Below, piece by piece: positions 1 to 64,000 of a DNA stretch of 64,000 bases. Every line of letters starts with the position of its first letter. Within the stretch, counting starts at the first letter, position 1. The DNA comes from Spirochaetaceae bacterium bin103. Its GTDB lineage: Bacteria; Spirochaetota; Spirochaetia; SZUA-6; Bin103. The position numbers and the translations under genes were made by a program. The stretch covers positions 1-64,000 of the forward strand of contig MPNH01000011.1 of assembly GCA_002238925.1 (NCBI GenBank), in the 5' to 3' direction. Under the pieces are notes generated by a model that saw nothing but the letters and a program-made list of their open reading frames with translations, did no database searches and was not told the DNA's origin.

Positions 1-12
1 GCCGCGGTCGGC

Positions 13-38
13 ACCGCCCGACGCTCGCTCCGGGCGGT
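13..38 (-). terminator. Possible hairpin at transposase 3' end
   Basis: A perfect 8-bp inverted repeat (ACCGCCCG / CGGGCGGT) with a 10-base loop abuts the transposase stop codon. No T-run follows on the minus strand, so it may be an RNA-stabilising or attenuating hairpin, or part of the IS end, rather than an intrinsic terminator. Confidence 0.3.
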
Positions 39-1255
39 CAACCGGCCCGCTCGGTCGGGGTGACGCGGTCGACGACCATACGCAGCAATTTCTGCTGCAG
101 GCGCAGTATCTCACGCTGCAGCGCGGCCGGGTTGAGGCTGTCGAATTGACGGCGCAGGTGCTGCTTGGCTTGCTCCGAGACCTGCGGGCAAGCCAACACC
201 CGCTGATACGGGGTTTGCGGCATGTCGTAGCGGCGCCTGACCCGAGCGCCCTGGCGGGTCTTGGCGATCAGCCTCTGCGAGGGGTAGAAGAAATTCACCA
301 GAAGGCGCAGTCGATCATAGATCTGGTTCAACAGTTCGACCTCCTGCTCGGTCTCCAGCCGCAGATAGCCGACGTGCTCTCGGACCACCGCGTTGTTCTT
401 CTGCTCGGTGAAGCAGTTGTCGTTCTTGCGATTGGCTCGCGAGCGGCTGAAATCGATCTTCTCTTGTTTGCAGTACCGGACCAGGTGATCGTTGATGAAT
501 TCGCCGCCACAGTCGGTGTGCAAGCCCAGCAACGCGAACGGTAGCCACGAGCGCACCTGAAGGAGTGCCTGAAACACCCATTTCTGGGCCTTGTTCAGCA
601 CCGCGCGTGGCTCAGTCCACTGCGTGACGCGGTCGGTGAGCACCAACGTGAAGGCATGCTCGCCGCCACCGACGCCGCCATCGTGGCCGACCAGGTCGGC
701 ACCCATCTCGCCCACCGTGGCATCCTCCCACTCGGCGAAGGTCCGGATCGGGACCTTGTGCAGCAGGCGGGTGGTCGGCTTCGTGTGGGAGCGACCGCGC
801 ACCTGCAGCTTGCGTTTCTCGGCCTGCAGCAGCCGATCTATGGTGGCGGCGCTGATGCGCTGCAATTTCTCCCGCACCGTATCGTCCACCGTGATCTCGC
901 CGAACTTCTCGAGCAGCGGCAGCTGGTGACGGAGCACCCCGATCAGCCGCTTGCCACACATGCCGCCGTACAGATACCAGATCTTCTCCAGCGCCTCGTA
1001 CACCTGCTGGTCGTACACCCGCGGCACCGTGCGCCGTGCGCGGCGCTGCCCGACCACGATCTTGACCAGCTGACCACCCTGATGACTGAACACCGTCTTG
1101 CCCCAGCTGCGCAGCAGCCAGCTGGCGTGGTTGCGCGTGCACTCATGCGTCGCCACGAACTCGTCCAGAATCCCCGCCTTCTGCTTCTTCGTCGCCCGTC
1201 GATACCGCTGCGCGGTCCTTCTGAGCGTCCTCCGATCTGCCATGATGACCCCCAT
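38..1255 (-). CDS. IS transposase, integrase catalytic core (DDE)
   Basis: Cuts and joins DNA for the insertion sequence. An N-terminal helix-turn-helix-like region (about 1-75) is followed by a retroviral-integrase-type RNase H fold. The likely triad is D187 (ADLVGH), D248 (HTDCGGEF) and E284 (FTEQKNN), with exactly 35 residues between the last Asp and the Glu, the classic D-35-E spacing. The C-terminal motifs YDMPQTPYQR and KTRQGARV are typical of this IS transposase group. The frame is open to a TTG at 1318, but that codon lies inside the terminal repeat. The ATG at 1255 (GGAGGG about 9 bases upstream) or 1243 (GGAGGAG about 12 upstream) is preferred. The gene looks intact. Confidence 0.85.
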   Translation of the reverse strand: MGVIMADRRTLRRTAQRYRRATKKQKAGILDEFVATHECTRNHASWLLRSWGKTVFSHQGGQLVKIVVGQRRARRTVPRVYDQQVYEALEKIWYLYGGMCGKRLIGVLRHQLPLLEKFGEITVDDTVREKLQRISAATIDRLLQAEKRKLQVRGRSHTKPTTRLLHKVPIRTFAEWEDATVGEMGADLVGHDGGVGGGEHAFTLVLTDRVTQWTEPRAVLNKAQKWVFQALLQVRSWLPFALLGLHTDCGGEFINDHLVRYCKQEKIDFSRSRANRKNDNCFTEQKNNAVVREHVGYLRLETEQEVELLNQIYDRLRLLVNFFYPSQRLIAKTRQGARVRRRYDMPQTPYQRVLACPQVSEQAKQHLRRQFDSLNPAALQREILRLQQKLLRMVVDRVTPTERAG

Positions 1256-1292
1256 CTCCTCCGACCCTCCGCCCACATACTGGCACAGGTCC

Positions 1293-1354
1293 TTCGTGTG
1301 GATTCTTCGATGAGGCAACGGTTCTCGTTCGTGTGGATTTAGCTTGAGGCAATG
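1293..1354. repeat. Paired terminal repeats of the IS
   Basis: Two direct copies, 1293-1320 and 1328-1354, share a 12-base block TTCGTGTGGATT and an 8-base block TGAGGCAA, separated by a 5-8 base variable stretch. Tandem end repeats outside a transposase gene usually serve as binding sites. The inner copy overlaps the longest possible reading frame, which argues against the TTG start. Confidence 0.6.
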
Positions 1355-1458
1355 CGGCCAGTTGACTGACCGGTGGGGCGCGGGTATGGTTGAGGCGCTC
1401 GATAGATGGCGAGGAACATACCGATCACAGCGGCTGTCTGCCGTATTCTTAGGCTACG

Positions 1459-3150
1459 ATGCCCGCGGCCTCCGTGTCATGGCGAGACGCGCCGGCAGCG
1501 GGCCGTGGGTTGTACGCCCGCGGCCTTGTTGGTTGCGGCTGTTGCGGGGGCTGCCGGTTGAAAACCGTTCCCCGTGGAGATGCGGGCTCGCTGCCCGCCA
1601 TCGAGATCATGGACACCACCCTGCGCGACGGCGAGCAGATGCAGGACGTGAGCTACACGCCCGGCGAAAAGCTGGCCATTGCCAAGGTGCTGCTTGAGGA
1701 CGTGAAGGTGGACCACGTCGAACTGACCAGCGCGCTGGTCAGTGAAGGCGAGCGCGGCGCCGTTCGCGAGGTGATCACCTGGGCGCAGGAGCATGGCCTT
1801 ACCGACGCCATCGAAGTGCTTGGGTTCACCGACGTGCACCGCTCGGTGGACTGGATCCGGGATCTTGGCTGCACGGTGATGAACCTGCTCGCCAAGGGCT
1901 CGTTGCGCCACGTTACTACCCAGCTCGGCAAGCAGCCGTCCGAACACTTCGCCGACATCGGCGCCACCGTGGAGTATGCCAGCGACCACGCGGTGCGCTG
2001 CAACATCTACCTGGAAGACTGGTCGGGCGGCATGCTCGACTCGCCCGACTACGTGCTGGCGATGCTCGACGAACTGGCCGGCATGGGTCTGTGGCGCATC
2101 ATGCTGCCCGATACCCTGGGCCTGCTGTCGCCTCCGCAGGTACACCGCTTTGTTGGCGACTTGGTGAGCCGCTACCCCGGGTTGCGCTTCGACTTTCACG
2201 GCCACGACGACTACGGCGTGGCGACTGCGAATACCCTGGCCGCCGTGGAGGCCGGCGCTTCCTGCGTGCATTGCACGATCAACGGCATGGGCGAACGCGC
2301 CGGCAACACGCCGCTCGACGAGGTGGTGGTCGGGATCCACGACTTTCTCGGCCGCCGCACGAACGTCGACGAGACCAAGCTGATCACCGCCTGCGAGCGG
2401 GTGGAGGTGTTCTCCGGGCGGCGGGTCTCCTTCAACAAGCCGATCGTCGGCCCCAACGTGTTCACGCAGACCGCCGGAATTCACGCCGACGGCGACCACA
2501 AGGGCGACCTGTACGCCAGCCGGCTGTCGCCGGAGCGGTTCGCGCGCCGGCGCCGCTACGCGCTTGGCAAGCTGAGCGGCAAGCGCAGCCTGGAGTTCAA
2601 CCTTGCCGACCTCGGCATCGTGCTCGACGACGAGCAGTCGCGCCTGGTGCTGGAGCGCATCAAGGAGCTGGCGGACCGCAAGCAGACCATCACCCAGGAC
2701 GACTTGCCGTTCATTATCTCCGACGTGCTGGAGACGCCGCACAACCGGCAGTTCATCCTGCGCAGTTGCGTGGTGGTGTCGAGCATCGGCCTGAAGCCGG
2801 TCGCCACCATCAAGCTGGCGTGCCGCAACGGCGCCGGCGAATTCGACGAGTACGAGGCGAGCGACCAGGGTGACGGCGGCTACGATGCGTTCATGAATGC
2901 GGTGCGCCGCATCGCCGGCAAGCTGGGGCTGAATCTGCCGCGGCTGGCCGACTACAATGTGTCCATTCCGCCCGGCGGCAAGTCCGATGCGCTGGTGCAG
3001 TGCTCCATTACCTGGACCCACCCCGACCGTCCCGGCGAGGTGTTCAATACCAAGGGCGTGCACAGCGACCAGGTGCTGGCCGCGGCGCAGGCCACCGAGA
3101 AGATGCTCAACCTGGTGGCCGCGGGAAGCCTTGCGCCGGTGTATGGCTAG
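1459..3150 (+). CDS. Isopropylmalate/citramalate synthase-family enzyme (DRE-TIM metallolyase)
   Basis: Claisen-type condensation of acetyl-CoA with a 2-oxo acid, feeding branched-chain amino acid or related synthesis. The TIM barrel opens with DTTLRDGEQ (about residues 52-60), carries the metal-binding HGH pair (H247, H249) and the family segment NGMGERAGNTPL, then GKLSGKRSLEF. The last 130 residues resemble the LeuA regulatory/dimer domain. The sequence resembles the divergent LeuA-like paralogue of Bacteroidetes and spirochaetes more than classical LeuA, so the 2-oxo acid (pyruvate, 2-oxoisovalerate or 2-oxoglutarate) is not assigned. The first 33-50 residues are Gly/Cys/Arg-rich and probably not translated; the TTG at 1558 or ATG at 1609 are better starts. 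If so, about 300 bases before it hold only a leader and the IS end. It overlaps argH by 8 bases. Confidence 0.85.
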   Translation: MPAASVSWRDAPAAGRGLYARGLVGCGCCGGCRLKTVPRGDAGSLPAIEIMDTTLRDGEQMQDVSYTPGEKLAIAKVLLEDVKVDHVELTSALVSEGERGAVREVITWAQEHGLTDAIEVLGFTDVHRSVDWIRDLGCTVMNLLAKGSLRHVTTQLGKQPSEHFADIGATVEYASDHAVRCNIYLEDWSGGMLDSPDYVLAMLDELAGMGLWRIMLPDTLGLLSPPQVHRFVGDLVSRYPGLRFDFHGHDDYGVATANTLAAVEAGASCVHCTINGMGERAGNTPLDEVVVGIHDFLGRRTNVDETKLITACERVEVFSGRRVSFNKPIVGPNVFTQTAGIHADGDHKGDLYASRLSPERFARRRRYALGKLSGKRSLEFNLADLGIVLDDEQSRLVLERIKELADRKQTITQDDLPFIISDVLETPHNRQFILRSCVVVSSIGLKPVATIKLACRNGAGEFDEYEASDQGDGGYDAFMNAVRRIAGKLGLNLPRLADYNVSIPPGGKSDALVQCSITWTHPDRPGEVFNTKGVHSDQVLAAAQATEKMLNLVAAGSLAPVYG

Positions 3151-4654
3151 CTCGTCCGGCGGCAAGCTCTGGGACAAGAGCGAACCTCTGGATGCGCTGA
3201 TCGAGCGGTTCACGGTCGGCGACGACTACCGGCTCGACAGCGCCCTGGTGGCGGCCGACTGCGTTGCCTCGCTCGCGCATGCCACCATGCTCGCGGCCAT
3301 CGACGTGCTCACGCCCGGAGATCTGGAGGAGTTGCGCGGCGGCCTGCTGGCGGCCCTGGAGCAGGCGGAGGCGGGTACGTTCGTCATCGAGCGCGCCGAC
3401 GAGGATGGCCACACGGCGCTGGAGCGCTTTCTTACCCGGCACACCGCGGCCGGCGCCCGCATCCACACCGGGCGGTCGCGCAACGACCAGGTGATGGCCG
3501 CCCTGCGCGTATACGGCCGCGACGCGCTGGCGGCGCTGCAGGGCCTGGTGCTCGACCTGGTGGATGCCCTGCTGGGGTTCGCCGCCGAGCACGAGTGGTG
3601 CAGCATGCCGGGGCGCACCCACACGCAGATTGCGATGCCGTCGACGCTCGGGTTGTGGGCGGCGGCGTTTGCCGAGGAGCTGCTCGACGACCTGGCGCTG
3701 CTGGACACCTGCTACCGGTTGACCAACCGGTCGCCGCTGGGGTCGGCGGCCGGCTACGGCGCACCGCTGCCGCTTGACCGCGAGCAGGTGGCGGCGCTGC
3801 TCGGCTGCGACGGGCCGGTGCACAACGTGCTGGCCGCCGCCAACAGCCGCGGCAAGCTGGAGGCGGTCACCCTGGACGCCCTCGACCAGGTGGCGCTGTC
3901 GCTGAGCCGCCTGGCCCAGGACCTGATCCTGTTCTCGCTGCCGGAACTCGGCTACGTAACGCTGCCGGTGGAGCTGTGCACCGGCAGCAGCATCATGCCG
4001 CACAAGCGCAACCCGGACGGCCTGGAGCTGGTGCGGGCGCGGGCGGCCACCGTGTCGGGGCTCGCCGGTGCCGTGAAGGGCATTGTCCGCAACCTGCCGA
4101 GCGGCTACCACCGCGACCTGCAGGAAACCAAGCGCCCCTACCTGCAGGCGCTGGAGACGGTAGCCGGCCAACTCAAGGTGATGCGCCTGACCGTGGACCG
4201 GCTGCAGGTGCGTGAGGAGGCCCTTGCGCGCGCGCTGACGCCGGAGTTGTTTGCGACCGACGGCGCATTCGCGCTGGTGCAGGGCGGTATGGCGTTTCGG
4301 GACGCCTATCGCGCAGCGGCTGGCGCCGGCGTGGCGGGAAGTGCGCCGGAACGCGGTGACTTGCATACCGAGGCGGCCGCGTCGGCACGGCGTACCGGCG
4401 CCGGTGCGGTGGGCGAAGGGCCGGAGCGAGATGACCTGCGCGCTGATGCGGAGCAGGCAATGGCACTGCGCACTTCGACCGGGACTGCCGGCAACCTGGA
4501 TCTGCCCGGATGCCGGCGCCGGAGTGCAGTCGAGCGGCGCCGGGTCGACGGCGCGGCGGCGCGCGTCGGTGCGGCGCTGGTGCGCCTGGCGGGACGCCCC
4601 GTTCAGGTGTGCCGCAGCGCGTGGCTGGCGCCGCGCGAGGGCCCCGGCGCATGA
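3143..4654 (+). CDS. argH: Argininosuccinate lyase
   Basis: Splits argininosuccinate into arginine and fumarate, the last step of arginine synthesis. The fumarase/aspartase superfamily signatures are present: TGRSRNDQ (109-116), SMPGRTHTQ, and the signature loop GSSIMPHKRNPD (281-292) that carries the catalytic serine. The start overlaps the upstream stop (ATGGCTAG), implying coupling. At 503 residues it is about 40 longer than usual. The region after about residue 390 is Ala/Gly/Arg-rich and poorly matched to the family, and it runs straight into the hflX start codon (ATGA). Either this is a lineage-specific tail or the original C-terminus was lost and replaced by read-through. Confidence 0.93.
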   Translation: MASSSGGKLWDKSEPLDALIERFTVGDDYRLDSALVAADCVASLAHATMLAAIDVLTPGDLEELRGGLLAALEQAEAGTFVIERADEDGHTALERFLTRHTAAGARIHTGRSRNDQVMAALRVYGRDALAALQGLVLDLVDALLGFAAEHEWCSMPGRTHTQIAMPSTLGLWAAAFAEELLDDLALLDTCYRLTNRSPLGSAAGYGAPLPLDREQVAALLGCDGPVHNVLAAANSRGKLEAVTLDALDQVALSLSRLAQDLILFSLPELGYVTLPVELCTGSSIMPHKRNPDGLELVRARAATVSGLAGAVKGIVRNLPSGYHRDLQETKRPYLQALETVAGQLKVMRLTVDRLQVREEALARALTPELFATDGAFALVQGGMAFRDAYRAAAGAGVAGSAPERGDLHTEAAASARRTGAGAVGEGPERDDLRADAEQAMALRTSTGTAGNLDLPGCRRRSAVERRRVDGAAARVGAALVRLAGRPVQVCRSAWLAPREGPGA

Positions 4655-6021
4655 GCCGCACGCGCGGGGCACGGCGCCAGGGAGCGTACCTGGTCGGTCT
4701 GCAGTTGGCCGGCGCCAGCGCCGCGCCGCATGATGAACGCAGCGGCGGCGCAGCGCCCGCCGGCCTGGTGCAGCGTGCGCCGGCCTGGGACGTTCAGGAG
4801 TGTCTCGATGAGTTGGCGCGGCTGGCGGAGAGCGCCGGACTGCGGGTGGCCGGGCGCACCTGGCAGCGCCGCCGGCAGCCCGATCCGCGCACCTACCTGG
4901 GCGCCGGCAAGATCGAGTCGGTGGCGGACGCGGCGCGCGAGGCCGGCGCCGAGGTGGTGCTGTTCGATGACGAACTGGCGCCTTCGCAGCTCCGCAACGT
5001 GGAGCGCATCCTGGGCGATGATCTGCTGGCCGTCGACCGCACCGCCTTGATCCTGGACGTGTTCGCGCGCCATGCGCGCAGCAGCGAGGGCAAGCTGCAG
5101 GTCGAACTGGCACAGCTGGAATACCGGCTGCCGCGGCTGACCCGACTGTGGACGCACCTGGCCCGGCAGGCGGGCGGGCGAGCGGGCGGCGGCGTCGGGT
5201 TGCGCGGCCCGGGCGAGACGCAGATCGAGGTGGACCGGCGCCAGATCCGCCGCCGGCTCGGCGTGCTGCGCGCGCGCATCGAGCAGCTGTCGCGGCAGCG
5301 CCGCCACGGCCGGGCGCAGCGCCACCGCGCCGCCGGTACCATGGTGGCGCTGGTCGGCTACACGAACGCGGGCAAGAGCAGCCTGATGAACCGGCTCACC
5401 GGGGCCGACGTGTACGCCGCGGACCGGCTGTTCGCGACCCTCGACCCGACTACGCGGCGGATCGACCTGGGCTCCGGGCGGCAGGTGCTGCTCACCGACA
5501 CGGTCGGTTTCATCCAGAAGCTGCCGCACCAGTTGGTGGCCGCGTTCCGTGCCACGCTGGAGGAGGTGACCGAGGCCGACCTGCTGCTGATGGTGGCGGA
5601 TGCGAGCGACCCGCGCCACCTGCAACAGCAGGAGGCGGTGAAGGACGTGCTGGCGCAGATCGGCGCCGGCGACATCCCCTGGATGCCGATCATGAACAAG
5701 ATCGACCTGGTCGAAGCCGGTTCGCCGTTGCGGCTCGGCCTGGAGGGGGCGGTTGCGGTGAGCGCGGTCACCGGCGAGGGAATCGAACAGTTGCGCGCGG
5801 CGCTGCGCCGGCGGCTGGCGGAAGGCCACGTACGGGTCGCGTTCGACGTGCCGTACAGCAAGTCGGCGCTGCTGGGCGTGGTGCGGGCGGCGGGGCACAT
5901 TGAGCACCAGGAAGCGGGCGAGGACGGCTACCGGGTGAGTGCCGTGGTGCCGCGCCACCTGGCAGCGGCGCTGCGGGTCGGCACCGCTGCGGCGTTGGGC
6001 TTGCACCGGGATCCGGTATGA
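4651..6021 (+). CDS. hflX: GTPase HflX
   Basis: Ribosome-associated GTPase that splits or rescues stalled 70S ribosomes. The N-terminal HflX domain includes TYLGAGKIES and the signature GPGETQIEVDRR. An Arg-rich helical linker follows, then the Era-like G domain: P-loop GYTNAGKSS (about 236-244), switch/G3 DTVGFI, G4 NKID and a G5-like SAVTGEG. The length of 456 residues is normal. The start is the ATG in ATGA overlapping the argH stop; upstream in-frame sequence belongs to argH in another frame. The stop in turn overlaps the response-regulator start by the same ATGA arrangement, so translation of the run is coupled. Confidence 0.95.
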   Translation: MSRTRGARRQGAYLVGLQLAGASAAPHDERSGGAAPAGLVQRAPAWDVQECLDELARLAESAGLRVAGRTWQRRRQPDPRTYLGAGKIESVADAAREAGAEVVLFDDELAPSQLRNVERILGDDLLAVDRTALILDVFARHARSSEGKLQVELAQLEYRLPRLTRLWTHLARQAGGRAGGGVGLRGPGETQIEVDRRQIRRRLGVLRARIEQLSRQRRHGRAQRHRAAGTMVALVGYTNAGKSSLMNRLTGADVYAADRLFATLDPTTRRIDLGSGRQVLLTDTVGFIQKLPHQLVAAFRATLEEVTEADLLLMVADASDPRHLQQQEAVKDVLAQIGAGDIPWMPIMNKIDLVEAGSPLRLGLEGAVAVSAVTGEGIEQLRAALRRRLAEGHVRVAFDVPYSKSALLGVVRAAGHIEHQEAGEDGYRVSAVVPRHLAAALRVGTAAALGLHRDPV

Positions 6022-6728
6022 GCGAAGAACGAATCGCGCTGATCGAAGATGACTCCGCCGTAGCCAAGGGGCTCAGTTTTGCCCTGGAGCAGGAAGGCTA
6101 CGGCGTGTTGTGGGGAGAGGATGGCGCCAGCGGATACAAGCTGGTCGCCGAGCAGGCTCCACATCTGATCATTCTCGACATCCGGCTGCCCGATACCAAC
6201 GGTTTCGACCTGTGCCGCAAGCTTCGCCAGGAGGGATTCCGGCAGCCGATCCTGATGCTGACCGCGCGTGACGAAGAGGTGGACAAGGTGCTCGGATTCG
6301 AGCTGGGCGCGGACGACTACGTGGTCAAGCCGTACCAGCTGCGCGAACTCCTGTCGCGCATCCGCGCCCTGCTGCGCCGCGCCTACGGCGAACTGGCGCA
6401 AAGCAGCAGCAACGAGAAGCTCGTGTACGACGACATCACCATCGATCTGGAGTTGCTGCAGGTGTTCCGCGCCGGCGAGATCGTTTACCTGACACCGACC
6501 GAGTTTCGCCTGTTGCGCTACCTGATTTCCCACCCCGATCGCCCGGTAACCCGCGACCAGATCCTGGAAGCAGTGTGGGGCTATCACGCCGAAGTGGGCT
6601 ACGATCGTACCGTGGACGTCCATATGCGCCATCTGCGCGAGAAGCTGGAGCGCGACCCGACGCATCCACGGCGGCTCGTTACCGTGCGCGGCCACGGCTA
6701 CAAGTTTTCCAGCCGGCCGCCGCAGTAA
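6018..6728 (+). CDS. OmpR/PhoB-family response regulator
   Basis: DNA-binding output half of a two-component system. The receiver domain (1-120) shows the acidic pair D11-D12, phosphoacceptor D54 in LIILDIRLPD, the conserved Thr in LMLTARD and Lys in VVKPYQ. The C-terminal half is a winged helix (LTPTEFRLLRYL, then GYDRTVDVHMRHLREKLE and the wing VRGHGYKF). Its length of 236 residues is standard. It overlaps hflX by ATGA and lies 98 bases before the kinase gene, which is its obvious partner. The regulon is not evident; PhoB/ResD-like members are the closest in feel. Confidence 0.95.
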   Translation: MSEERIALIEDDSAVAKGLSFALEQEGYGVLWGEDGASGYKLVAEQAPHLIILDIRLPDTNGFDLCRKLRQEGFRQPILMLTARDEEVDKVLGFELGADDYVVKPYQLRELLSRIRALLRRAYGELAQSSSNEKLVYDDITIDLELLQVFRAGEIVYLTPTEFRLLRYLISHPDRPVTRDQILEAVWGYHAEVGYDRTVDVHMRHLREKLERDPTHPRRLVTVRGHGYKFSSRPPQ

Positions 6729-6826
6729 CGGCCGCCGGACGCGGAGCGGATTCCTGACGGCGCAGTCTGGCCGGCGCTGCGTCCGGCCCGGTATCTTGTT
6801 ATGCAGCCAATGGTGAAAGGAACCTG

Positions 6827-8545
6827 ATGGCGGCCGCCGGCGGCTTGCCATTCCTGTCCATTCGCGCGCGTCTGGTGCTGAGCTTCATCCTCATCGCCAT
6901 GGTGGCGATCGGTATTGTGGGCGGGTTCTCGGGTGCGCTGCTGAAGCACTTCGTGGAACGCCGCGAGACCGCCTACCTGCAGTCCAACGCTTCCACGGTG
7001 GCCCGGCAAGCGCACTCTCTGATGGTGCCGGTGGTGCGCCCGCTGTCCCTGCTCGAGTTGGCCCAGACGTCGGCGTTCATGAGCGACTCGCGGATCCGGA
7101 TCATGGACCGCGCCCACCGCGTGCTGGCCGACTCCGGGCCGCAGGATGGGTCCGATCACGAGTGGGTGCGGGTGGTGGCGACGTTTCCCTCCGGCAACTC
7201 GATGGTGCGTCAGATGTTCTGGATCCGGGTGTCGGCCGACCCCGCCCGGCGCGCCAGCCAACTGCGCTCGCTGCCGGCGCTGCAGGGACTTGCGGACACC
7301 CAGATCATGGTGGTGCGGCGGCGCAGCGGGTTGTGGGGCAGCCTGATCGAGTTCCGTGAGTACGACGGGCCGGTGGGGCATCCCGTTGCCACGACCGGCA
7401 ACACGGTGCCGGATGACCCGAAGCGCATTACCTACCTCGAACCGATCGGCGATCCCGGCAGCCCGATCGGCTACGTGGAGATTGCCCGCAGCCCGGACGC
7501 CCACAACGAGGCGGTGGAGACGATCATCGGGCCGTTCATCATCGCGGCTCTGGCCGCCACCGTGCTCGCCGCCCTGCTCGGGCTGGTGTTCGGGCGGCGC
7601 CTGACCGCCCCGATCGAAGGTCTCACCGCGTCCGCGATGCGTATGGGGAAGGGCGACTTGGCGGCGCGCGCGCCCACCACCGGGAGCGGCGAGATCGGCG
7701 AGTTGGGCCGCCAGTTCAATGCCATGGCGGGCAAGCTGGAGTCGACGGTGGGCGACCTGCGCCAGGAGCGCGACGTGCTGCGCCGGTTCGTGGCCGACGC
7801 TTCACACGAACTGCGCACGCCGGTGACCGCGCTGAAGACCTTCAACGAGTTGCTGCTGCGCGGTGCGCGGCATGAGGCGGACGCCAACGGCCAGGTACCC
7901 GCCGCGTCCGGCAACGGCGGCGGCGGGCGTGACATCGACGTCGATATGCGCCTCGAGTTTCTGCGCGACAGCCGCCACCAGATCGAGCGGATGGAGTGGA
8001 TCGTGGAGAATCTGCTCAACCTGTCGCGGCTGGAGGCGGGCGCGTTCAGCAACCACGCCATGAGGATTACCCTCGGCGACCTGGTGCGCGGCGCCGAGCG
8101 GCGCTTTGCGATTCAGGCCGCGCGCGCCGGGGTGGCGGTCTCGGTCGAGATGACTGCCGCCGACGGCGACCTGGAGCTGCACTTGGCCGGCATGGAGATC
8201 GCGGTGGACAACGTGATGCAGAACGCCATCTACTACGCTGGCGCCGGCGGCGAGATCGCGATCAGCGGCGCCGACGACCACGGCTGGGCGATTATCCGCA
8301 TCCGCGATCGTGGGCCGGGCATTGCTCCGGAGGATCTGCCGCACATCTTCGACCGTTTCTACCGTGGCAAGCCGATGGGCGATGCCGCGGTCTCCAAGGG
8401 CAGCGGTCTCGGCCTGGCGATAGCGCGTGCCGTGGTGGTCGGGAACGGCGGCACCATCTCGGCGGCCAACAACAGTGACGGGTCCGGGACCACCTTCTCG
8501 TTGCGCCTGCCGCTGCACCGCGTCAACGGCAACGGCGGCGACTGA
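6827..8545 (+). CDS. Sensor histidine kinase
   Basis: Membrane-bound partner of the preceding regulator. A first membrane helix (about 15-38) and a second (about 232-255) bracket an extracytoplasmic sensor of about 190 residues. HAMP follows (RRLTAPIEGLTASAMRM), then HisKA with phosphoacceptor His327 in SHELRTPVTALK. The HATPase_c domain has N-box NVMQNAIYYA, G1 DRGPGIAPEDL, the F-box IFDRFYRG and G2 GSGLGLAIA. The start has AAGGA 5 bases upstream. A Gly/Asn-rich insert (about 345-370) interrupts the dimerisation helices, which is longer than usual. It converges on gltD with only 8 bases between stops and no clear terminator. Confidence 0.94.
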   Translation: MAAAGGLPFLSIRARLVLSFILIAMVAIGIVGGFSGALLKHFVERRETAYLQSNASTVARQAHSLMVPVVRPLSLLELAQTSAFMSDSRIRIMDRAHRVLADSGPQDGSDHEWVRVVATFPSGNSMVRQMFWIRVSADPARRASQLRSLPALQGLADTQIMVVRRRSGLWGSLIEFREYDGPVGHPVATTGNTVPDDPKRITYLEPIGDPGSPIGYVEIARSPDAHNEAVETIIGPFIIAALAATVLAALLGLVFGRRLTAPIEGLTASAMRMGKGDLAARAPTTGSGEIGELGRQFNAMAGKLESTVGDLRQERDVLRRFVADASHELRTPVTALKTFNELLLRGARHEADANGQVPAASGNGGGGRDIDVDMRLEFLRDSRHQIERMEWIVENLLNLSRLEAGAFSNHAMRITLGDLVRGAERRFAIQAARAGVAVSVEMTAADGDLELHLAGMEIAVDNVMQNAIYYAGAGGEIAISGADDHGWAIIRIRDRGPGIAPEDLPHIFDRFYRGKPMGDAAVSKGSGLGLAIARAVVVGNGGTISAANNSDGSGTTFSLRLPLHRVNGNGGD

Positions 8546-8553
8546 ACCGCCGG

Positions 8554-10014
8554 CTACGGCAGCAGCGTGGAGCCCATCAGGTAGCGGTCGCACTCGCGCG
8601 CCGCGCCGCGCCCCTCCATGATCGCCCACACCACCAGGCTGGCGCCGCGCCGAATGTCGCCGGCGGCGAACACGCCGGGCAGGCTGGTGGTGAATTCGCC
8701 GTACTCCGCCTTGGCGTTGCTGCGTTCGTCGCGCTCCAGGCGGAGCTGGTCGATCAGTTGGTCCTCCGGGCCCAGGAAGCCCATCGACAGCAGCACGAGC
8801 TGGGTGGGAACGTCGCGCCCGCTGCCGCTCACCGGCTGCGGGGGTCCTTCGCTCCAGTCGACGTCGACCAGGCGCGTGTGCGTGACGCGGTTGCCGGCAT
8901 CGGAGGCAAATCGTTCCGCGGTCACGCTGTACCCGCGCGGGTCAGCGCCATGCACGGCGGCCACTTCTTCCTGACCGTAGTCGGGCAGCGAGGTGCGCCC
9001 GAACTGCGGCCACGGCAGACCGGCCGGGAACTCGGGCACGATCTCGATCTGAGTCAGGGATCGGCAGCCCTGGCGCATGGCGGTGCCGACGCAGTCGGTA
9101 CCGGTATCGCCGCCGCCGATCACCAGCACGTCCTTGCCTCCGGCGTCGATGGGCGGCCGCCCGGAGGCACTGTCGAGCAGCCAGCGGGTGTTGGCGGTGA
9201 GATACTCCATCGCCTGGTGGATGCCGTCCAACGCGCGGCCCGGGATCGGCAGGTCGCGCGGCTTGGTAGCCCCGCAGCACAGCACGACCGCGTCGAACTG
9301 TTCGCGCAGGTCGGGGCCGGACAGGTCGCGGCCCACCTCGACGCCGGTGTGAAACTCGACTCCCGCGCGCCGCATCAGGTCGACGCGGCGATCCACGAGC
9401 GGCTTTTCCAGCTTCATGTTGGGGATGCCGTACATCAGCAGTCCGCCGATGCGGTCCTCGCGCTCGTACACGGTGACCAGGTGGCCGGCGCTGTTGAGCT
9501 GATCCGCGCACGCCAGTCCCGCGGGGCCCGATCCGACCACCGCCACCCGCTTGCCGGTGCGCACGGCCGGCGGGGCCGCCTCGACCCAGCCCGATTCGAA
9601 GCCGCGTTCGATGATCGCCCACTCGGTGTTCTTGATGGTCACGGGCGGCTCGATGATGGCCAGCACGCAGGCGGACTCGCAGGGCGCCGGGCACACCTTG
9701 CCGGTGAATTCGGGGAAGTTGTTGGTCTTGTGCAGGCGGTCGAGCGCGTCGCGCCACAGCCCGCGGTACACCAGGTCGTTCCACTCCGGGATCAGGTTGT
9801 TGAGCGGGCAGCCGACAGTCTGCCGGGTATCCGCGCGGCCGTCGCCGGTGTGGCAGAACGGGGTGCCGCAATCCATGCACCGGGAGGCCTGGGCGCGCAG
9901 CTCTTCGTCGCCCGCGTGGCCGTGAAAATCGGCCCAGTCGGCAACGCGCGCGGCCGGGTCGCGGTCGGGCGGCAGGTTGCGGTCTATTTCCTTGAATCCG
10001 GTTGGCTTTCCCAT
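8554..10014 (-). CDS. gltD: Glutamate synthase (NADPH) small subunit
   Basis: Passes electrons from NADPH through FAD to the large subunit, for glutamine plus 2-oxoglutarate to two glutamates. The N-terminal cysteines that bind the 4Fe-4S clusters are visible: CMDCGTPFC (about 47-55), then CPLNN and the [11 protein letters not shown] run. Two Rossmann motifs follow: [16 protein letters not shown] and [17 protein letters not shown]. The C-terminal FAD contact [19 protein letters not shown] is typical. Its 486 residues match the family. It lies 24 bases downstream of gltB and is surely co-transcribed with it. Confidence 0.96.
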
Positions 10015-10038
10015 GATCTGTCCGTGCTGCCTGCGGGC

Positions 10039-14694
<4,656 letters not shown>

Positions 14695-14743
14695 GTCAGC
14701 GCTCCGGCAGCGCGGTGCGGATAACCTCCAGATCTGGTGAGCC

Positions 14744-14771
14744 AATATACTAAGAGCGCGAGCGAACGGAA
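14744..14771 (-). promoter_or_regulatory. Candidate sigma-70 promoter for gltBD
   Basis: Reading the minus strand, TTCCGT (14771-14766) and TATATT (14749-14744) are 16 bases apart and lie about 50 bases before the gltB start. This is one of few AT-rich spots in a GC-rich intergenic region. It is a motif match only; no transcription data are implied. Confidence 0.35.
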
Positions 14772-14957
14772 TGTCGCTTTGCTGTGGCGTCCGTCAAGCG
14801 TTGCGCGTCTGCACCGACGCACGCACGCCGTGCCAGTCGCGTCGCCGGGTGCGTACCATAGTGGAAGCGGGCAATATAGTCAATCCCGACAGTGTTCGCG
14901 TATGATGGCTGCTGTCAGCCCGGCCAAACCGACAACGGAGTCGTCATCGGAGGACAG

Positions 14958-15308
14958 ATGTACTATTACCCGAACCGTGCGCACAAGAGGGAGACTACCG
15001 AAGCCGGGCCTCCAGGATGGCGTCCGGACAAGGAGCCTTGCCCGGACATGACGCCGCGAGAGCGGGAGACGCTGTTGCAGGATTCTATCGCAATAGATCC
15101 TGGTTCGCCGACATCGCAACGTTTCGCGGTTCGGCGCCGCTCAGGGTTGGAGTTCTTCACAGCTCGAATGACCAGGGCGGTGAATGGCAACGTCGAGTTT
15201 CACGGTTATCCGACGCCGCACGTACCGGGACGCGTACTGAGACAGTTTCGGGATCAGGGCCTGATTACCAAAGCGGAGTATGGCAGCTTGGTGAAGCGGC
15301 TCGGCTGA
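14958..15308 (+). CDS. Unknown 116-residue protein, first gene of a two-gene cassette
   Basis: Not recognised with certainty. Soluble, no signal peptide or membrane segment. The start ATG has GGAGG 4 bases upstream. The N-terminus is Tyr/Arg/Pro-rich (MYYYPNRAHKR, then EAGPPGW and a CPD motif near residue 32). A middle section rich in Arg and aromatic residues follows, with a conserved-looking HGYPTPHVP near the C-terminus and a helical tail. Its stop is only 2 bases before the next start, implying obligate co-translation with the IrrE-like protein. Small proteins coupled to IrrE/ImmA-like partners are often toxins or antitoxins, but nothing in this sequence proves that. Confidence 0.7.
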   Translation: MYYYPNRAHKRETTEAGPPGWRPDKEPCPDMTPRERETLLQDSIAIDPGSPTSQRFAVRRRSGLEFFTARMTRAVNGNVEFHGYPTPHVPGRVLRQFRDQGLITKAEYGSLVKRLG

Positions 15309-15310
15309 CG

Positions 15311-16798
15311 ATGTTGATCGGCAACCGCAACGACTTGGCTTTCGAGGTCCATCCGCTCACGCCCACTTGGGAGCGTCGCTATCTCCCGGAACGGTCGGCG
15401 TGGGCGCAACTCGGAATCTGGGTGAGCGGTACGAACCTGTGTGAGAACATTCTGGATGGATCGGACTCCGTTCGATCGGGCATCAATGTTCCGCTGGCTC
15501 CGCTGGTGGATTGGCTGGTGCGATCCTGGACATTCATCGAGTTCGAGGAGGGGCCCGGCTATTTCCCGCTGCGTCGCTCGTCGCGCGAGACCCTCCGTGC
15601 CTGGGGCGATACTGCGCCGCGGGCCGAATTCACGGAAGATCAGTGGTTCGACGCCCGCGAGCTATGGTGGACGCGACACTTCCTGTCCGCTGGAGCGGAC
15701 GGCTCCCGGTTGCCGAATGTCTCCCTTGTCCGTGCCGGCGATCAGTTGGTCATCGAATGGGGGCGGGCCGAGTTTCCCGGCGGCCAGGCTCCGCGGTTCA
15801 TCTCGGAAGACGGCCAGGCAGTTATCGGGTGGCTCGCCGGCGAGGAGGCTCTGGCCGAGTTCGCGACGTTCGTAGCCGAATGGCTCCGGACGGAGGATCT
15901 GGCGGACGTCTATCCGTGGGTGCGCCTGAGCGACCCGCTTCGCGAGAAGGAATCCCGCTTCGACGAGAAACTGCACGCCTACATCGGGATCGACCCGAAT
16001 GTGTTGTACGAATGGAAGGATACGAACACGGACTCCGGCCTCCGTGAATGGCTCGGGCTCCCTGCAGACTGCGAGGATCCTGGTGGTAGCGTAATCACCC
16101 AGGTGCTGAGGGATCTGCCACCGGACGCTTCCGAATCGTTGCGTAGTCAGGTGTGGCGGTTGGATCAGGAGACCCGCAGGGGAAAGAAATTCTCCGACGA
16201 GTTGCGAACCATGGCACGCGATGCAGCCGGGAGCGGCGGTCATGCCGAGTTGTCGGGGTATCAGGCCGCCCGCGCGGTTCGGCATCATCTAGGTTTGGAT
16301 GGAAAGCCGATCGACGACGTCGACGAGCAACTCAAGGAATTCGGAGCCGAGGTCATCGAGTCTGGCGTGGAGTGCCTCCGGGAGAGGATGCTGGTTGGCT
16401 CCCGACAGGGGCATGGCGCCGCCGTCGTGCTCAACCGGACACCCCGCACCGAGACGCCGTGGGGGCGACGATTCGAGTCGGCCCGCGGTTTGGGCCACCT
16501 GCTGATGGACCCCTATCGAGAACATACGCTCGGAGCCGCTTCCAGTACCTTCTCGCAGCCTTGGGCAAGACGACGTTCGGGCGCGTTCGCGGCAGAGTTG
16601 CTTCTGCCGAGTGCAGCGCTGCTCGAAGATGCGGGACACCTCGACTCTGCTGCTCAGGGGGTGACATTCAAGCGGATCATGGAGAGGTACCGGGTCGGCG
16701 CCAGAACCGCCGCTTTTCAACTCTGGAACCAAGGGTTGCTCTCGAGCAGTCAGGTTCGCGACGAGTTAATCGATTGTTACTCCGGTGTGGGAGGATAA
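15311..16798 (+). CDS. Protein with degenerate ImmA/IrrE-like peptidase domain
   Basis: A 495-residue protein. Its C-terminal third resembles ImmA/IrrE metallopeptidases: RFESARGLGHLLMDP aligns with the zinc helix, followed by GAFAAELLLPSAAL (the usual FAAELLMP segment) and a helical tail (RYRVGARTAAFQLWNQGLL) that suits substrate-dependent sensing. The HExxH motif is broken: the expected His-Glu are Arg-Gly, leaving only the second His. Classical zinc hydrolysis is therefore unlikely and a binding or sensing role is more plausible. The N-terminal 330 residues are acidic and Trp-rich with no family I can name. The frame opens at 15017, but the start at 15311 fits its tight coupling to the small upstream gene. 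Base composition looks less GC-rich than the flanking gltB and envelope genes. Confidence 0.7.
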   Translation: MLIGNRNDLAFEVHPLTPTWERRYLPERSAWAQLGIWVSGTNLCENILDGSDSVRSGINVPLAPLVDWLVRSWTFIEFEEGPGYFPLRRSSRETLRAWGDTAPRAEFTEDQWFDARELWWTRHFLSAGADGSRLPNVSLVRAGDQLVIEWGRAEFPGGQAPRFISEDGQAVIGWLAGEEALAEFATFVAEWLRTEDLADVYPWVRLSDPLREKESRFDEKLHAYIGIDPNVLYEWKDTNTDSGLREWLGLPADCEDPGGSVITQVLRDLPPDASESLRSQVWRLDQETRRGKKFSDELRTMARDAAGSGGHAELSGYQAARAVRHHLGLDGKPIDDVDEQLKEFGAEVIESGVECLRERMLVGSRQGHGAAVVLNRTPRTETPWGRRFESARGLGHLLMDPYREHTLGAASSTFSQPWARRRSGAFAAELLLPSAALLEDAGHLDSAAQGVTFKRIMERYRVGARTAAFQLWNQGLLSSSQVRDELIDCYSGVGG

Positions 16799-16857
16799 GC
16801 GCTCGATCCGAGGCACCGCCCCGTGCGTCACTTTCCCGCCGGATGCCGTTACCTTGG

Positions 16858-17595
16858 TCAATCCCAGATGCCGGCGTCGATCAGCGCGGTGGTTGCCGCT
16901 TGTGCCCAGCCGCGGTTGGCGGCCGGGCTGGCCGGAGAAGGGTGAAGGATCTGTACGCAGAGCGGACGTTCAATCTCTGGCAACGGGAAAACCGCGCGTT
17001 GCGCGGCGCGCATGGCGAATGCGCCGATGCCGACCAGCCAGCGCGGGCGAAGATGCTCGACCACGGCCAGCAGGTGGCGGTCGCAGAGCGCCAGCAGGGG
17101 CGAGCGCTCGGCAGCCGGGAGCTTGTCGGGGGTGCGGTTGCGGCCGGATGCCTCGACGAACATCAGCGGACAGTAGTTGGCGACGAAGTGGTCGCGGAAG
17201 AACGCACCCGGCGTGCCGAAGCGGTCCCGGAACAGCCCCCACAGGCGGGCGCCGCTGATTTCTCTGCGCGGGCACGCGAAGCCCTCGATGGGCCGCTTGG
17301 GGTGCTCGCGGGCCGGGGCGTCCACCGCGCAGTCGATGCCGAGCCAGTCGCGCGCCGTGTGTACCTCGCCGAACGGCACCCCGGTCTGCGCCATGCCGAA
17401 CGGGCCCGGATTCATGCCCAGGAACAGCACCGCCGCCCGGCGCGGCGCCCAAGATTCGACGAACGCGCGAAAGCCGCACCAAGCGTAGTCCAGCGGCGCG
17501 TATACGGTGTCTACGGGCGCGCCGAAACGCAGCGTGGCCAGATCGCGGCTCATCTCGCGTGCCGCCGCAAGTAGCGGTTCCGGGTGGCGGTCCAT
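16858..17595 (-). CDS. Single-strand-selective uracil-DNA glycosylase, SMUG1 type
   Basis: Base-excision repair enzyme that removes uracil (and oxidised pyrimidines in relatives) from DNA. Motif 1 GMNPGPFGMAQTG (60-72) and the C-terminal HPSPASP loop are diagnostic for SMUG1. The Asn in GMNPG is the catalytic-site residue of the family, and FVANYCPLMF and EGFACPRREISG are also typical. Its 245 residues match bacterial SMUG1. The frame is open further upstream through the 17-bp repeat array, where translation would be repetitive and meaningless. Starts at 17595 or 17622 are the realistic choices, neither with a strong ribosome-binding site. It diverges from the DUF1015 fusion gene. Confidence 0.9.
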   Translation of the reverse strand: MDRHPEPLLAAAREMSRDLATLRFGAPVDTVYAPLDYAWCGFRAFVESWAPRRAAVLFLGMNPGPFGMAQTGVPFGEVHTARDWLGIDCAVDAPAREHPKRPIEGFACPRREISGARLWGLFRDRFGTPGAFFRDHFVANYCPLMFVEASGRNRTPDKLPAAERSPLLALCDRHLLAVVEHLRPRWLVGIGAFAMRAAQRAVFPLPEIERPLCVQILHPSPASPAANRGWAQAATTALIDAGIWD

Positions 17596-17624
17596 CGCAA
17601 TGTGGCCGGTACGGTAGCGCATTC

Positions 17625-17700
17625 TGCCGCGGAATGCATTGTGCCGCGGAATGCATTGTGCCGCGGAATGCATTGTGCCGCGGAATGCATTGTGCCGCGG
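17625..17700. repeat. 17-bp tandem repeat with nested palindromes, 4.5 copies
   Basis: The unit TGCCGCGGAATGCATTG occurs at 17625-17641, 17642-17658, 17659-17675 and 17676-17692 without a mismatch, then as a half copy to 17700. Each unit contains two palindromes, CCGCGG and AATGCATT, set about one and a half helical turns per period. The array fills the divergent spacer between the SMUG1 and DUF1015-aminotransferase genes. The 17-base period is not a multiple of three, so it is not a coding repeat. Candidate roles are a multi-site operator, an iteron-like protein-binding array, or a slippage-expanded repeat. Confidence 0.9.
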
Positions 17701-17744
17701 CTGCCCTGCTTGCCGGCGTGGCCGGGTCCAAGGCACGATGCGGC

Positions 17745-20381
17745 ATGGCCACCGCCGCCAACGAGGTGCTGCCGCTGAGTGCGCTCCACTACGACGCAAG
17801 CCAGGTCGGTCGGATCGGAGACTGCCTGGCACCGCCGTACGACGTGATCACGCCGGCGATGCAGGAGGCGTACCACGCGCAGCATCCGTATAACGTGGTG
17901 CGGTTGACGCTCGGACGGCAGCATGCCGGCGACACCGGTATCGACAACCGCTACACGCGCGCCGCGGCCACGCTCGACGACTGGCTGGCCGGTGGCGTGC
18001 TGCGCGCCGCCGCACGGCCCGCGTTCTGGGTGTACGAACAGAGTTTCGCGCTGCCCGAGGCTGGCCCCCGGCAGGTCACCGGGCTGATCGGACGGGTGCG
18101 CCTGCACGACTACGGCTCCGGAGCGATCCTGCCACATGAGCAGGTGATGGGCGGGGTGGTGGAGGACCGGCTGCGGCTGACGCGCGCGTGCAACGTACAG
18201 ATGGAATACATTTGGTCGATCTACCGCGAGCGCACCGGCGAGGTGGACCGGCTGCTCGAGCAGGCCAAGTCGGCGCCGGCGATGATCGATCATGTCGAGC
18301 GGGCGCTGGAAGAAGGGGCGCACGGCGCCGACGCGGAGGCTGTCCGGCACCGCCTGTGGCGGCTTGCGGACCGGGCGGGCATGGCCTCGATCTCGCGGGC
18401 GCTGGGCCGGGGGCCAATCTATATCGCCGACGGCCACCACCGCTATCAGACCATGCTGCACTACCGGAACGAGATGCGGCGCCGCCATCCGGACGCCGGA
18501 CCGGATGCGCCGTGGGAGTTCATCCTGATGTTCCTGGTCAACAGCGAGCATCAGCAGGTGACCATTCTGCCGATTCATCGCCTGCTGTACGGATCCGCGA
18601 TCGACGATGCCGGTGTACTGGAGCGGGGCCTGGCCGAGCATTTCGCCGTGCGCCGGTACCGCCCCGGGGATGCCGGACGGTCCGCCGCCGAGCGGCACTG
18701 GCTGCGCGACCTGGCCGCGGTGGGACCGGACGAGCGCAAGCTGGGCCTCTACCTGCGTGGCAGCGGTACGTTCCTGGCCGCCACCTTGCGGGAGGGAGCG
18801 GCGGCGTCGAGTGCGGGAGCCGAACACGCCTCGCCGCGTTGGTTGCGGCTGGACGTCAACGTGCTCAACGACCTGGTGCTGCGGCGCATCTTCGGGGTTA
18901 CCGAGGCGGAACTGGACGGCGGCACGCGGGTGAGCTACACGCACGCCGCCGGCGAGGCGCTGGCGGCGGTCGACGGCGGCCGCGCCGACGTGGCGCTGGT
19001 GATGAATGCGACCGCGCTTGACGACGTGCTGGCGGTCGCCGACGGCGGCGAGCGGCTGCCGCGCAAGTCCACGTTCTTCTACCCGAAGCCGGTATCGGGC
19101 CTGTTGCTCTACCCGATGGCGGAGCGCGGCGACAACACCGGGGAAGGCGCGGAGGGCGGCGCCCCCCGGGGGTGGGCGGGGAGGGCCGCGGCTCCGTTCG
19201 CCGATACGTTTCCGGACCGCTACGAGCCGAACGAGTTGACCCGCCTGGTCGCGGCACGCCGGGCCGCCGGGCAGCCGGTGGTCGACCTGACCGAGAGCAA
19301 TCCCGCGACGCTGGGACTGAGCCCCGATCCGCTGCGCCTGGCTCCGCGGCTGAGCGCCGGGGCGCGCGGGTACCAGCCCGAACCGTGCGGCGCCGCCGCG
19401 GCGCGCGAGGCGGTTGCCGCCTGCTACCGGGAGCGCGGCCTGGCGGTGGCGGCCAGGCAGGTGGTGCTCGCCGCCAGCACCAGCGAAGCGTACGGCTGGC
19501 TGTTCAAGCTGCTGTGCGGTGCCGGCGACCGGGTGTTGGTGCCGGTGCCCGGCTACCCGCTATGCGCCGACCTGGCGCACCTGGAGCGGGTCGTTGCCAG
19601 GCCCTACCGGCTGAGCGCGGGCGCGTCGGGATGGCATCCGGACCGCGCCGACGTGGCCGCCGGGCTGCGGGCCGGCGCGCGCGCGGTCATCGCCATCAGT
19701 CCGCATAACCCGACCGGCGCGTACCTGACCGCCGAGGACGCGCGCTGGCTGAGCGCGGCCTGCGCCGACCACGGCGCGGCGTTGATCGTGGACGAGGTGT
19801 TCGCCGACTACCCCTGGGACGGACATGCCGGTACGCCGGCGCCCGTCGGCCGCGGGCCGGCGTTGACCTTCTTGCTCGGCGGGCTGTCGAAGGCGCTGGC
19901 ACTGCCGCAACTCAAGTGCGGCTGGATCGTGGTGGCGGGACCGCCGCCGCTGGCCGGCGCGGCGGCCGCCCACCTGGAGTTTCTCGGCGATGCGTACCTG
20001 TCGGTCAACGGCATGGTGCAGGCGGCGCTGCCGGAGCTGCTGGCGCGCCGCGCCGAAGTGCAGCGGCCGATCCTGGCGCGCGTGCGGGGCAACATCCAGG
20101 CCCTGCGCGAGGCCGCGCTGCCCGGCGCCCGCGGCCCGCGCGGGAGCGGCGGCGGTTGGTGGTGGCTGCAGCCGCTGCGCGGGATCGATTCCGACGATGC
20201 CGAGTTCGCGGCCGCGCTGCTGCGCGAGCGCGGCACCCTGGTGCATCCCGGCTACCTGTTCGATGCCGGGCAGCCGAGCGTGGCGCTGTCGTTGATCGTG
20301 CCGCCGCCGGTCCTCACGGAGGGCGTGGCGCACTTGGCGGCGGCGATGGAGGAGCATACCTTATTGAACCGCGCGTATTGA
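17745..20381 (+). CDS. DUF1015 domain fused to class I/II aminotransferase
   Basis: An 878-residue fusion. Residues 1-460 are a complete DUF1015 domain (PPYDVITPAM, the long HPYNVVRLTLG, and YIADGHHRYQTML). DUF1015 proteins are of unknown biochemical function but often neighbour serine/hydroxypyruvate genes. A 25-residue Gly/Ala/Arg linker leads to a fold-type I PLP aminotransferase (about 490-878): ASTSEAYGW, ISPHNPTGAYL, IVDEVFADYPW and the Schiff-base lysine in GGLSKALALP. No stop or frameshift separates the halves, though an in-frame ATG at 19116 could allow separate translation of the second. The start at 17745 has AAGG about 10 bases upstream; an in-frame GTG at 17718 is possible. Confidence 0.88.
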   Translation: MATAANEVLPLSALHYDASQVGRIGDCLAPPYDVITPAMQEAYHAQHPYNVVRLTLGRQHAGDTGIDNRYTRAAATLDDWLAGGVLRAAARPAFWVYEQSFALPEAGPRQVTGLIGRVRLHDYGSGAILPHEQVMGGVVEDRLRLTRACNVQMEYIWSIYRERTGEVDRLLEQAKSAPAMIDHVERALEEGAHGADAEAVRHRLWRLADRAGMASISRALGRGPIYIADGHHRYQTMLHYRNEMRRRHPDAGPDAPWEFILMFLVNSEHQQVTILPIHRLLYGSAIDDAGVLERGLAEHFAVRRYRPGDAGRSAAERHWLRDLAAVGPDERKLGLYLRGSGTFLAATLREGAAASSAGAEHASPRWLRLDVNVLNDLVLRRIFGVTEAELDGGTRVSYTHAAGEALAAVDGGRADVALVMNATALDDVLAVADGGERLPRKSTFFYPKPVSGLLLYPMAERGDNTGEGAEGGAPRGWAGRAAAPFADTFPDRYEPNELTRLVAARRAAGQPVVDLTESNPATLGLSPDPLRLAPRLSAGARGYQPEPCGAAAAREAVAACYRERGLAVAARQVVLAASTSEAYGWLFKLLCGAGDRVLVPVPGYPLCADLAHLERVVARPYRLSAGASGWHPDRADVAAGLRAGARAVIAISPHNPTGAYLTAEDARWLSAACADHGAALIVDEVFADYPWDGHAGTPAPVGRGPALTFLLGGLSKALALPQLKCGWIVVAGPPPLAGAAAAHLEFLGDAYLSVNGMVQAALPELLARRAEVQRPILARVRGNIQALREAALPGARGPRGSGGGWWWLQPLRGIDSDDAEFAAALLRERGTLVHPGYLFDAGQPSVALSLIVPPPVLTEGVAHLAAAMEEHTLLNRAY

Positions 20382-20427
20382 CCGATGCGAAGATCATGAG
20401 CACGGTCACTGCGTGACACGGAAGACC

Positions 20428-21906
20428 ATGAGTACCGATACACAGGTATCGCCCCGTGGGCGGCACACTCGGACCGGAGCACGACCAGCGGCCGTGGCCG
20501 CCAGCTTGGCGATGCTGGTTTCGCTGGCGGCGTTGACCGGCTGTGTCGGCGTCGCCGACGTGCAACAGACGGTCGAGTTCATGGAGCACTACCGCGCCGG
20601 CGAGTTCGCGGCGGCGAGCAATCTGATCGGCGGCCCCACCGGGCTCGACTACCAGGCGGACAACCTGCTTACCTCGCTGCACGTCGGCATGGCACTGCGC
20701 AACGAGCAGCGCCACGACGCCGCGCAGGTGGCGTTCGACCGCGCCGAGGGGCAGTTGCTTTGGAAGTCGGACGAGGTGGCATCGGTCGAGGACGTGCTCG
20801 GCGTCGGTTTGAGCCTGATCGCCAGCGACCTGGCGCTGTCCTACCACGGCAACATCTACGAGGGCGTGCTGGTCAATACCTACAAGGCGCTCGGCGCGCT
20901 GGCGGCGGGCGATCCGGACCGGGCGCGGGTGGAGTTGAATCGGGCGGCGCAGCGGCAGGACAACGCGGTCGACCAACTCGCGGTCAAGGTGAGTGCGCTG
21001 ACCGCGAACGAGGACGAGGACGCGCAGCAGCAGCACCAGGAGGAGATCGACGAGGCCGTCGCCGAGGTGATGGACCCGGACGGACCGGTCGCCAGGAGGC
21101 TCGACGCCGTCGACTCGCTCGGGCAGTACCAGGGTCTGCGCAATCCGTTCACCGACTGGCTGCACGGCGTGTTCCGGTTGGCCACCGGGGAGGCCAACCG
21201 TGCCTCCAACCTGTTGCGTGACGCGGTGGTGGTGGACGGACGCCGCAATCGCCACCTGCTCGCCGACTTCGCGGCCGCCGAACGCATCGCGCAGGGCGGC
21301 AAGGCGGAGAGCGACCGGGTGTGGGTCATTCACGAGGATGGCCTCGGGCCCCGCCTCGATGAGTTCCGGTTCGATATATTCGTACCCACCGAGCACGGTC
21401 TGATCGCGGTCGGGACGGCGCTGCCAACCCTGTATGGCGGCACGCCCGCGTACGGCAGCCTGACCGTGCGAGCCGACGGCCGCAGCACCGAAACGGAGCC
21501 GATCTTGCACCTCGACCGCTACGTGGCGACCGAGTTTCGCGCCGGCTATGACGGGGTAGTGTTCAAGGCGGTGGCGGCCGCGGTAATCCGGGTGCTGGTG
21601 CAGGCCGAGTTGCAGAAGGGTTCCGACAGCAGCGGGTTCTTCGGGGCGCTGGCCAAGGTTGTGGTGCCGGCGGCGGCCACCATCGTGACGCAGGCCGACA
21701 CACGCATGTGGCGCGCGCTGCCGCACACCATCGGGATTGCGAGCCTGCCGCGGCCCGCCGATGATATATTACGTATAGGAGCAGCGGGTGCGCCCGGCAT
21801 CGGCGAGGTCAGCCTGCCGCCGGGGCGGTTCGTTATCGTTACGGTCACCACCACGCGTCCGGGGGCACCGCCGGCGCTGAACACCTATTCCCTGCCCGGA
21901 GGTTGA
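20428..21906 (+). CDS. COG3014-family outer-membrane lipoprotein
   Basis: Predicted exported lipoprotein: basic N-region, hydrophobic stretch, lipobox LTGC at about residues 35-38. The mature part is mostly helical with tetratricopeptide-like pairs (ALRNEQRHDAAQVAFDRAEG, ALAAGDPDRARVELNRAAQ), then a beta-rich C-terminus. COG3014 proteins are encoded with LpoB- and CsgG-like lipoproteins, as here, and are assumed to assist peptidoglycan-synthase activation or envelope assembly. The start ATG has GGAAG 5 bases upstream; a GTG at 20413 is less likely. Stop and next gene are close (21906 to 21912), so this is the first gene of a three-gene operon. Confidence 0.82.
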   Translation: MSTDTQVSPRGRHTRTGARPAAVAASLAMLVSLAALTGCVGVADVQQTVEFMEHYRAGEFAAASNLIGGPTGLDYQADNLLTSLHVGMALRNEQRHDAAQVAFDRAEGQLLWKSDEVASVEDVLGVGLSLIASDLALSYHGNIYEGVLVNTYKALGALAAGDPDRARVELNRAAQRQDNAVDQLAVKVSALTANEDEDAQQQHQEEIDEAVAEVMDPDGPVARRLDAVDSLGQYQGLRNPFTDWLHGVFRLATGEANRASNLLRDAVVVDGRRNRHLLADFAAAERIAQGGKAESDRVWVIHEDGLGPRLDEFRFDIFVPTEHGLIAVGTALPTLYGGTPAYGSLTVRADGRSTETEPILHLDRYVATEFRAGYDGVVFKAVAAAVIRVLVQAELQKGSDSSGFFGALAKVVVPAAATIVTQADTRMWRALPHTIGIASLPRPADDILRIGAAGAPGIGEVSLPPGRFVIVTVTTTRPGAPPALNTYSLPGG

Positions 21907-21911
21907 ACCCC

Positions 21912-22538
21912 ATGAAAATCCGTCTTCCTGCACTTGCCGTCGCCGCCGCCGTATTGGCCGGCTGCGCCACCACCGGACCGCAATACCTGACCGGACCCGG
22001 CACCGACCGGCCCGACCCGCGCGGCGAGACCGTCCTGGGTCTCGACTACCGCGACTTCGAGTATGCCGCCGAGCAGGCGGTAGATTCGTTCCTGTCCAGT
22101 CCGCTGTCGCGCAAGCCGGGCAGCACCGCGCCGTGGGTAATGGCGATCAGCCGCATGGTCAACGACACCGCGCTCAACATCGACACCGACCAGTTGATCA
22201 AGAAGATTCGGGTCGACCTGCTCGACAGCGGCAGGGTGATTGTGACTACCGCGGTCGGCCTGGAGGGGCCGGAAGATCCGCTGGCCGCCAAGACGCGCGA
22301 GTTGCAGGAATCGGAGTTGTTCAACCAGGAAACCGTGGCCCAGGACGGCACCATGGTGGCACCCGAGTTAAGCCTGTCCGGCAAGATCATCGGGCGCACC
22401 AACCGGGTGGGCGACAAGCAGCAGGTGGACTACTACTTCCAGCTCACCGCCACCAACATCGAGACCGGACTCGCCTACTGGGAGTTCGAGGAAGTAATCG
22501 CCAAGATCGGCGACAACGAACGCTTCTCCTGGGAGTGA
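21912..22538 (+). CDS. LpoB-like penicillin-binding-protein activator lipoprotein
   Basis: A 208-residue lipoprotein with lipobox LAGC at 16-19, then a short disordered linker (CATTGPQYLTGPGTDRP) and a compact alpha/beta domain. Features typical of YcfM/LpoB are the segments DYRDFEYAAEQAVDSFL and the VAPELSLSGKIIGR strand pair. In E. coli LpoB crosses the peptidoglycan to activate the synthase PBP1b; that function is inferred here from similarity only. The ATG at 21912 is preferred over an in-frame TTG at 21903 because GGAGG lies about 9 bases before it. The gene is coupled on both sides. Confidence 0.85.
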   Translation: MKIRLPALAVAAAVLAGCATTGPQYLTGPGTDRPDPRGETVLGLDYRDFEYAAEQAVDSFLSSPLSRKPGSTAPWVMAISRMVNDTALNIDTDQLIKKIRVDLLDSGRVIVTTAVGLEGPEDPLAAKTRELQESELFNQETVAQDGTMVAPELSLSGKIIGRTNRVGDKQQVDYYFQLTATNIETGLAYWEFEEVIAKIGDNERFSWE

Positions 22539-22542
22539 CGTG

Positions 22543-23685
22543 ATGCGGATGCGGACGGGGAGTCGCGCGCCGCGCGTCGGCGCAGTCGCTTTGTGTTGCG
22601 CGCTGCTGGGGGGTGTCGTGCATGCCCAGGACACCGGCGCGGCGCGGGAGCGGACGCGGATGGCGGTGCTCGATTTTGCACTCGACGAGATCCACCTGTA
22701 CGGCACCGGCGGCGGCCGCGAGCAGAGGAGCGGTGGGCGCGTCGTCAAGAGCGGCGTGGATGTGGATTACGATCTGATCCGCAACCTGCAGGAGCGGTTT
22801 CGCGCCCGCATCGAGGAATTGCTGATCCATGGCCGGCGCTTCGCGGTGCTCGACCGCCGCGCCGGGGAAATCTACGAGCAGGAGAAGCGGCTGCTGGCAT
22901 CGGATGACGTCGACCCGGGCGAGGCTGCTCGCCTCGGAAAGGTGCTCGGCGCCGACTACATGCTGTACGGCACGGTCGACCGCATCGAAGTCACCGAGGA
23001 GCGCAAGACGATCGTTCTGACCGGCGAGACCCGCGTCGACGTTACCGCCACGGCGAGGCTGCGCTACTCGCTGCTCACCGTGGCGACCCGCGAGATCGGG
23101 TGGGCGTCGTCGATGGAGCTTCAGTATGGCGTGGACGAGGAACTGCGCACCGAGCAGGCGGCGGAAATGCTGCTCGACCGGCTCGCGCTGCACCTTGCCG
23201 ACGAGGTGTCCGAGAGCATTTTCCCGCCGAAGGTGGCGCAGGTGACCGGGTGGGGCAGCTTCGTGGTGAACCGCGGCGGCAACACCGTGCGTGAGGACGA
23301 CCTGTTCGAGGTGTTCGCGCTCGGCGATGCGGTGGTGGACCCCGATACCGGTGAGGACCTGGGGCGCCTGGAGACGGTGGCCGGCATCGCCCGCATCACG
23401 TCGGTGAAGCCGAAGTTTTCGCTGGCGGAGATGATCACCGATCACGGGGAGATCGTGCGCGGCATGATCCTGCGCCGCTTCCACGGCCTGCTCGGCGAGC
23501 CCGCGGGGTCGGATACCCCAGCGGCTCAGCGGCCAGCGGAAGGCGAGCGCAACTACCGCCGCATCGACACCGACGGCGACGGTGACGGCATTCCCGACTA
23601 CCTGAACCGCGACGCCAGCACCGGCGACAGCGACGGCGACGGCATTCCCGACTACCTGAACCGCGACAACCTCCGCCGCCGGTAG
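22543..23685 (+). CDS. CsgG/FlgT-like secreted protein with C-terminal calcium-type repeats
   Basis: The signal peptide (about 1-28, ending VVHA) has no lipobox cysteine. Residues 35-180 resemble the CsgG/curli-assembly alpha-beta domain (MAVLDFALDEI, RRFAVLDRR, LGADYMLYGTVDRIEV). Residues 210-310 look like an OB/SH3-like domain (GWGSFVVNRGGNTV). The tail (about 340-381) holds two thrombospondin-type-3-like repeats, DTDGDGDGIPDYLNRD and DSDGDGDGIPDYLNRD, which bind calcium in known proteins. A GTG at 22540 directly precedes the chosen ATG. As the third gene of the operon it is probably periplasmic or outer-membrane linked to the two lipoproteins. It converges with the next minus-strand gene, 5 bases away. 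Confidence 0.82.
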   Translation: MRMRTGSRAPRVGAVALCCALLGGVVHAQDTGAARERTRMAVLDFALDEIHLYGTGGGREQRSGGRVVKSGVDVDYDLIRNLQERFRARIEELLIHGRRFAVLDRRAGEIYEQEKRLLASDDVDPGEAARLGKVLGADYMLYGTVDRIEVTEERKTIVLTGETRVDVTATARLRYSLLTVATREIGWASSMELQYGVDEELRTEQAAEMLLDRLALHLADEVSESIFPPKVAQVTGWGSFVVNRGGNTVREDDLFEVFALGDAVVDPDTGEDLGRLETVAGIARITSVKPKFSLAEMITDHGEIVRGMILRRFHGLLGEPAGSDTPAAQRPAEGERNYRRIDTDGDGDGIPDYLNRDASTGDSDGDGIPDYLNRDNLRRR

Positions 23686-23690
23686 GGGGT

Positions 23691-24809
23691 TCAGCGGTCG
23701 GCGGTGGGGTCGGCGGCGTCGCGCAGGCCGTCGCCGACGAAGTTGAAGCACAGCACGGTGACGATCACGAAGATCGCCGGGATCAGCAGCCAGGGAGTCA
23801 GCGAGACGCTGCGGATGTTCTGCGTCTGCTGCAGGAGCACGCCCCAACTCACCACCGGAGCGCGCAGGCCGACGCCGATGAAGCTGAGCGCGGTCTCGCC
23901 GAGGATCATTCCCGGTATCGCGAGCGTGAGGTGGACGATGAGAAAGCTCATGAAGCCCGGCAGCAGGTGGCGACCGATGGTGCTCAGCTCGGTGGCGCCG
24001 GCGATCTTCGCCGCGAGCACGTAGTCTTCGACGCGGAGCTGCAGCAGCTTCCCGCGCACCACGCGCGCCAGGCCGGTCCAGCCCACGATCGAGAGGATGA
24101 CCGTGATCATGAAGTAGATGGCGATTGGATCCCACTCGCTCGGCACGGCCGCCGCGAGCGCCATCCATATCGGCAGGGTGGGGAGCGAGCTCAGGAACTC
24201 GATCAGGCGTTGAATCAGCATGTCTACCGTACCGCCGAGGTAGCCTGACAGCCCGCCGAGCAGGCAGCCGATGACAAAGCTGATCGCGACGCCTACCAGG
24301 CCGATGGTCAGCGACACGCGTGCTCCGGCGACGGTGCGCGAGTACATGTCGCGCCCCAGCCGGTCGGTGCCGAACAGGAACAGCGTGCCCGGTTCGTCCA
24401 CCCCGAAGAAGCGCAGATTGGAGCGCACCAGCCCAAGGAACCGGTACTGATCGCCGTGCACGAAGAAGCGGATCGGGTAGACGGTCGTGCCGTCCTCCAC
24501 GTAGGTCCGCCGATAGGTTTCCGGGTTCACCGAGACCTTCAGTCCGTACACGAAGGGGCGCTGCAGCCTGCCGTCGTGGAACAGCCGGACTCTCTGCGGT
24601 GACGCCAGCGAGTAGTCGCCGAATCTGGTCAGGGTGTCGTGCGTCGAGAAAAAGCCGGCGAACAGCGAGCCGACGAAGTAGAACAGCAGCAGCACACTGC
24701 CGCCGACCAGCGCCATGCGGTGCTTGAAGAACTTGCGCCGCATCAGCGTCCAACTGGACGCGAGGTAGTAGCGCTCCGTCTCCTGTTCGCGGTTGGTCGT
24801 CCGGTTCAT
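23691..24809 (-). CDS. ABC transporter permease, OppC/DppC type
   Basis: Inner-membrane permease of a peptide/oligosaccharide-type importer. Its 372 residues include an N-terminal amphipathic segment (SSWTLMRRKFFKHR), one membrane helix, and a long periplasmic insert (about 60-170) before the five-helix permease core. The EAA loop for contact with the ATPase is EDYVLAAKIAGATELSTIGRH-like (about 270). FGTDRLGRDMYSR and ETALSFIGVGLR are family hallmarks. The large insert resembles AgpC-type oligosaccharide permeases more than classical OppC. The start overlaps the upstream permease by 4 bases. No ATPase gene is nearby. Confidence 0.9.
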   Translation of the reverse strand: MNRTTNREQETERYYLASSWTLMRRKFFKHRMALVGGSVLLLFYFVGSLFAGFFSTHDTLTRFGDYSLASPQRVRLFHDGRLQRPFVYGLKVSVNPETYRRTYVEDGTTVYPIRFFVHGDQYRFLGLVRSNLRFFGVDEPGTLFLFGTDRLGRDMYSRTVAGARVSLTIGLVGVAISFVIGCLLGGLSGYLGGTVDMLIQRLIEFLSSLPTLPIWMALAAAVPSEWDPIAIYFMITVILSIVGWTGLARVVRGKLLQLRVEDYVLAAKIAGATELSTIGRHLLPGFMSFLIVHLTLAIPGMILGETALSFIGVGLRAPVVSWGVLLQQTQNIRSVSLTPWLLIPAIFVIVTVLCFNFVGDGLRDAADPTADR

Positions 24810-25804
24810 GCCGTCGCCTCCCGCGCGAACCGGATTCGCGGGTCGACCAGCACCAGCATCAGATCGGAAATCAACATCCCCATCATGGCCAGGGCGCTCA
24901 GCAGCATCACCAGGCTCCCGGCGAGATACATGTCCTGGCCCTGCTGCGCCTGCAGCAACAGCGGCCCGACGGTGGGCAGGCCGAGCACCAGTGCGGTAAG
25001 CGTCTCGCCGGAGATGATCGCCGGCAGCAGCCAGCCGACGGAACTCACAATCGGGTTGATCGCGATGCGGAGCGGGTACTTGAACAGCAGCCGGCCTTCC
25101 TCCAGGCCCTTGGCGCGGCCGGTCAGCACGTACTGCTTGCGCAGTTCGTCGAGCAGCGCGGCGCGCATCACCCGAATCAGACCCGCCGTGCCGGCGGTAC
25201 CCACCACGATCAGGGGAATTGGCAGGTGCTTGAGCAGGTCCACCAACTTGGCCAGGTTCCACGGCGAAAACTCGAACTCCGGGGAGAACAGCCCGCCGAC
25301 GCTCCAGCCGAAGTACTTGAACACGATGTACATCAGGATCAGGGCGAGCAGGAAGTTGGGGGTGGCAAGACCGATGAAGCCGAACGCGGTAGCCGCGTAG
25401 TCGGTAAACGAGTACTGATGCGTGGCTGAGTAGATCCCGATCGGTATGGCGATCGCGTAGGTGAGCACGAGCGTGAGCAGGGAGATGGTGACCGTGAGCA
25501 GCAGGCGCTGGCCGATCAGCTCGGTTACCGGCTGGTTGTAGGCGAACGACTCTCCCATGTCGCCGCGCAGCAGATTCCCGAACCACTTCAGATAGCGCTG
25601 CATGAACGGGAGGTTCAGCCCGTACCGCTCCTCCAGATCCCGGATCTGCTCCACGTCCACCTGCACGCCGGCGTTGCGCAACTGCTGGATCAGGTTGTCG
25701 AGAAAGTCGCCGGGCGGTAACTCGATCAGCACGAACGAAACGAACGAGAGCAGCACGAGCAGGACCATCATGTAGAGGATCCTCTGAACGATGTAGCTCA
25801 GCAT
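24806..25804 (-). CDS. ABC transporter permease, OppB/DppB type
   Basis: Six-helix permease of 332 residues and partner of the gene that follows. The N-terminal helix is MLSYIVQRILYMMVLLVLLS. The family periplasmic loop includes DLEERYGLNLPFMQRYLKW and the segment GDMGESFAYNQPV. The EAA-type loop is RKQYVLTGRAKGLEEGRLLF. It lies 97 bases after the binding-protein gene and overlaps the next permease by 4 bases, forming one operon. Confidence 0.93.
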   Translation of the reverse strand: MLSYIVQRILYMMVLLVLLSFVSFVLIELPPGDFLDNLIQQLRNAGVQVDVEQIRDLEERYGLNLPFMQRYLKWFGNLLRGDMGESFAYNQPVTELIGQRLLLTVTISLLTLVLTYAIAIPIGIYSATHQYSFTDYAATAFGFIGLATPNFLLALILMYIVFKYFGWSVGGLFSPEFEFSPWNLAKLVDLLKHLPIPLIVVGTAGTAGLIRVMRAALLDELRKQYVLTGRAKGLEEGRLLFKYPLRIAINPIVSSVGWLLPAIISGETLTALVLGLPTVGPLLLQAQQGQDMYLAGSLVMLLSALAMMGMLISDLMLVLVDPRIRFAREATA

Positions 25805-25901
25805 CTCCCGCTCGGCTGCGCCGCGACCCGGCCCGCATCAGAGGTCGCGTGCCGGGTCAGCGGTTTCGGTCTCGGCACTGTCACTTGACGGACATGAACA
25901 T

Positions 25902-27869
25902 CTACTTGATGAACATCTTCGCGGCGTACACCAGCAGGTCGCCCTTCCAGGACATCGACGGCCCGTACTCCAGCGGAGCGTTGGCCAGCTTGTCCTTGAC
26001 CACGTAGAGGTGCGGGGTAATTCCCACCGTCCCGATCAGGAACACGTTCTCGGCGTGGAAGTCGAACACCTTGGTGAACGCTTCAACGTAGTCCGGGTCG
26101 CCGGGCCGGCCCGCTGCCCAGTCGTCGATCCAGCGGTTTAGCTGCTTGATCTCGTCCGGTGGTTCCTCACCCGGGAGCTTGCCGTCGGCGTAGTCGTCCA
26201 ACGTCTTGGCGCCGCTGTCGACGTCGCGCTTTGCCACCATCCAGTTGAACCACTGGCGGGCCCAGGCGAAATCGCCGCCGCGCCAGTTGCTGCCGGCAAC
26301 CATCCACGACCTGAGCTCCGGCGATGCCAGCCGGTCGGTGTAGAAGTCGTGCTGCGCGGCATCCGCGCGCGTGCCGAGTGCCGCACTCTCGTAGAACTTG
26401 ATCTCGGTTTTCAGCCCGACGTCCTCCCAGTACTCCTTGACCAGCTCCAGCACCGGGAGGTTGCCCGCGCGCCAGTACTCGATTACCTGGAGAAACGCAT
26501 CGCCATCCGGTCTGAGCCGGTAGCCGTCGCCGTCGCGCGCGGTGAGCCCGAGCTCGTCGAGCATCGCATTGGCCTGCTCCGGGTCGTAGGCCGCGTACGA
26601 TTGCGCCCACTTGTCCTGAAAATAGGAGCTGTCGGACACGATCGTGGCCTGCCGTGGCACGCCGACGCCGAAGTAGACGATGTTGTTGATCTCTTCCCGA
26701 TTGATGGCCAGCGACAGGGCCTGGCGGAACCGCTTGTTGCGGTACAGCTCGCGCTTGAACGGGTCGAGGTGATTCTGGTTCGGGGCGACGATCACTGCCC
26801 CGCCGAGGCCGCTCGGGATCTGGTTCACGTGGTACTCGCCGGCGGCGGCGTTCTCCTGGTACAGGGTGAAGTTGTCGAACGAGGTCTGGAGCAGGGCAAC
26901 ATCGGCCTCACCCGAGATGATCTTCAGATGGTAGGTTTCCTGGTCCACGATCTGCGCCTGGATCCGGTCGACGTAGGGGAGCTGGTTGCCTTCCGGGTCA
27001 ACCTCCCAGTAATAGGGGTTGCGCTCATAGCGTTTGCCGGTGTTGGTGGCCTCGGTCATGATCCACGGGTGGTGGGTAGGCTTGTCCAGGTCCTTCAGCG
27101 GGCTCCACCAGTAGTGGTGGTAGAACGCCTTGTCCCACGACTCGAAGCCCTCCTCCTTGGCCAGTGCCTCGGCCTCCGGGTTGTAGTCGATGTGCCACTT
27201 CTCCAGGTAGTGCTTGGGGTGAAACGTATTCCAACCGCCGCCTTCGACCGTCGACATCTTGTAGTACATCAGGACGTAGGGCTCGTCCGTTTCCAGGCGT
27301 ACCGTGTAGTCGTCGACCTTGATCGCCCGCTTGATCTGCGGGATCCAATTCCAGGTGGGCACCAGGTCGTTGAAGTGCAAGCCGTCGTACATGAACACCA
27401 CGTCGTCGGCGGTCATGGGGTGTCCGTCCGACCACTTGAGTCCCTCCCGCAGGTGAACCGTCAAGGCCATGGCGTCGTCGCTGAACTCCAGGGCCTTGGC
27501 CATGCTCGGCACCACGTCAAGCGAACCCTTGACCATGCGTCCGAAGTAGCCGCCGGACTCGGTTTCTTCTGCGAGGTCGTTCCAGGGGTACTCGTTGGTG
27601 TGAAACACGGTGAGCGTACCGCCGTAGGTGCCAACTTCGTCGCCCGGGGCAAACCAGGTGACCGCCGGCTCGATCGGCAGGCGTTCATCGACCGGCGGCA
27701 ACTCACCGGCAGCCACCAGGGCAGCCAGCATTGGCGCTTCGTTGAAGCGCGTCTCCGGCATGGCCGCCGCGGCCTCTCCGACGGCTGCCGTACCCTCTTC
27801 CGATCCGCCGGTCGCCATGAGCGTGATTGCCGGCAATAGCAGAACCAGGTACGAGATTCCTCTTCGCAT
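25902..27869 (-). CDS. ABC transporter substrate-binding protein, family 5 (copy 1)
   Basis: Periplasmic receptor for the permeases downstream. Signal peptide (1-20, LVLLLPAITLMA) followed by TGGSEEG. No cysteine occurs at the expected lipobox, so it is either released or anchored otherwise. The mature protein has the conserved opening EAPMLAALVAAGELPP and the family-5 core GTYGGTLTVFH, then LREGLKWSDGHPMTADD (the family signature), NPYYWEVDPEGNQLPY and FRQALSLAINREEI. Its 655 residues are long for the family, like AgpA-type binding proteins. It is about half identical by eye to the gene 87 bases upstream, a tandem duplicate. The ligand is unknown (oligosaccharide, peptide or opine-like). Confidence 0.92.
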   Translation of the reverse strand: MRRGISYLVLLLPAITLMATGGSEEGTAAVGEAAAAMPETRFNEAPMLAALVAAGELPPVDERLPIEPAVTWFAPGDEVGTYGGTLTVFHTNEYPWNDLAEETESGGYFGRMVKGSLDVVPSMAKALEFSDDAMALTVHLREGLKWSDGHPMTADDVVFMYDGLHFNDLVPTWNWIPQIKRAIKVDDYTVRLETDEPYVLMYYKMSTVEGGGWNTFHPKHYLEKWHIDYNPEAEALAKEEGFESWDKAFYHHYWWSPLKDLDKPTHHPWIMTEATNTGKRYERNPYYWEVDPEGNQLPYVDRIQAQIVDQETYHLKIISGEADVALLQTSFDNFTLYQENAAAGEYHVNQIPSGLGGAVIVAPNQNHLDPFKRELYRNKRFRQALSLAINREEINNIVYFGVGVPRQATIVSDSSYFQDKWAQSYAAYDPEQANAMLDELGLTARDGDGYRLRPDGDAFLQVIEYWRAGNLPVLELVKEYWEDVGLKTEIKFYESAALGTRADAAQHDFYTDRLASPELRSWMVAGSNWRGGDFAWARQWFNWMVAKRDVDSGAKTLDDYADGKLPGEEPPDEIKQLNRWIDDWAAGRPGDPDYVEAFTKVFDFHAENVFLIGTVGITPHLYVVKDKLANAPLEYGPSMSWKGDLLVYAAKMFIK

Positions 27870-27956
27870 GGGATGTCTCCTCGTTCTTGAGTCGTTGCGA
27901 TGCCGCCGGCCCGTGGTAGCAGACCGGCGGCCCAACGGCGGCCGTTGCTGACGGCC

Positions 27957-29933
27957 TTACGGCTGTTTGATGAACAACTTGTCGGCGGAAGTGAGCAGGT
28001 CGCCCGGCCAGGTAGCCTCCGGCTTGTAGAAGGTCGGGTAGTTGGCGACGCGGTTCTTGAAGACTCCCAGGTTGGGCGTGACCCCTACCGAACCGATCAG
28101 GAACAGTTGCTCGGCGTGGATGTCGAACACCTTCTGGAATGCCTCGATGTACTCGGGCGATCCATAGGCGCTGCTGCCCCAGGCGAGGACGGCGTCATCG
28201 AGCTCCTTGACGATGTCGGGCGGCTCTTCGCCCGGAATCTTGCCGTCGGCGAAGTCGTCCAGGGTCTTGGCGCCGCTCTCCAGGTCGCGCGTGGCCCTGA
28301 TCCAGAGGCCCCAGTTCACGGCATAGAAGCCGGAGTCATACTCGGTCGCCTTGGCGGCGTCGGTGTACTCCCGAAACTCGGCCGAGCTGATGGTGCCGGT
28401 GTAGATGTTGTCGGTGCCGGCGTTGTGGCGCTGCCAGAGATCGCCGCGCAGCCTGATCTCGGTTTTCAGGCCGACCGCCTCGAAGTGCTCCTTGTACAGT
28501 TCCAGCACCGGTACGTCGGCTTCATTGCTGTGCTCCAGGATCTGCAGGAACGCCTCGCCGTCCGGCCCGGTGCGGAAGCCATCCTCGTCGCGCGCGGTCA
28601 GGCCGAGCTCGTCGAGCAGCGCGGACGCCGCGTCGGGATCGTGCTGAGCCCAGGCTTGTTCCCACTCCTGCTTGAAGTAAGGATTGGTGGACACGATCGT
28701 GGCCGAGCGCGGAACGCCTACCCCGAAGAACACCAGCTCGTTGATTTCGTCGCGGTTCATCGCCAGCGACAGCGCGCGCCGGAAGCGTACGTCGCGGTAC
28801 ATTTCGCGGGTGAAGGGATCCTCGTGGAACTGGTTGGGAATGAGCACGCTCGCGCCCACCACCGGGGCCGGGATCTGCACCACCCGGTAGTCGCCGGCGG
28901 CCTCGTTCTCCTTGTACAGGGTGAAGTTGTCGAAGCGTGTGCCGAGCACCGCGAAGTCCGACTCGCCGGCGATGATCTTGAGGTGGTAGGTCTCGCTGTC
29001 GACGATCTGCGCCTGGATGTGATCCACGTAGGGGAGCTGGTTGCCGGCCGGGTCCACCTTCCAGTAGTAGGGGTTGCGCTCGAAGCGCTTGCCGGTGTTG
29101 GTGCGCTCGGTAAGGATCCAGGGATGGTGGGTGGGCTGCTCCAGGTCCTGCTGCGGGGCCCAGAAGAAGTGGTGGTTGAACGCCTCGTCCCAGGTGTCGA
29201 AGCCTTCTTCCTTGGCCAGTGCGTCGGCGTCGGGGTTGTGGCTGATGTGCCATTTCTTGAGGTAGTGGAAGGGGTGGAACACCTGCCACCCGCCGCCGGG
29301 CGGACTGGCGTGCTTGGCGAGCAGCGCGTGGTAGGGCTCATCGGTCTCGAAACGCACGGTGTAATCGTCCACCTTGATGGCCCGCTTGATCTGCGGGATC
29401 CAGTTCCAGGTGGTGACCTTGTCGTTCCAGTGGGCGTCCTCGTACATGAATACGTAGTCGTCCGCGGTCATTGGGTGGCCGTCCGACCACTTGGTACCTT
29501 CGCGCAGGTAGAAGGTCACGCTCATCGCGTCGTCGGACATCTCCGCGGCGCGCGCCAACAGCGGTTCCAGCGCATTGGTATCGGGGTTGGCGCGGATCAC
29601 GTAGCCGCCGATTTCGGTCTCGTAGCCGAGGTCGGCCCACGGGTTGATACTGGTATGGAACACGGTGAGCGTGCCGCCGTAGGTGCCGATCTCGTCGTCC
29701 GCGGCGAAGTACGCCACGGCGGGTTCGAGGGGCATGCGCTCGTCGACCGGCGGCAACTCGCCGTCCGCTACCATGGCGGCCAGCATCGGCGCCTCGTTGT
29801 AGGCCCCCATGGACATGTCGGCGGCCGGCTCGGCCGCGCTGGCGTCCTCATCGGCCGCGCCGGCGGCCACGACGGTCAGTGCGGGTACCGACAGCAGTAC
29901 ACATACGCACAGCAGCGAGAAAGTCTTGGGCAT
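27957..29933 (-). CDS. ABC transporter substrate-binding protein, family 5 (copy 2)
   Basis: Paralogue of the preceding entry and first gene of the importer operon. Signal peptide 1-24 (MPKTFSLLCVCVLLSVPALT) with cleavage near VVAAGAADE. Cysteines occur inside the hydrophobic core but not at a lipobox. Shared blocks with copy 1 include EAPMLAAMVADGELPPVDER, TKWSDGHPMTADD, NPYYWKVDPAGNQLPY and ETYHLKIIAGE. The C-terminal half diverges (LRGDLWQRHNAGTDN), suggesting a different ligand. GGGAG lies 9 bases before the ATG. The longer frame up to 29993 has no signal-peptide sense. Confidence 0.92.
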   Translation of the reverse strand: MPKTFSLLCVCVLLSVPALTVVAAGAADEDASAAEPAADMSMGAYNEAPMLAAMVADGELPPVDERMPLEPAVAYFAADDEIGTYGGTLTVFHTSINPWADLGYETEIGGYVIRANPDTNALEPLLARAAEMSDDAMSVTFYLREGTKWSDGHPMTADDYVFMYEDAHWNDKVTTWNWIPQIKRAIKVDDYTVRFETDEPYHALLAKHASPPGGGWQVFHPFHYLKKWHISHNPDADALAKEEGFDTWDEAFNHHFFWAPQQDLEQPTHHPWILTERTNTGKRFERNPYYWKVDPAGNQLPYVDHIQAQIVDSETYHLKIIAGESDFAVLGTRFDNFTLYKENEAAGDYRVVQIPAPVVGASVLIPNQFHEDPFTREMYRDVRFRRALSLAMNRDEINELVFFGVGVPRSATIVSTNPYFKQEWEQAWAQHDPDAASALLDELGLTARDEDGFRTGPDGEAFLQILEHSNEADVPVLELYKEHFEAVGLKTEIRLRGDLWQRHNAGTDNIYTGTISSAEFREYTDAAKATEYDSGFYAVNWGLWIRATRDLESGAKTLDDFADGKIPGEEPPDIVKELDDAVLAWGSSAYGSPEYIEAFQKVFDIHAEQLFLIGSVGVTPNLGVFKNRVANYPTFYKPEATWPGDLLTSADKLFIKQP

Positions 29934-30115
29934 GGTGTTATCTCCCTTTCGCGGAGTGGAATCGTCTGGCAGCCGCCGCGACCGCCGGCACACCGCGACT
30001 GCTCATCGCGCGGTGCCCGGATTCGCCTTGCAGGCTGCCATTAACGGGCGAGACTGTAGCATCCGCGGGGACCGCCCGCAAGTTCCGTTGCGTTGCGTTG
30101 CGTGCGTGGTGTCGG

Positions 30116-31519
30116 TTATGCGGGAGCCGGTGCGGCTTCGGCTGGTGTCGTTCGCGGCCTCGGCAGGCCGTCCGGGCGGGCGGCGAGGTGGTCGTCGGGG
30201 AGGTGCCCGGTGACGGTGACGGGGTGCCACTCCCCCGGCTTGGGCGGGCAGACGGCAGTGGTTGGGAACTGGATGCGGAGGTAGGACTCGCCGTAGCCGG
30301 TGGCGAGGGCGCCGTCCACCTGCTCGACGAGGACGCGCTGCCGCCGGCCGGTGAGGCACTGCGCCAGCCGGCGCCGTCCGGCGGCGGCCAGCGCGCGTAT
30401 GGCGGCGCTGCGCTCGGCCTTGACCGGCTCCGGCACCGCGCCGGGCAGGCGGGCGGCACGGGTGCCCTCGCGCGGCGAGTAGCGAAAGGTGTGGATGTGG
30501 CCGAAGCCGACGGTCTCGCAGACCGCCGCGGTGCGAGCGAAGTCGGCTTCGGTTTCGCCGGGGAAGCCGACCATGACGTCGGTGGTGAAGTGAGCCGGCA
30601 CCCCGCGCCTGCTCCAGACGGTTCGGATGCGGTCGACCAGGTCGAGGTAGCGGTCCACGTCGTACTCGCGGCGCATGCGCAGCAGGACGCGGTCGGAGCC
30701 GCTCTGCAGGCACAGGTGCAGGTGCGGGCACAGGCGCTCGTGACCGGTGAGCTCGATGAATCGGTCGTCCAGCGGATCGGGTTCAAGCGAGGAAACGCGC
30801 ACCCGGTAATCGCCGGGCAGGTCCAGCAGCTCTTCGAGCAGGCGGCTGAAACACCACTCGCCCCACCGGTAGCGGCCGATGTTGACGCCGGTGAGCACCA
30901 ATTCGCGGTGGCCTTCGTCGAGCAGGCGGCGCGCCTCGTCGAGAATGTCGCCGGCGGGCCGGCTCTGCGCCCGGCCGCGCACCGCCGGGATGATGCAGAA
31001 GGTGCAGAAGTTGTCGCAGCCGTCCTGGATCTTGATGGTGGCGCGGGTGTGCAGCGGCTGGGCGCCGGGCCGGTAGCCGAACGGATCGGCCGGCAGGTCC
31101 GCCGGGTCGGCCAATTCGCCGGCCAAGTGAGCCTCTACCAGGTCGAAGATTCCGCTCTTGCGGTCGTTGTCGACGGCGTAGTCCACGCCGGGCAGGTCAC
31201 ATGCTACGCCGCCGTGGGCGGTCACGTAGCAACCGGTGGCCACTACCAGGGGGCGCTTCCGGTCGCCGGCGCCGGGGTCTGTCGAACCGGTTGCCGTGGT
31301 ACGCGGACCGGCCCCGCCGCGCGCTGCCCGGTATACGGCATTGCGCGACTTGCGGTCGGCCTGGCCGGTTACGGTGCAGGTGTTGACCACCAACACGTCG
31401 GCCGGCTCGGTGGTCGGGACCACGCGGTAACCGGCCGCGACGAAGCGGGCGGCCAGCGCGTCGCTCTCGGCGATGTTGAGCCGGCAGCCAAGATTGGTGA
31501 AGGCAATGGCGGGCGCCAT
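30116..31519 (-). CDS. mtaB: tRNA t6A37 methylthiotransferase MtaB
   Basis: Radical-SAM enzyme that adds a methylthio group to threonylcarbamoyl-adenosine 37 of tRNA. The N-terminal MTTase domain has the 4Fe-4S cysteines C12 (LGCRLN), C48 (NTCTV) and C97 (TGCYV). The radical-SAM motif is C168-x3-C172-x2-C175 (GCDNFCTFC). The motif GFPGETEADF follows, and a C-terminal TRAM-like domain (about 390-440) binds RNA. The opening FTNLGCRLN is typical of MtaB rather than MiaB or RimO. The total of 467 residues is slightly long because of a Gly/Arg/Thr-rich insert at about 67-90 and a Pro/Ala-rich tail. It lies 30 bases after alaA. Confidence 0.92.
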   Translation of the reverse strand: MAPAIAFTNLGCRLNIAESDALAARFVAAGYRVVPTTEPADVLVVNTCTVTGQADRKSRNAVYRAARGGAGPRTTATGSTDPGAGDRKRPLVVATGCYVTAHGGVACDLPGVDYAVDNDRKSGIFDLVEAHLAGELADPADLPADPFGYRPGAQPLHTRATIKIQDGCDNFCTFCIIPAVRGRAQSRPAGDILDEARRLLDEGHRELVLTGVNIGRYRWGEWCFSRLLEELLDLPGDYRVRVSSLEPDPLDDRFIELTGHERLCPHLHLCLQSGSDRVLLRMRREYDVDRYLDLVDRIRTVWSRRGVPAHFTTDVMVGFPGETEADFARTAAVCETVGFGHIHTFRYSPREGTRAARLPGAVPEPVKAERSAAIRALAAAGRRRLAQCLTGRRQRVLVEQVDGALATGYGESYLRIQFPTTAVCPPKPGEWHPVTVTGHLPDDHLAARPDGLPRPRTTPAEAAPAPA

Positions 31520-31549
31520 AACGCGGAGGTGCGTGGTGGAACGGTCAGG

Positions 31550-32812
31550 TCAGGCGCTGCGGCCGGCCAGGGCCGGCTCACGGCCTTCCTGCACGTAGTG
31601 GCCGAAGAAGTGGCCGATCCTGGCCGTCACGTCGGCGAGCTGGTCGGCGTGCGGCAGAGACACCATCCGGAAGTGGTCGGGTCGGGCCCAGTTGAACGCG
31701 GTACCGTGCATGATCAGCACCTTCTCCTGCTCCAGCAAGTCCAGAACCATGCGTTCGTCGTCCACCACGCCGAAGCGGCGGGTGTCGATCTTCGGGAACA
31801 GGTAGAACGCGCCCTGCGGCCTGGTGCAGGAGATGCCGGGAATGGCGTTGATCGCCTCGTACAGCGTGTCGCGCTGCACCGCCAGGCGGCCGCCCGGGGC
31901 GGTGAGCTCATTGATGCTCTGGGAGCCGTCGAGCGAGGTCTCGATGGCGAGCTGCGCCGGCATGTTGGCGCACAGCCGCATCGCCGACAGGACGCCGAGG
32001 CCTTCGATGTAGCCAAGCGCCTGGTGCCTGGCGCCGCTGAGCATCAGCCAGCCGGAGCGAAAGCCGGGAACGCGGTAGGTCTTGGAAAGCCCGTTGAACG
32101 TGCCGATGAGGATGTCGTCCGCCAGCGTTGCCAGCGGCGTGTGCCGGACCCCGTCGTAGAGGATCTTGTCGTAGATCTCGTCGGCGAACAGGACCAGCTG
32201 GTGCTCGCGGGCGAGCGCCACGATCCGCTCCAGGCAGTCGCGTGGATACACCGCCCCGGTCGGGTTGTTGGGATTGATTACCACGATCGCCCTGGTGCGG
32301 GAGGTGATCTTGGCGGCGATGTCGGCCAGGTCGGGCGCCCAGTCCGACTGCTCGTCGCACAGGTAGTGCACCGGGCGCCCGCCCGCCAGGTTGGCCGCCG
32401 CGGTCCACAGCGGGTAGTCGGGAGCCGGGATCAGCACCTCGTCGCCGTCGTTGAGCAGCCCCTGCAGCGCCATGGTGATGAGTTCGCTGACCCCGTTGCC
32501 GAGGTAGATGTCTTCGGTCTGCACGCCCGGCACGCCGAGAGTCCGGTAGTGCCGCATGATCGCTTCGCGGGCGGCGAGCAGGCCCTGCGAGTCGCCGTAG
32601 CCCTGCCCCTCGGCGATGTTCACCGCCACGTCGTGCAGGATCTCCGCGGGCGCCTCGAAGCCCCACTTGGCCGGATCGCCGATGTTCAGCTTGGCGACCT
32701 GAAACCCTTCCTCTTCAAGGCGCTGCGCCGCGGCCAGCACCGGACCGCGAATGTCGTAGCACACGTGTTCGAGCTTGTCGGACTTCCTGATCTGCGGCTT
32801 CCTGATCTGCAT
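31550..32812 (-). CDS. alaA: Glutamate-pyruvate aminotransferase, AlaA type
   Basis: PLP enzyme interconverting alanine/2-oxoglutarate and pyruvate/glutamate. Closely follows E. coli AlaA in its family landmarks: DKLEHVCYDIRGPVL near the start, PDYPLWTAAANLAGG, NPNNPTGAVYP (N180), the cofactor-contacting D211 and Y214 in FADEIYDKILYD, Schiff-base K244 in FNGLSKTYRVPGFRSGW, and PQGAFYLFPKID. Normal length at 420 residues. AGGAAGGA precedes the start. It shares the strand and a short gap with mtaB. With gltBD in the same window, it links glutamate nitrogen to alanine. Confidence 0.93.
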   Translation of the reverse strand: MQIRKPQIRKSDKLEHVCYDIRGPVLAAAQRLEEEGFQVAKLNIGDPAKWGFEAPAEILHDVAVNIAEGQGYGDSQGLLAAREAIMRHYRTLGVPGVQTEDIYLGNGVSELITMALQGLLNDGDEVLIPAPDYPLWTAAANLAGGRPVHYLCDEQSDWAPDLADIAAKITSRTRAIVVINPNNPTGAVYPRDCLERIVALAREHQLVLFADEIYDKILYDGVRHTPLATLADDILIGTFNGLSKTYRVPGFRSGWLMLSGARHQALGYIEGLGVLSAMRLCANMPAQLAIETSLDGSQSINELTAPGGRLAVQRDTLYEAINAIPGISCTRPQGAFYLFPKIDTRRFGVVDDERMVLDLLEQEKVLIMHGTAFNWARPDHFRMVSLPHADQLADVTARIGHFFGHYVQEGREPALAGRSA

Positions 32813-32893
32813 TGTCTCGGATCCTTCCTGTGCTTTGGAAGGCCAAATAATAACGCTATGCCCGCGCTCCGGGCTACCGCCGGGTTATCCTGA

Positions 32894-33649
32894 CTACTGC
32901 AGGCCGACTTCGGCGGAGGTGTCGCGCTGGCAGGTGGGGCGGATGGTGAGCTCCGGGATCAGGGTGCGCTGCGGCAGATCGGCTACCAGGACGATCGCCC
33001 GCGCCACGTCCTCGGACGCGACCATGGTGGCGCGAGCTTCGGGGCTAGGGTGCACGGGCCGGTGCTCGATGATCGGGGTGTCGACCTCGCCGGGGATGAT
33101 GACGCTGGCGCGCAGTCCGCTGTTCCTGAACTCGGTGTTCAGATACCGGGTGAAGTTGATCACGCCTGCCTTGGCGGCGGAGTAGGACGGGCCGCCGAGC
33201 AGGCTGCCGCCGACGCCGGCCAACGAGGCAACATTGATGATGGTGCCCGCGCCAGCGGCCTGCATGGCGGGCATCACCGCCTGAGTGCAGTAGATGGTGC
33301 CCGCCAGGTTGGAGTCGACGGTGGCGCGGATATCCTCGGGCATGGTGGTGAGCAGCATGCGGTGGGCCGACGAATGGCCGGCGTTGTTCACCAGCACGTC
33401 GATCCGTCCCCAGGCGGCCAGCACCTCGGCGGCCATGCGCAGCACCGCTTCGCGGTCCGCCACGTCGAGGCTCACCACCAGCGCCGTGCCGCCCTGCCGC
33501 TCGATTTCGCCGCGCACGGCCGTGAGCTTGCTCTCGGTGCGCCCCACTACCGCCACCCGCGCCCCCTGCGCCGCCATCATCAGCGCGGCCGCCCGGCCAA
33601 TCCCGCTCCCCCCGCCGGTAACGATGCAAACATTGTCCCTCATCCCCAT
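32894..33649 (-). CDS. Short-chain dehydrogenase/reductase
   Basis: Classical SDR of 251 residues using NAD(P)H. Cofactor motif TGGGSGIG (11-18), NNAG (88-91), catalytic S142, Y156 and K160 (YSAAK). After the Rossmann core, PGEVDTPIIEHRP is the usual substrate lid. The opening VGRTESKL suggests NADP(H), because Arg follows the second strand. No neighbour indicates the substrate; 3-oxoacyl-ACP reductase-like or sugar/alcohol dehydrogenase roles are both possible. An in-frame ATG at 33643 is an alternative start. Confidence 0.9.
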   Translation of the reverse strand: MGMRDNVCIVTGGGSGIGRAAALMMAAQGARVAVVGRTESKLTAVRGEIERQGGTALVVSLDVADREAVLRMAAEVLAAWGRIDVLVNNAGHSSAHRMLLTTMPEDIRATVDSNLAGTIYCTQAVMPAMQAAGAGTIINVASLAGVGGSLLGGPSYSAAKAGVINFTRYLNTEFRNSGLRASVIIPGEVDTPIIEHRPVHPSPEARATMVASEDVARAIVLVADLPQRTLIPELTIRPTCQRDTSAEVGLQ

Positions 33650-34090
33650 ACCCGCAACCTAACACAGGCCCGGCGAGTCCCGCAGGTCCGATTCTCCCGA
33701 ACGCACGGCGATGTTGTTCGTTGCGTCACGTGCTCATCCGATCACGAGGGAGTCTGATTCGACGTCTCCCGCCGGCAGGCGGTGCAGGGGGCGCACCCAT
33801 ATCCATGGAAGCACCGGTTGGTCACGACGCGGACCGCTATGATCTGCTGAGCACAGCCGGGTCCGGGCTAACCCTGGCGTAGACGTCCCAGAGGACGAGG
33901 TGAAGCGGGCGCTGGACACTCTGGAGTCACCCTGGCCGCCGCGGGAAAGGTCATGCTACGGCACTGGTTCGAGGACGAGAAGCTCACCGGCGCCACGCTC
34001 TCGCAGTTCCTCATCGAGCAGATCGCAGGCACCGGCCTGGAGCCAGTAGAACCTCCGGAGCCGCGGGCCGGTGGCGCGGTAGCCGCCTGG
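33650..34090. other. Intergenic stretch of 441 bases
   Basis: Lies between two minus-strand genes. The first 200 bases (to about 33850) show nothing coding or repetitive that I can support. The remainder carries peptide-like segments listed separately as a possible gene remnant. No tRNA-like cloverleaf, strong hairpin or T-run was seen. Confidence 0.5.
33879..34060 (+). pseudogene. Possible remnant of an unidentified gene, frameshifted
   Basis: Two protein-like segments lie in different plus-strand frames. VPEDEVKRALDTLESPW (from 33879) ends where a second frame gives AAGKVMLRHWFEDEKLTG and continues to about 34060 as FLIEQIAGTGLEPVEPPE. Amino-acid usage is charged and helical, unlike the Ala/Arg/Gly noise of shadow frames here. 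No start or complete domain remains. It could be debris of a larger gene removed by rearrangement. The source family is not recognised. Confidence 0.25.
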
Positions 34091-34972
34091 TCAGAGGGCG
34101 CGGATGGGGATGGTGCGGATGCGGGTGGGGGGCGCGGGGCGGGGGCCGGCGAGGGCGAAAAGGCGGGCTACGCGCTCGCGGGTCGGGGGGTGGCTGTCGG
34201 TGAGCCGGCCCTGCGCAGGGGCGGGGCGGTAGCCGAACATCAGTTCCCACCAGGTGCGGCGGCGCTGCTCCAGGGAGACGAGGGCCGATGCCAGGCTGCC
34301 CGGGTCGCCGCTGATGTAAGCGGCCGTCCGGTCGGCGTTGAATTCGCGCGAACGGGCCAGGGCCATCTGCAATAGGCCGCTCAGGGTGGGAGCCGCGAGC
34401 ATCAGCAGCGCAACAGGCAACGGCACGCTGATCGCGCCGACGGCGAGCGCGGGCAGGGCGAACAGCAGTCCGATGCCGCCGAACACGGCAAGCGCGCCGG
34501 TGAAGCGGCGCATGATGCCGGCCAGGCTGGCCAGCCAGATGTCGTTGGCCTGGATGTGGGCGATCTCGTGCGCCAGCACGCCGCGCACCTCGCGCCGGCC
34601 GAGCGACTGCATGAGGGTGTCGGTCACCGCCACGGCGGCGTCGTCGCGCGTGCCCATGGTCAGGGCGTTGGGCTGCGGTGCACGCAGCAGAAACAGGGCC
34701 GGGGTGGGCAGGCCGGCGCGTGCGGCCAGCTCGGCGACCTGCCCGTACAGCCATGGCGCCCGGCGCGCGTCAAGAGGAATGGCGCCGAGGTGCAGCATGT
34801 TGGCGGCGGCCGACCCGCGGGGAAGTGAGCCGATCAGCAGCGCCGCGCCGATGCCAAGCGCGATCAGCAGCCCGGTGAGGCCGAGCAGGGAATAGCCGAC
34901 GCCGATCAGCAGCGTCGCCATGGCCAGCAGGTAGGCGCCGGCAGCGAGCCGGGCGGTAATGGAAGGTGTCAC
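34091..34972 (-). CDS. HtpX-like membrane zinc metalloprotease (M48)
   Basis: Integral inner-membrane protease of the membrane-protein quality-control type. The zinc motif HEIAH (135-139, in RGVLAHEIAHIQ) is completed by E210 in SREFNADRTA. Two hydrophobic helices precede the catalytic domain (about 10-50) and two lie between the motif and the third ligand (about 155-205), matching HtpX topology. PQPNALTMG is the usual substrate-cleft strand. The chosen GTG start has AGGAG 9 bases upstream; the longer frame to 35125 is not supported. The total of 293 residues is typical. The Pro/Arg-rich C-terminus is extra. Confidence 0.9.
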   Translation of the reverse strand: MTPSITARLAAGAYLLAMATLLIGVGYSLLGLTGLLIALGIGAALLIGSLPRGSAAANMLHLGAIPLDARRAPWLYGQVAELAARAGLPTPALFLLRAPQPNALTMGTRDDAAVAVTDTLMQSLGRREVRGVLAHEIAHIQANDIWLASLAGIMRRFTGALAVFGGIGLLFALPALAVGAISVPLPVALLMLAAPTLSGLLQMALARSREFNADRTAAYISGDPGSLASALVSLEQRRRTWWELMFGYRPAPAQGRLTDSHPPTRERVARLFALAGPRPAPPTRIRTIPIRAL

Positions 34973-35223
34973 GGTTGCGTTCTCCTGCCGACCAACATGC
35001 AAACTCCGTGCCACCAGGAGATCAGAGGCCAGCGAGCGTGTTTCATGGCCCTTGCGGCGCTTGTTCGGTTGCGACGCCGAGCGGCTTGCTTCTCGCCGCA
35101 ACGGCAGCGAGAAGAAATGATCCAATATGGTGTGAAACCGCGTGGCGGGTGGTTCAGCTTGACCAGGACGCGGTGGGTGACGCTCATTGCCTCATGCTGC
35201 TTGCCGAACCGCTTCCGCAGCGC

Positions 35224-36918
35224 ATGCGCGCTTGGCAGATCAAGGGCACGGGATTCGACCACTTCGGCGCCGGCGGCGCGCCCGACGAGATTCCGTTCCC
35301 GGACTTCGGGGAGGATGACGTGGTGGCGCGGGTGGACGCGGTCGGCGTCTGCTATTCGGACGCCAAACTGGTGCGCGCGGGCGCCGGCCACGCCCGGCTG
35401 CGCGGCCGCGACCTGGCGGCACAGCCGGTGACGCCGGGACACGAGGTAACGCTGACGGTGGTCGCCGTCGGGGAGCGCCGCCGCGGCCAGGTGCGGCTGG
35501 GCGGGCGCTACATCCTGCAGCCGGATGTCTACTACCGCGGACGGACGCTGGCGGTGGGTTACCAGCTTGCCGGCGCGCTGGCCGAGTACGTGGTGCTGGG
35601 CAACGAAGTGCTGGACGGCGACGAGGGCTGCTACCTGGTGCCGCTGCCGGATGAGGTGGGCGCCGTGGAGGGGGCGTTGATCGAGCCGTGGACGTGCGTG
35701 GTGGCGGCGTACCAGATCGCCGCCCGCACCCACCTGCGCAGCGGCGGAATGTTGCGGATCCACGGGTTTGCCGACCAGCCGCGGCTCGACCTTGCCGGGG
35801 TGCGGTTCGGCGCCGTCCCGGACCGGCTCGGCGTGCCGCTGCCGCCGGCCGAGCCGGATGCTCCGCCGCCGCGCGAGGTGGAGGCCGGCGGTCTGGACGG
35901 CGCCAACCGGGCCGCGGTGGAGGCGTGGTGCGCGCGACTGGGCATCCCGCTGGCGTGCCGGGACGAGCCGCTGCCGCGCGGCGCCGACGACGTGGTGATA
36001 GCCGGCACGCCGCCGGGCGACCGGTGGATGGCGCGGTTGTTCGCGGATCTGCCCCGCCACGCCGTGGTCAGCATACACGCCGCCGGCGGCGAACGGCGCC
36101 GCCTGGCGTGCGACATCGGGCGCATCCACTACCAGGGTATACGCGTGGTGGGCCGCGGCGACGGGAGCGTGGCGCAGGCTTACGCGGGCGCGGCGCGCGA
36201 GGGCCTGGCGCCAGGCGGGAGGGCATGGTTCGTGGGCGGTGGCGGCCCGATGGGCCAGATGCACGTGCTGCTTGCCCTGTCGCAACCGCAGCCGCCGAAA
36301 ACGGTGCTGGTTACCGACTTGTCCGCGCGGCGGTTGGCGGCGCTCGGCGAGCGCGTTGCGGCACTCGGACTGCCGGTGCCCGACCTGCTGCAGGTCGGCG
36401 GCGAGGGCGGTTCCCTGGAGCAGAAGCTGTCCGGCCTCGCCGCCGACGGGTTCGACGACATCGTGCTGCTGGCACCTTCCGCCGCGGCGGCGGAACAGGC
36501 GGCGCCGTGGCTGCGAGCCGGCGGATACCTGAACGTGTTTGCCGGCGTGGCAGAGGGCAGCATGGCGCGCTTTCCGCTGCACCTGATCGCTGGCGGCGGT
36601 GTGCGCGTGGCAGGTACCACCGGGTCGCCGCTCGCGGTCACCGAGCAAACCCTGGCACGCGTAGCGGATGGCACGCTGCACACGGCGTCGGTGCTCGGCG
36701 CGCTGGCCGACCTCGATCACGGCGGCGCGGCGGTGCAAGCGGTGGCGGCGGGGCGCATTACCGGCAAGGTGGTGGTGTTGCCGTTTGCCCGCGGCCTCGG
36801 TTTCAGCGCGCTCGACGAGCTGGCCGCCGAGCGCCCCGAGTGGCGCCGGGCCCTGGGCGGCGGATGTCGCTGGACCGCCGCGGCAGAGGAACTGTGCCGG
36901 GCCGCGTCCGGCTACTAG
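35224..36918 (+). CDS. Zinc-type alcohol/sugar-phosphate dehydrogenase-like protein
   Basis: Medium-chain dehydrogenase related to sorbose-1-phosphate reductase. The N-terminal GroES-like half has VCYSDAKLVRAG and GHEVTLTVVAVGE. ALIEPWTCVVAAY is the segment that normally follows the structural zinc lobe. The nucleotide fold is GGGGPMGQMHVLLAL with VTDLSARRL. At 564 residues it is about 150 longer than usual. An Arg/Pro-rich insert around 180-290 separates the halves and contains a second Rossmann-like piece (VVIAGTPPGDRW). The usual zinc His/Cys set is only partly visible. An in-frame ATG at 35194 could also serve as start. Substrate unknown. Confidence 0.8.
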   Translation: MRAWQIKGTGFDHFGAGGAPDEIPFPDFGEDDVVARVDAVGVCYSDAKLVRAGAGHARLRGRDLAAQPVTPGHEVTLTVVAVGERRRGQVRLGGRYILQPDVYYRGRTLAVGYQLAGALAEYVVLGNEVLDGDEGCYLVPLPDEVGAVEGALIEPWTCVVAAYQIAARTHLRSGGMLRIHGFADQPRLDLAGVRFGAVPDRLGVPLPPAEPDAPPPREVEAGGLDGANRAAVEAWCARLGIPLACRDEPLPRGADDVVIAGTPPGDRWMARLFADLPRHAVVSIHAAGGERRRLACDIGRIHYQGIRVVGRGDGSVAQAYAGAAREGLAPGGRAWFVGGGGPMGQMHVLLALSQPQPPKTVLVTDLSARRLAALGERVAALGLPVPDLLQVGGEGGSLEQKLSGLAADGFDDIVLLAPSAAAAEQAAPWLRAGGYLNVFAGVAEGSMARFPLHLIAGGGVRVAGTTGSPLAVTEQTLARVADGTLHTASVLGALADLDHGGAAVQAVAAGRITGKVVVLPFARGLGFSALDELAAERPEWRRALGGGCRWTAAAEELCRAASGY

Positions 36919-37424
36919 GCCGGCGGCGACGGTCCCGAGTCGGCGGACGGCTCGTCCTCGCCGGGCGGCGCGTCACCGGCGGCCGGCGGCACGGACCCGG
37001 CATCGGGCGGCGCGGCGTCAGGAGCGCCAGGGGCGGATCCGGTGCAGCCGGCGGCCGGGCAGGAGCCTTCCTCGTAGCGGGCGGTGGCGCCGGCGTCGAT
37101 GCCGAAGGTGATGCGCGCCGGCAGGCGGCGGCCGCAGTACTGGCAGTGGGTCGGAAACGCCGTGAGCTTGTTCCGCAATAGGTAGACCGCCCCCGCGGCC
37201 GCGGCAATCGGCAGCACGCCGGTCCAATCGGGTGCGCTGATGCGCAGCAGGAACAGCACTGCGATCCACATGCCGAGCACCAGGCCGGCCCCGAGCATGG
37301 TGACGGTGCGGCGCGCGGCGCTCGGCGAGCCGGTGCCGGGACGGGTCAGGCCGCGCTGGAACTGGCTGAGCAGCAGTATGGCGATCAGCACGAAGGGCAG
37401 GTATTGAGAGAGCTTGGCAAGCAT
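36915..37424 (-). CDS. Small membrane protein with zinc-ribbon-like motif
   Basis: 169 residues, function unknown. Three hydrophobic segments (about 8-22, 42-62 and 68-85) anchor it. A cytosolic-type tail begins with CQYCGRRL and, after about 30 residues, CPAAGC, a plausible four-cysteine zinc ribbon. The tail is Pro/Ala/Gly/Asp-rich, probably disordered. The start at 37424 follows from the first sensible hydrophobic segment; upstream frame sequence overlaps the glycosyltransferase gene. It converges on the dehydrogenase gene (stops overlap by 4 bases). Confidence 0.65.
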   Translation of the reverse strand: MLAKLSQYLPFVLIAILLLSQFQRGLTRPGTGSPSAARRTVTMLGAGLVLGMWIAVLFLLRISAPDWTGVLPIAAAAGAVYLLRNKLTAFPTHCQYCGRRLPARITFGIDAGATARYEEGSCPAAGCTGSAPGAPDAAPPDAGSVPPAAGDAPPGEDEPSADSGPSPPA

Positions 37425-37440
37425 CGGTTGTCCTCCTGGA

Positions 37441-38973
37441 TCAACTCTCCATGAGCAGCCGCAGTGCGGCAGGTTTGGCGAACGCGCGCTGCACGGCGGC
37501 GGGGTCGATGTCGGGGTTGGCGGCGCCGGAGCCTGCAGCAAACAGCGGCGCGAGCAGGGCGGCGGCGCGCCGGGCGAACGCCGCCTCGCCGAACGCCGCC
37601 TCGATGGGCTCGTCGCGGTCGGGAAGCGGCCGATGCGGCAGCGCCTGCACGGTGTCGAGCAACACGGCGTTGGCCTGGCGCAACTCGCGCGCCACGCCGG
37701 GGTCGCCGCAGCGCCGCAGCAGGGCGGCCTGCTGCGCGGTGCCGAGGTAAGAGAAGTCTACCGTGTCGCCGGACAGGATGGTGTCGAGTCCGGCGCGCAG
37801 GTGTGCGCCGGCGTCCTCCGGGAGCAGGCGCGCGGCGCGCTCCGCGGCCGGTTCGTAGGCGGCGCGCAGGGCGTCCCGTTCGGCGCGCGTCAACGGACAG
37901 TGCACGGCGTCGTAGACGGCGGCCGGGTAGCCGTCGAGCAGCCCCCGCAGGTCGTCGAGTACCGGCAGCCGGCGGGCCAGCAGGGGACGCCGCCACTGCA
38001 GGGCGTTGACGAATTGGAAGCCGAAGCCCTCCTCCACCGACGGCGATACGATCAGGTGGGCCGCGGCCAGCAGGTCGTCGAAACGCAGCCCGAGCGCGTC
38101 GATGCGTTCGCCGACGCCATACAGGCCGGGGATGGCGCCGTCGGCAAACAGCCGCTCGACTGCGCGCGCATACGGAGTCTCGGCGGCGGACGAGGCGGGC
38201 AGGGTAACCACCAGGTTGGCGCCGGCGAGCCGTGCCAGCAGGCCCGCTTCCAGCACGTTCTTGCGGCGCCGCACGCGCACCGGGTAGAGCCACAGGGGCC
38301 GTTCGGAATCGAACGCGCCGGACCCGGCCGAGGGACCGGCTGCACCGGCTGCACTGGCCGCGGCCAACCTGGCGCGCGCCGCCCGCGCCGTTGCCGCGGC
38401 GGGCGCCGGAACCGAAGTGGCCGGCCGCACCGGGTTGCCGAGCAGCGCGATGCGGTCGCCCGGGCAGCCGGCGCCGGTCAACGCGTCATGGTCGCGCCGG
38501 TTCAGCACCGCGTAGCGGACGTTGTCTCCGGCCGGGTAGGCGGATGCGGGCACCTCTCGCCGCAGGCGCGCCAGGTTCGCCGGCCGCGCGTTCTCCGGGA
38601 AGTCGTGAATCTGCAGAATCATCGGTTGTCCGGCGGCGGCGGCCAGCAGCACCGCCCCCGTGAAGCACGTGTTCTTGGCCAGGTGATGGTTGTGGACCCA
38701 CCACACCCCGTCCCCGAAACGCCGCCCGAGCAGGTCGGCAAGTTGGCGCTGACCGGCCGCCGTGGCGGGCGCATCGTCGTACCCTGCGGCGTCGAGCCGG
38801 CAGCGTTCGGCCGGCGCGCCGCGGGCCCCGGCCGCCGCCCCACCGGCCACCACGACCAGCCGCTCCAGGGCAGGCAACAGGTCACGGTGGGCGAGCAGGG
38901 CGCGGGCGCCGTCGCGGACTACCGTGGTGACCCCGCCGGGCAGCAGGTGATAGTGGAAAACGTACAGATGCAA
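37441..38973 (-). CDS. Glycosyltransferase, GT4-like
   Basis: Two-domain GT-B protein that probably makes a glycolipid or surface glycan. It opens with LHLYVFHYHLLPGGVTTVV, the usual N-terminal acceptor-side strand and Gly loop. The second domain has YPVRVRRRKNVLEAGLLARL (donor-side strand) and the conserved nucleotide-sugar motif PSVEEGFGFQFVNAL, with EEGFG supplying the GT4 Glu pair. A roughly 30-residue Ala/Gly-rich stretch (about 205-240) links the domains. The TTG at 38973 is chosen because homologous sequence begins there and AAGG lies about 9 bases upstream; a GTG at 39030 is possible. Confidence 0.78.
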   Translation of the reverse strand: MHLYVFHYHLLPGGVTTVVRDGARALLAHRDLLPALERLVVVAGGAAAGARGAPAERCRLDAAGYDDAPATAAGQRQLADLLGRRFGDGVWWVHNHHLAKNTCFTGAVLLAAAAGQPMILQIHDFPENARPANLARLRREVPASAYPAGDNVRYAVLNRRDHDALTGAGCPGDRIALLGNPVRPATSVPAPAAATARAARARLAAASAAGAAGPSAGSGAFDSERPLWLYPVRVRRRKNVLEAGLLARLAGANLVVTLPASSAAETPYARAVERLFADGAIPGLYGVGERIDALGLRFDDLLAAAHLIVSPSVEEGFGFQFVNALQWRRPLLARRLPVLDDLRGLLDGYPAAVYDAVHCPLTRAERDALRAAYEPAAERAARLLPEDAGAHLRAGLDTILSGDTVDFSYLGTAQQAALLRRCGDPGVARELRQANAVLLDTVQALPHRPLPDRDEPIEAAFGEAAFARRAAALLAPLFAAGSGAANPDIDPAAVQRAFAKPAALRLLMES

Positions 38974-39109
38974 ACCGGGCGCCTTCGCGCCGATGGTACC
39001 AGTTTGGCCGCAGACTCGCAGGGGGCGCACAGCCGCCGGCGCCGCGGACCGGCCGCGGTGGGCGCCAGATGCGCCGGCCGGGCTAACTCGGCAAACTCCG
39101 ATAACTCGA

Positions 39110-40765
39110 CTAACTCGGCTGTGGTTCCTGCAACTGCTCGGCCTCTTTCTTGATCTCGTCCATCAGCACCACCAAGTCGAGCACGTTCTGACTCTCGACG
39201 GTGCCCACGAACTCGCCCGACTCCCGGTCGTTGATCGGCATCACGGCGAGCGAGTGTTCGGTCATCTGTTCCATCACGTCGACGATCAGCTCGTCGGACC
39301 AGGCAGGCGGGATCTTGGCCTGCAGGATCTCCGCCAGGGTCGTGGTGGCGCGCTTGTCCTTGGCGATCGTGCGCACCTTGCTCAGTGACACGATGCCGGC
39401 CACCTTGCCGGCTTCGACCACCACGTAGTCGCGCTCCTTCGGTACCACCCAGTTCTTGGTGAAACTCTCCACCGTCACGTCCGGGGCCGGGTAGGTGCGG
39501 GTGCGGTCGAGAACGGAGCTCACCTTGACGTCGCCGAGTGCAGCGCGAACGTAGGAGAGCGGCACCGACTGCGGCAGCACGGCGGTGCTGGTCAGCCGGG
39601 CTCGCTTGATCGCGAAGCCAAGGATCGGCGGCATGAACAGGATGTAGCCGAACATGATGAGCACAAACAGCGAAAACACGTCCTGCCCGATCACCCCGAA
39701 CTCGAGCAGGACCAGGAGCAGCGCGATTTCCGCGACCCCCTTCGACATCAGCCCGGTGGCGAGCGTGAACGGCGCCTCAATGCGGGTCAGGTAGGTGCTC
39801 AGGAACGCCCCCACGAACTTGCCTACCAGCGGGATCACCGCCAGCGCCACGATCGTGGCGAGCGGCAGGGCGGTGAAGGAGAGGTCGAACTGCAGGCCGG
39901 CGGAGGCGAAGAACAGCGGCACGAACAGGCCCTCCGACGCACTGCGCATGCCCGGCATGATTTCCCAGTGCACGCGCTGCGGCAGGCCGGACAGCGCGAC
40001 CCCGAACAGCAGCGCGCCGATGGTGCCGTGCAGACCGATCTTCTCGGCCCCGACCACGATCAGGAACAGCCCGCCGAGCAGCAGTCCGAACGACAGCTCG
40101 GGCACGTTCAGGAAGCGCTGCAGGAACAGAATCGCCGGCGGCAGCACGCGCGTCGACAGCACCCAGGTAATCACCACGAAGCCGAAGATCTGCAGGAGCA
40201 GCGTAACCATCCCCATCAGGCTCGGTTCGTGGTGCTCGCCGATGGTGAACCCCACCACCAGCAGCGCGGCAACCTCGGCGATCGCCACGATGGTGAATAT
40301 CTTCAGGCCGATCGGTTCCTTGAGGTGGCCGGAATCGGCGAGCACCTTGGCTACCAGCCCGAGGCTCGACAGCGACAGGATGCCGGCCAGGGCCAGCGCC
40401 TCGGTGAAGTGCAGGCCAAGCGAGAACGGCAGTCCGGCAAGATCGGAGGTGACCAGCATGGCGGCCACCAGCGAGATGATCACCGACAGCACCGCGGCCA
40501 CGAAGTAGCGTCCGCGGATGGTGGCGACGAAGCCCTGAATGTCGATCTCGTCGAGACCCACCAGGAAGAACAGCACGAATATGCCGAGCCCCAGGAACAG
40601 CTGGATCTCGGGTGACGGCTGCACTATGCCGAGCACGGGTCCGAGCAGCACACCGGTAGCGGTGTAGGCGACAATCGAACTCAGGCCGAACCGCCCGAGG
40701 AAGCCCTCGACGAGCTTGGCGACGACGATGAGAAGACCAAGTGGGAGCAGTACGTCCAGCAACAT
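39110..40765 (-). CDS. CPA2-family cation/proton antiporter with CBS domains
   Basis: KefB/GerN-type sodium- or potassium/proton antiporter. About twelve membrane helices occupy residues 1-390, with family features LFFLVGLDEIDI, SLSSLGLVAKVLAD, HGTIGALLFGVALSGLP and FFASAGLQF. The cytosolic C-terminus carries a CBS pair (about 430-540), recognisable by YVVVEAGKVAGIVSLSKVR and SLAVMPINDRESGEFVGTV, which would gate transport by adenine nucleotides. There is no TrkA-N domain, unlike KefC. Length 551 residues. No partner gene is adjacent. Confidence 0.92.
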   Translation of the reverse strand: MLLDVLLPLGLLIVVAKLVEGFLGRFGLSSIVAYTATGVLLGPVLGIVQPSPEIQLFLGLGIFVLFFLVGLDEIDIQGFVATIRGRYFVAAVLSVIISLVAAMLVTSDLAGLPFSLGLHFTEALALAGILSLSSLGLVAKVLADSGHLKEPIGLKIFTIVAIAEVAALLVVGFTIGEHHEPSLMGMVTLLLQIFGFVVITWVLSTRVLPPAILFLQRFLNVPELSFGLLLGGLFLIVVGAEKIGLHGTIGALLFGVALSGLPQRVHWEIMPGMRSASEGLFVPLFFASAGLQFDLSFTALPLATIVALAVIPLVGKFVGAFLSTYLTRIEAPFTLATGLMSKGVAEIALLLVLLEFGVIGQDVFSLFVLIMFGYILFMPPILGFAIKRARLTSTAVLPQSVPLSYVRAALGDVKVSSVLDRTRTYPAPDVTVESFTKNWVVPKERDYVVVEAGKVAGIVSLSKVRTIAKDKRATTTLAEILQAKIPPAWSDELIVDVMEQMTEHSLAVMPINDRESGEFVGTVESQNVLDLVVLMDEIKKEAEQLQEPQPS

Positions 40766-40862
40766 GCTATGAGAACCTTGTCCGTCTATCGGATGGTGCG
40801 ATTCTAAACCTTTTCATGCCAGGACTGCACGGGGCGTCCAGTAATCTCAGTAATCTCTCGAA

Positions 40863-42398
40863 TTACTTGCCGCGGCGCGGCGATCCGCCGTCAGGCAGCG
40901 GCCAGGTCAGCACCGGCCGGCGCGCCGCCGTTGCCTCGTCGAGGCGTCCGATGGGTGTCGAATGCGGCGCGGTACGCACCAGCTCGGGGGTTGCGGCGGC
41001 CTCGGCGAGGATGGCGCGCAGTGCCGCGATGAAGTGGTCGAGGGTGTCCTTGGACTCGGTCTCGGTCGGTTCCACCATCAGCGCCTCCGGCACGATAAGC
41101 GGGAAATAGATGGTGGGCGGGTGGATGCCGTAGTCGATGAGCCGCTTGGCGATGTCGAGCGTACGGACGCCGTGGTCCCGTGCCACCAGGCGGGCGCTGA
41201 ACACCGCCTCGTGCTTGCAGATGCGCGGGTACGGCAGCTCCAGGTGGTCGGCGAGCGCGGCGCGCACGTAATTGGCGTTCAACACGGCCAGCCGGCTCAT
41301 CTCGGACAGGCCGTCGCCGCCGAGGGAACGCAGGTAGGCGTAACCGCGCACGGCGTTGTTGAAGTTGCCGTAGAAGGCACGTACCCGGCCGATCGAGCGC
41401 GGGCGCCGGTAGTCGTGGCGATAGGTGTCGCCGTCGCGGCACACCACCGGCGGCGGCAGGTACGGGGCCAGATCGGCAGTGACCGCGGTGGCCCCCGCGC
41501 CGGGACCGCCGCCGCCGTGCGGCACGCTGAAGGTCTTGTGCAGGTTGAAGTGCAGAATGTCGGTGCCCAGGTCGCCGGGACGGGCGACGCCGACCATGGC
41601 GTTCATGTTGGCGCCGTCCATGTACACCAGCCCGCCGGCCTCGTGCACGGCCGCGGCGATGTCGGTGATGCCCTCCACGAACAGGCCGAGCGTGTTGGGA
41701 TTGGTAATCATCAGGCCGGCGACGTCCGCGTCGAGCGCATCCTGCAGGGCGGCAAAGTCCAGGCTGCCGTCCGGGCCGGTGGGTACGGTACGCGACCGGT
41801 AGCCGGCCATGGCGGCGGTTGCCGGGTTGGTGCCGTGCGCGGAGTCGGGCACCAGCATGGTGGTGCGCTGCCGGCCCGCCGCCTCGTGGAAGGCGCGGAT
41901 GATCAGCGCGCCGGTCAGCTCGCCGTGGGCGCCCGCCGACGGCTGCAGCGACACCGCCGGCAGCCCGGCGATCTCGCCAAGCCATTCCTGCAACTCCCAC
42001 AGCATGCGCAGCGCACCCTGTACCGTGGCCTCGTCCTGGTAAGGGTGGATGGCGGCCAGGCCCGGCAGGTTGGCGACCTGGTCGTTGATCTTGGGGTTGT
42101 ACTTCATGGTGCAGGAGCCGAGCGGGTAGAAGCCCTGGTCGACCGAGAAATTGCGCCGCGACGTGTTGGTAAAGTGGCGCACCACCTCCGGCTCCGACAG
42201 TTCCGGCAGGGGCAGCTCGGTGCGCAGCAGTTCGTCCGGCAGCGGCGCACTGCGCGGCACGTCGAGGGGTGCGAGCTGGACGCCGGTGCGCCCCGGTACC
42301 GACTGCTCGAACAGCAAGGGCGGTGCCGGCAGCAGCGCGGCCCCGGCCCCGGCCCCGGCCCCGGCGACGGCGGTTGGGTGTTCTTGCCCGGCGTTCAT
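40863..42398 (-). CDS. gcvPB: Glycine dehydrogenase (decarboxylating) subunit 2
   Basis: C-terminal half of the split P-protein, which decarboxylates glycine on PLP and loads the aminomethyl group on GcvH. The Schiff-base lysine lies in LHFNLHKTFSVPHGGGGPGAG-like context (PLP-Lys in NLHKTF). Other family blocks are YPLGSCTMKYNPK, LQPSAGAHGELTG and DGANMNAMVG. The N-terminus (about 8-22) is an AGAGAGAG run encoded by a GGCCCC-type hexamer repeat at about 42339-42364, so that tail is probably disordered. It overlaps gcvPA by 4 bases. Length 511 residues. Confidence 0.95.
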   Translation of the reverse strand: MNAGQEHPTAVAGAGAGAGAALLPAPPLLFEQSVPGRTGVQLAPLDVPRSAPLPDELLRTELPLPELSEPEVVRHFTNTSRRNFSVDQGFYPLGSCTMKYNPKINDQVANLPGLAAIHPYQDEATVQGALRMLWELQEWLGEIAGLPAVSLQPSAGAHGELTGALIIRAFHEAAGRQRTTMLVPDSAHGTNPATAAMAGYRSRTVPTGPDGSLDFAALQDALDADVAGLMITNPNTLGLFVEGITDIAAAVHEAGGLVYMDGANMNAMVGVARPGDLGTDILHFNLHKTFSVPHGGGGPGAGATAVTADLAPYLPPPVVCRDGDTYRHDYRRPRSIGRVRAFYGNFNNAVRGYAYLRSLGGDGLSEMSRLAVLNANYVRAALADHLELPYPRICKHEAVFSARLVARDHGVRTLDIAKRLIDYGIHPPTIYFPLIVPEALMVEPTETESKDTLDHFIAALRAILAEAAATPELVRTAPHSTPIGRLDEATAARRPVLTWPLPDGGSPRRGK

Positions 42399-43759
42399 GA
42401 GTGTGTACGGTCAGGATACCCCGGCACCGCCTGCACCAACCGGTCGATGGCGGCACGGGAGTTGAGTTCGGTGGCGGTCAACAGCCAGCAGCCGTCCAGG
42501 TCCAGGTCGAAGCGGCCCAGGTCGAGGCCGCCGATGATGCCCTCCCGTTCCCACAGCCGGCGGTTCAATTCCGCCGGTGGCAGCGGCGGGCGCACCACGA
42601 ACTCGCGGAAGAACGGCGTCGCGAACGGCCTGTCCATGCCGGCAAGCTCGCCGAGCCGGTCGGCCAGGTAGTGGCTGCGGTGGTAGCACTGGTCGGCCAC
42701 CTCGCGCAGTCCCGCCGGGCCGAGCGCCGCCAGGTATATGGTCACCGCGGTGGCGATCAGCGCCTCGTTGGTGCAGATGTTGCTGGTTGCCTTCTCGCGG
42801 CGAATGTCCTGCTCGCGCGGTTTCAGGGTGAGCACGAATCCGCGCCGGCCGTCGCCGTCATGGGCCAGCCCGGCCAGGCGGCCCGGCATCTGCCGTACGT
42901 TGCGCATCGAGGTGGCGAGCAGGCCGACGTAGGGGCCGCCGTAGAACAGCGGCAGGCCGAGCGGCTGCCCTTCGGCGGTGGCGATATCGGCGCCCAGCTC
43001 CCCCGGCGGGCGCAGTATCGCCTGCGCGACCGGGTCGGCGGACACTACCGACAGTGCGCCGCCGGCGTGGGCCACCTCACTGAGTTCCGCGACCGGCTCG
43101 ATCGCCCCGAGGAAATTGGGGTACTGCACCAGCACGGCGGCGGTATCGGGATCGATGGCGGCGGCGACCGCCGCCGGCTCGGTGCACCCGGTGGCGCGGT
43201 CGAAGGGCACGGTGACGATGCGCAGACCGATCCCTGACAGGTAGGTGGCCAGCACCTCCCGGTACTCGGGGTGGACCGCCTCGCTAACCGCGATGGTGGT
43301 GCGCCCGCGGCGCAGGCGGGCTGCCATCAGCGCCGCCTCGGCGAGTGCGGTGGAGCCGTCGTACATGGAAGCGTTGGCCACCTCCATGCCGAACAGGCGG
43401 GCGATCATGGTCTGAAACTCGAAGATGGTCTGCAGCGTGCCTTGGCTCACCTCCGGCTGATAGGGGGTGTAGGCGGTGTACAGCTCGCTGCGGAACAACA
43501 GGTGCGGGACCAGCGCCGGGGTGTAGTGGTGGTAGGCGCCGGCGCCGAGGAAGCAGCTGTGGGTGTCCGTGGCGCCGTTGCGCTCCGCCAGGCCGCGAAA
43601 CAGCGCCGCCACCTCCTGCTCGCTGAGCCCGTCCGGCAGGTCGAGGCGGGGGAAGCGGTGCGCGCGGGGCACGTCGGCGAACAGCTCGTCGATCGACGCG
43701 GCGCCGATGGACGCCAGCATGGCGTCGACCTCCGCCGCGGTGTGGGGTGTATAGCGCAC
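42395..43759 (-). CDS. gcvPA: Glycine dehydrogenase (decarboxylating) subunit 1
   Basis: N-terminal half of the split P-protein, forming the heterotetramer with GcvPB. Characteristic segments: FLGAGAYHHYTPALV, TPYQPEVSQGTLQ, ANASMYDGSTALAEA, GQPLGLPLFYGGPYVG and the C-terminal REQDIRREKATSNICTNE. Length 454 residues is normal. The start is GTG at 43759, 12 bases after the gcvH stop. It is fused to gcvPB by ATGA overlap. Confidence 0.95.
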   Translation of the reverse strand: MRYTPHTAAEVDAMLASIGAASIDELFADVPRAHRFPRLDLPDGLSEQEVAALFRGLAERNGATDTHSCFLGAGAYHHYTPALVPHLLFRSELYTAYTPYQPEVSQGTLQTIFEFQTMIARLFGMEVANASMYDGSTALAEAALMAARLRRGRTTIAVSEAVHPEYREVLATYLSGIGLRIVTVPFDRATGCTEPAAVAAAIDPDTAAVLVQYPNFLGAIEPVAELSEVAHAGGALSVVSADPVAQAILRPPGELGADIATAEGQPLGLPLFYGGPYVGLLATSMRNVRQMPGRLAGLAHDGDGRRGFVLTLKPREQDIRREKATSNICTNEALIATAVTIYLAALGPAGLREVADQCYHRSHYLADRLGELAGMDRPFATPFFREFVVRPPLPPAELNRRLWEREGIIGGLDLGRFDLDLDGCWLLTATELNSRAAIDRLVQAVPGYPDRTHS

Positions 43760-43771
43760 TGCCGACTCGGG

Positions 43772-44152
43772 TCAGGCCAGCAGGTCGCGGTACGCGCTGG
43801 CGTCGAGCAAGGTGTCCTGCTCATCGGCGAACCGGCTCGGGCGCACCTCGATCAGCCAACCGTCATCGTAGGGAGACTCGTTGACCCGTTGCGGCGCCGC
43901 TTCCAGGTCGCCGTTCACGGCGGTCACCTCGCCGCTGATCGGTGCGTACAGGTCGCTGGCAGCCTTGACGCTCTCGATCACGCCGAACGACTCGCCCTGC
44001 ACGATCTCGCTGCCGACTTCCGGCAACTCGAGGTAGACCACGTCGCCGAGTTCGCCCTGGGCATGATCGGTAATGCCGATCACCGTTATCTCGCCGTCCT
44101 GGTGCAGCCACTCGTGCTCGGCGGTGTAGTGCAGATGCTCGGGTATGTTCAC
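43772..44152 (-). CDS. gcvH: Glycine cleavage system H protein
   Basis: Small lipoyl carrier that shuttles the aminomethyl group between P- and T-proteins. The lipoyl-attachment lysine is K63 in GESFGVIESVKAASD; HEWLHQDGEITVIGITDHAQ and NESPYDDGWLI are family landmarks. Two GTG codons could start it: 44152 has GGAGGAG 11 bases upstream and is preferred; 44164 would overlap the gcvT stop. The 126-residue length is normal. It is the second gene of gcvT-gcvH-gcvPA-gcvPB. Confidence 0.95.
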   Translation of the reverse strand: MNIPEHLHYTAEHEWLHQDGEITVIGITDHAQGELGDVVYLELPEVGSEIVQGESFGVIESVKAASDLYAPISGEVTAVNGDLEAAPQRVNESPYDDGWLIEVRPSRFADEQDTLLDASAYRDLLA

Positions 44153-44156
44153 TGTT

Positions 44157-45248
44157 TCAGTCACTCCTCCGATAGAAGGGTCGCGCCACCACGATGGCGG
44201 CGTGTGCGCGTCCGCGCACCAATATGGCAAGTTCGGTGTCCGTTGCGGAATACTTTCGAGCCACCAGCCCCATGGCAATGCTGCGTTGCAGCCACGGAGC
44301 ATGGCTGCCGCTGGTGACGGTGCCGATTTGCGCGCCGGCGGCGGTGGTGATCGGATACCCCTGCCGGGCGATGGCGCGCCCGGCGAGGTGCAGGTGCACC
44401 AGGCGCCGGGGGACGCCGGCCGCGCGCTGTGCGGCGATTGCCCCCGCCCCGACGTAGCCGTCGCCGTGCGACACGAACCGGCCGAGGCCCACCTCCAGCG
44501 GCGACACGCCGCGGGTCAGTTCGTGGCCGTACAGCGGCATGCTCGCTTCCAGCCGGAGCGTGTCGCGCGCGCCCAGTCCGGCCGGCTGCAGCCCGGCCGC
44601 CGCGCCCGCCGCCAGCAGGTCGTTCCACAGCGCCTCGGCGCGGTCCGCGGCCACGAACAGTTCGAAGCCGTCCTCGCCGGTATAGCCGGTGCGGGCCAGC
44701 AGCACCGGGTGGCCGGCGACGCGGCCCGGGCGGCAGCGGTAGGTGCCGATGGCGGTCACGTCGCCGGCCGCGAGTTGGCCGACGATGCCGAGCGCGCGCG
44801 GTCCCTGGATGGCGAGCAGCGCGAATTCGGCGCTGCGGTCGTTGCACTCCAGCGCGGCGATGCCGCTCGTGACGGCGCGGGCATGGTCGAGCACCGCCTC
44901 GGTGTTGGAGGCGTTGACCACCAGCCGGAAGTGGCGGTCGCCGAGGCGGTAGACGATCACGTCGTCGATCACGCCGCCGGCTTGGTCGAGCACCAGGGAA
45001 TAGCGCGCCTGGCCCTGCGTGATGCGGTCCACGTCGGCGCAGGTCAGGCGCGCCACCGCGGCCGCCGCTCCGGCGCCACGGAACTCCAGTTCGCCCATAT
45101 GGCTGACGTCGAACAACCCGGCGGCCGTCCTCACGGCGCGGTGCTCGGCGACGATGCCGGTGTACTGAACCGGCATCTCCCAGCCGGCGAACGGCACCAT
45201 GCGCGCCCCCAGGCGCCGATGAACCGAGTGCAGCGGCGTGCGGTGCAT
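44157..45248 (-). CDS. gcvT: Glycine cleavage system T protein (aminomethyltransferase)
   Basis: Tetrahydrofolate-dependent step that releases ammonia and makes 5,10-methylene-THF. Landmarks: MVPFAGWEMPVQY, the catalytic-Asp context LTCADVDRITQGQARYSL, NASNTEAVLDHAR, ARTGYTGEDGFE and GLGARDTLRLEASMPLYGHEL. Length 363 residues. It is first in the gcv operon, with only a weak ribosome-binding site (GTTGG) before the ATG. No glycine-riboswitch-like fold was recognised in the 273-base divergent spacer. The lpd (L-protein) gene is absent, as is common because it is shared with other complexes. Confidence 0.93.
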   Translation of the reverse strand: MHRTPLHSVHRRLGARMVPFAGWEMPVQYTGIVAEHRAVRTAAGLFDVSHMGELEFRGAGAAAAVARLTCADVDRITQGQARYSLVLDQAGGVIDDVIVYRLGDRHFRLVVNASNTEAVLDHARAVTSGIAALECNDRSAEFALLAIQGPRALGIVGQLAAGDVTAIGTYRCRPGRVAGHPVLLARTGYTGEDGFELFVAADRAEALWNDLLAAGAAAGLQPAGLGARDTLRLEASMPLYGHELTRGVSPLEVGLGRFVSHGDGYVGAGAIAAQRAAGVPRRLVHLHLAGRAIARQGYPITTAAGAQIGTVTSGSHAPWLQRSIAMGLVARKYSATDTELAILVRGRAHAAIVVARPFYRRSD

Positions 45249-45521
45249 ACCAACATGATACCGATCCTGCCGGCCGCTTTCAGCCGGGTGCGCGCCGCGC
45301 GGACCGAGGCCCCACGTACGCGAACGCGGGGTGCCGGCGGGAGCAAGAATCAGCAAGCACGCCACCGACTCGCCGTGGTTGCGCCGGCCACACGCCGCGC
45401 GCGGCGTCTTGCGTTCAATGGGGCGTGGCGCGACAATGGCCCCCGGCGGCCGCGGCAATCGCGGCGACCGCACAACAACGAAGCGCGTGTCGACTTCGCG
45501 ATACTTGAGGACGTACCAACC

Positions 45522-47120
45522 ATGCCGACTATGACCGGCGGCCAGGCGCTTGCCCGACAGCTGCACCGCGAGGGGGTGCGGGTGATCTTCGGCCTTCCCG
45601 GCGTGCAGCTCTACCACCTGCTCGACGGGCTCGCCGAGCAGGACGAGATCCGCTTCATCACCACCCGCCACGAGCAGGCCACCACCTACATGGCGGACGG
45701 TTACTCGCGCACCGGCGCCGGCATCGGCACCGCGCTGGTGGTGCCGGGCCCCGGCCTGCAGAACGCCTCGGCCGGCATCGGCACCGCCTACTCGGCGTCG
45801 TCGCCGATGCTGGTGATCGCCGGCCAGGTGGAGCGTGACCTGATTGGCGTGGACCGCGGCGTGCTGCACGAGATCAACGATCAGCTCGACACCGTGCGCC
45901 CGGTAATCAAGTGGGGCAAGCGCATCCTGCACGCCGCCGACGCCGCGCACGGCGTGCACGAGGCGTTCGTGCAATTGCGGTCGGGCCGGCCGCGGCCGGT
46001 GGAGATCGAGATTCCGCCCGAAGCGCTGGCCGAGGAGGCGGAAGTCGAGTTGCTCGACCCGGCTGAGTACGTGCGTTCGGCGGCCAGCGACGCGCAGGTC
46101 GCGCGCGCGGCAGAGCTGCTTGCCGCGGCGTCCAACCCGGCGATCTGGGCGGGCGGCGGCGTGCACGCTTCGAACGCCCACGAGGCGCTGCTGCAGGTGG
46201 CCGAACACCTGCAGGCACCGGTGTTCGCGACCGGCGAAGGGCGGGGTGCGATCTCCGACCGCCACCATCTCTCCCTCGGTCCGATCAGCTTCGGCCGCGA
46301 CAGTTACCGCGAACGGCGCGCCGAGCATGACCTGATCCTGGCGGTGGGTACGCGGATGGCGATGCCGGCCCTGCTCGGCGGACAGCAGGTGGTGCAGATC
46401 GACATCGACGAGGCCGAGATCGGGCGCAACTACGCCAACACCGCCGGCTTGGTGGGCGACGCGCGCGCCACCCTGGAGGTGCTGTACCGGCAGTTGCGGG
46501 AGCGGATGGCGCCGCGCCCGAGCCGGCGCGCGGAGCTGGAGGCACTTTACGCGCAGCGCTTCGACGGCACCGAGGAGCCGGAGCCGCTGAAGTCGTTCAT
46601 GCGGGCGATCCGCTCCGCCACCCCCGACGACGGCATCATCGTGCAGGACTTCACCCAGCTCGGCTACTACAGCCGCGCCCATTGTCCCATCTATGCGCCG
46701 CGTTCCTACATCACCCCGTCCTACTTCGGCACGCTCGGCTACGGCTATCCCACGGCGCTCGGCGCCAAGGTCGGGCAGCCGGACCGCGCGGTAGTGCTGA
46801 TCTCCGGTGACGGCGGCTTTCTGTACAACAGCCAGGAGCTGGCCACCGCGGTGCGCTACGGCATCAATGCGGTGGCGGTGGTGTTCAACGACCACGCCTA
46901 CGGCAACGTGCGCCGCGATCAGCGCCGCCGGTTCGACGGGCGGGTATATGGCTCGGAGCTGTACAACCCCGACTTCATGAAGCTGGCCGAGGCGTATGGC
47001 GTGCGCGGCATGCGCGCGTTCGGCCCGGAGGAACTGGAAGCGGCGCTGAAGCGAGCGGTGGCCAGCCCGGTCCCCACCCTGATCGAGGTCCCGGTCGGCG
47101 AACTCCCCATCCCCTACTGA
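45522..47120 (+). CDS. Thiamine-diphosphate-dependent enzyme, acetolactate-synthase-like
   Basis: Three-domain ThDP enzyme of 532 residues acting on a 2-oxo acid. The catalytic ThDP glutamate is E51 in TTRHEQATTYMADGY. The FAD/central domain follows (NPAIWAGGGVH). The C-terminal ThDP motif is SGDGGFLYNSQELATA with the conserved second part VVFND. It resembles IlvB-related enzymes, but no small regulatory subunit is nearby, so catabolic roles (oxo-acid decarboxylase, benzoylformate- or sulfopyruvate-like) remain possible. GAGG lies about 11 bases before the ATG. It diverges from gcvT; the long in-frame extension upstream is a shadow of gcvT. Confidence 0.85.
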   Translation: MPTMTGGQALARQLHREGVRVIFGLPGVQLYHLLDGLAEQDEIRFITTRHEQATTYMADGYSRTGAGIGTALVVPGPGLQNASAGIGTAYSASSPMLVIAGQVERDLIGVDRGVLHEINDQLDTVRPVIKWGKRILHAADAAHGVHEAFVQLRSGRPRPVEIEIPPEALAEEAEVELLDPAEYVRSAASDAQVARAAELLAAASNPAIWAGGGVHASNAHEALLQVAEHLQAPVFATGEGRGAISDRHHLSLGPISFGRDSYRERRAEHDLILAVGTRMAMPALLGGQQVVQIDIDEAEIGRNYANTAGLVGDARATLEVLYRQLRERMAPRPSRRAELEALYAQRFDGTEEPEPLKSFMRAIRSATPDDGIIVQDFTQLGYYSRAHCPIYAPRSYITPSYFGTLGYGYPTALGAKVGQPDRAVVLISGDGGFLYNSQELATAVRYGINAVAVVFNDHAYGNVRRDQRRRFDGRVYGSELYNPDFMKLAEAYGVRGMRAFGPEELEAALKRAVASPVPTLIEVPVGELPIPY

Positions 47121-47142
47121 CCGCGGTGCTCGCGTCCCACCG

Positions 47143-47472
47143 TCAGTCTTCTATGGCCAGCGCTACCTTGAGGCTTCGGTTCAGGCTCTCCATCCGGGCG
47201 TCCGACAGCGCGCCGAGGTAGTTGGTGAGAACGGACTTGGGCAGGCTCACCAACTCGTCGCAGTGTACCGCGCTGTCGTGCTTGAGTCCCTCGTCCACAC
47301 CGACGTGAACCTGGGTTCCGAGCCCGGCCCGGGTGGTGAATATCGGAGCGCACACCACGGTCGCGAACCTCGACTCGATGAGGACTTGGCGACTGACCAC
47401 CACGAACGCCCGCTGGCGCCGCGGGGCACGGCGGGTCGCGTGCTTGACCAGATAGACATCACCCCGCTTCAC
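47143..47472 (-). CDS. MazF/PemK-family toxin (endoribonuclease)
   Basis: Growth-inhibiting mRNA interferase. It opens with the signature KRGDVYLVKHATRR, followed by RAFVVVSRQVL, then the second strand ATVVCAPIF and the typical GVDEGLKHDSAVHCDELVSL, ending with LGALSDARMESLNRSLKVAL. Its 109 residues are normal. The start overlaps the antitoxin stop by 4 bases, with the antitoxin first, the standard order for autoregulated pairs. Confidence 0.92.
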   Translation of the reverse strand: MKRGDVYLVKHATRRAPRRQRAFVVVSRQVLIESRFATVVCAPIFTTRAGLGTQVHVGVDEGLKHDSAVHCDELVSLPKSVLTNYLGALSDARMESLNRSLKVALAIED

Positions 47473-47696
47473 ACGTCGTCCTGATACTCAAGCACCTCTC
47501 GGGCCTCGCGGTTCAATTCGTCCGCATGGGCATCGAGCGCGGCAAGCTCGTGCCGGTCCCGTTCGGAGCGCCGGAGTGTACGCAGGTAGCTCCAAGATGC
47601 CTGCTCGATGAACGCGGATCGATTCCTGGGCTCGACCTCGTCGGAGAGAGCCCGCAATAGTTCCTCGGAGAGTGTTACTGATGTCTTGACTTTCAT
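47469..47696 (-). CDS. Ribbon-helix-helix antitoxin of the MazF pair
   Basis: 75 residues. Residues 3-40 (VKTSVTLSEELLRALSDEV then RNRSAFIEQASWSYL) form a ribbon-helix-helix DNA-binding domain. The acidic, Arg-rich C-terminus (RDRHELAALDAHADELNREA) is the usual toxin-neutralising tail. An inverted repeat 32 bases upstream is a likely autoregulatory operator. It is the first gene of the toxin-antitoxin operon. Confidence 0.88.
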   Translation of the reverse strand: MKVKTSVTLSEELLRALSDEVEPRNRSAFIEQASWSYLRTLRRSERDRHELAALDAHADELNREAREVLEYQDDV

Positions 47697-47727
47697 ACCG
47701 CTGAAAGTACCACTTCTGGCTACGTAT

Positions 47728-47745
47728 TTCAGCCCATCGGCTGAA
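47728..47745. promoter_or_regulatory. Inverted-repeat operator candidate for the toxin-antitoxin operon
   Basis: A perfect 7-bp inverted repeat, TTCAGCC (47728-47734) and GGCTGAA (47739-47745), with a 4-base spacer. It sits 32 bases before the antitoxin start, in the position where ribbon-helix-helix antitoxins bind to repress their own operon. It also lies between the divergent amidohydrolase gene and the toxin-antitoxin pair. Sequence-only inference. Confidence 0.5.
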
Positions 47746-47788
47746 CCCGTTCGAATCTGCGGCGGATTCCGGCTAAACTCACGCCACG

Positions 47789-48673
47789 ATGAAGTTGTGG
47801 GATCCGCATTTTCATGTCTGGGACGTTTCGGCGGGGGTGGACGACGCCGGGTACGGTCTGGCCGACTACGAGCGCGATGTTGCTGCCAACGGCTTCGAGT
47901 TGATCGGCGGCACGTTTGTCGAGGTGATGAGCGCGCAGCACGCCGGCGTGGCAGGGCAGGCGTTTGCCGATGCCTGCGCCGCGGAGGCGGACTGGGTGTC
48001 GCGGCAGCTCGGCGGCGGGCGGCTGCCCTACGCGATGGTGGCCTCCGCGCCGCTGGAATTCGACGGTGTCCACGCGCTGTTGGAGCAGCTTGCGGCGGAC
48101 GATCGGGTGCGGGGCGTGCGTCAGATCATCAACCACGAACCCTCCTGGCCGCGCAACGGCCATCTTGGCAATCTGCTGGAGAGCGCGGAGTGGCAGCGGG
48201 GGTACCGGTTGCTGGCGGAGCATGGACTGCGCTTCGACCTGCAACTCAACCCGCACCAATTTGCCGCCGCCGCGCGGCTGGTGGCGGCTCACCCGCGCAT
48301 CCCGGTGGTGATCGATCACCTCGGGACGCCCACGCTCGCCGACCTGCGCGGCGATACCTACTGGGACGGGATCCGGGCGTTGGCCGACTGCGGGCACACC
48401 ACCATCAAGCTGTCGATGCTGCCGTACGTCGACCAGGAGTGGGATACCAACGCCCTGGTCACGGACAGTGTGCTGCGGATCATCGACCTGTTTGGTGTGC
48501 AGCGCTGCTTGTTCGCGTCGAACTATCCGGTCGATCTCAAGTCAGGGTGGCCCGCGGCGCGCCTGTTCGGCGCCTTCTCCCGGCTGGTCCGGGAGATGGC
48601 CGATGTGGACCGGCACCGGCTGTTCGCCGGCAACGCCATGCGCGCCTACGGTGTCGCCGCAGGTGAGGGATAG
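47789..48673 (+). CDS. Amidohydrolase family 2 protein
   Basis: 294-residue metal-dependent hydrolase with a TIM-barrel fold. Metal ligands H7 and H9 occur in DPHFHVWD at the start; further ligands are likely the His in VVIDHLGTP and the Asp/His segment CLFASNYPVDL near the C-terminus. QIINHEPSWPRNG matches the family's second strand. Related enzymes decarboxylate or hydrolyse aromatic or lactone substrates (e.g. 2-pyrone-4,6-dicarboxylate or fuconolactone). The substrate here is not determinable. No ribosome-binding site is strong. Confidence 0.88.
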   Translation: MKLWDPHFHVWDVSAGVDDAGYGLADYERDVAANGFELIGGTFVEVMSAQHAGVAGQAFADACAAEADWVSRQLGGGRLPYAMVASAPLEFDGVHALLEQLAADDRVRGVRQIINHEPSWPRNGHLGNLLESAEWQRGYRLLAEHGLRFDLQLNPHQFAAAARLVAAHPRIPVVIDHLGTPTLADLRGDTYWDGIRALADCGHTTIKLSMLPYVDQEWDTNALVTDSVLRIIDLFGVQRCLFASNYPVDLKSGWPAARLFGAFSRLVREMADVDRHRLFAGNAMRAYGVAAGEG

Positions 48674-48714
48674 TTGTCCGCATCGCGCGCCGCCGGCGAC
48701 TGCTTCGAGCGGAC

Positions 48715-49374
48715 ATGACGAAGCGGTGGAGTGCGGGTGACGCCGTCGTGCTCCGGTACCTGGGCCGGATTCGCGCCGGGACGCCGGCGATCGTGGTGGA
48801 GGATAGCGACGAGCGGGTAATGGTATACGTGCCGGATGGGGTGCGGTGGTTTGGCTCCGGCGCGGCCCCGGCGGGCCGCAGCGAACGGGTACGCGCGATA
48901 GCCCGCGGCGAGACGGTTGTGACGGGACGCCACATCTCATGGTACAACCACAACTTGCGGGTGCTGTTGCCAGGCCGGGCGTATTCGATCTGGCTGTTTT
49001 GGACGCCGGCGTGGCAGTTCATCTCCTACTACGTGAATCTGGAGGCGCCGTTCGCGCGCTCCGCGGTGGGGTTCGACTCGCGCGACCACGTCCTGGACGT
49101 GTGCGTGCGCGCCGACCGCACCTGGTACTACAAGGATCAGGACGAGCTGGACACCCGCGTCGAGGTGGGCATGGTAACCGCGAAGGCGGCTGCCGGCGTG
49201 CGGCGCGACGCGGAGCAGGCGGTGGCGTTGATCGAGGGCTGGCAGCCGCCGTTCAATGCCGGGCTCGAGCAATGGCGCCCCGATCCGGCGTGGCCGGTCC
49301 CGGTGCTGCCGCCGGGCTGGGATGGGCACGCGACGGAGATCCAGCCTTGGGTACGGTTTCCGACCGCAGGGTGA
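48715..49374 (+). CDS. DUF402-domain protein
   Basis: 219 residues. The DUF402 core is seen in WQFISYYVNLEAPFARS, then DSRDHVLDVCVRADRTWYYKDQDELD, whose Asp/Glu clusters bind metal in family members. Structurally studied DUF402 proteins act as nucleoside di/triphosphatases or bind RNA ends; the exact role here is unknown. A leading domain (1-90) is basic and OB-like (GDAVVLRYLGRIRAG), possibly substrate-recognition. It follows the amidohydrolase by 41 bases on the same strand and may be co-transcribed. Confidence 0.85.
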   Translation: MTKRWSAGDAVVLRYLGRIRAGTPAIVVEDSDERVMVYVPDGVRWFGSGAAPAGRSERVRAIARGETVVTGRHISWYNHNLRVLLPGRAYSIWLFWTPAWQFISYYVNLEAPFARSAVGFDSRDHVLDVCVRADRTWYYKDQDELDTRVEVGMVTAKAAAGVRRDAEQAVALIEGWQPPFNAGLEQWRPDPAWPVPVLPPGWDGHATEIQPWVRFPTAG

Positions 49375-49401
49375 TCGCCTGAGGCGGGTGTACCGCGCAC
49401 T

Positions 49402-50664
49402 TTAGCTTGTTTTGCGCACGCGGCGTACGCCGTAGGCCGCCCAGTGCAGGCCTGGTATCAGGGTAAGCGGGGCGAGCAGCCAGACCAGGGTGGAGAGGGG
49501 CAGGAGTTCCAGGCCGGCGCCGGCGGCCGCCGAGCCGACCGCACCGAGCAATGTGAAGGCGGCGTGCTCGGTGGCGATCACCCGGCCGCGCAACTCGTCG
49601 GGCACGGTTTCGAGCAGGATCTGGGTGCTGAACACCCACACCAGGCCAGAGCCCACGCTGCGCAGGGCCGCTCCGACCATCACCAGCGGCAGGCTCGCGA
49701 GTGGAGCGGCCAGCGCAAGGCCGGCGCACATCAAGAGGAAGCCGGCCAGCATCGCCCAGCGCAGCGACTGCTGCCGGGCGCCGAGCAACGGCTGAATCAC
49801 CAACGGACCGAGCGCGGAACCGACCCCTCCGGCGGCGAACAACAGTCCCACCGAGGTGCCGCCGCCGGCGCCGATCGGAAACACCGTCCCGGCAATGGCG
49901 ACGCTGGCGACCTGGAACGCGGCGAAGAAGATCGACAGAAAACCCTTCTGCAGCGCCACCACCAGCACCCGCCCGTGCTTTCCCAGGTAGCGCAGCGACT
50001 CGGCGTACTCGGCGATGCCGGCGCGAACGCTGGCGCCGAGACTGGCCGGAGGCGTGCCTGCCGAGCGCTTGTTGACCGCCGCGTAGGGCATGCGGATCAG
50101 CAGCAGCGCCGACAGCAGGTAGGTGGCCGCATCCAGGATGAACGCGGCGGCGATGCCGAATATGCCGGCGAACACGCCGCCGGCCGCGGCGCCGAGCGCC
50201 AGCATGGCCGCCCAGGTGGCCGAACTCAGGGCGTTGGCCGGCCCCAGCAGCCGGCGCGAGGCGACCTCCGGCAGAATCGCCACCCGTACCGGGAAGAACA
50301 CCCCGCTGATGCCGACCTGCAGCGCCGTGAGCACGAACAACAGCCACACGTGGTGCGGCTCGCGTACCAGCAACAGGCCGAGCACGGCGGCGGCGCGCAG
50401 CAGGTCGGTGGCGATCAGGATGCGCTTGCGGTTGTAACGGTCGGCCAGCACGCCGGCGAGCGGACTGGCCAGGAACGAACCGAGCATGCGGATGGCGAAC
50501 AGGGCGCCGAGCGCAGCACCCGCCCCGGTGAGCTGCGCCAGCAGCGTCGATGAGGCGATGACGTTGAACCAGTCGCCGAACAGGCTGGCAATCTGCGCGA
50601 ACCACAGCAGCCGAAAAGCGCGGCTGCCGCGCAGCAATTCGCCGTAGCCGCCACGGTTTCTCAT
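49402..50664 (-). CDS. Major facilitator superfamily exporter, EntS-like
   Basis: Twelve-helix transporter of 420 residues. The family loop-2 motif is GVLADRYNRKRILIATDL (canonical G-x3-D-R-x2-R). RALRLLW-type opening, PNALSSATWAAMLALG and GGVFAGIFGIAAAFILDAATYLL match the MFS_3/enterobactin-exporter group. Probable proton-coupled efflux of a small amphipathic compound. The N-terminus is cytosolic. It stands alone, divergent from the following DUF1801 gene. Confidence 0.9.
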   Translation of the reverse strand: MRNRGGYGELLRGSRAFRLLWFAQIASLFGDWFNVIASSTLLAQLTGAGAALGALFAIRMLGSFLASPLAGVLADRYNRKRILIATDLLRAAAVLGLLLVREPHHVWLLFVLTALQVGISGVFFPVRVAILPEVASRRLLGPANALSSATWAAMLALGAAAGGVFAGIFGIAAAFILDAATYLLSALLLIRMPYAAVNKRSAGTPPASLGASVRAGIAEYAESLRYLGKHGRVLVVALQKGFLSIFFAAFQVASVAIAGTVFPIGAGGGTSVGLLFAAGGVGSALGPLVIQPLLGARQQSLRWAMLAGFLLMCAGLALAAPLASLPLVMVGAALRSVGSGLVWVFSTQILLETVPDELRGRVIATEHAAFTLLGAVGSAAAGAGLELLPLSTLVWLLAPLTLIPGLHWAAYGVRRVRKTS

Positions 50665-50742
50665 ATGGTGCAGTTGGCAGGGAACTTGGCGCGGGCGTCA
50701 ACGCGCAGATGCAAACTCGCGCGATAGGGTAGGTTGTGGCCC

Positions 50743-51180
50743 ATGGAACGCGTATCGACTTCGCCCGACGAATATCTTGCCTCGCTGCCGGAGGAGTTTC
50801 GCGGCGACATGACCGCGCTCGACGAGCGCATCGCGGCGGCGCTGCCCGGGCACCGGCGCTGCCTGTGGGAGGGCGTGTTCTGGGGCGGCAGTTCGCAGTC
50901 GATCATCGGCTACGGCGACTACTCCTACGTGCGCTCGGACAAGAAGCCGGTGGAGTGGTTCATCGTCGGGCTGGCGCGGCAGAAGAACTACTACAGCGTT
51001 TACGTGAACGCGGCCGACGGGCGCCGCTACCTCACCGAGGCGTACACCGGCCGGCTCGGCAAGGTGAAGGTGGGTAAGAGCAATGTGACCTTCCGCCGCC
51101 TCGCCGACGTCGAACTGGAGGTGCTGATCGAGCTGGTGGAGCGCGCCGGCGCGCTGATGAGCACCGGCGGAAGCGGATAG
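50743..51180 (+). CDS. DUF1801-domain protein
   Basis: 145 residues, all one small alpha/beta domain of the YdhG/DUF1801 type. Visible features: YLASLPEEFRGDMTALDERI, LWEGVFWGGSSQSIIGYGDY and the C-terminal FRRLADVELEVLIELVERA. Function in this family is not established. The ATG at 50743 (MERVSTSPDEY) fits the family start better than the GTG at 50734. It diverges from the exporter gene. Confidence 0.85.
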   Translation: MERVSTSPDEYLASLPEEFRGDMTALDERIAAALPGHRRCLWEGVFWGGSSQSIIGYGDYSYVRSDKKPVEWFIVGLARQKNYYSVYVNAADGRRYLTEAYTGRLGKVKVGKSNVTFRRLADVELEVLIELVERAGALMSTGGSG

Positions 51181-51323
51181 CCGAGCCCAGGTGCCCTGAA
51201 CCGCTGCGACGTCGGGAAATCGGGCTCGTTGCGCGCTTGCGGGAGAACTGCGCAACGGTGAAGCTCGAGTGCGATGCCTGGAGCGCCAGGAAGCGGCGCG
51301 CCGGCTGTGCCGGGCGATTCCGC

Positions 51324-52877
51324 TCAGCCGTCAGCCACCTCGAAGGCTGTCACGTTGCGCGTATCGCGGCTGAACTCCACCCCGATCAGGTGGATCGGTT
51401 CGTTCAGGTGCCGGTACTTGGCCGCATAGTCCCGGCGCCGGAGCTGCGCGAGTGCCGACCCTGGCGGCGCCATCTCCGCCACCTTGAACTCGAACAGGTA
51501 CACGTGACCGCCGGTGCGCGCCGCCATGTCCAGCCGCCCGTGGCTGCTCGACTCTTCCACCGCGATCTCGTACCCCAGCGCTGCAAAATAGGAGTAGAAC
51601 ACGCTCGCGTAGAAGCCCTCGTACTGCGCGATGGCGTTGTTCGTGTACCATTGGTACGGAATGGTCGCGTAGAAGGCTCCGAACAGCTCCTTCAGTCCCG
51701 CACAGTCATGGGCCGCGAGCAGCCGCTGCAGGCGGATGCTGTTCGCCGTCTGCTGCTCGGAGTCCTGCACCAACCGGCGCAGCAGTACCCGATTCAGGCT
51801 CTGCCGGACCTCGCGATTGGGATAGCCGAGCCGGTACAACGCCTGGCCGCCGAGATCCTCCTCCCCGGTGATCGTCAGGTAGCCGGTCTGGAACAGGAGC
51901 GCTTCGGTGCCGATCGTGCCGACCTCGAATGCCGACAGCAGGTCTTCCGTGCCCATCATCTGGTCCAGCGTCACCGAAGAGACGCGGCGGTCGAACAGCG
52001 TGTCCAACAGAAACGCCGGCGTCCCGGTCTCGAACCAGTGCGCCTTGAATTCGCGGCTGTCGAACAGCAGCAGCACGTCGTACGGGTTGTACACCTTCTC
52101 GGCGCCGCGCCACCGGTAGCCGTTGTACCACTCGCGGACCCGATCCCGGTCCAATCCCGCAAGTTCCGGCGCAAACACCATGTCCAGGTCATCGTCCGTG
52201 TACCCGCAGACTCCCGAATAGCGCCGATCCAGGGTGATATCGGTGAGGTTGTTCAGGTCCGAGAAGAGGCTTACCTTGGTGAACTTGCTTACCCCGGTCA
52301 CGAAGGTGAACCGGACGTGCGCGTCGCTCGCCTTGATCACTCCGTACAGGCCGCGCAGGTAGTCGCGGTTGGCACGGGCGGTCTCCGGCATGTCCAGCGC
52401 GTCCAGGATCGGCTTGTCGTACTCGTCGACGAGCACCGCCACTCGCTGCCCGCTCCGCTCGTGCAGGGACCTGATCAAGTAACCCAATCGTTCAGGCGCC
52501 GTGTCGTAGCGAGGACTCACCCCGGTCGCTACCTCCATTCCGTCCAACTGTGCCGCCAGGTTGATCTGGAGATAACCCGGATCCTTGAAGCTGCCGCCGG
52601 CAAAGTCCAGCCGCACCACCGGGTGGTGCGCTGACCAGTTCCAGTTCCCGCGATCGTGGATGTGGAGCCCCGTGAACAGTGCTTCGCTGCCCTCGAACAG
52701 TTCCTTCAGGGTGTCCAGCAGCAGGCTCTTGCCGAACCGCCGCGGGCGCGACAGGAAGTAGTGCTTGCCCTTCTCCAGCAGCTGCAAGATGTAGGGCGTC
52801 TTGTCCACATAGTAACAGTCCTCTTCGCGTACCTCGCGGAATGTCTGCATGCCGATGGGCAATCTGCGTCGGGCCAC
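51324..52877 (-). CDS. AAA-ATPase-like protein with C-terminal PD-(D/E)XK nuclease
   Basis: 517 residues. The N-terminal AAA-ATPase-like domain (PF09820 type) begins with the family Gly-rich RLPIGMQTFREVRE and DCYYVDKTPYI, then the modified P-loop SRPRRFGKSLL (43-53) and Walker B-like VAVLVDEYDKPI (about 154-165). The C-terminal part is a PD-(D/E)XK fold: RLDMAARTGGHVYLFEFKVAE supplies the Asp and the Glu-x-Lys. The family is widespread and mobile in Bacteroidetes, spirochaetes and archaea, and its biological role is unknown. Single gene, no partner. Confidence 0.92.
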   Translation of the reverse strand: MARRRLPIGMQTFREVREEDCYYVDKTPYILQLLEKGKHYFLSRPRRFGKSLLLDTLKELFEGSEALFTGLHIHDRGNWNWSAHHPVVRLDFAGGSFKDPGYLQINLAAQLDGMEVATGVSPRYDTAPERLGYLIRSLHERSGQRVAVLVDEYDKPILDALDMPETARANRDYLRGLYGVIKASDAHVRFTFVTGVSKFTKVSLFSDLNNLTDITLDRRYSGVCGYTDDDLDMVFAPELAGLDRDRVREWYNGYRWRGAEKVYNPYDVLLLFDSREFKAHWFETGTPAFLLDTLFDRRVSSVTLDQMMGTEDLLSAFEVGTIGTEALLFQTGYLTITGEEDLGGQALYRLGYPNREVRQSLNRVLLRRLVQDSEQQTANSIRLQRLLAAHDCAGLKELFGAFYATIPYQWYTNNAIAQYEGFYASVFYSYFAALGYEIAVEESSSHGRLDMAARTGGHVYLFEFKVAEMAPPGSALAQLRRRDYAAKYRHLNEPIHLIGVEFSRDTRNVTAFEVADG

Positions 52878-53022
52878 GCCTCATCTTACCCCGCCGTCCG
52901 ACCGATTCAAACACGCACGTTGTGGTGTGCGCGCGCCGTGGCGGGTAGGTTAGGTTAGACTTGCGTGCCACGGACGGCTGCCTCGCCGGCCCGTTGTCGC
53001 ATCGAAGGAGGTTCACTGACTC

Positions 53023-54354
53023 ATGCCGGCACCCGTCTTGCTGACCGACGCACAGGTTCAGGACTACCTGAACCACGGTTACCTCGTGCTGCACACATGC
53101 CACCCGGGTTCATTTCACCGGAGTGTTCTGCGGCAGATCGCAACTCTGTACGCGACCGAGGGCAATCCCGGCAACGACATTCTGCCGCGCGTTCCCGACC
53201 TGTACGAGATCCTGCGCGACCCGGTGGTCGACGGCGCCCTGCAGAGCCTGCTCGGAGCCGATTATCTGATCCATCCGCACCGCCACTGCCACGAGAACCC
53301 GAGCGGTTCGGACGGCCAGCGCATGCACCAGGACAGCTACGAAAACGACGAGAACGTGCGCCACCACCGCACCCGCTGGGCGATGGCGTTCTACTACCCG
53401 CAGGACGTTTCCCTGGAGATGGGGCCAACCGCGGTCCTGCCGGCCAGCCAGTACTTCAACTCCGCCGAGCAGGCGCACCGGCGCGCCGAGTTGCCGCTGT
53501 GCGGTGCCGCCGGCACCGTGGCCATCGTGCACTACGACCTGTGGCACCGGGCGATGCCGAACGCCAGCGACCGCCACCGCTACATGGTGAAGTTCCTGTT
53601 CACCCGCATGAGCGAGCCGCGCGCCGCAACCTGGGACCACCGTGCGCCGGCATGCGACCTGGCCGGGGACGACCCGCCGGCCGCCCTGCGCCGCCGGATG
53701 TGGGACTGGATGCGGGCGGCGGAGGGGAGCCGAAAACCGGCTGACGGTGTTCCGGACGAGTGGGTACGGGCGCTGGAAGAGGGCAGCGAGGTGGAGCGGT
53801 TGCGCGCGGCCTACGCTCTGGCCAGCCGCGGCGGCGAGGCGGTACCGTGCTTGGTGGCGACGCTGCGTCGCCAGGCGGGGTCATTGCGAGAACGCAACCT
53901 GGAGGCCGACCACACCAATCCCAGCCAGCTCGACGCCGTGTTCGCCCTGTCGGCGGTCGGCGCGCCAGCGGTGCCGGCGGTAGCCGCGCTGCTCGACGAC
54001 GAGGCGTGGTGGGTGCGCGCCGCGGCGGCCGACGTGCTTGGCGACATGGGCCAAGCCGCGAGCGAAACCGCGCCGCGGCTGACCGCCGCCCTGAGCGACG
54101 AGTCGGCCTGGGTGCGGCGCAACGCGGTCGAGGCACTCGGTTGCCTGGGTTCGGACTCAGTCGCCTCCGTGTCAGCGCTCAGCCACTGCCTGGCGGACGC
54201 GGACAGCCGCGTGCGCCACAACGCCGCCCTGGCGCTGGCCAGACTCGGTCCCCCCGCGGCCGCCGCTGTCCCCGCCCTGCTTCGCGCCACCGAGGACGAG
54301 GAGGCCTACACCCGCACCAACGCCGCGGTGGCCCTGCAACGCATCGGCGCCTGA
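53023..54354 (+). CDS. Phytanoyl-CoA dioxygenase-like protein fused to HEAT repeats
   Basis: Iron(II)/2-oxoglutarate-dependent oxygenase domain at 1-200: the metal triad is H102 and D104 (QRMHQDSYEN) with H175 (YDLWHRAMPNAS), plus R186 as the probable 2-oxoglutarate ligand. From about 240 to 443 there are five to six HEAT-type helical repeats (e.g. AVPAVAALLDDEAWWVRAAA, ETAPRLTAALSDESAWVRRN, SVSALSHCLADADSRVRHN), which bind proteins. A sheet and helix fusion of these two is unusual. The gene lies upstream of a minus-strand ABC importer and is convergent with it. GGAGG is 9 bases before the ATG. Confidence 0.88.
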   Translation: MPAPVLLTDAQVQDYLNHGYLVLHTCHPGSFHRSVLRQIATLYATEGNPGNDILPRVPDLYEILRDPVVDGALQSLLGADYLIHPHRHCHENPSGSDGQRMHQDSYENDENVRHHRTRWAMAFYYPQDVSLEMGPTAVLPASQYFNSAEQAHRRAELPLCGAAGTVAIVHYDLWHRAMPNASDRHRYMVKFLFTRMSEPRAATWDHRAPACDLAGDDPPAALRRRMWDWMRAAEGSRKPADGVPDEWVRALEEGSEVERLRAAYALASRGGEAVPCLVATLRRQAGSLRERNLEADHTNPSQLDAVFALSAVGAPAVPAVAALLDDEAWWVRAAAADVLGDMGQAASETAPRLTAALSDESAWVRRNAVEALGCLGSDSVASVSALSHCLADADSRVRHNAALALARLGPPAAAAVPALLRATEDEEAYTRTNAAVALQRIGA

Positions 54355-54539
54355 AGGCGACGGTTGCCGCTCGCGCATGTCGCTGTGGTCGCCCCGCATG
54401 GCAACGCAGGGCACCGCTACGGAACGGTCAAGGAGGTTGCGGCCTTCCGAACTGCGGCAACCGTCAAGTCCCAGAGCTACTGTCGAAACGGTGTCACACG
54501 CCGCAACCGCAGTCAAGTCGAGAGGCACATGGTGGCCCG

Positions 54540-55667
54540 CTAGCGGCGGTAGGGGTCGGCGGCGTCGCGCAAGCCGTCGCCGACGAAGTTGAAGCACAGG
54601 ACCACCATCACCACGAACAGGCCCGGGATCAGCAGCCAGGGGTGCAGGGAGATGGTGCGCACGTTCTGCGCCTGCTGCAGCATCACGCCCCAGCTCACCA
54701 CCGGCGGGCGCAGGCCGATGCCGATGAAGCTCAGGGCGGTTTCGCCCAGGATCATGTACGGGATCGCCAGCGTCAGGTGAACGATCAGGTAGCTCAGGAA
54801 GCCGGGCAGCAGGTGGCGCAGGATGATCGCCATCGGGGTGGAACCGCCGATCGCCGCCGCGGTCACGTAGTCTTCGGTACGCAGTTGCAGCAGCTTGCCG
54901 CGCACCACGCGCGCCAAGCCGGTCCAGCCGATCACGCTCAGAATCACCGTGATCATGAAGTAGACGCGCAGCGCCGGCCACTCGATCGGCACCGCCGCGG
55001 CCAGCGCCATCCACAGCGGAATGGTGGGCAGCGCCTGCAGGAACTCGATGGAGCGCTGCACCAGCATGTCGACCGGGCCGCCGAAAAAGCCGGACAAACC
55101 GCCGAGCAGGCAGCCGAGCAGGAAACTGAGCGCCACGCCGACCAAGCCGATGGACAGCGAAATCCGCGCCCCGTGCAGCACGCGCGTCAGCATGTCGCGG
55201 CCCAAGCTGTCGGTCCCGAATGGGAACAGCACCCCCGGCGCGTCCACGCCGAGCAGGTGCAGGCGGGCCGGGAACAGCCCGAACAACCGGTACTCGTAAC
55301 CGGGCACGAGCAGCCTGACCGGGAACGTCTGGCCGCGGTCGATGGTGAACACCTTGGCGCGCGTCACCGGGTCGCGGGTTACCTGCAGACCGTACACGAA
55401 CGGAGCCCTCAGGCCATCCTCGTGCACCACCCGCACCCGGGTGGGCGGCGCATACAGGTGTTCCGGGTAGCGCTGGTCGCGCCCGGACACGGCGAGAAAG
55501 TCGGCGAATATCGCCAGCAGGTAGATCACGGTCAGCACCACGCCGCCGACCAGCGCCAGCCGGTGGCGCAGAAACTTGCGTCGCATCAGCGTCCAGCTCG
55601 AGGCGACGAAGTAGCGTTCGTCGAGCTGCTGCGCGCCGGCGGCGGTGTCTTCGCGGTGGGTGCTCAC
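54540..55667 (-). CDS. ABC transporter permease, OppC/DppC type (second importer)
   Basis: 375-residue paralogue of the permease at 23691-24809, with the same long periplasmic insert (VRVVHEDGLRAPFVYGLQ then VLFPFGTDSLGRDMLTR), five-helix core and EAA loop (EDYVTAAAIGGSTPMAIILRH-like). ETALSFIGIGLRPP is shared. Last gene of a binding-protein/permease/permease operon, 7 bases after its partner. No ATPase is nearby. Confidence 0.92.
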   Translation of the reverse strand: MSTHREDTAAGAQQLDERYFVASSWTLMRRKFLRHRLALVGGVVLTVIYLLAIFADFLAVSGRDQRYPEHLYAPPTRVRVVHEDGLRAPFVYGLQVTRDPVTRAKVFTIDRGQTFPVRLLVPGYEYRLFGLFPARLHLLGVDAPGVLFPFGTDSLGRDMLTRVLHGARISLSIGLVGVALSFLLGCLLGGLSGFFGGPVDMLVQRSIEFLQALPTIPLWMALAAAVPIEWPALRVYFMITVILSVIGWTGLARVVRGKLLQLRTEDYVTAAAIGGSTPMAIILRHLLPGFLSYLIVHLTLAIPYMILGETALSFIGIGLRPPVVSWGVMLQQAQNVRTISLHPWLLIPGLFVVMVVLCFNFVGDGLRDAADPYRR

Positions 55668-55674
55668 CGGCTCC

Positions 55675-56673
55675 TCACGCCTGCGCGCGCACCCCGAACC
55701 GGATGCGCGGATCGACCGTCGCGAGCAACAGGTCGGAGATCAGGTTGCCGACCAGGATCAGGGCGCCGAGCAGCATCACGATGGCGCCGGCCAGGTACAT
55801 GTCCTGCGCCCTGAGCGCCACCAGCAGCAGCGGGCCGATGGTGGGCAGGCTCAGCACGATCGCGGTCAGCGTTTCGCCGGAGATAATCGCCGGCAGAAGG
55901 TAGCCGACGGTGCTGATGATCGGGTTGAGCGCCACCCGCACCGGGTACTTGAACAGGATGGCGCCCTCCTGCATGCCCTTGGAGCGAGCGGTAATCACGT
56001 ACTGCTTGCTGAGTTCGTCGAGCAGCGAGGCGCGCAGAATGCGGATGATCTCGGCGGTGCCGGCGGTGCCGATCACGATCAGCGGGATCGGCAGGTGCTT
56101 GAGCAGGTCGATCACCTTGGCGAAGCTCCACGCCGCCGACATGTACTCGCGCGAGAACAGCCCGCCCGGGCTCCAGCCGAAGTAGGTGAACGCCAAGTAC
56201 ATCAGGATCAGGGCGAGCAGGAAGTTGGGGGTGGCCAAGCCCAGGAAGCCGAATACGGTGGCAGCGTAGTCGCCGAACGAGTGCGGGTGGGTGGCCGAGT
56301 AGATGCCGATCGGCACCGCGATCAGGTACACCAGGATCAACGTCGATATCGACAACGTCACCGACAGGGCAAGCCGCTCGCTGATTACCTTGACCACGTC
56401 GCGATTTTGGGAGAACGAATCGCCCATGTCGCCGCGCAGGAAGTTTCCTGCCCACTTGAGGTACTGCACGTGCAGCGGCTGGTCGAGCCCGTACTGCTCG
56501 CGCAGTCCTTCCAGCAACGACTCGGTGATCGGTATCCGGCGCGCTTCCAGGGTCGCGATGTAGGTGGTCAGGTAGTCGCCCGGCGGCAACTGGATGATCA
56601 CGAACACCACGAACGAGAGCAGAATGAGCAGCATGACCATGTAGGCGACGCGGCGCAGCAGGTAGCGAGCCAT
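55675..56673 (-). CDS. ABC transporter permease, OppB/DppB type (second importer)
   Basis: 332 residues, the same length and architecture as the first-importer OppB homologue. First helix MARYLLRRVAYMVMLLILLS, loop LEGLREQYGLDQPLHVQYLK, GDMGDSFSQNRD, and EAA loop SKQYVITARSKGMQEGAILF. It lies 108 bases after the binding-protein gene in the operon. Confidence 0.93.
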   Translation of the reverse strand: MARYLLRRVAYMVMLLILLSFVVFVIIQLPPGDYLTTYIATLEARRIPITESLLEGLREQYGLDQPLHVQYLKWAGNFLRGDMGDSFSQNRDVVKVISERLALSVTLSISTLILVYLIAVPIGIYSATHPHSFGDYAATVFGFLGLATPNFLLALILMYLAFTYFGWSPGGLFSREYMSAAWSFAKVIDLLKHLPIPLIVIGTAGTAEIIRILRASLLDELSKQYVITARSKGMQEGAILFKYPVRVALNPIISTVGYLLPAIISGETLTAIVLSLPTIGPLLLVALRAQDMYLAGAIVMLLGALILVGNLISDLLLATVDPRIRFGVRAQA

Positions 56674-56781
56674 GAGCTATGAGCTGGTCCCGTGGGCCTG
56701 GCGGTTGGCTTTTGTCATTTGCAGGGCGGCGGCGCGCACCCGGGAGCCGGGTTGGCCGCCGCCGCCCGATAGTTCAGTCGT

Positions 56782-58782
56782 TTACTTGAAGTAGAGTTGC
56801 TCCGCCTCGATGTTCAGGTCTCCCCACCAGGCGGCGCTGCCGAAGTAGCCCTTGGGCACGTTTACGAGGTTGTCCTTGGCGACCACCAGAAGCGGCTGTC
56901 CGCCGACGATGCCCTGCATCAGCAGGTTGTCGAAATGGAAGCCGTAGATCTTGCGCGCGGTCTCGATGTATTCGGGTGAGCCGAGCACCGTCTGCTGGAG
57001 CTCCTCACCCCACTGGAACAACTGCTTGAACTCCTCGGGCGGTTCCAAGCCCGGCAGCACGCCGCCCTCGTAGTCGCTGAGGCTGCGGGTGCCTTCCTCC
57101 ACCTGGATCCATGCCATCAGCCAATCGCCCCACGCTGTCGCCCAGTGCAGGTCGTGGGAGCCGTGCACCCACGCCTCTCGGTCGATCATGTACTGTCGCG
57201 CCTCGGACGGAAAGCCCCAAGTGCCGACGTTGACCTCCAACAGGTTGCCGTCGCGGCGCTGGGCGTGCAGGGCATTGTCGGACAGCTTGACTTCCGTGTG
57301 CACCCCGACCGCGCGCCAGTACTCCCGGATCAGCTCGATAGACTTGCCGGTGGCGCTGTGCTCGCCCTGGATGCGGCCTTCGATGGTGATGGTGAACTGA
57401 TTGCCGTCCTCGCCGAGCCGCCAGCCGTCGCCGTCGCGCTGGTCCAGGCCGACCGCGTCGAGCAGCCGGTTGGCTTCGTCCACGTCGTAGGCGTCCATCG
57501 GATTGTTGCTCCACTCCGGCGGCGAGAACGTTGCATCGGCCACCGGGAACACCATCGGCTCGCCGAGCCCGAAGTACACGCTGTCGAGCACCTCCTCGGC
57601 GTTGATTGCCAGCGACATCGCCTGCCGGAAGCGCAGGTCGCGGAAGATGTGCCCCTTCTCCTCGTGGGTCTGGTTGAACGCGAATGCGATCGGGATCTGG
57701 TTGACCGGCACCTCGTGCAGCAGGTACCCGCCAGCGGCCTCGTTCTCCTTGTACAGGGCGTAGTTGTCGCTGGTGGCGTTGACGAAGTCGTAGTCCACCT
57801 CGCCGGCGATAATCTTGAGTTGGATGGTTTCCATGTCGGCGATGCCGGCGATGATGCGGTCCAGGTAGGGGAGCTGCTGGCCGAGTTCGTCCACCTTGTA
57901 GAAGTAGGGGTTGCGCTCGTGCACCTTGGTGGTGTCGGTAACCTCGATCAGCTTCCACGGCTGCATGGTGGGACGCGGTTCGTTGTCGTCGATCAGGTGG
58001 CGGAAGCCGTTCTGATACTCCCAGTCGTGGGCGTTGAAGGCCAGGCTCCAACTGTCGTAGCCGAGCTCCTTGGCCAGCGCGTCGGCGTCCGGGTTGTACT
58101 TGATGTGGAACTTCTCCAGGTAGTGCTTGGGCAGGTAGCTGTGCCAGTCGCCGCCGGCCGGCTCGCCCATCTTGGCCAGCATCACCGGATAGGGGACGTC
58201 GGTCTCCAGGCGCACGTTGTAATCGTCGATCTTGATGGCGCGCCGCACCTTGTTCATCCAGAACGCCTGCGTGCCGCTGCCGACCCGCGAGTCGAAGTGC
58301 CAGTCCTCGTAGGCGAACACGATGTCGTCGGCGGTGAACGGCTGGCCGTCCGACCACTGCGCACCCTCGCGCAGGGTGATGGTGAGGCTCAGGAAATCGT
58401 CCGCGAGATCGAAGCCCTTGGCCAGGTTGGGCACCACCGTGGTGTCGGCGCGGATGTAGGCCAAGTAACTGCCGCGCTCGGTCTCTTCCTGCAGCGTGTT
58501 CCACGGCTCGGTGCTGTTCACGAACACGTAGATGGTGTCGCCGTAGGTACCGACCGAATCGATCGGCTCCATTACCGGCGGCTCTACCGGCAGGCGCTCG
58601 GCGACCGGCGGCAACTCTCCGGCCGCTACCATCGCCGCGAGCATCGGCGCTTCCGAATACTCGCCGCTGGCTGCCATCGACGCCGCGGGAGCCGACGTGC
58701 TGCCGCTGTCGGTGCTACCGCCCGCGAACAGAACGGCGTTGACCGTGAGCAGAGCAATTCCCATGATGAGTGCTTTGTACAT
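56782..58782 (-). CDS. ABC transporter substrate-binding protein, family 5 (copy 3)
   Basis: Receptor of the second importer, 666 residues. Signal peptide MYKALIMGIALLTVNAVLFA, then GGSTDSGSTSAPAAS, a Ser/Gly/Ala linker with no lipobox cysteine. The mature part shares with the first importer the opening SEAPMLAAMVAAGELPPV, then GTYGDTIYVFVN, REGAQWSDGQPFTADD (family signature) and NPYFYKVDELGQQLPY, but it is clearly divergent. AGGAGG lies 4 bases before the ATG. Ligand unknown. Flanking dioxygenases may act on the imported compound or its products. Confidence 0.92.
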   Translation of the reverse strand: MYKALIMGIALLTVNAVLFAGGSTDSGSTSAPAASMAASGEYSEAPMLAAMVAAGELPPVAERLPVEPPVMEPIDSVGTYGDTIYVFVNSTEPWNTLQEETERGSYLAYIRADTTVVPNLAKGFDLADDFLSLTITLREGAQWSDGQPFTADDIVFAYEDWHFDSRVGSGTQAFWMNKVRRAIKIDDYNVRLETDVPYPVMLAKMGEPAGGDWHSYLPKHYLEKFHIKYNPDADALAKELGYDSWSLAFNAHDWEYQNGFRHLIDDNEPRPTMQPWKLIEVTDTTKVHERNPYFYKVDELGQQLPYLDRIIAGIADMETIQLKIIAGEVDYDFVNATSDNYALYKENEAAGGYLLHEVPVNQIPIAFAFNQTHEEKGHIFRDLRFRQAMSLAINAEEVLDSVYFGLGEPMVFPVADATFSPPEWSNNPMDAYDVDEANRLLDAVGLDQRDGDGWRLGEDGNQFTITIEGRIQGEHSATGKSIELIREYWRAVGVHTEVKLSDNALHAQRRDGNLLEVNVGTWGFPSEARQYMIDREAWVHGSHDLHWATAWGDWLMAWIQVEEGTRSLSDYEGGVLPGLEPPEEFKQLFQWGEELQQTVLGSPEYIETARKIYGFHFDNLLMQGIVGGQPLLVVAKDNLVNVPKGYFGSAAWWGDLNIEAEQLYFK

Positions 58783-58903
58783 CGTTCCTCCTTGATGTAG
58801 AGCAGGGCGTGTCGACGCCCGTGTGCTTCTGCCGAATGTAGCCGAAGCTGGGGCGTGGCGTCCAGCCAGGACGCGGTCAGGGCTGGGTGGTGCGCTGGGC
58901 CGC

Positions 58904-59194
58904 CTACACGCCTTCCACGACGAAGGTGTTGGCCTGTACGAACTTGCCGCGTTGTTTGCGGAGTTCGGTAAACCGCTCCGATTCGAGCAACGCCTTCGCC
59001 TGTTCCAGACTGTCGAATTCCGAGATCGCGGCGCGCGCGGGCGCCAAGTCCCCACCATACACGCTGATCGGGCCGCCCCGAACCAGATACCGCCCCCCGT
59101 GAGCCTCCACTTCCTGCAGAAGCTGACTTGCCAAACCGGCCATACCCTCGCGGTCGGTCACTTCAGAATCAATGGTTACTATGTATGCCTTCAA
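58904..59194 (-). CDS. DUF1330-domain protein
   Basis: 96 residues, a single ferredoxin-like fold that dimerises in known structures. The features are MKAYIVTIDSEVTDREG, then HGGRYLVRGGPISVY, and EFDSLEQAKALLESERF followed by a C-terminal strand. Biochemical role is not established for the family. It sits between the second-importer binding protein and a PhyH gene, all on the minus strand, and may belong to the same transcription unit. Confidence 0.88.
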   Translation of the reverse strand: MKAYIVTIDSEVTDREGMAGLASQLLQEVEAHGGRYLVRGGPISVYGGDLAPARAAISEFDSLEQAKALLESERFTELRKQRGKFVQANTFVVEGV

Positions 59195-59273
59195 TTCCTT
59201 CCTCCTACCCTCTCTCTTCGGCGTCTACCGCGCACGTCGATACCGTCAATACATGACGGCCATGTTGGTCACG

Positions 59274-60140
59274 TTACCAGGCCCGTTCCCGGCGTTGGCG
59301 GCTGTGCTGCCAGGCGTGCTCGACCTGCTGCCAGGTCGCCGCTTGGCTCGGGTCGCGCCGGCTGCGCGCCGTGAACGCCATGTCGGCGTGCCACAGGTGG
59401 GCCATCGGGGTGCCGACCGGGCTATAACGGAAGTCGATTGACCAGCGCACCATGTCGGCGCAGTTCACGGTGGAGCGGTGGAATACCAAGTTGTCGAACA
59501 GCACGAAGTCGCCAGGGCTCATGGCGACGGTGTCGATGGCCGCGCCGGCCGCCGGGTCGAAGGCGGTGGTGCGGAATGACCCGTCCGCGGTGCCGTGATC
59601 CTGAATGCCCATCTTCTGGCTGCCGGGAACGAACTGCAGAGTGCCGTTGTCCGCGTTCACTTCCACCAGCGGCATCCACAGCGTGAGCAGCGGGTGGTCG
59701 GCGGTATCCGGCATGTAGCCGCTGTCCTGGTGCCACGGCAGGGTGGTCTCCTGCTCGTCGGGCAGCTTCGGGCGCACCCAGAAATCGCCATTGAACTGGA
59801 TCTCGGGCCCGATCAGAGCTTCCACCGTGTCCAGAATCGAAGGCTCCACCCACAGGTCGAACAGCGCGCGGCTGAACACCCTGCTGTGCCAACCGACCTG
59901 CCCGAACTGCTGCTTGCCGCCGTGCTGGCGCCACACGTGATACCAGCGCCGCTCGAACGGCTGGGCGGTGGCCAGGTCGTCAATCTCGCCCGCCGCCAGC
60001 ATTCCCCGCGACTCGGTATCCACTACCTGGTCGATCACGGTAGTCATCGCTTCGATGCGGGCAGCTGGAATGCACCCACGAACATGCAGATAGCCCTGGC
60101 GGGCGAAGGTGTCTCGGTCTGCGGAGGTCAAGGCGGGCAC
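59274..60140 (-). CDS. Phytanoyl-CoA dioxygenase family protein
   Basis: 288-residue iron(II)/2-oxoglutarate oxygenase. Metal ligands H137 and D139 are in LPWHQDSGYM, the distal H221 in LVFHRSTVNC, and R232 probably holds 2-oxoglutarate. FVPGSQKMGIQDHG is the usual strand before the last ligand. The GTG at 60140 is chosen because AAGGAG lies 8 bases upstream; the longer frame is not similar to the family. Substrate unknown: phytanoyl-CoA, secondary metabolites or quaternary amines are known for relatives. Confidence 0.88.
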   Translation of the reverse strand: MPALTSADRDTFARQGYLHVRGCIPAARIEAMTTVIDQVVDTESRGMLAAGEIDDLATAQPFERRWYHVWRQHGGKQQFGQVGWHSRVFSRALFDLWVEPSILDTVEALIGPEIQFNGDFWVRPKLPDEQETTLPWHQDSGYMPDTADHPLLTLWMPLVEVNADNGTLQFVPGSQKMGIQDHGTADGSFRTTAFDPAAGAAIDTVAMSPGDFVLFDNLVFHRSTVNCADMVRWSIDFRYSPVGTPMAHLWHADMAFTARSRRDPSQAATWQQVEHAWQHSRQRRERAW

Positions 60141-60252
60141 GATGCGGTCTCCTTGTTGGATGATGCCAACGGCTACCAGCGGCCGTGCGGCCATGTCAAG
60201 CGCTCACCCCGTCCCACCGTCCCATCGGTCGCGCACGCGGTATCGGCCCCGG

Positions 60253-60981
60253 TCAGGCGGGGTAGATGTCCATCTGGGAGAGGTCGATGGGGCTGCCGAG
60301 CAGCAGGGTCACGAAGCCGCCGTCGGGCACCGGCTCCCCGTCGGCGTCCAGGCCGCCCTCCTCCAGCACCAGCAGCAGCGGATTGCTGGCCGGTTGGTCG
60401 GTACGGTACTCCATGACCAGTACCGGCACCTGCATTCCGGCGCGTTCGTCGTGGAAGTCGCCGTACAATGGGCCGTCGTGCACGGCACGGAAGTCGAGCT
60501 GCTTCTCTTCGCCGCCGTCGCGAACCGGCGGTACGTCGGGGTGGGGGGCGAACTCCAGGTCGTAGGGCATGAAGGAGTCCGGGTTGGGCGGCTCCAGGAA
60601 CAGCCATGCGAAGCCGTGGTCGAGCAGCACGCCGCGGTTACCGGGCTGAAAGCCGTCCGGTTGGAAGTAGACGCGCAACTCGATGTGCTCGCCGGTGAGC
60701 ACCGCCGTCAGGACATACGTGGTCTCGGCATCGGAGATGTCGAACAGCAGGTACTCGGCAACGACGCTGCCGCCCTGGCTGCGGAAGTGGAAGTGCCGCT
60801 TGCCGGTGACCTCGTAGTTGATGCCGCCGCCGCTGACCGTGCCGGCCATGTCGGACTCTTCCAGCGCCTGGAAGTCGCGCAGCGCCACCGAACTGCCGGT
60901 CGGCAGCCGGCGCCAGAACTCCGGCTGATCCTGGTTGTACTGCGCCGCCGACTCCTCGCGCCGGCGGCGCTTCCAGAACAT
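60253..60981 (-). CDS. Unknown protein, DUF4178-like, of the DUF350 operon
   Basis: 242 residues, cytosolic, no transmembrane segment. The central part (INYEVTGKRHFHFRSQGG and AEYLLFDISDAETTYVLTAV) looks like the beta-barrel of DUF4178 proteins, which accompany DUF350 membrane proteins elsewhere; the match is by eye only. The N-terminus is basic (MFWKRRRREES), a possible membrane contact. It follows the secreted/transmembrane gene on the same strand by 21 bases. Confidence 0.6.
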   Translation of the reverse strand: MFWKRRRREESAAQYNQDQPEFWRRLPTGSSVALRDFQALEESDMAGTVSGGGINYEVTGKRHFHFRSQGGSVVAEYLLFDISDAETTYVLTAVLTGEHIELRVYFQPDGFQPGNRGVLLDHGFAWLFLEPPNPDSFMPYDLEFAPHPDVPPVRDGGEEKQLDFRAVHDGPLYGDFHDERAGMQVPVLVMEYRTDQPASNPLLLVLEEGGLDADGEPVPDGGFVTLLLGSPIDLSQMDIYPA

Positions 60982-61002
60982 GATGCGCGCCGCCGGGCCC
61001 GG

Positions 61003-61737
61003 CTAATAATGGCGCGAACCGGCGCGCATTACGAAGAACACGGCCAGGATGATGGCGATTACCATCAGGCCGGTCCAGAAGCCGGACGGGCGGCCGCCAT
61101 AGTAGGCCCCGGGCGACGGCCCGTAGTAGTAGTGGTTTCTGGACATGAGCACGCCGAGCATGGCGGCGTCGGCCATCGCGCTGTACAGCACCCAGGTGCC
61201 GAGGGTCGGATGCAGGTAACCGTAGCCGCCGAGGCCGGCGTTGTAGGTCACGTTCACGTTGCGCCCGTCGACGCGGGTGGATTGCGGAATGTGCCCCGGG
61301 CGGCTGCTCGGCTGGCTGGCGTAGCGCGACGGGTACTGGCTGGAGTTGCGGCTGACGAACGCCCGCTCCGCCTGCTGGCGGCTCTGGAAGGTGGTGCCGT
61401 TGGCGCGCGCCCGCTGGTAGCTGGATTGGCTCACGCCGCGCGTGTTGGCGCGCGCCGTGCCGCCGCGGGTGCCGGACAGTGACTGGCGGGTGGTGGTGCC
61501 GGTGCGCTGCCGGGTCGAGCCCCAGGCGCTCACCGAGCGGCGCGACGAGAAGCCGCGCGACGACGAGAAGCCGCGGCTGCTGAACGAGCGTCCGCCGGAG
61601 AAGCCGCCGCCGCGGCGGGCGAAGGCGTCGTCGGCGACCATCAGCAAGGTTAGCGCGATCGCCCCGGCCGCGAGGATGCGGCGGCGCGCCAGGCAGCCCC
61701 GCGCCCGGCGGGCGGGCGGGCGTTGCGGAGCGTTCAC
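61003..61737 (-). CDS. Exported Ser/Arg-rich membrane protein of the DUF350 operon
   Basis: 244 residues, unknown function. The signal or anchor helix (ILAAGAIALTLLMVADDAFA, about 17-38) is followed by RRGGGFSGGRSFSSRGF and a low-complexity Ser/Arg/Gly-rich region to about 150. A terminal helix (GLMVIAIILAVFFVMRAG) near the C-terminus anchors it again. Such Arg/Ser-rich tails are cationic and may bind envelope polymers. The GTG start is within the last codons of the DUF350 gene (4-base overlap), so they are coupled. Resembles DUF4247-type partners only loosely. Confidence 0.6.
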   Translation of the reverse strand: MNAPQRPPARRARGCLARRRILAAGAIALTLLMVADDAFARRGGGFSGGRSFSSRGFSSSRGFSSRRSVSAWGSTRQRTGTTTRQSLSGTRGGTARANTRGVSQSSYQRARANGTTFQSRQQAERAFVSRNSSQYPSRYASQPSSRPGHIPQSTRVDGRNVNVTYNAGLGGYGYLHPTLGTWVLYSAMADAAMLGVLMSRNHYYYGPSPGAYYGGRPSGFWTGLMVIAIILAVFFVMRAGSRHY

Positions 61738-62651
61738 TGCACTTCTCCCGTAACGGCGGCGCCGGCGCCGGCGGCCAGGCCGGGGTTGACAGCCGTGCTG
61801 AACAGGATGGCGATGACCAGGAAGGCGGCGGCGGCGATTACCGCCGCGGCGGTGTTCTTGTGCTCGGCGACCTCCTGTGACAGGACGCCGTGCGGCAGGA
61901 ATACCTTGTCGGCGATGACCCGCCCGATCAGCAGCAGCACCAGGCCGCTGCCGGCGATGACGGCGGTGATGAGCAGTTCGCGGCCCAGGTCGCTGCCGGC
62001 GCCGGTGAGCGCGGTGCGGACGATCAGTCCCTGGGCGACCAGGAAGGAGCCGAAGCTGATGCCCACCGCCGGGTTGGCGTCGTCCTCGATGCTCTTGTGC
62101 ACGTCGTAGCGGGTTATGGCCTGGAACACCAGGCCGTCGACGACCAGAATGAGTTGCCCGGCCGCCCAGTAGATCATGACATCGCGCATCAGCAGCATCA
62201 GGCTGCCGCTGCTGCCGGACAGGACACCGGACAGCATCAGGCCGGTGGCGATGCTCATGCCGCCCACCACGTAGCCGGTGCCGACGTTCTTCTCGTCGCC
62301 GATCTCGGTGCTGACCTTGAACGTGAACAGCACGAAGCGGTCGTTGATCATCATGCTCATGCGCAACAGCACGATGGCCATCGCCCCGGTGATCACGATG
62401 CCGGACAACTCGGCGAGCAGGTCGCTGGTGGTGCCGAGCAGCGTGGTGGAGATGGCGAACGCCAGTCCGACCAGATAGCCGCCAAAGCTCACCGCCACGG
62501 CATTGTTGCGCTCCTTGGTGAGGTGGCGGTCGATGTCGTAGCGCGTGGTGAGGTTGTAGAACAGCTTGCCCAGGAACACCAGCACGATGCCGGCGGCGAA
62601 GTAGGGCAGTTTTTCGACTACGAACTCGAGCGTGGTGGTCAGGGCATCCAT
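61734..62651 (-). CDS. Duplicated DUF350 membrane protein
   Basis: 305 residues with two DUF350 repeats (about 5-140 and 150-285), each of three to four hydrophobic helices. Repeat landmarks: FAAGIVLVFLGKLFYNLTTRY and SFGGYLVGLAFAISTTLLG in the first; WAAGQLILVVDGLVFQAITRY and SFGSFLVAQGLIVRTALTG in the second. DUF350 proteins are linked with PspA-type envelope-stress genes in other genomes; their activity is unknown. AAGGAG lies 6 bases before the ATG. First gene of the operon. Confidence 0.9.
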   Translation of the reverse strand: MDALTTTLEFVVEKLPYFAAGIVLVFLGKLFYNLTTRYDIDRHLTKERNNAVAVSFGGYLVGLAFAISTTLLGTTSDLLAELSGIVITGAMAIVLLRMSMMINDRFVLFTFKVSTEIGDEKNVGTGYVVGGMSIATGLMLSGVLSGSSGSLMLLMRDVMIYWAAGQLILVVDGLVFQAITRYDVHKSIEDDANPAVGISFGSFLVAQGLIVRTALTGAGSDLGRELLITAVIAGSGLVLLLIGRVIADKVFLPHGVLSQEVAEHKNTAAAVIAAAAFLVIAILFSTAVNPGLAAGAGAAVTGEVQ

Positions 62652-62786
62652 GGGCCACTCCTTGGACGGGCGACGATTCGGCACCGCGTGCGGCCGTCGC
62701 GGTAAGTATAGCGCCCGCGATTCCCGCGCGCCAATCTCGGCGGACCGCGGCGCCAGAAGCCGCGCAATCGGTCGTGCAGCTGGTTC

Positions 62787-62815
62787 GCAGGGGTGCGCAG
62801 GGGCGCAGGGGTGCG
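62787..62815. repeat. Short GCAGGGG repeat in the divergent promoter region
   Basis: Three near-identical units GCAGGGGTGC, GCAGGGGC and GCAGGGGTGC occur back to back between the DUF350 operon and the potassium-channel gene. They are the only repetitive element in this 195-base spacer. Possibly binding sites or simple GC-rich slippage. Confidence 0.4.
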
Positions 62816-62846
62816 CCGGTGTACGGGCACCGCTCGGCGGTGCACA

Positions 62847-63731
62847 ATGGCTCCCATGACCCGATATCGGCGCGCGCGCGAGCGCACCTACGAAGTGCTG
62901 GAGAAGGCTGCCGAGGGCGACCGGCTGTCGCAAGCGGTCGACATCACCATCATCGCCGTGATTCTCGCCAACGGCGCGGCGGTGGTGCTGGAGTCGTTCG
63001 ATGGACTCTACGACCGTTACGCCGGGTGGTTCTTCGCACTGGAGCTGGTGTCGGTGGCGCTGTTCACGGCAGAGCTGGCGCTGCGCCTGTGGACCTGCGA
63101 CCTGCGCCGGCCCGGGGGGTCGTGGCCGGGCGCGGTGGTGCGCTTCTTGGTGTCGCCGATCGGCATCATCGACCTGCTCGCCATCCTGCCGTTCTACCTG
63201 CCGCTCCTGATCCCGGTCGACCTGCGAGTGGTGCGCGTGCTGCGCTTGGTGCGCTTTCTGCGCCTGCTGAAGCTGACCCGCTACACGCGCTCGGTGGCGA
63301 CCATGGCGGCAGTGGTGCGCGAGCGGCGCCACGAGTTGATGGTGGCGGTGTTCCTCACCTCCATTCTGCTGGTGGTGGCGTCCACGCTGATGTACTACCT
63401 GGAGTCGAAGGTGCAGCCGGAGGCGTTCCCGAACATCGTGGCGTCGCTGTGGTGGGCGGTGGCGACCCTTACCACCATCGGCTACGGCGACGTGTTCCCG
63501 GTTACCGGCATGGGCCGGCTGCTCAGCGGCATCATCGCCGTGCTCGGTATCGGCCTGGTGGCCCTGCCGACGGCGATCATCAGCTCCGGCTTCGTGGAGG
63601 CGCTCGCCCGCAAGCCCGAGGCCGCCGAAGCGGAGCCGCCCGCCGCCGTTGCCGCACGTTTCTGCCCGCACTGCGGCAAGCCACTCGACGCGGTCGGCGG
63701 TACCGGTAATGCGATAAAGGAGAGTGTGTGA
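62847..63731 (+). CDS. Voltage-gated potassium channel with C-terminal zinc ribbon
   Basis: 294 residues. Six membrane segments: S1 (VDITIIAVILANGAAVV) to S4, whose Arg ladder is VVRVLRLVRFLRLLKLTR, and a pore with selectivity filter TLTTIGYGD between S5 (VFLTSILLVVASTLMYYL) and S6. The cytosolic C-terminus ends with CPHCGKPL, half of a zinc ribbon. It forms tetramers in the inner membrane. The start may be 62847 or 62856. It shares a stop/start overlap (TGATG) with the next gene. Confidence 0.92.
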   Translation: MAPMTRYRRARERTYEVLEKAAEGDRLSQAVDITIIAVILANGAAVVLESFDGLYDRYAGWFFALELVSVALFTAELALRLWTCDLRRPGGSWPGAVVRFLVSPIGIIDLLAILPFYLPLLIPVDLRVVRVLRLVRFLRLLKLTRYTRSVATMAAVVRERRHELMVAVFLTSILLVVASTLMYYLESKVQPEAFPNIVASLWWAVATLTTIGYGDVFPVTGMGRLLSGIIAVLGIGLVALPTAIISSGFVEALARKPEAAEAEPPAAVAARFCPHCGKPLDAVGGTGNAIKESV

Positions 63732-64000
63732 TGAAGGTCGTCGTATTCGGGGGCTCGGGCAGGATCGGCCGGTACGTGGTTGCGGAATTGGTCGCACGCG
63801 GGCATTCGGTGGTGAATGCGGATCGCTCGCCGCCGCCGCACGTCACCTGGCTGTATGACCAGTCGGGCGCCGAGCTGTACGTACACACGGATCTGAGCCG
63901 CCTCGGCGACGTGGTGTCGGTGCTGCGCGGCGCCGACGGCCTGGTGCAGCTCGCGGCGATCCCCAATCCCACCGGCCACGTGCCCGGCGAGGTGTTCCAT
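63731..64000 (+). CDS. NAD-dependent epimerase/dehydratase-like protein, truncated by window edge
   Basis: The first 90 residues show the extended-SDR Rossmann motif VVVFGGSGRIGRYVVAEL (GGxGxxG), then acidic DRS after the second strand (NAD preference) and DGLVQLAAIPNPTGH, which matches the usual AAxPNP/AGxP segment preceding the third part of the fold. AGGAG lies 8 bases before the ATG. The remainder lies beyond base 64000. Confidence 0.88.
   Translation, partial: MKVVVFGGSGRIGRYVVAELVARGHSVVNADRSPPPHVTWLYDQSGAELYVHTDLSRLGDVVSVLRGADGLVQLAAIPNPTGHVPGEVFH

Follow-up and report, generated by a model that had tools for sequence, protein, structure and literature searches.

A probable toxin-antitoxin or phage-defence gene pair in a spirochaete genome, joining a small protein to a degenerate M78 (ImmA/IrrE-type) partner

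What is the role of two tightly coupled genes among spirochaete housekeeping genes when the larger one encodes an M78-type protein whose catalytic residues have been replaced? The pair was found in the window, by which we mean the whole 64,000-nucleotide stretch of Spirochaetaceae bacterium bin103 DNA that was analysed, and its features are presented in Table 1. The first-pass annotation had described two ORFs 2 bases apart in housekeeping surroundings. Both points hold: the small ORF precedes the large one by a 2-nt gap, exactly at the coordinates reported, and the flanking translations read as glutamate synthase (gltB) and a uracil-DNA-glycosylase (SMUG1)-like protein. Beside the pair there are housekeeping genes only and no defence genes.

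Table 1 Features of the two-gene pair and of its upstream region in the window
Feature	Position	Strand	Assignment or basis
Small gene (116 aa)	14958..15308	+	Predicted effector/toxin, proposed free-standing counterpart of the C-terminal domain of Menshen NsnC
Large gene (495 aa)	15311..16798	+	ImmA/IrrE (M78)-type partner, predicted antitoxin/sensor, predicted to be catalytically dead
Large protein N-terminal part, residues 1-314	15311..16252	+	No known family, no HTH
Degenerate M78 (ImmA/IrrE) domain, residues 315-488	16253..16774	+	Pfam and PADLOC matches
R392-G393 replacing the catalytic His-Glu of HExxH	16484..16489	+	M78 alignment, sequence
H396, sole zinc-site residue left	16496..16498	+	M78 alignment
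R420 replacing the third zinc ligand Glu	16568..16570	+	M78 alignment
Weak promoter-like site 5' of the small gene	14877..14906	+	Consensus match only, 9/12

The ImmA/IrrE scaffold proposed earlier for the large protein was confirmed: the GHLLMD and FAAELLLP segments are present, and near the C-terminus the protein matches Pfam Peptidase_M78 (E 8.9e-6) with 26 bits, above the gathering score of 22. The PADLOC RmrA and CapP models match residues 315-488 (E 5.5e-10 for RmrA). The first ~310 residues gave no match in Pfam, PADLOC, NCBIfam or PHROGs, no HTH was found in the protein in Pfam, NCBIfam or PHROGs, and an AF2 single-chain model failed (pLDDT 37). To describe the active site, four key positions were aligned in 14 M78 proteins. 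The residues H-E-H-E occupy these positions in 11 of the 14, namely in all 11 comparison proteins (five distant pair members, an Azospirillum protein referred to as L022, and five HTH-type M78 proteins from related genomes). The window protein has R-G-H-R (R392, G393, H396 and R420), and its two orthologues, from G009 (same genus) and L002 (a gammaproteobacterial genome), both have R-A-H-R. The replacement of the catalytic His-Glu by Arg-Gly had been noticed before; the accompanying loss of the third zinc ligand, the distal Glu of the ERxAN motif, had been missed. The degeneracy applies to the window lineage, as zinc-site loss is common to all three orthologues found, but not to the family as such, in which the distant homologues all keep HExxH and the third ligand. 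Judged by its sequence, the large protein is a homologue of the Peptidase_M78 family and not a working M78 peptidase, and we propose that the active site was lost in the common ancestor of the window lineage while the scaffold was retained.

Does the small gene belong with the large one? Five distant pairs carry the same N-terminal part in the large protein, shared over about residues 1-230, together with an intact protease and a small gene directly upstream (G009:C96, G141:C2, a Thiodictyon plasmid, L021, an Agrobacterium plasmid, L023, and an IMG/VR contig, L024). The upstream genes encode proteins of 98-156 aa, with junctions of +9, +9, -4, -4 and -10 nt. Altogether, the small gene stands directly upstream in 8 of the 8 loci that share the N-terminal half of the large protein, so the survey suggested in the first-pass annotation came out in favour of a constant partner. 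Distant homologues do have an intact HExxH, which the annotation had counted as a point against itself, but the small gene is conserved and is found together with the large one. The eight loci represent at least six separate sites, including two plasmids and one IMG/VR element; the window and G009:C51 share one site, and G009:C96 and G141 may share another. The pair family has the arrangement by which type II toxin-antitoxin systems are recognised, neighbouring genes that are inherited together and occur on mobile DNA.

The pair family is rare. A small-protein profile applied to 345 genomes of the phylum recovered the window alone, plus one weak match, L026, which lies within unrelated genes and was regarded as chance, and the A7 profile census added no further pair. 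L034 and L038 are M78 proteins with neither the N-terminal part nor the small gene. Searches for the window-type pair in phages left the large protein unmatched in phage records and gave no match in IMG/VR; plasmid searches with the window proteins found no pair, while the intact paralogue used as a query did find it. The intact pairs are located near toxin-antitoxin or restriction genes: MazEF (L021) and VapC/Phd (L023) are annotated neighbours, and a PIN/Phd-like pair (L009) and an HsdS-like gene (L010) were identified by reading. At L024:475-6377, also by reading, the intact pair adjoins a cluster of Dcm-type methyltransferase, Vsr-type endonuclease and HSP90/MORC-like ATPase genes, with serine recombinase and ParB-like genes on its other side. 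Besides both pair types, G009 encodes several HTH-type M78 proteins whose active sites are intact (L008, L017 and L019).

A comparison of three of these M78 proteins bears on partner choice. The M78 parts of L022 and L021 share 40% identity (E 2e-38), yet the N-terminal part of L022 is not detectably related to that of L021, and the gene upstream of L022 encodes an unrelated 262-aa protein. The N-terminal parts of L021 and L023 are related (E 4e-7), and both loci have the small gene. Because L021 and L023 share the part and the partner and L022 has neither, the sequences suggest that the N-terminal part tracks the small partner, with L022 as the one counter-case. L022:1839-4031 itself has the appearance of a partner swap, since both the N-terminal part of the M78 protein and the upstream partner differ from those of the pair family.

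The next question concerns the identity of the small protein, in which the motifs H..K, CP, LL..S, RFAV and HGYP can be recognised. It had been described as belonging to no recognisable family, which is true only of the window copy alone; its relatives match NsnC of the anti-phage system Menshen (NsnA, NsnB, NsnC). All five intact-pair small proteins (5/5) match the C-terminal ~80 of the 263 residues of PADLOC NsnC, with best E values of 8e-8, 1.4e-8, 1.2e-4, 0.017 and 0.018; two of them match four different NsnC profiles, and no family other than NsnC was found for them among 5027 PADLOC models. The window-type small proteins have no NsnC match of their own. They can be tied to the intact type because an HMM built from the small proteins of the five intact pairs, run against a background of 1175 ORFs, gave as its best new matches L002 (8.9e-6), G009 (8.9e-4) and the window (4.8e-3), and because hhalign scored the two types at 27.9, compared with a maximum of 18.6 in 100 column shuffles. 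Over 118 genomes, the single match of the NsnC profile was the small gene of the G009 pair; over the 345 genomes of the phylum there were five matches (some probably chance), L029 among them. At L029:98-1857, an ATPase-like gene is directly followed by a gene for a 334-aa NsnC-like protein, in which the NsnC match is limited to the C-terminal part and which ends in the small-protein motif (PKHKPP...YHGYP); the N-terminal part of this protein may represent a new type of NsnC. The direct hhalign comparison of the small family with this single protein is weak (probability 22%), and the link is carried by the NsnC profiles.

On this profile evidence, we propose that the small protein corresponds to the C-terminal domain of Menshen NsnC in free-standing form. 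Unlike NsnC, it lacks the NsnC N-terminal part and is partnered with an M78 protein, and no gene of the NsnA/NsnB kinds (DUF262, ATPase) lies beside the window pair. We infer that ptuXYZ is the same kind of system as Menshen. Other assignments were discarded: a SHOCT match (E 0.0064, below the Pfam cut-off) covers 22 residues and is absent from the relatives scanned, and ribosomal L22/L17 matches in a PDB sequence search with the small family (E 0.14 or worse) were taken as chance. With regard to a possible BECR (RelE/ParE-type) toxin fold, the structural model of the small protein (pLDDT 62.7) comprises, at low confidence, a helix, three strands and two helices; the top PDB matches of a fold search with it include the toxins RnlA and BrnT, none of them significant (E 0.5 or worse).

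How does such a pair compare with characterised systems? ImmA-domain proteins were predicted in 2009 by Makarova et al. to be linked to RelE and PIN toxins (PMC2701414) and are experimentally supported antitoxins in RosmerTA (PMC10440598) and RipAB (PMC12795458), in which the toxins that they neutralise are quite unlike one another. The order of the genes is not fixed, and the toxin comes first in 58% of ImmA-type pairs (PMC10440598, PMC12795458). Like the window pair, RosmerTA and RipAB consist of two genes with the ImmA (M78) domain C-terminal in the second protein, and RipAB is likewise toxin-first. In contrast, RmrA and RipB combine an N-terminal HTH with, apparently, a protease domain, whereas the window protein has an unrelated N-terminal part, no HTH and no catalytic residues. 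The second protein is thus not of the HTH + ImmA type that characterises RosmerTA, as the RmrA match covers the M78 part only, and the small protein did not match the RmrT models of PADLOC.

The anatomy, with the partner first, the ImmA-type protein second, tight coupling and defence-type neighbours of the relatives, fits ImmA-type pairs, and for this reason we propose that the small protein is a toxin and the large one its antitoxin or sensor. The pair is probably a toxin-antitoxin or phage-defence module; the specific reading of a toxin-first, Rosmer-like module for phage defence or mobile-DNA maintenance, in which the large protein restrains a small effector, is given roughly even odds (about 0.5). 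The small protein would act as the effector, and the large protein would bind and restrain it through the partner-specific N-terminal part joined to the M78 scaffold, releasing it once infection or stress disturbs the complex. The M78 protease would have been intact in the ancestral form, and in the window lineage, with the active site lost and the scaffold kept, restraint or sensing would have to be non-proteolytic and proceed by binding. Toxicity, neutralisation, trigger and a role against phages are all predictions here. Against a toxin-antitoxin reading stand the missing HTH, in contrast to RmrA/RipB, the housekeeping-only neighbours of the window pair and the failure of the window small protein itself to match NsnC; in addition, a function as a sensor rather than an effector is conceivable for the C-terminal domain of NsnC. 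The module suggested by the first-pass annotation is therefore partly supported, by the constant presence of the small gene and by the domain shared with NsnC; the anti-protease role that it also raised is speculative.

Could the intact M78 proteins instead be proteases with a regulatory target? M78 proteases act on an HTH repressor in IrrE/DdrO and in CapP/CapH. The same holds for ImmA, which cleaves the HTH repressor ImmR (PMC2701414). On this precedent, a signal would trigger cleavage of the small protein, or of a third repressor, by the M78 protein, the small protein being a substrate or regulator rather than a toxin, and the dead window protein would merely sequester it. The M78 domain is indeed a protease scaffold, held in common with these three systems, with CapP (7t5t) and IrrE (3dte and 8slm) as its best relatives in PDB profile matches, and 5 of the 8 pairs keep all catalytic residues. 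However, the pair lacks the HTH partner of those systems, and searches of Pfam, PADLOC, NCBIfam and PHROGs found neither an HTH nor a DNA-binding signature in its small protein; the small-type domain forms part of NsnC within a defence operon, which is a better fit to an effector; and catalysis is dispensable in one lineage, where the active site is gone. We consider this explanation unlikely.

Another important issue is whether the window copy is still a mobile module, or is retained at all. Identity between the window and G009 is 79% for the large and 78% for the small protein, and between the window and L002 it is 60% and 68-70%, so the two ORFs are conserved as a pair (78-79% and 60-70%) and are not a chance arrangement. 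Conservation in the pseudo-M78 region (80% with G009, 62% with L002) equals that in the remainder of the large protein, and each gene has a dN/dS of about 0.2 (0.13-0.26 across the pairs and methods used). This value rules out a decaying pseudogene: both genes are under purifying selection, the dead domain included, which is kept and not decaying. Such selection would also suit an old defence module turned to a housekeeping or regulatory function in the genus, with neither protease nor toxicity needed. The G009 pair occupies the identical gltB / SMUG1-like site (G009:C51), and the pair has therefore been inherited there in two species of the genus; the window copy has no adjacent defence genes, and the small proteins of its lineage have diverged from the NsnC profile. 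On the other hand, the protease-dead L002 pair lies at a different site with an IS3-type transposase downstream (by reading), so the dead form itself has moved, and the GC3 of the pair genes (0.67/0.73, compared with 0.90 for gltB) suggests a foreign origin. Domestication consequently seems doubtful, more so than a protease-regulator. Reversed roles, with the large protein as the effector through a toxic N-terminal part and the small protein as its inhibitor, are improbable, because although that N-terminal part is conserved and uncharacterised and antitoxins are often encoded first (PMC10440598), ImmA-domain proteins are the antitoxins in the tested systems (RosmerTA, RipAB), and the small domain also occurs at an NsnC-like end where there is no M78 protein (L029).

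Within the preferred reading of a small toxin restrained by a large antitoxin, we tentatively suggest, at somewhat less than even odds, that the window protein is a pseudoprotease antitoxin, one of ImmA/IrrE type whose catalytic activity disappeared in a single lineage but which is still selected and travels with its toxin. If so, the M78 scaffold can neutralise or sense through binding alone, and a single effector domain moves between Menshen NsnC and a two-gene toxin-antitoxin pair in which it stands alone. The kinds of components, an M78 antitoxin and the NsnC domain, are known already; in the searchable literature, outside which most subscription papers lie, we found no description of the combination of M78 with the NsnC domain, of the absence of the HTH or of a selected loss of catalysis. 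Whether the protease activity of ImmA-type antitoxins serves neutralisation or release only was not found to be settled in the literature examined, and the question becomes directly testable with a catalytically dead form that occurs in nature, is under selection and has intact relatives.

One further observation concerns the neighbourhood of the pair. In the gap that separates the SMUG1-like gene from the gene after it, a tandem array at 17619-17700 consists of 4.8 copies of the 17-bp unit GCATTGTGCCGCGGAAT with 98% matches.
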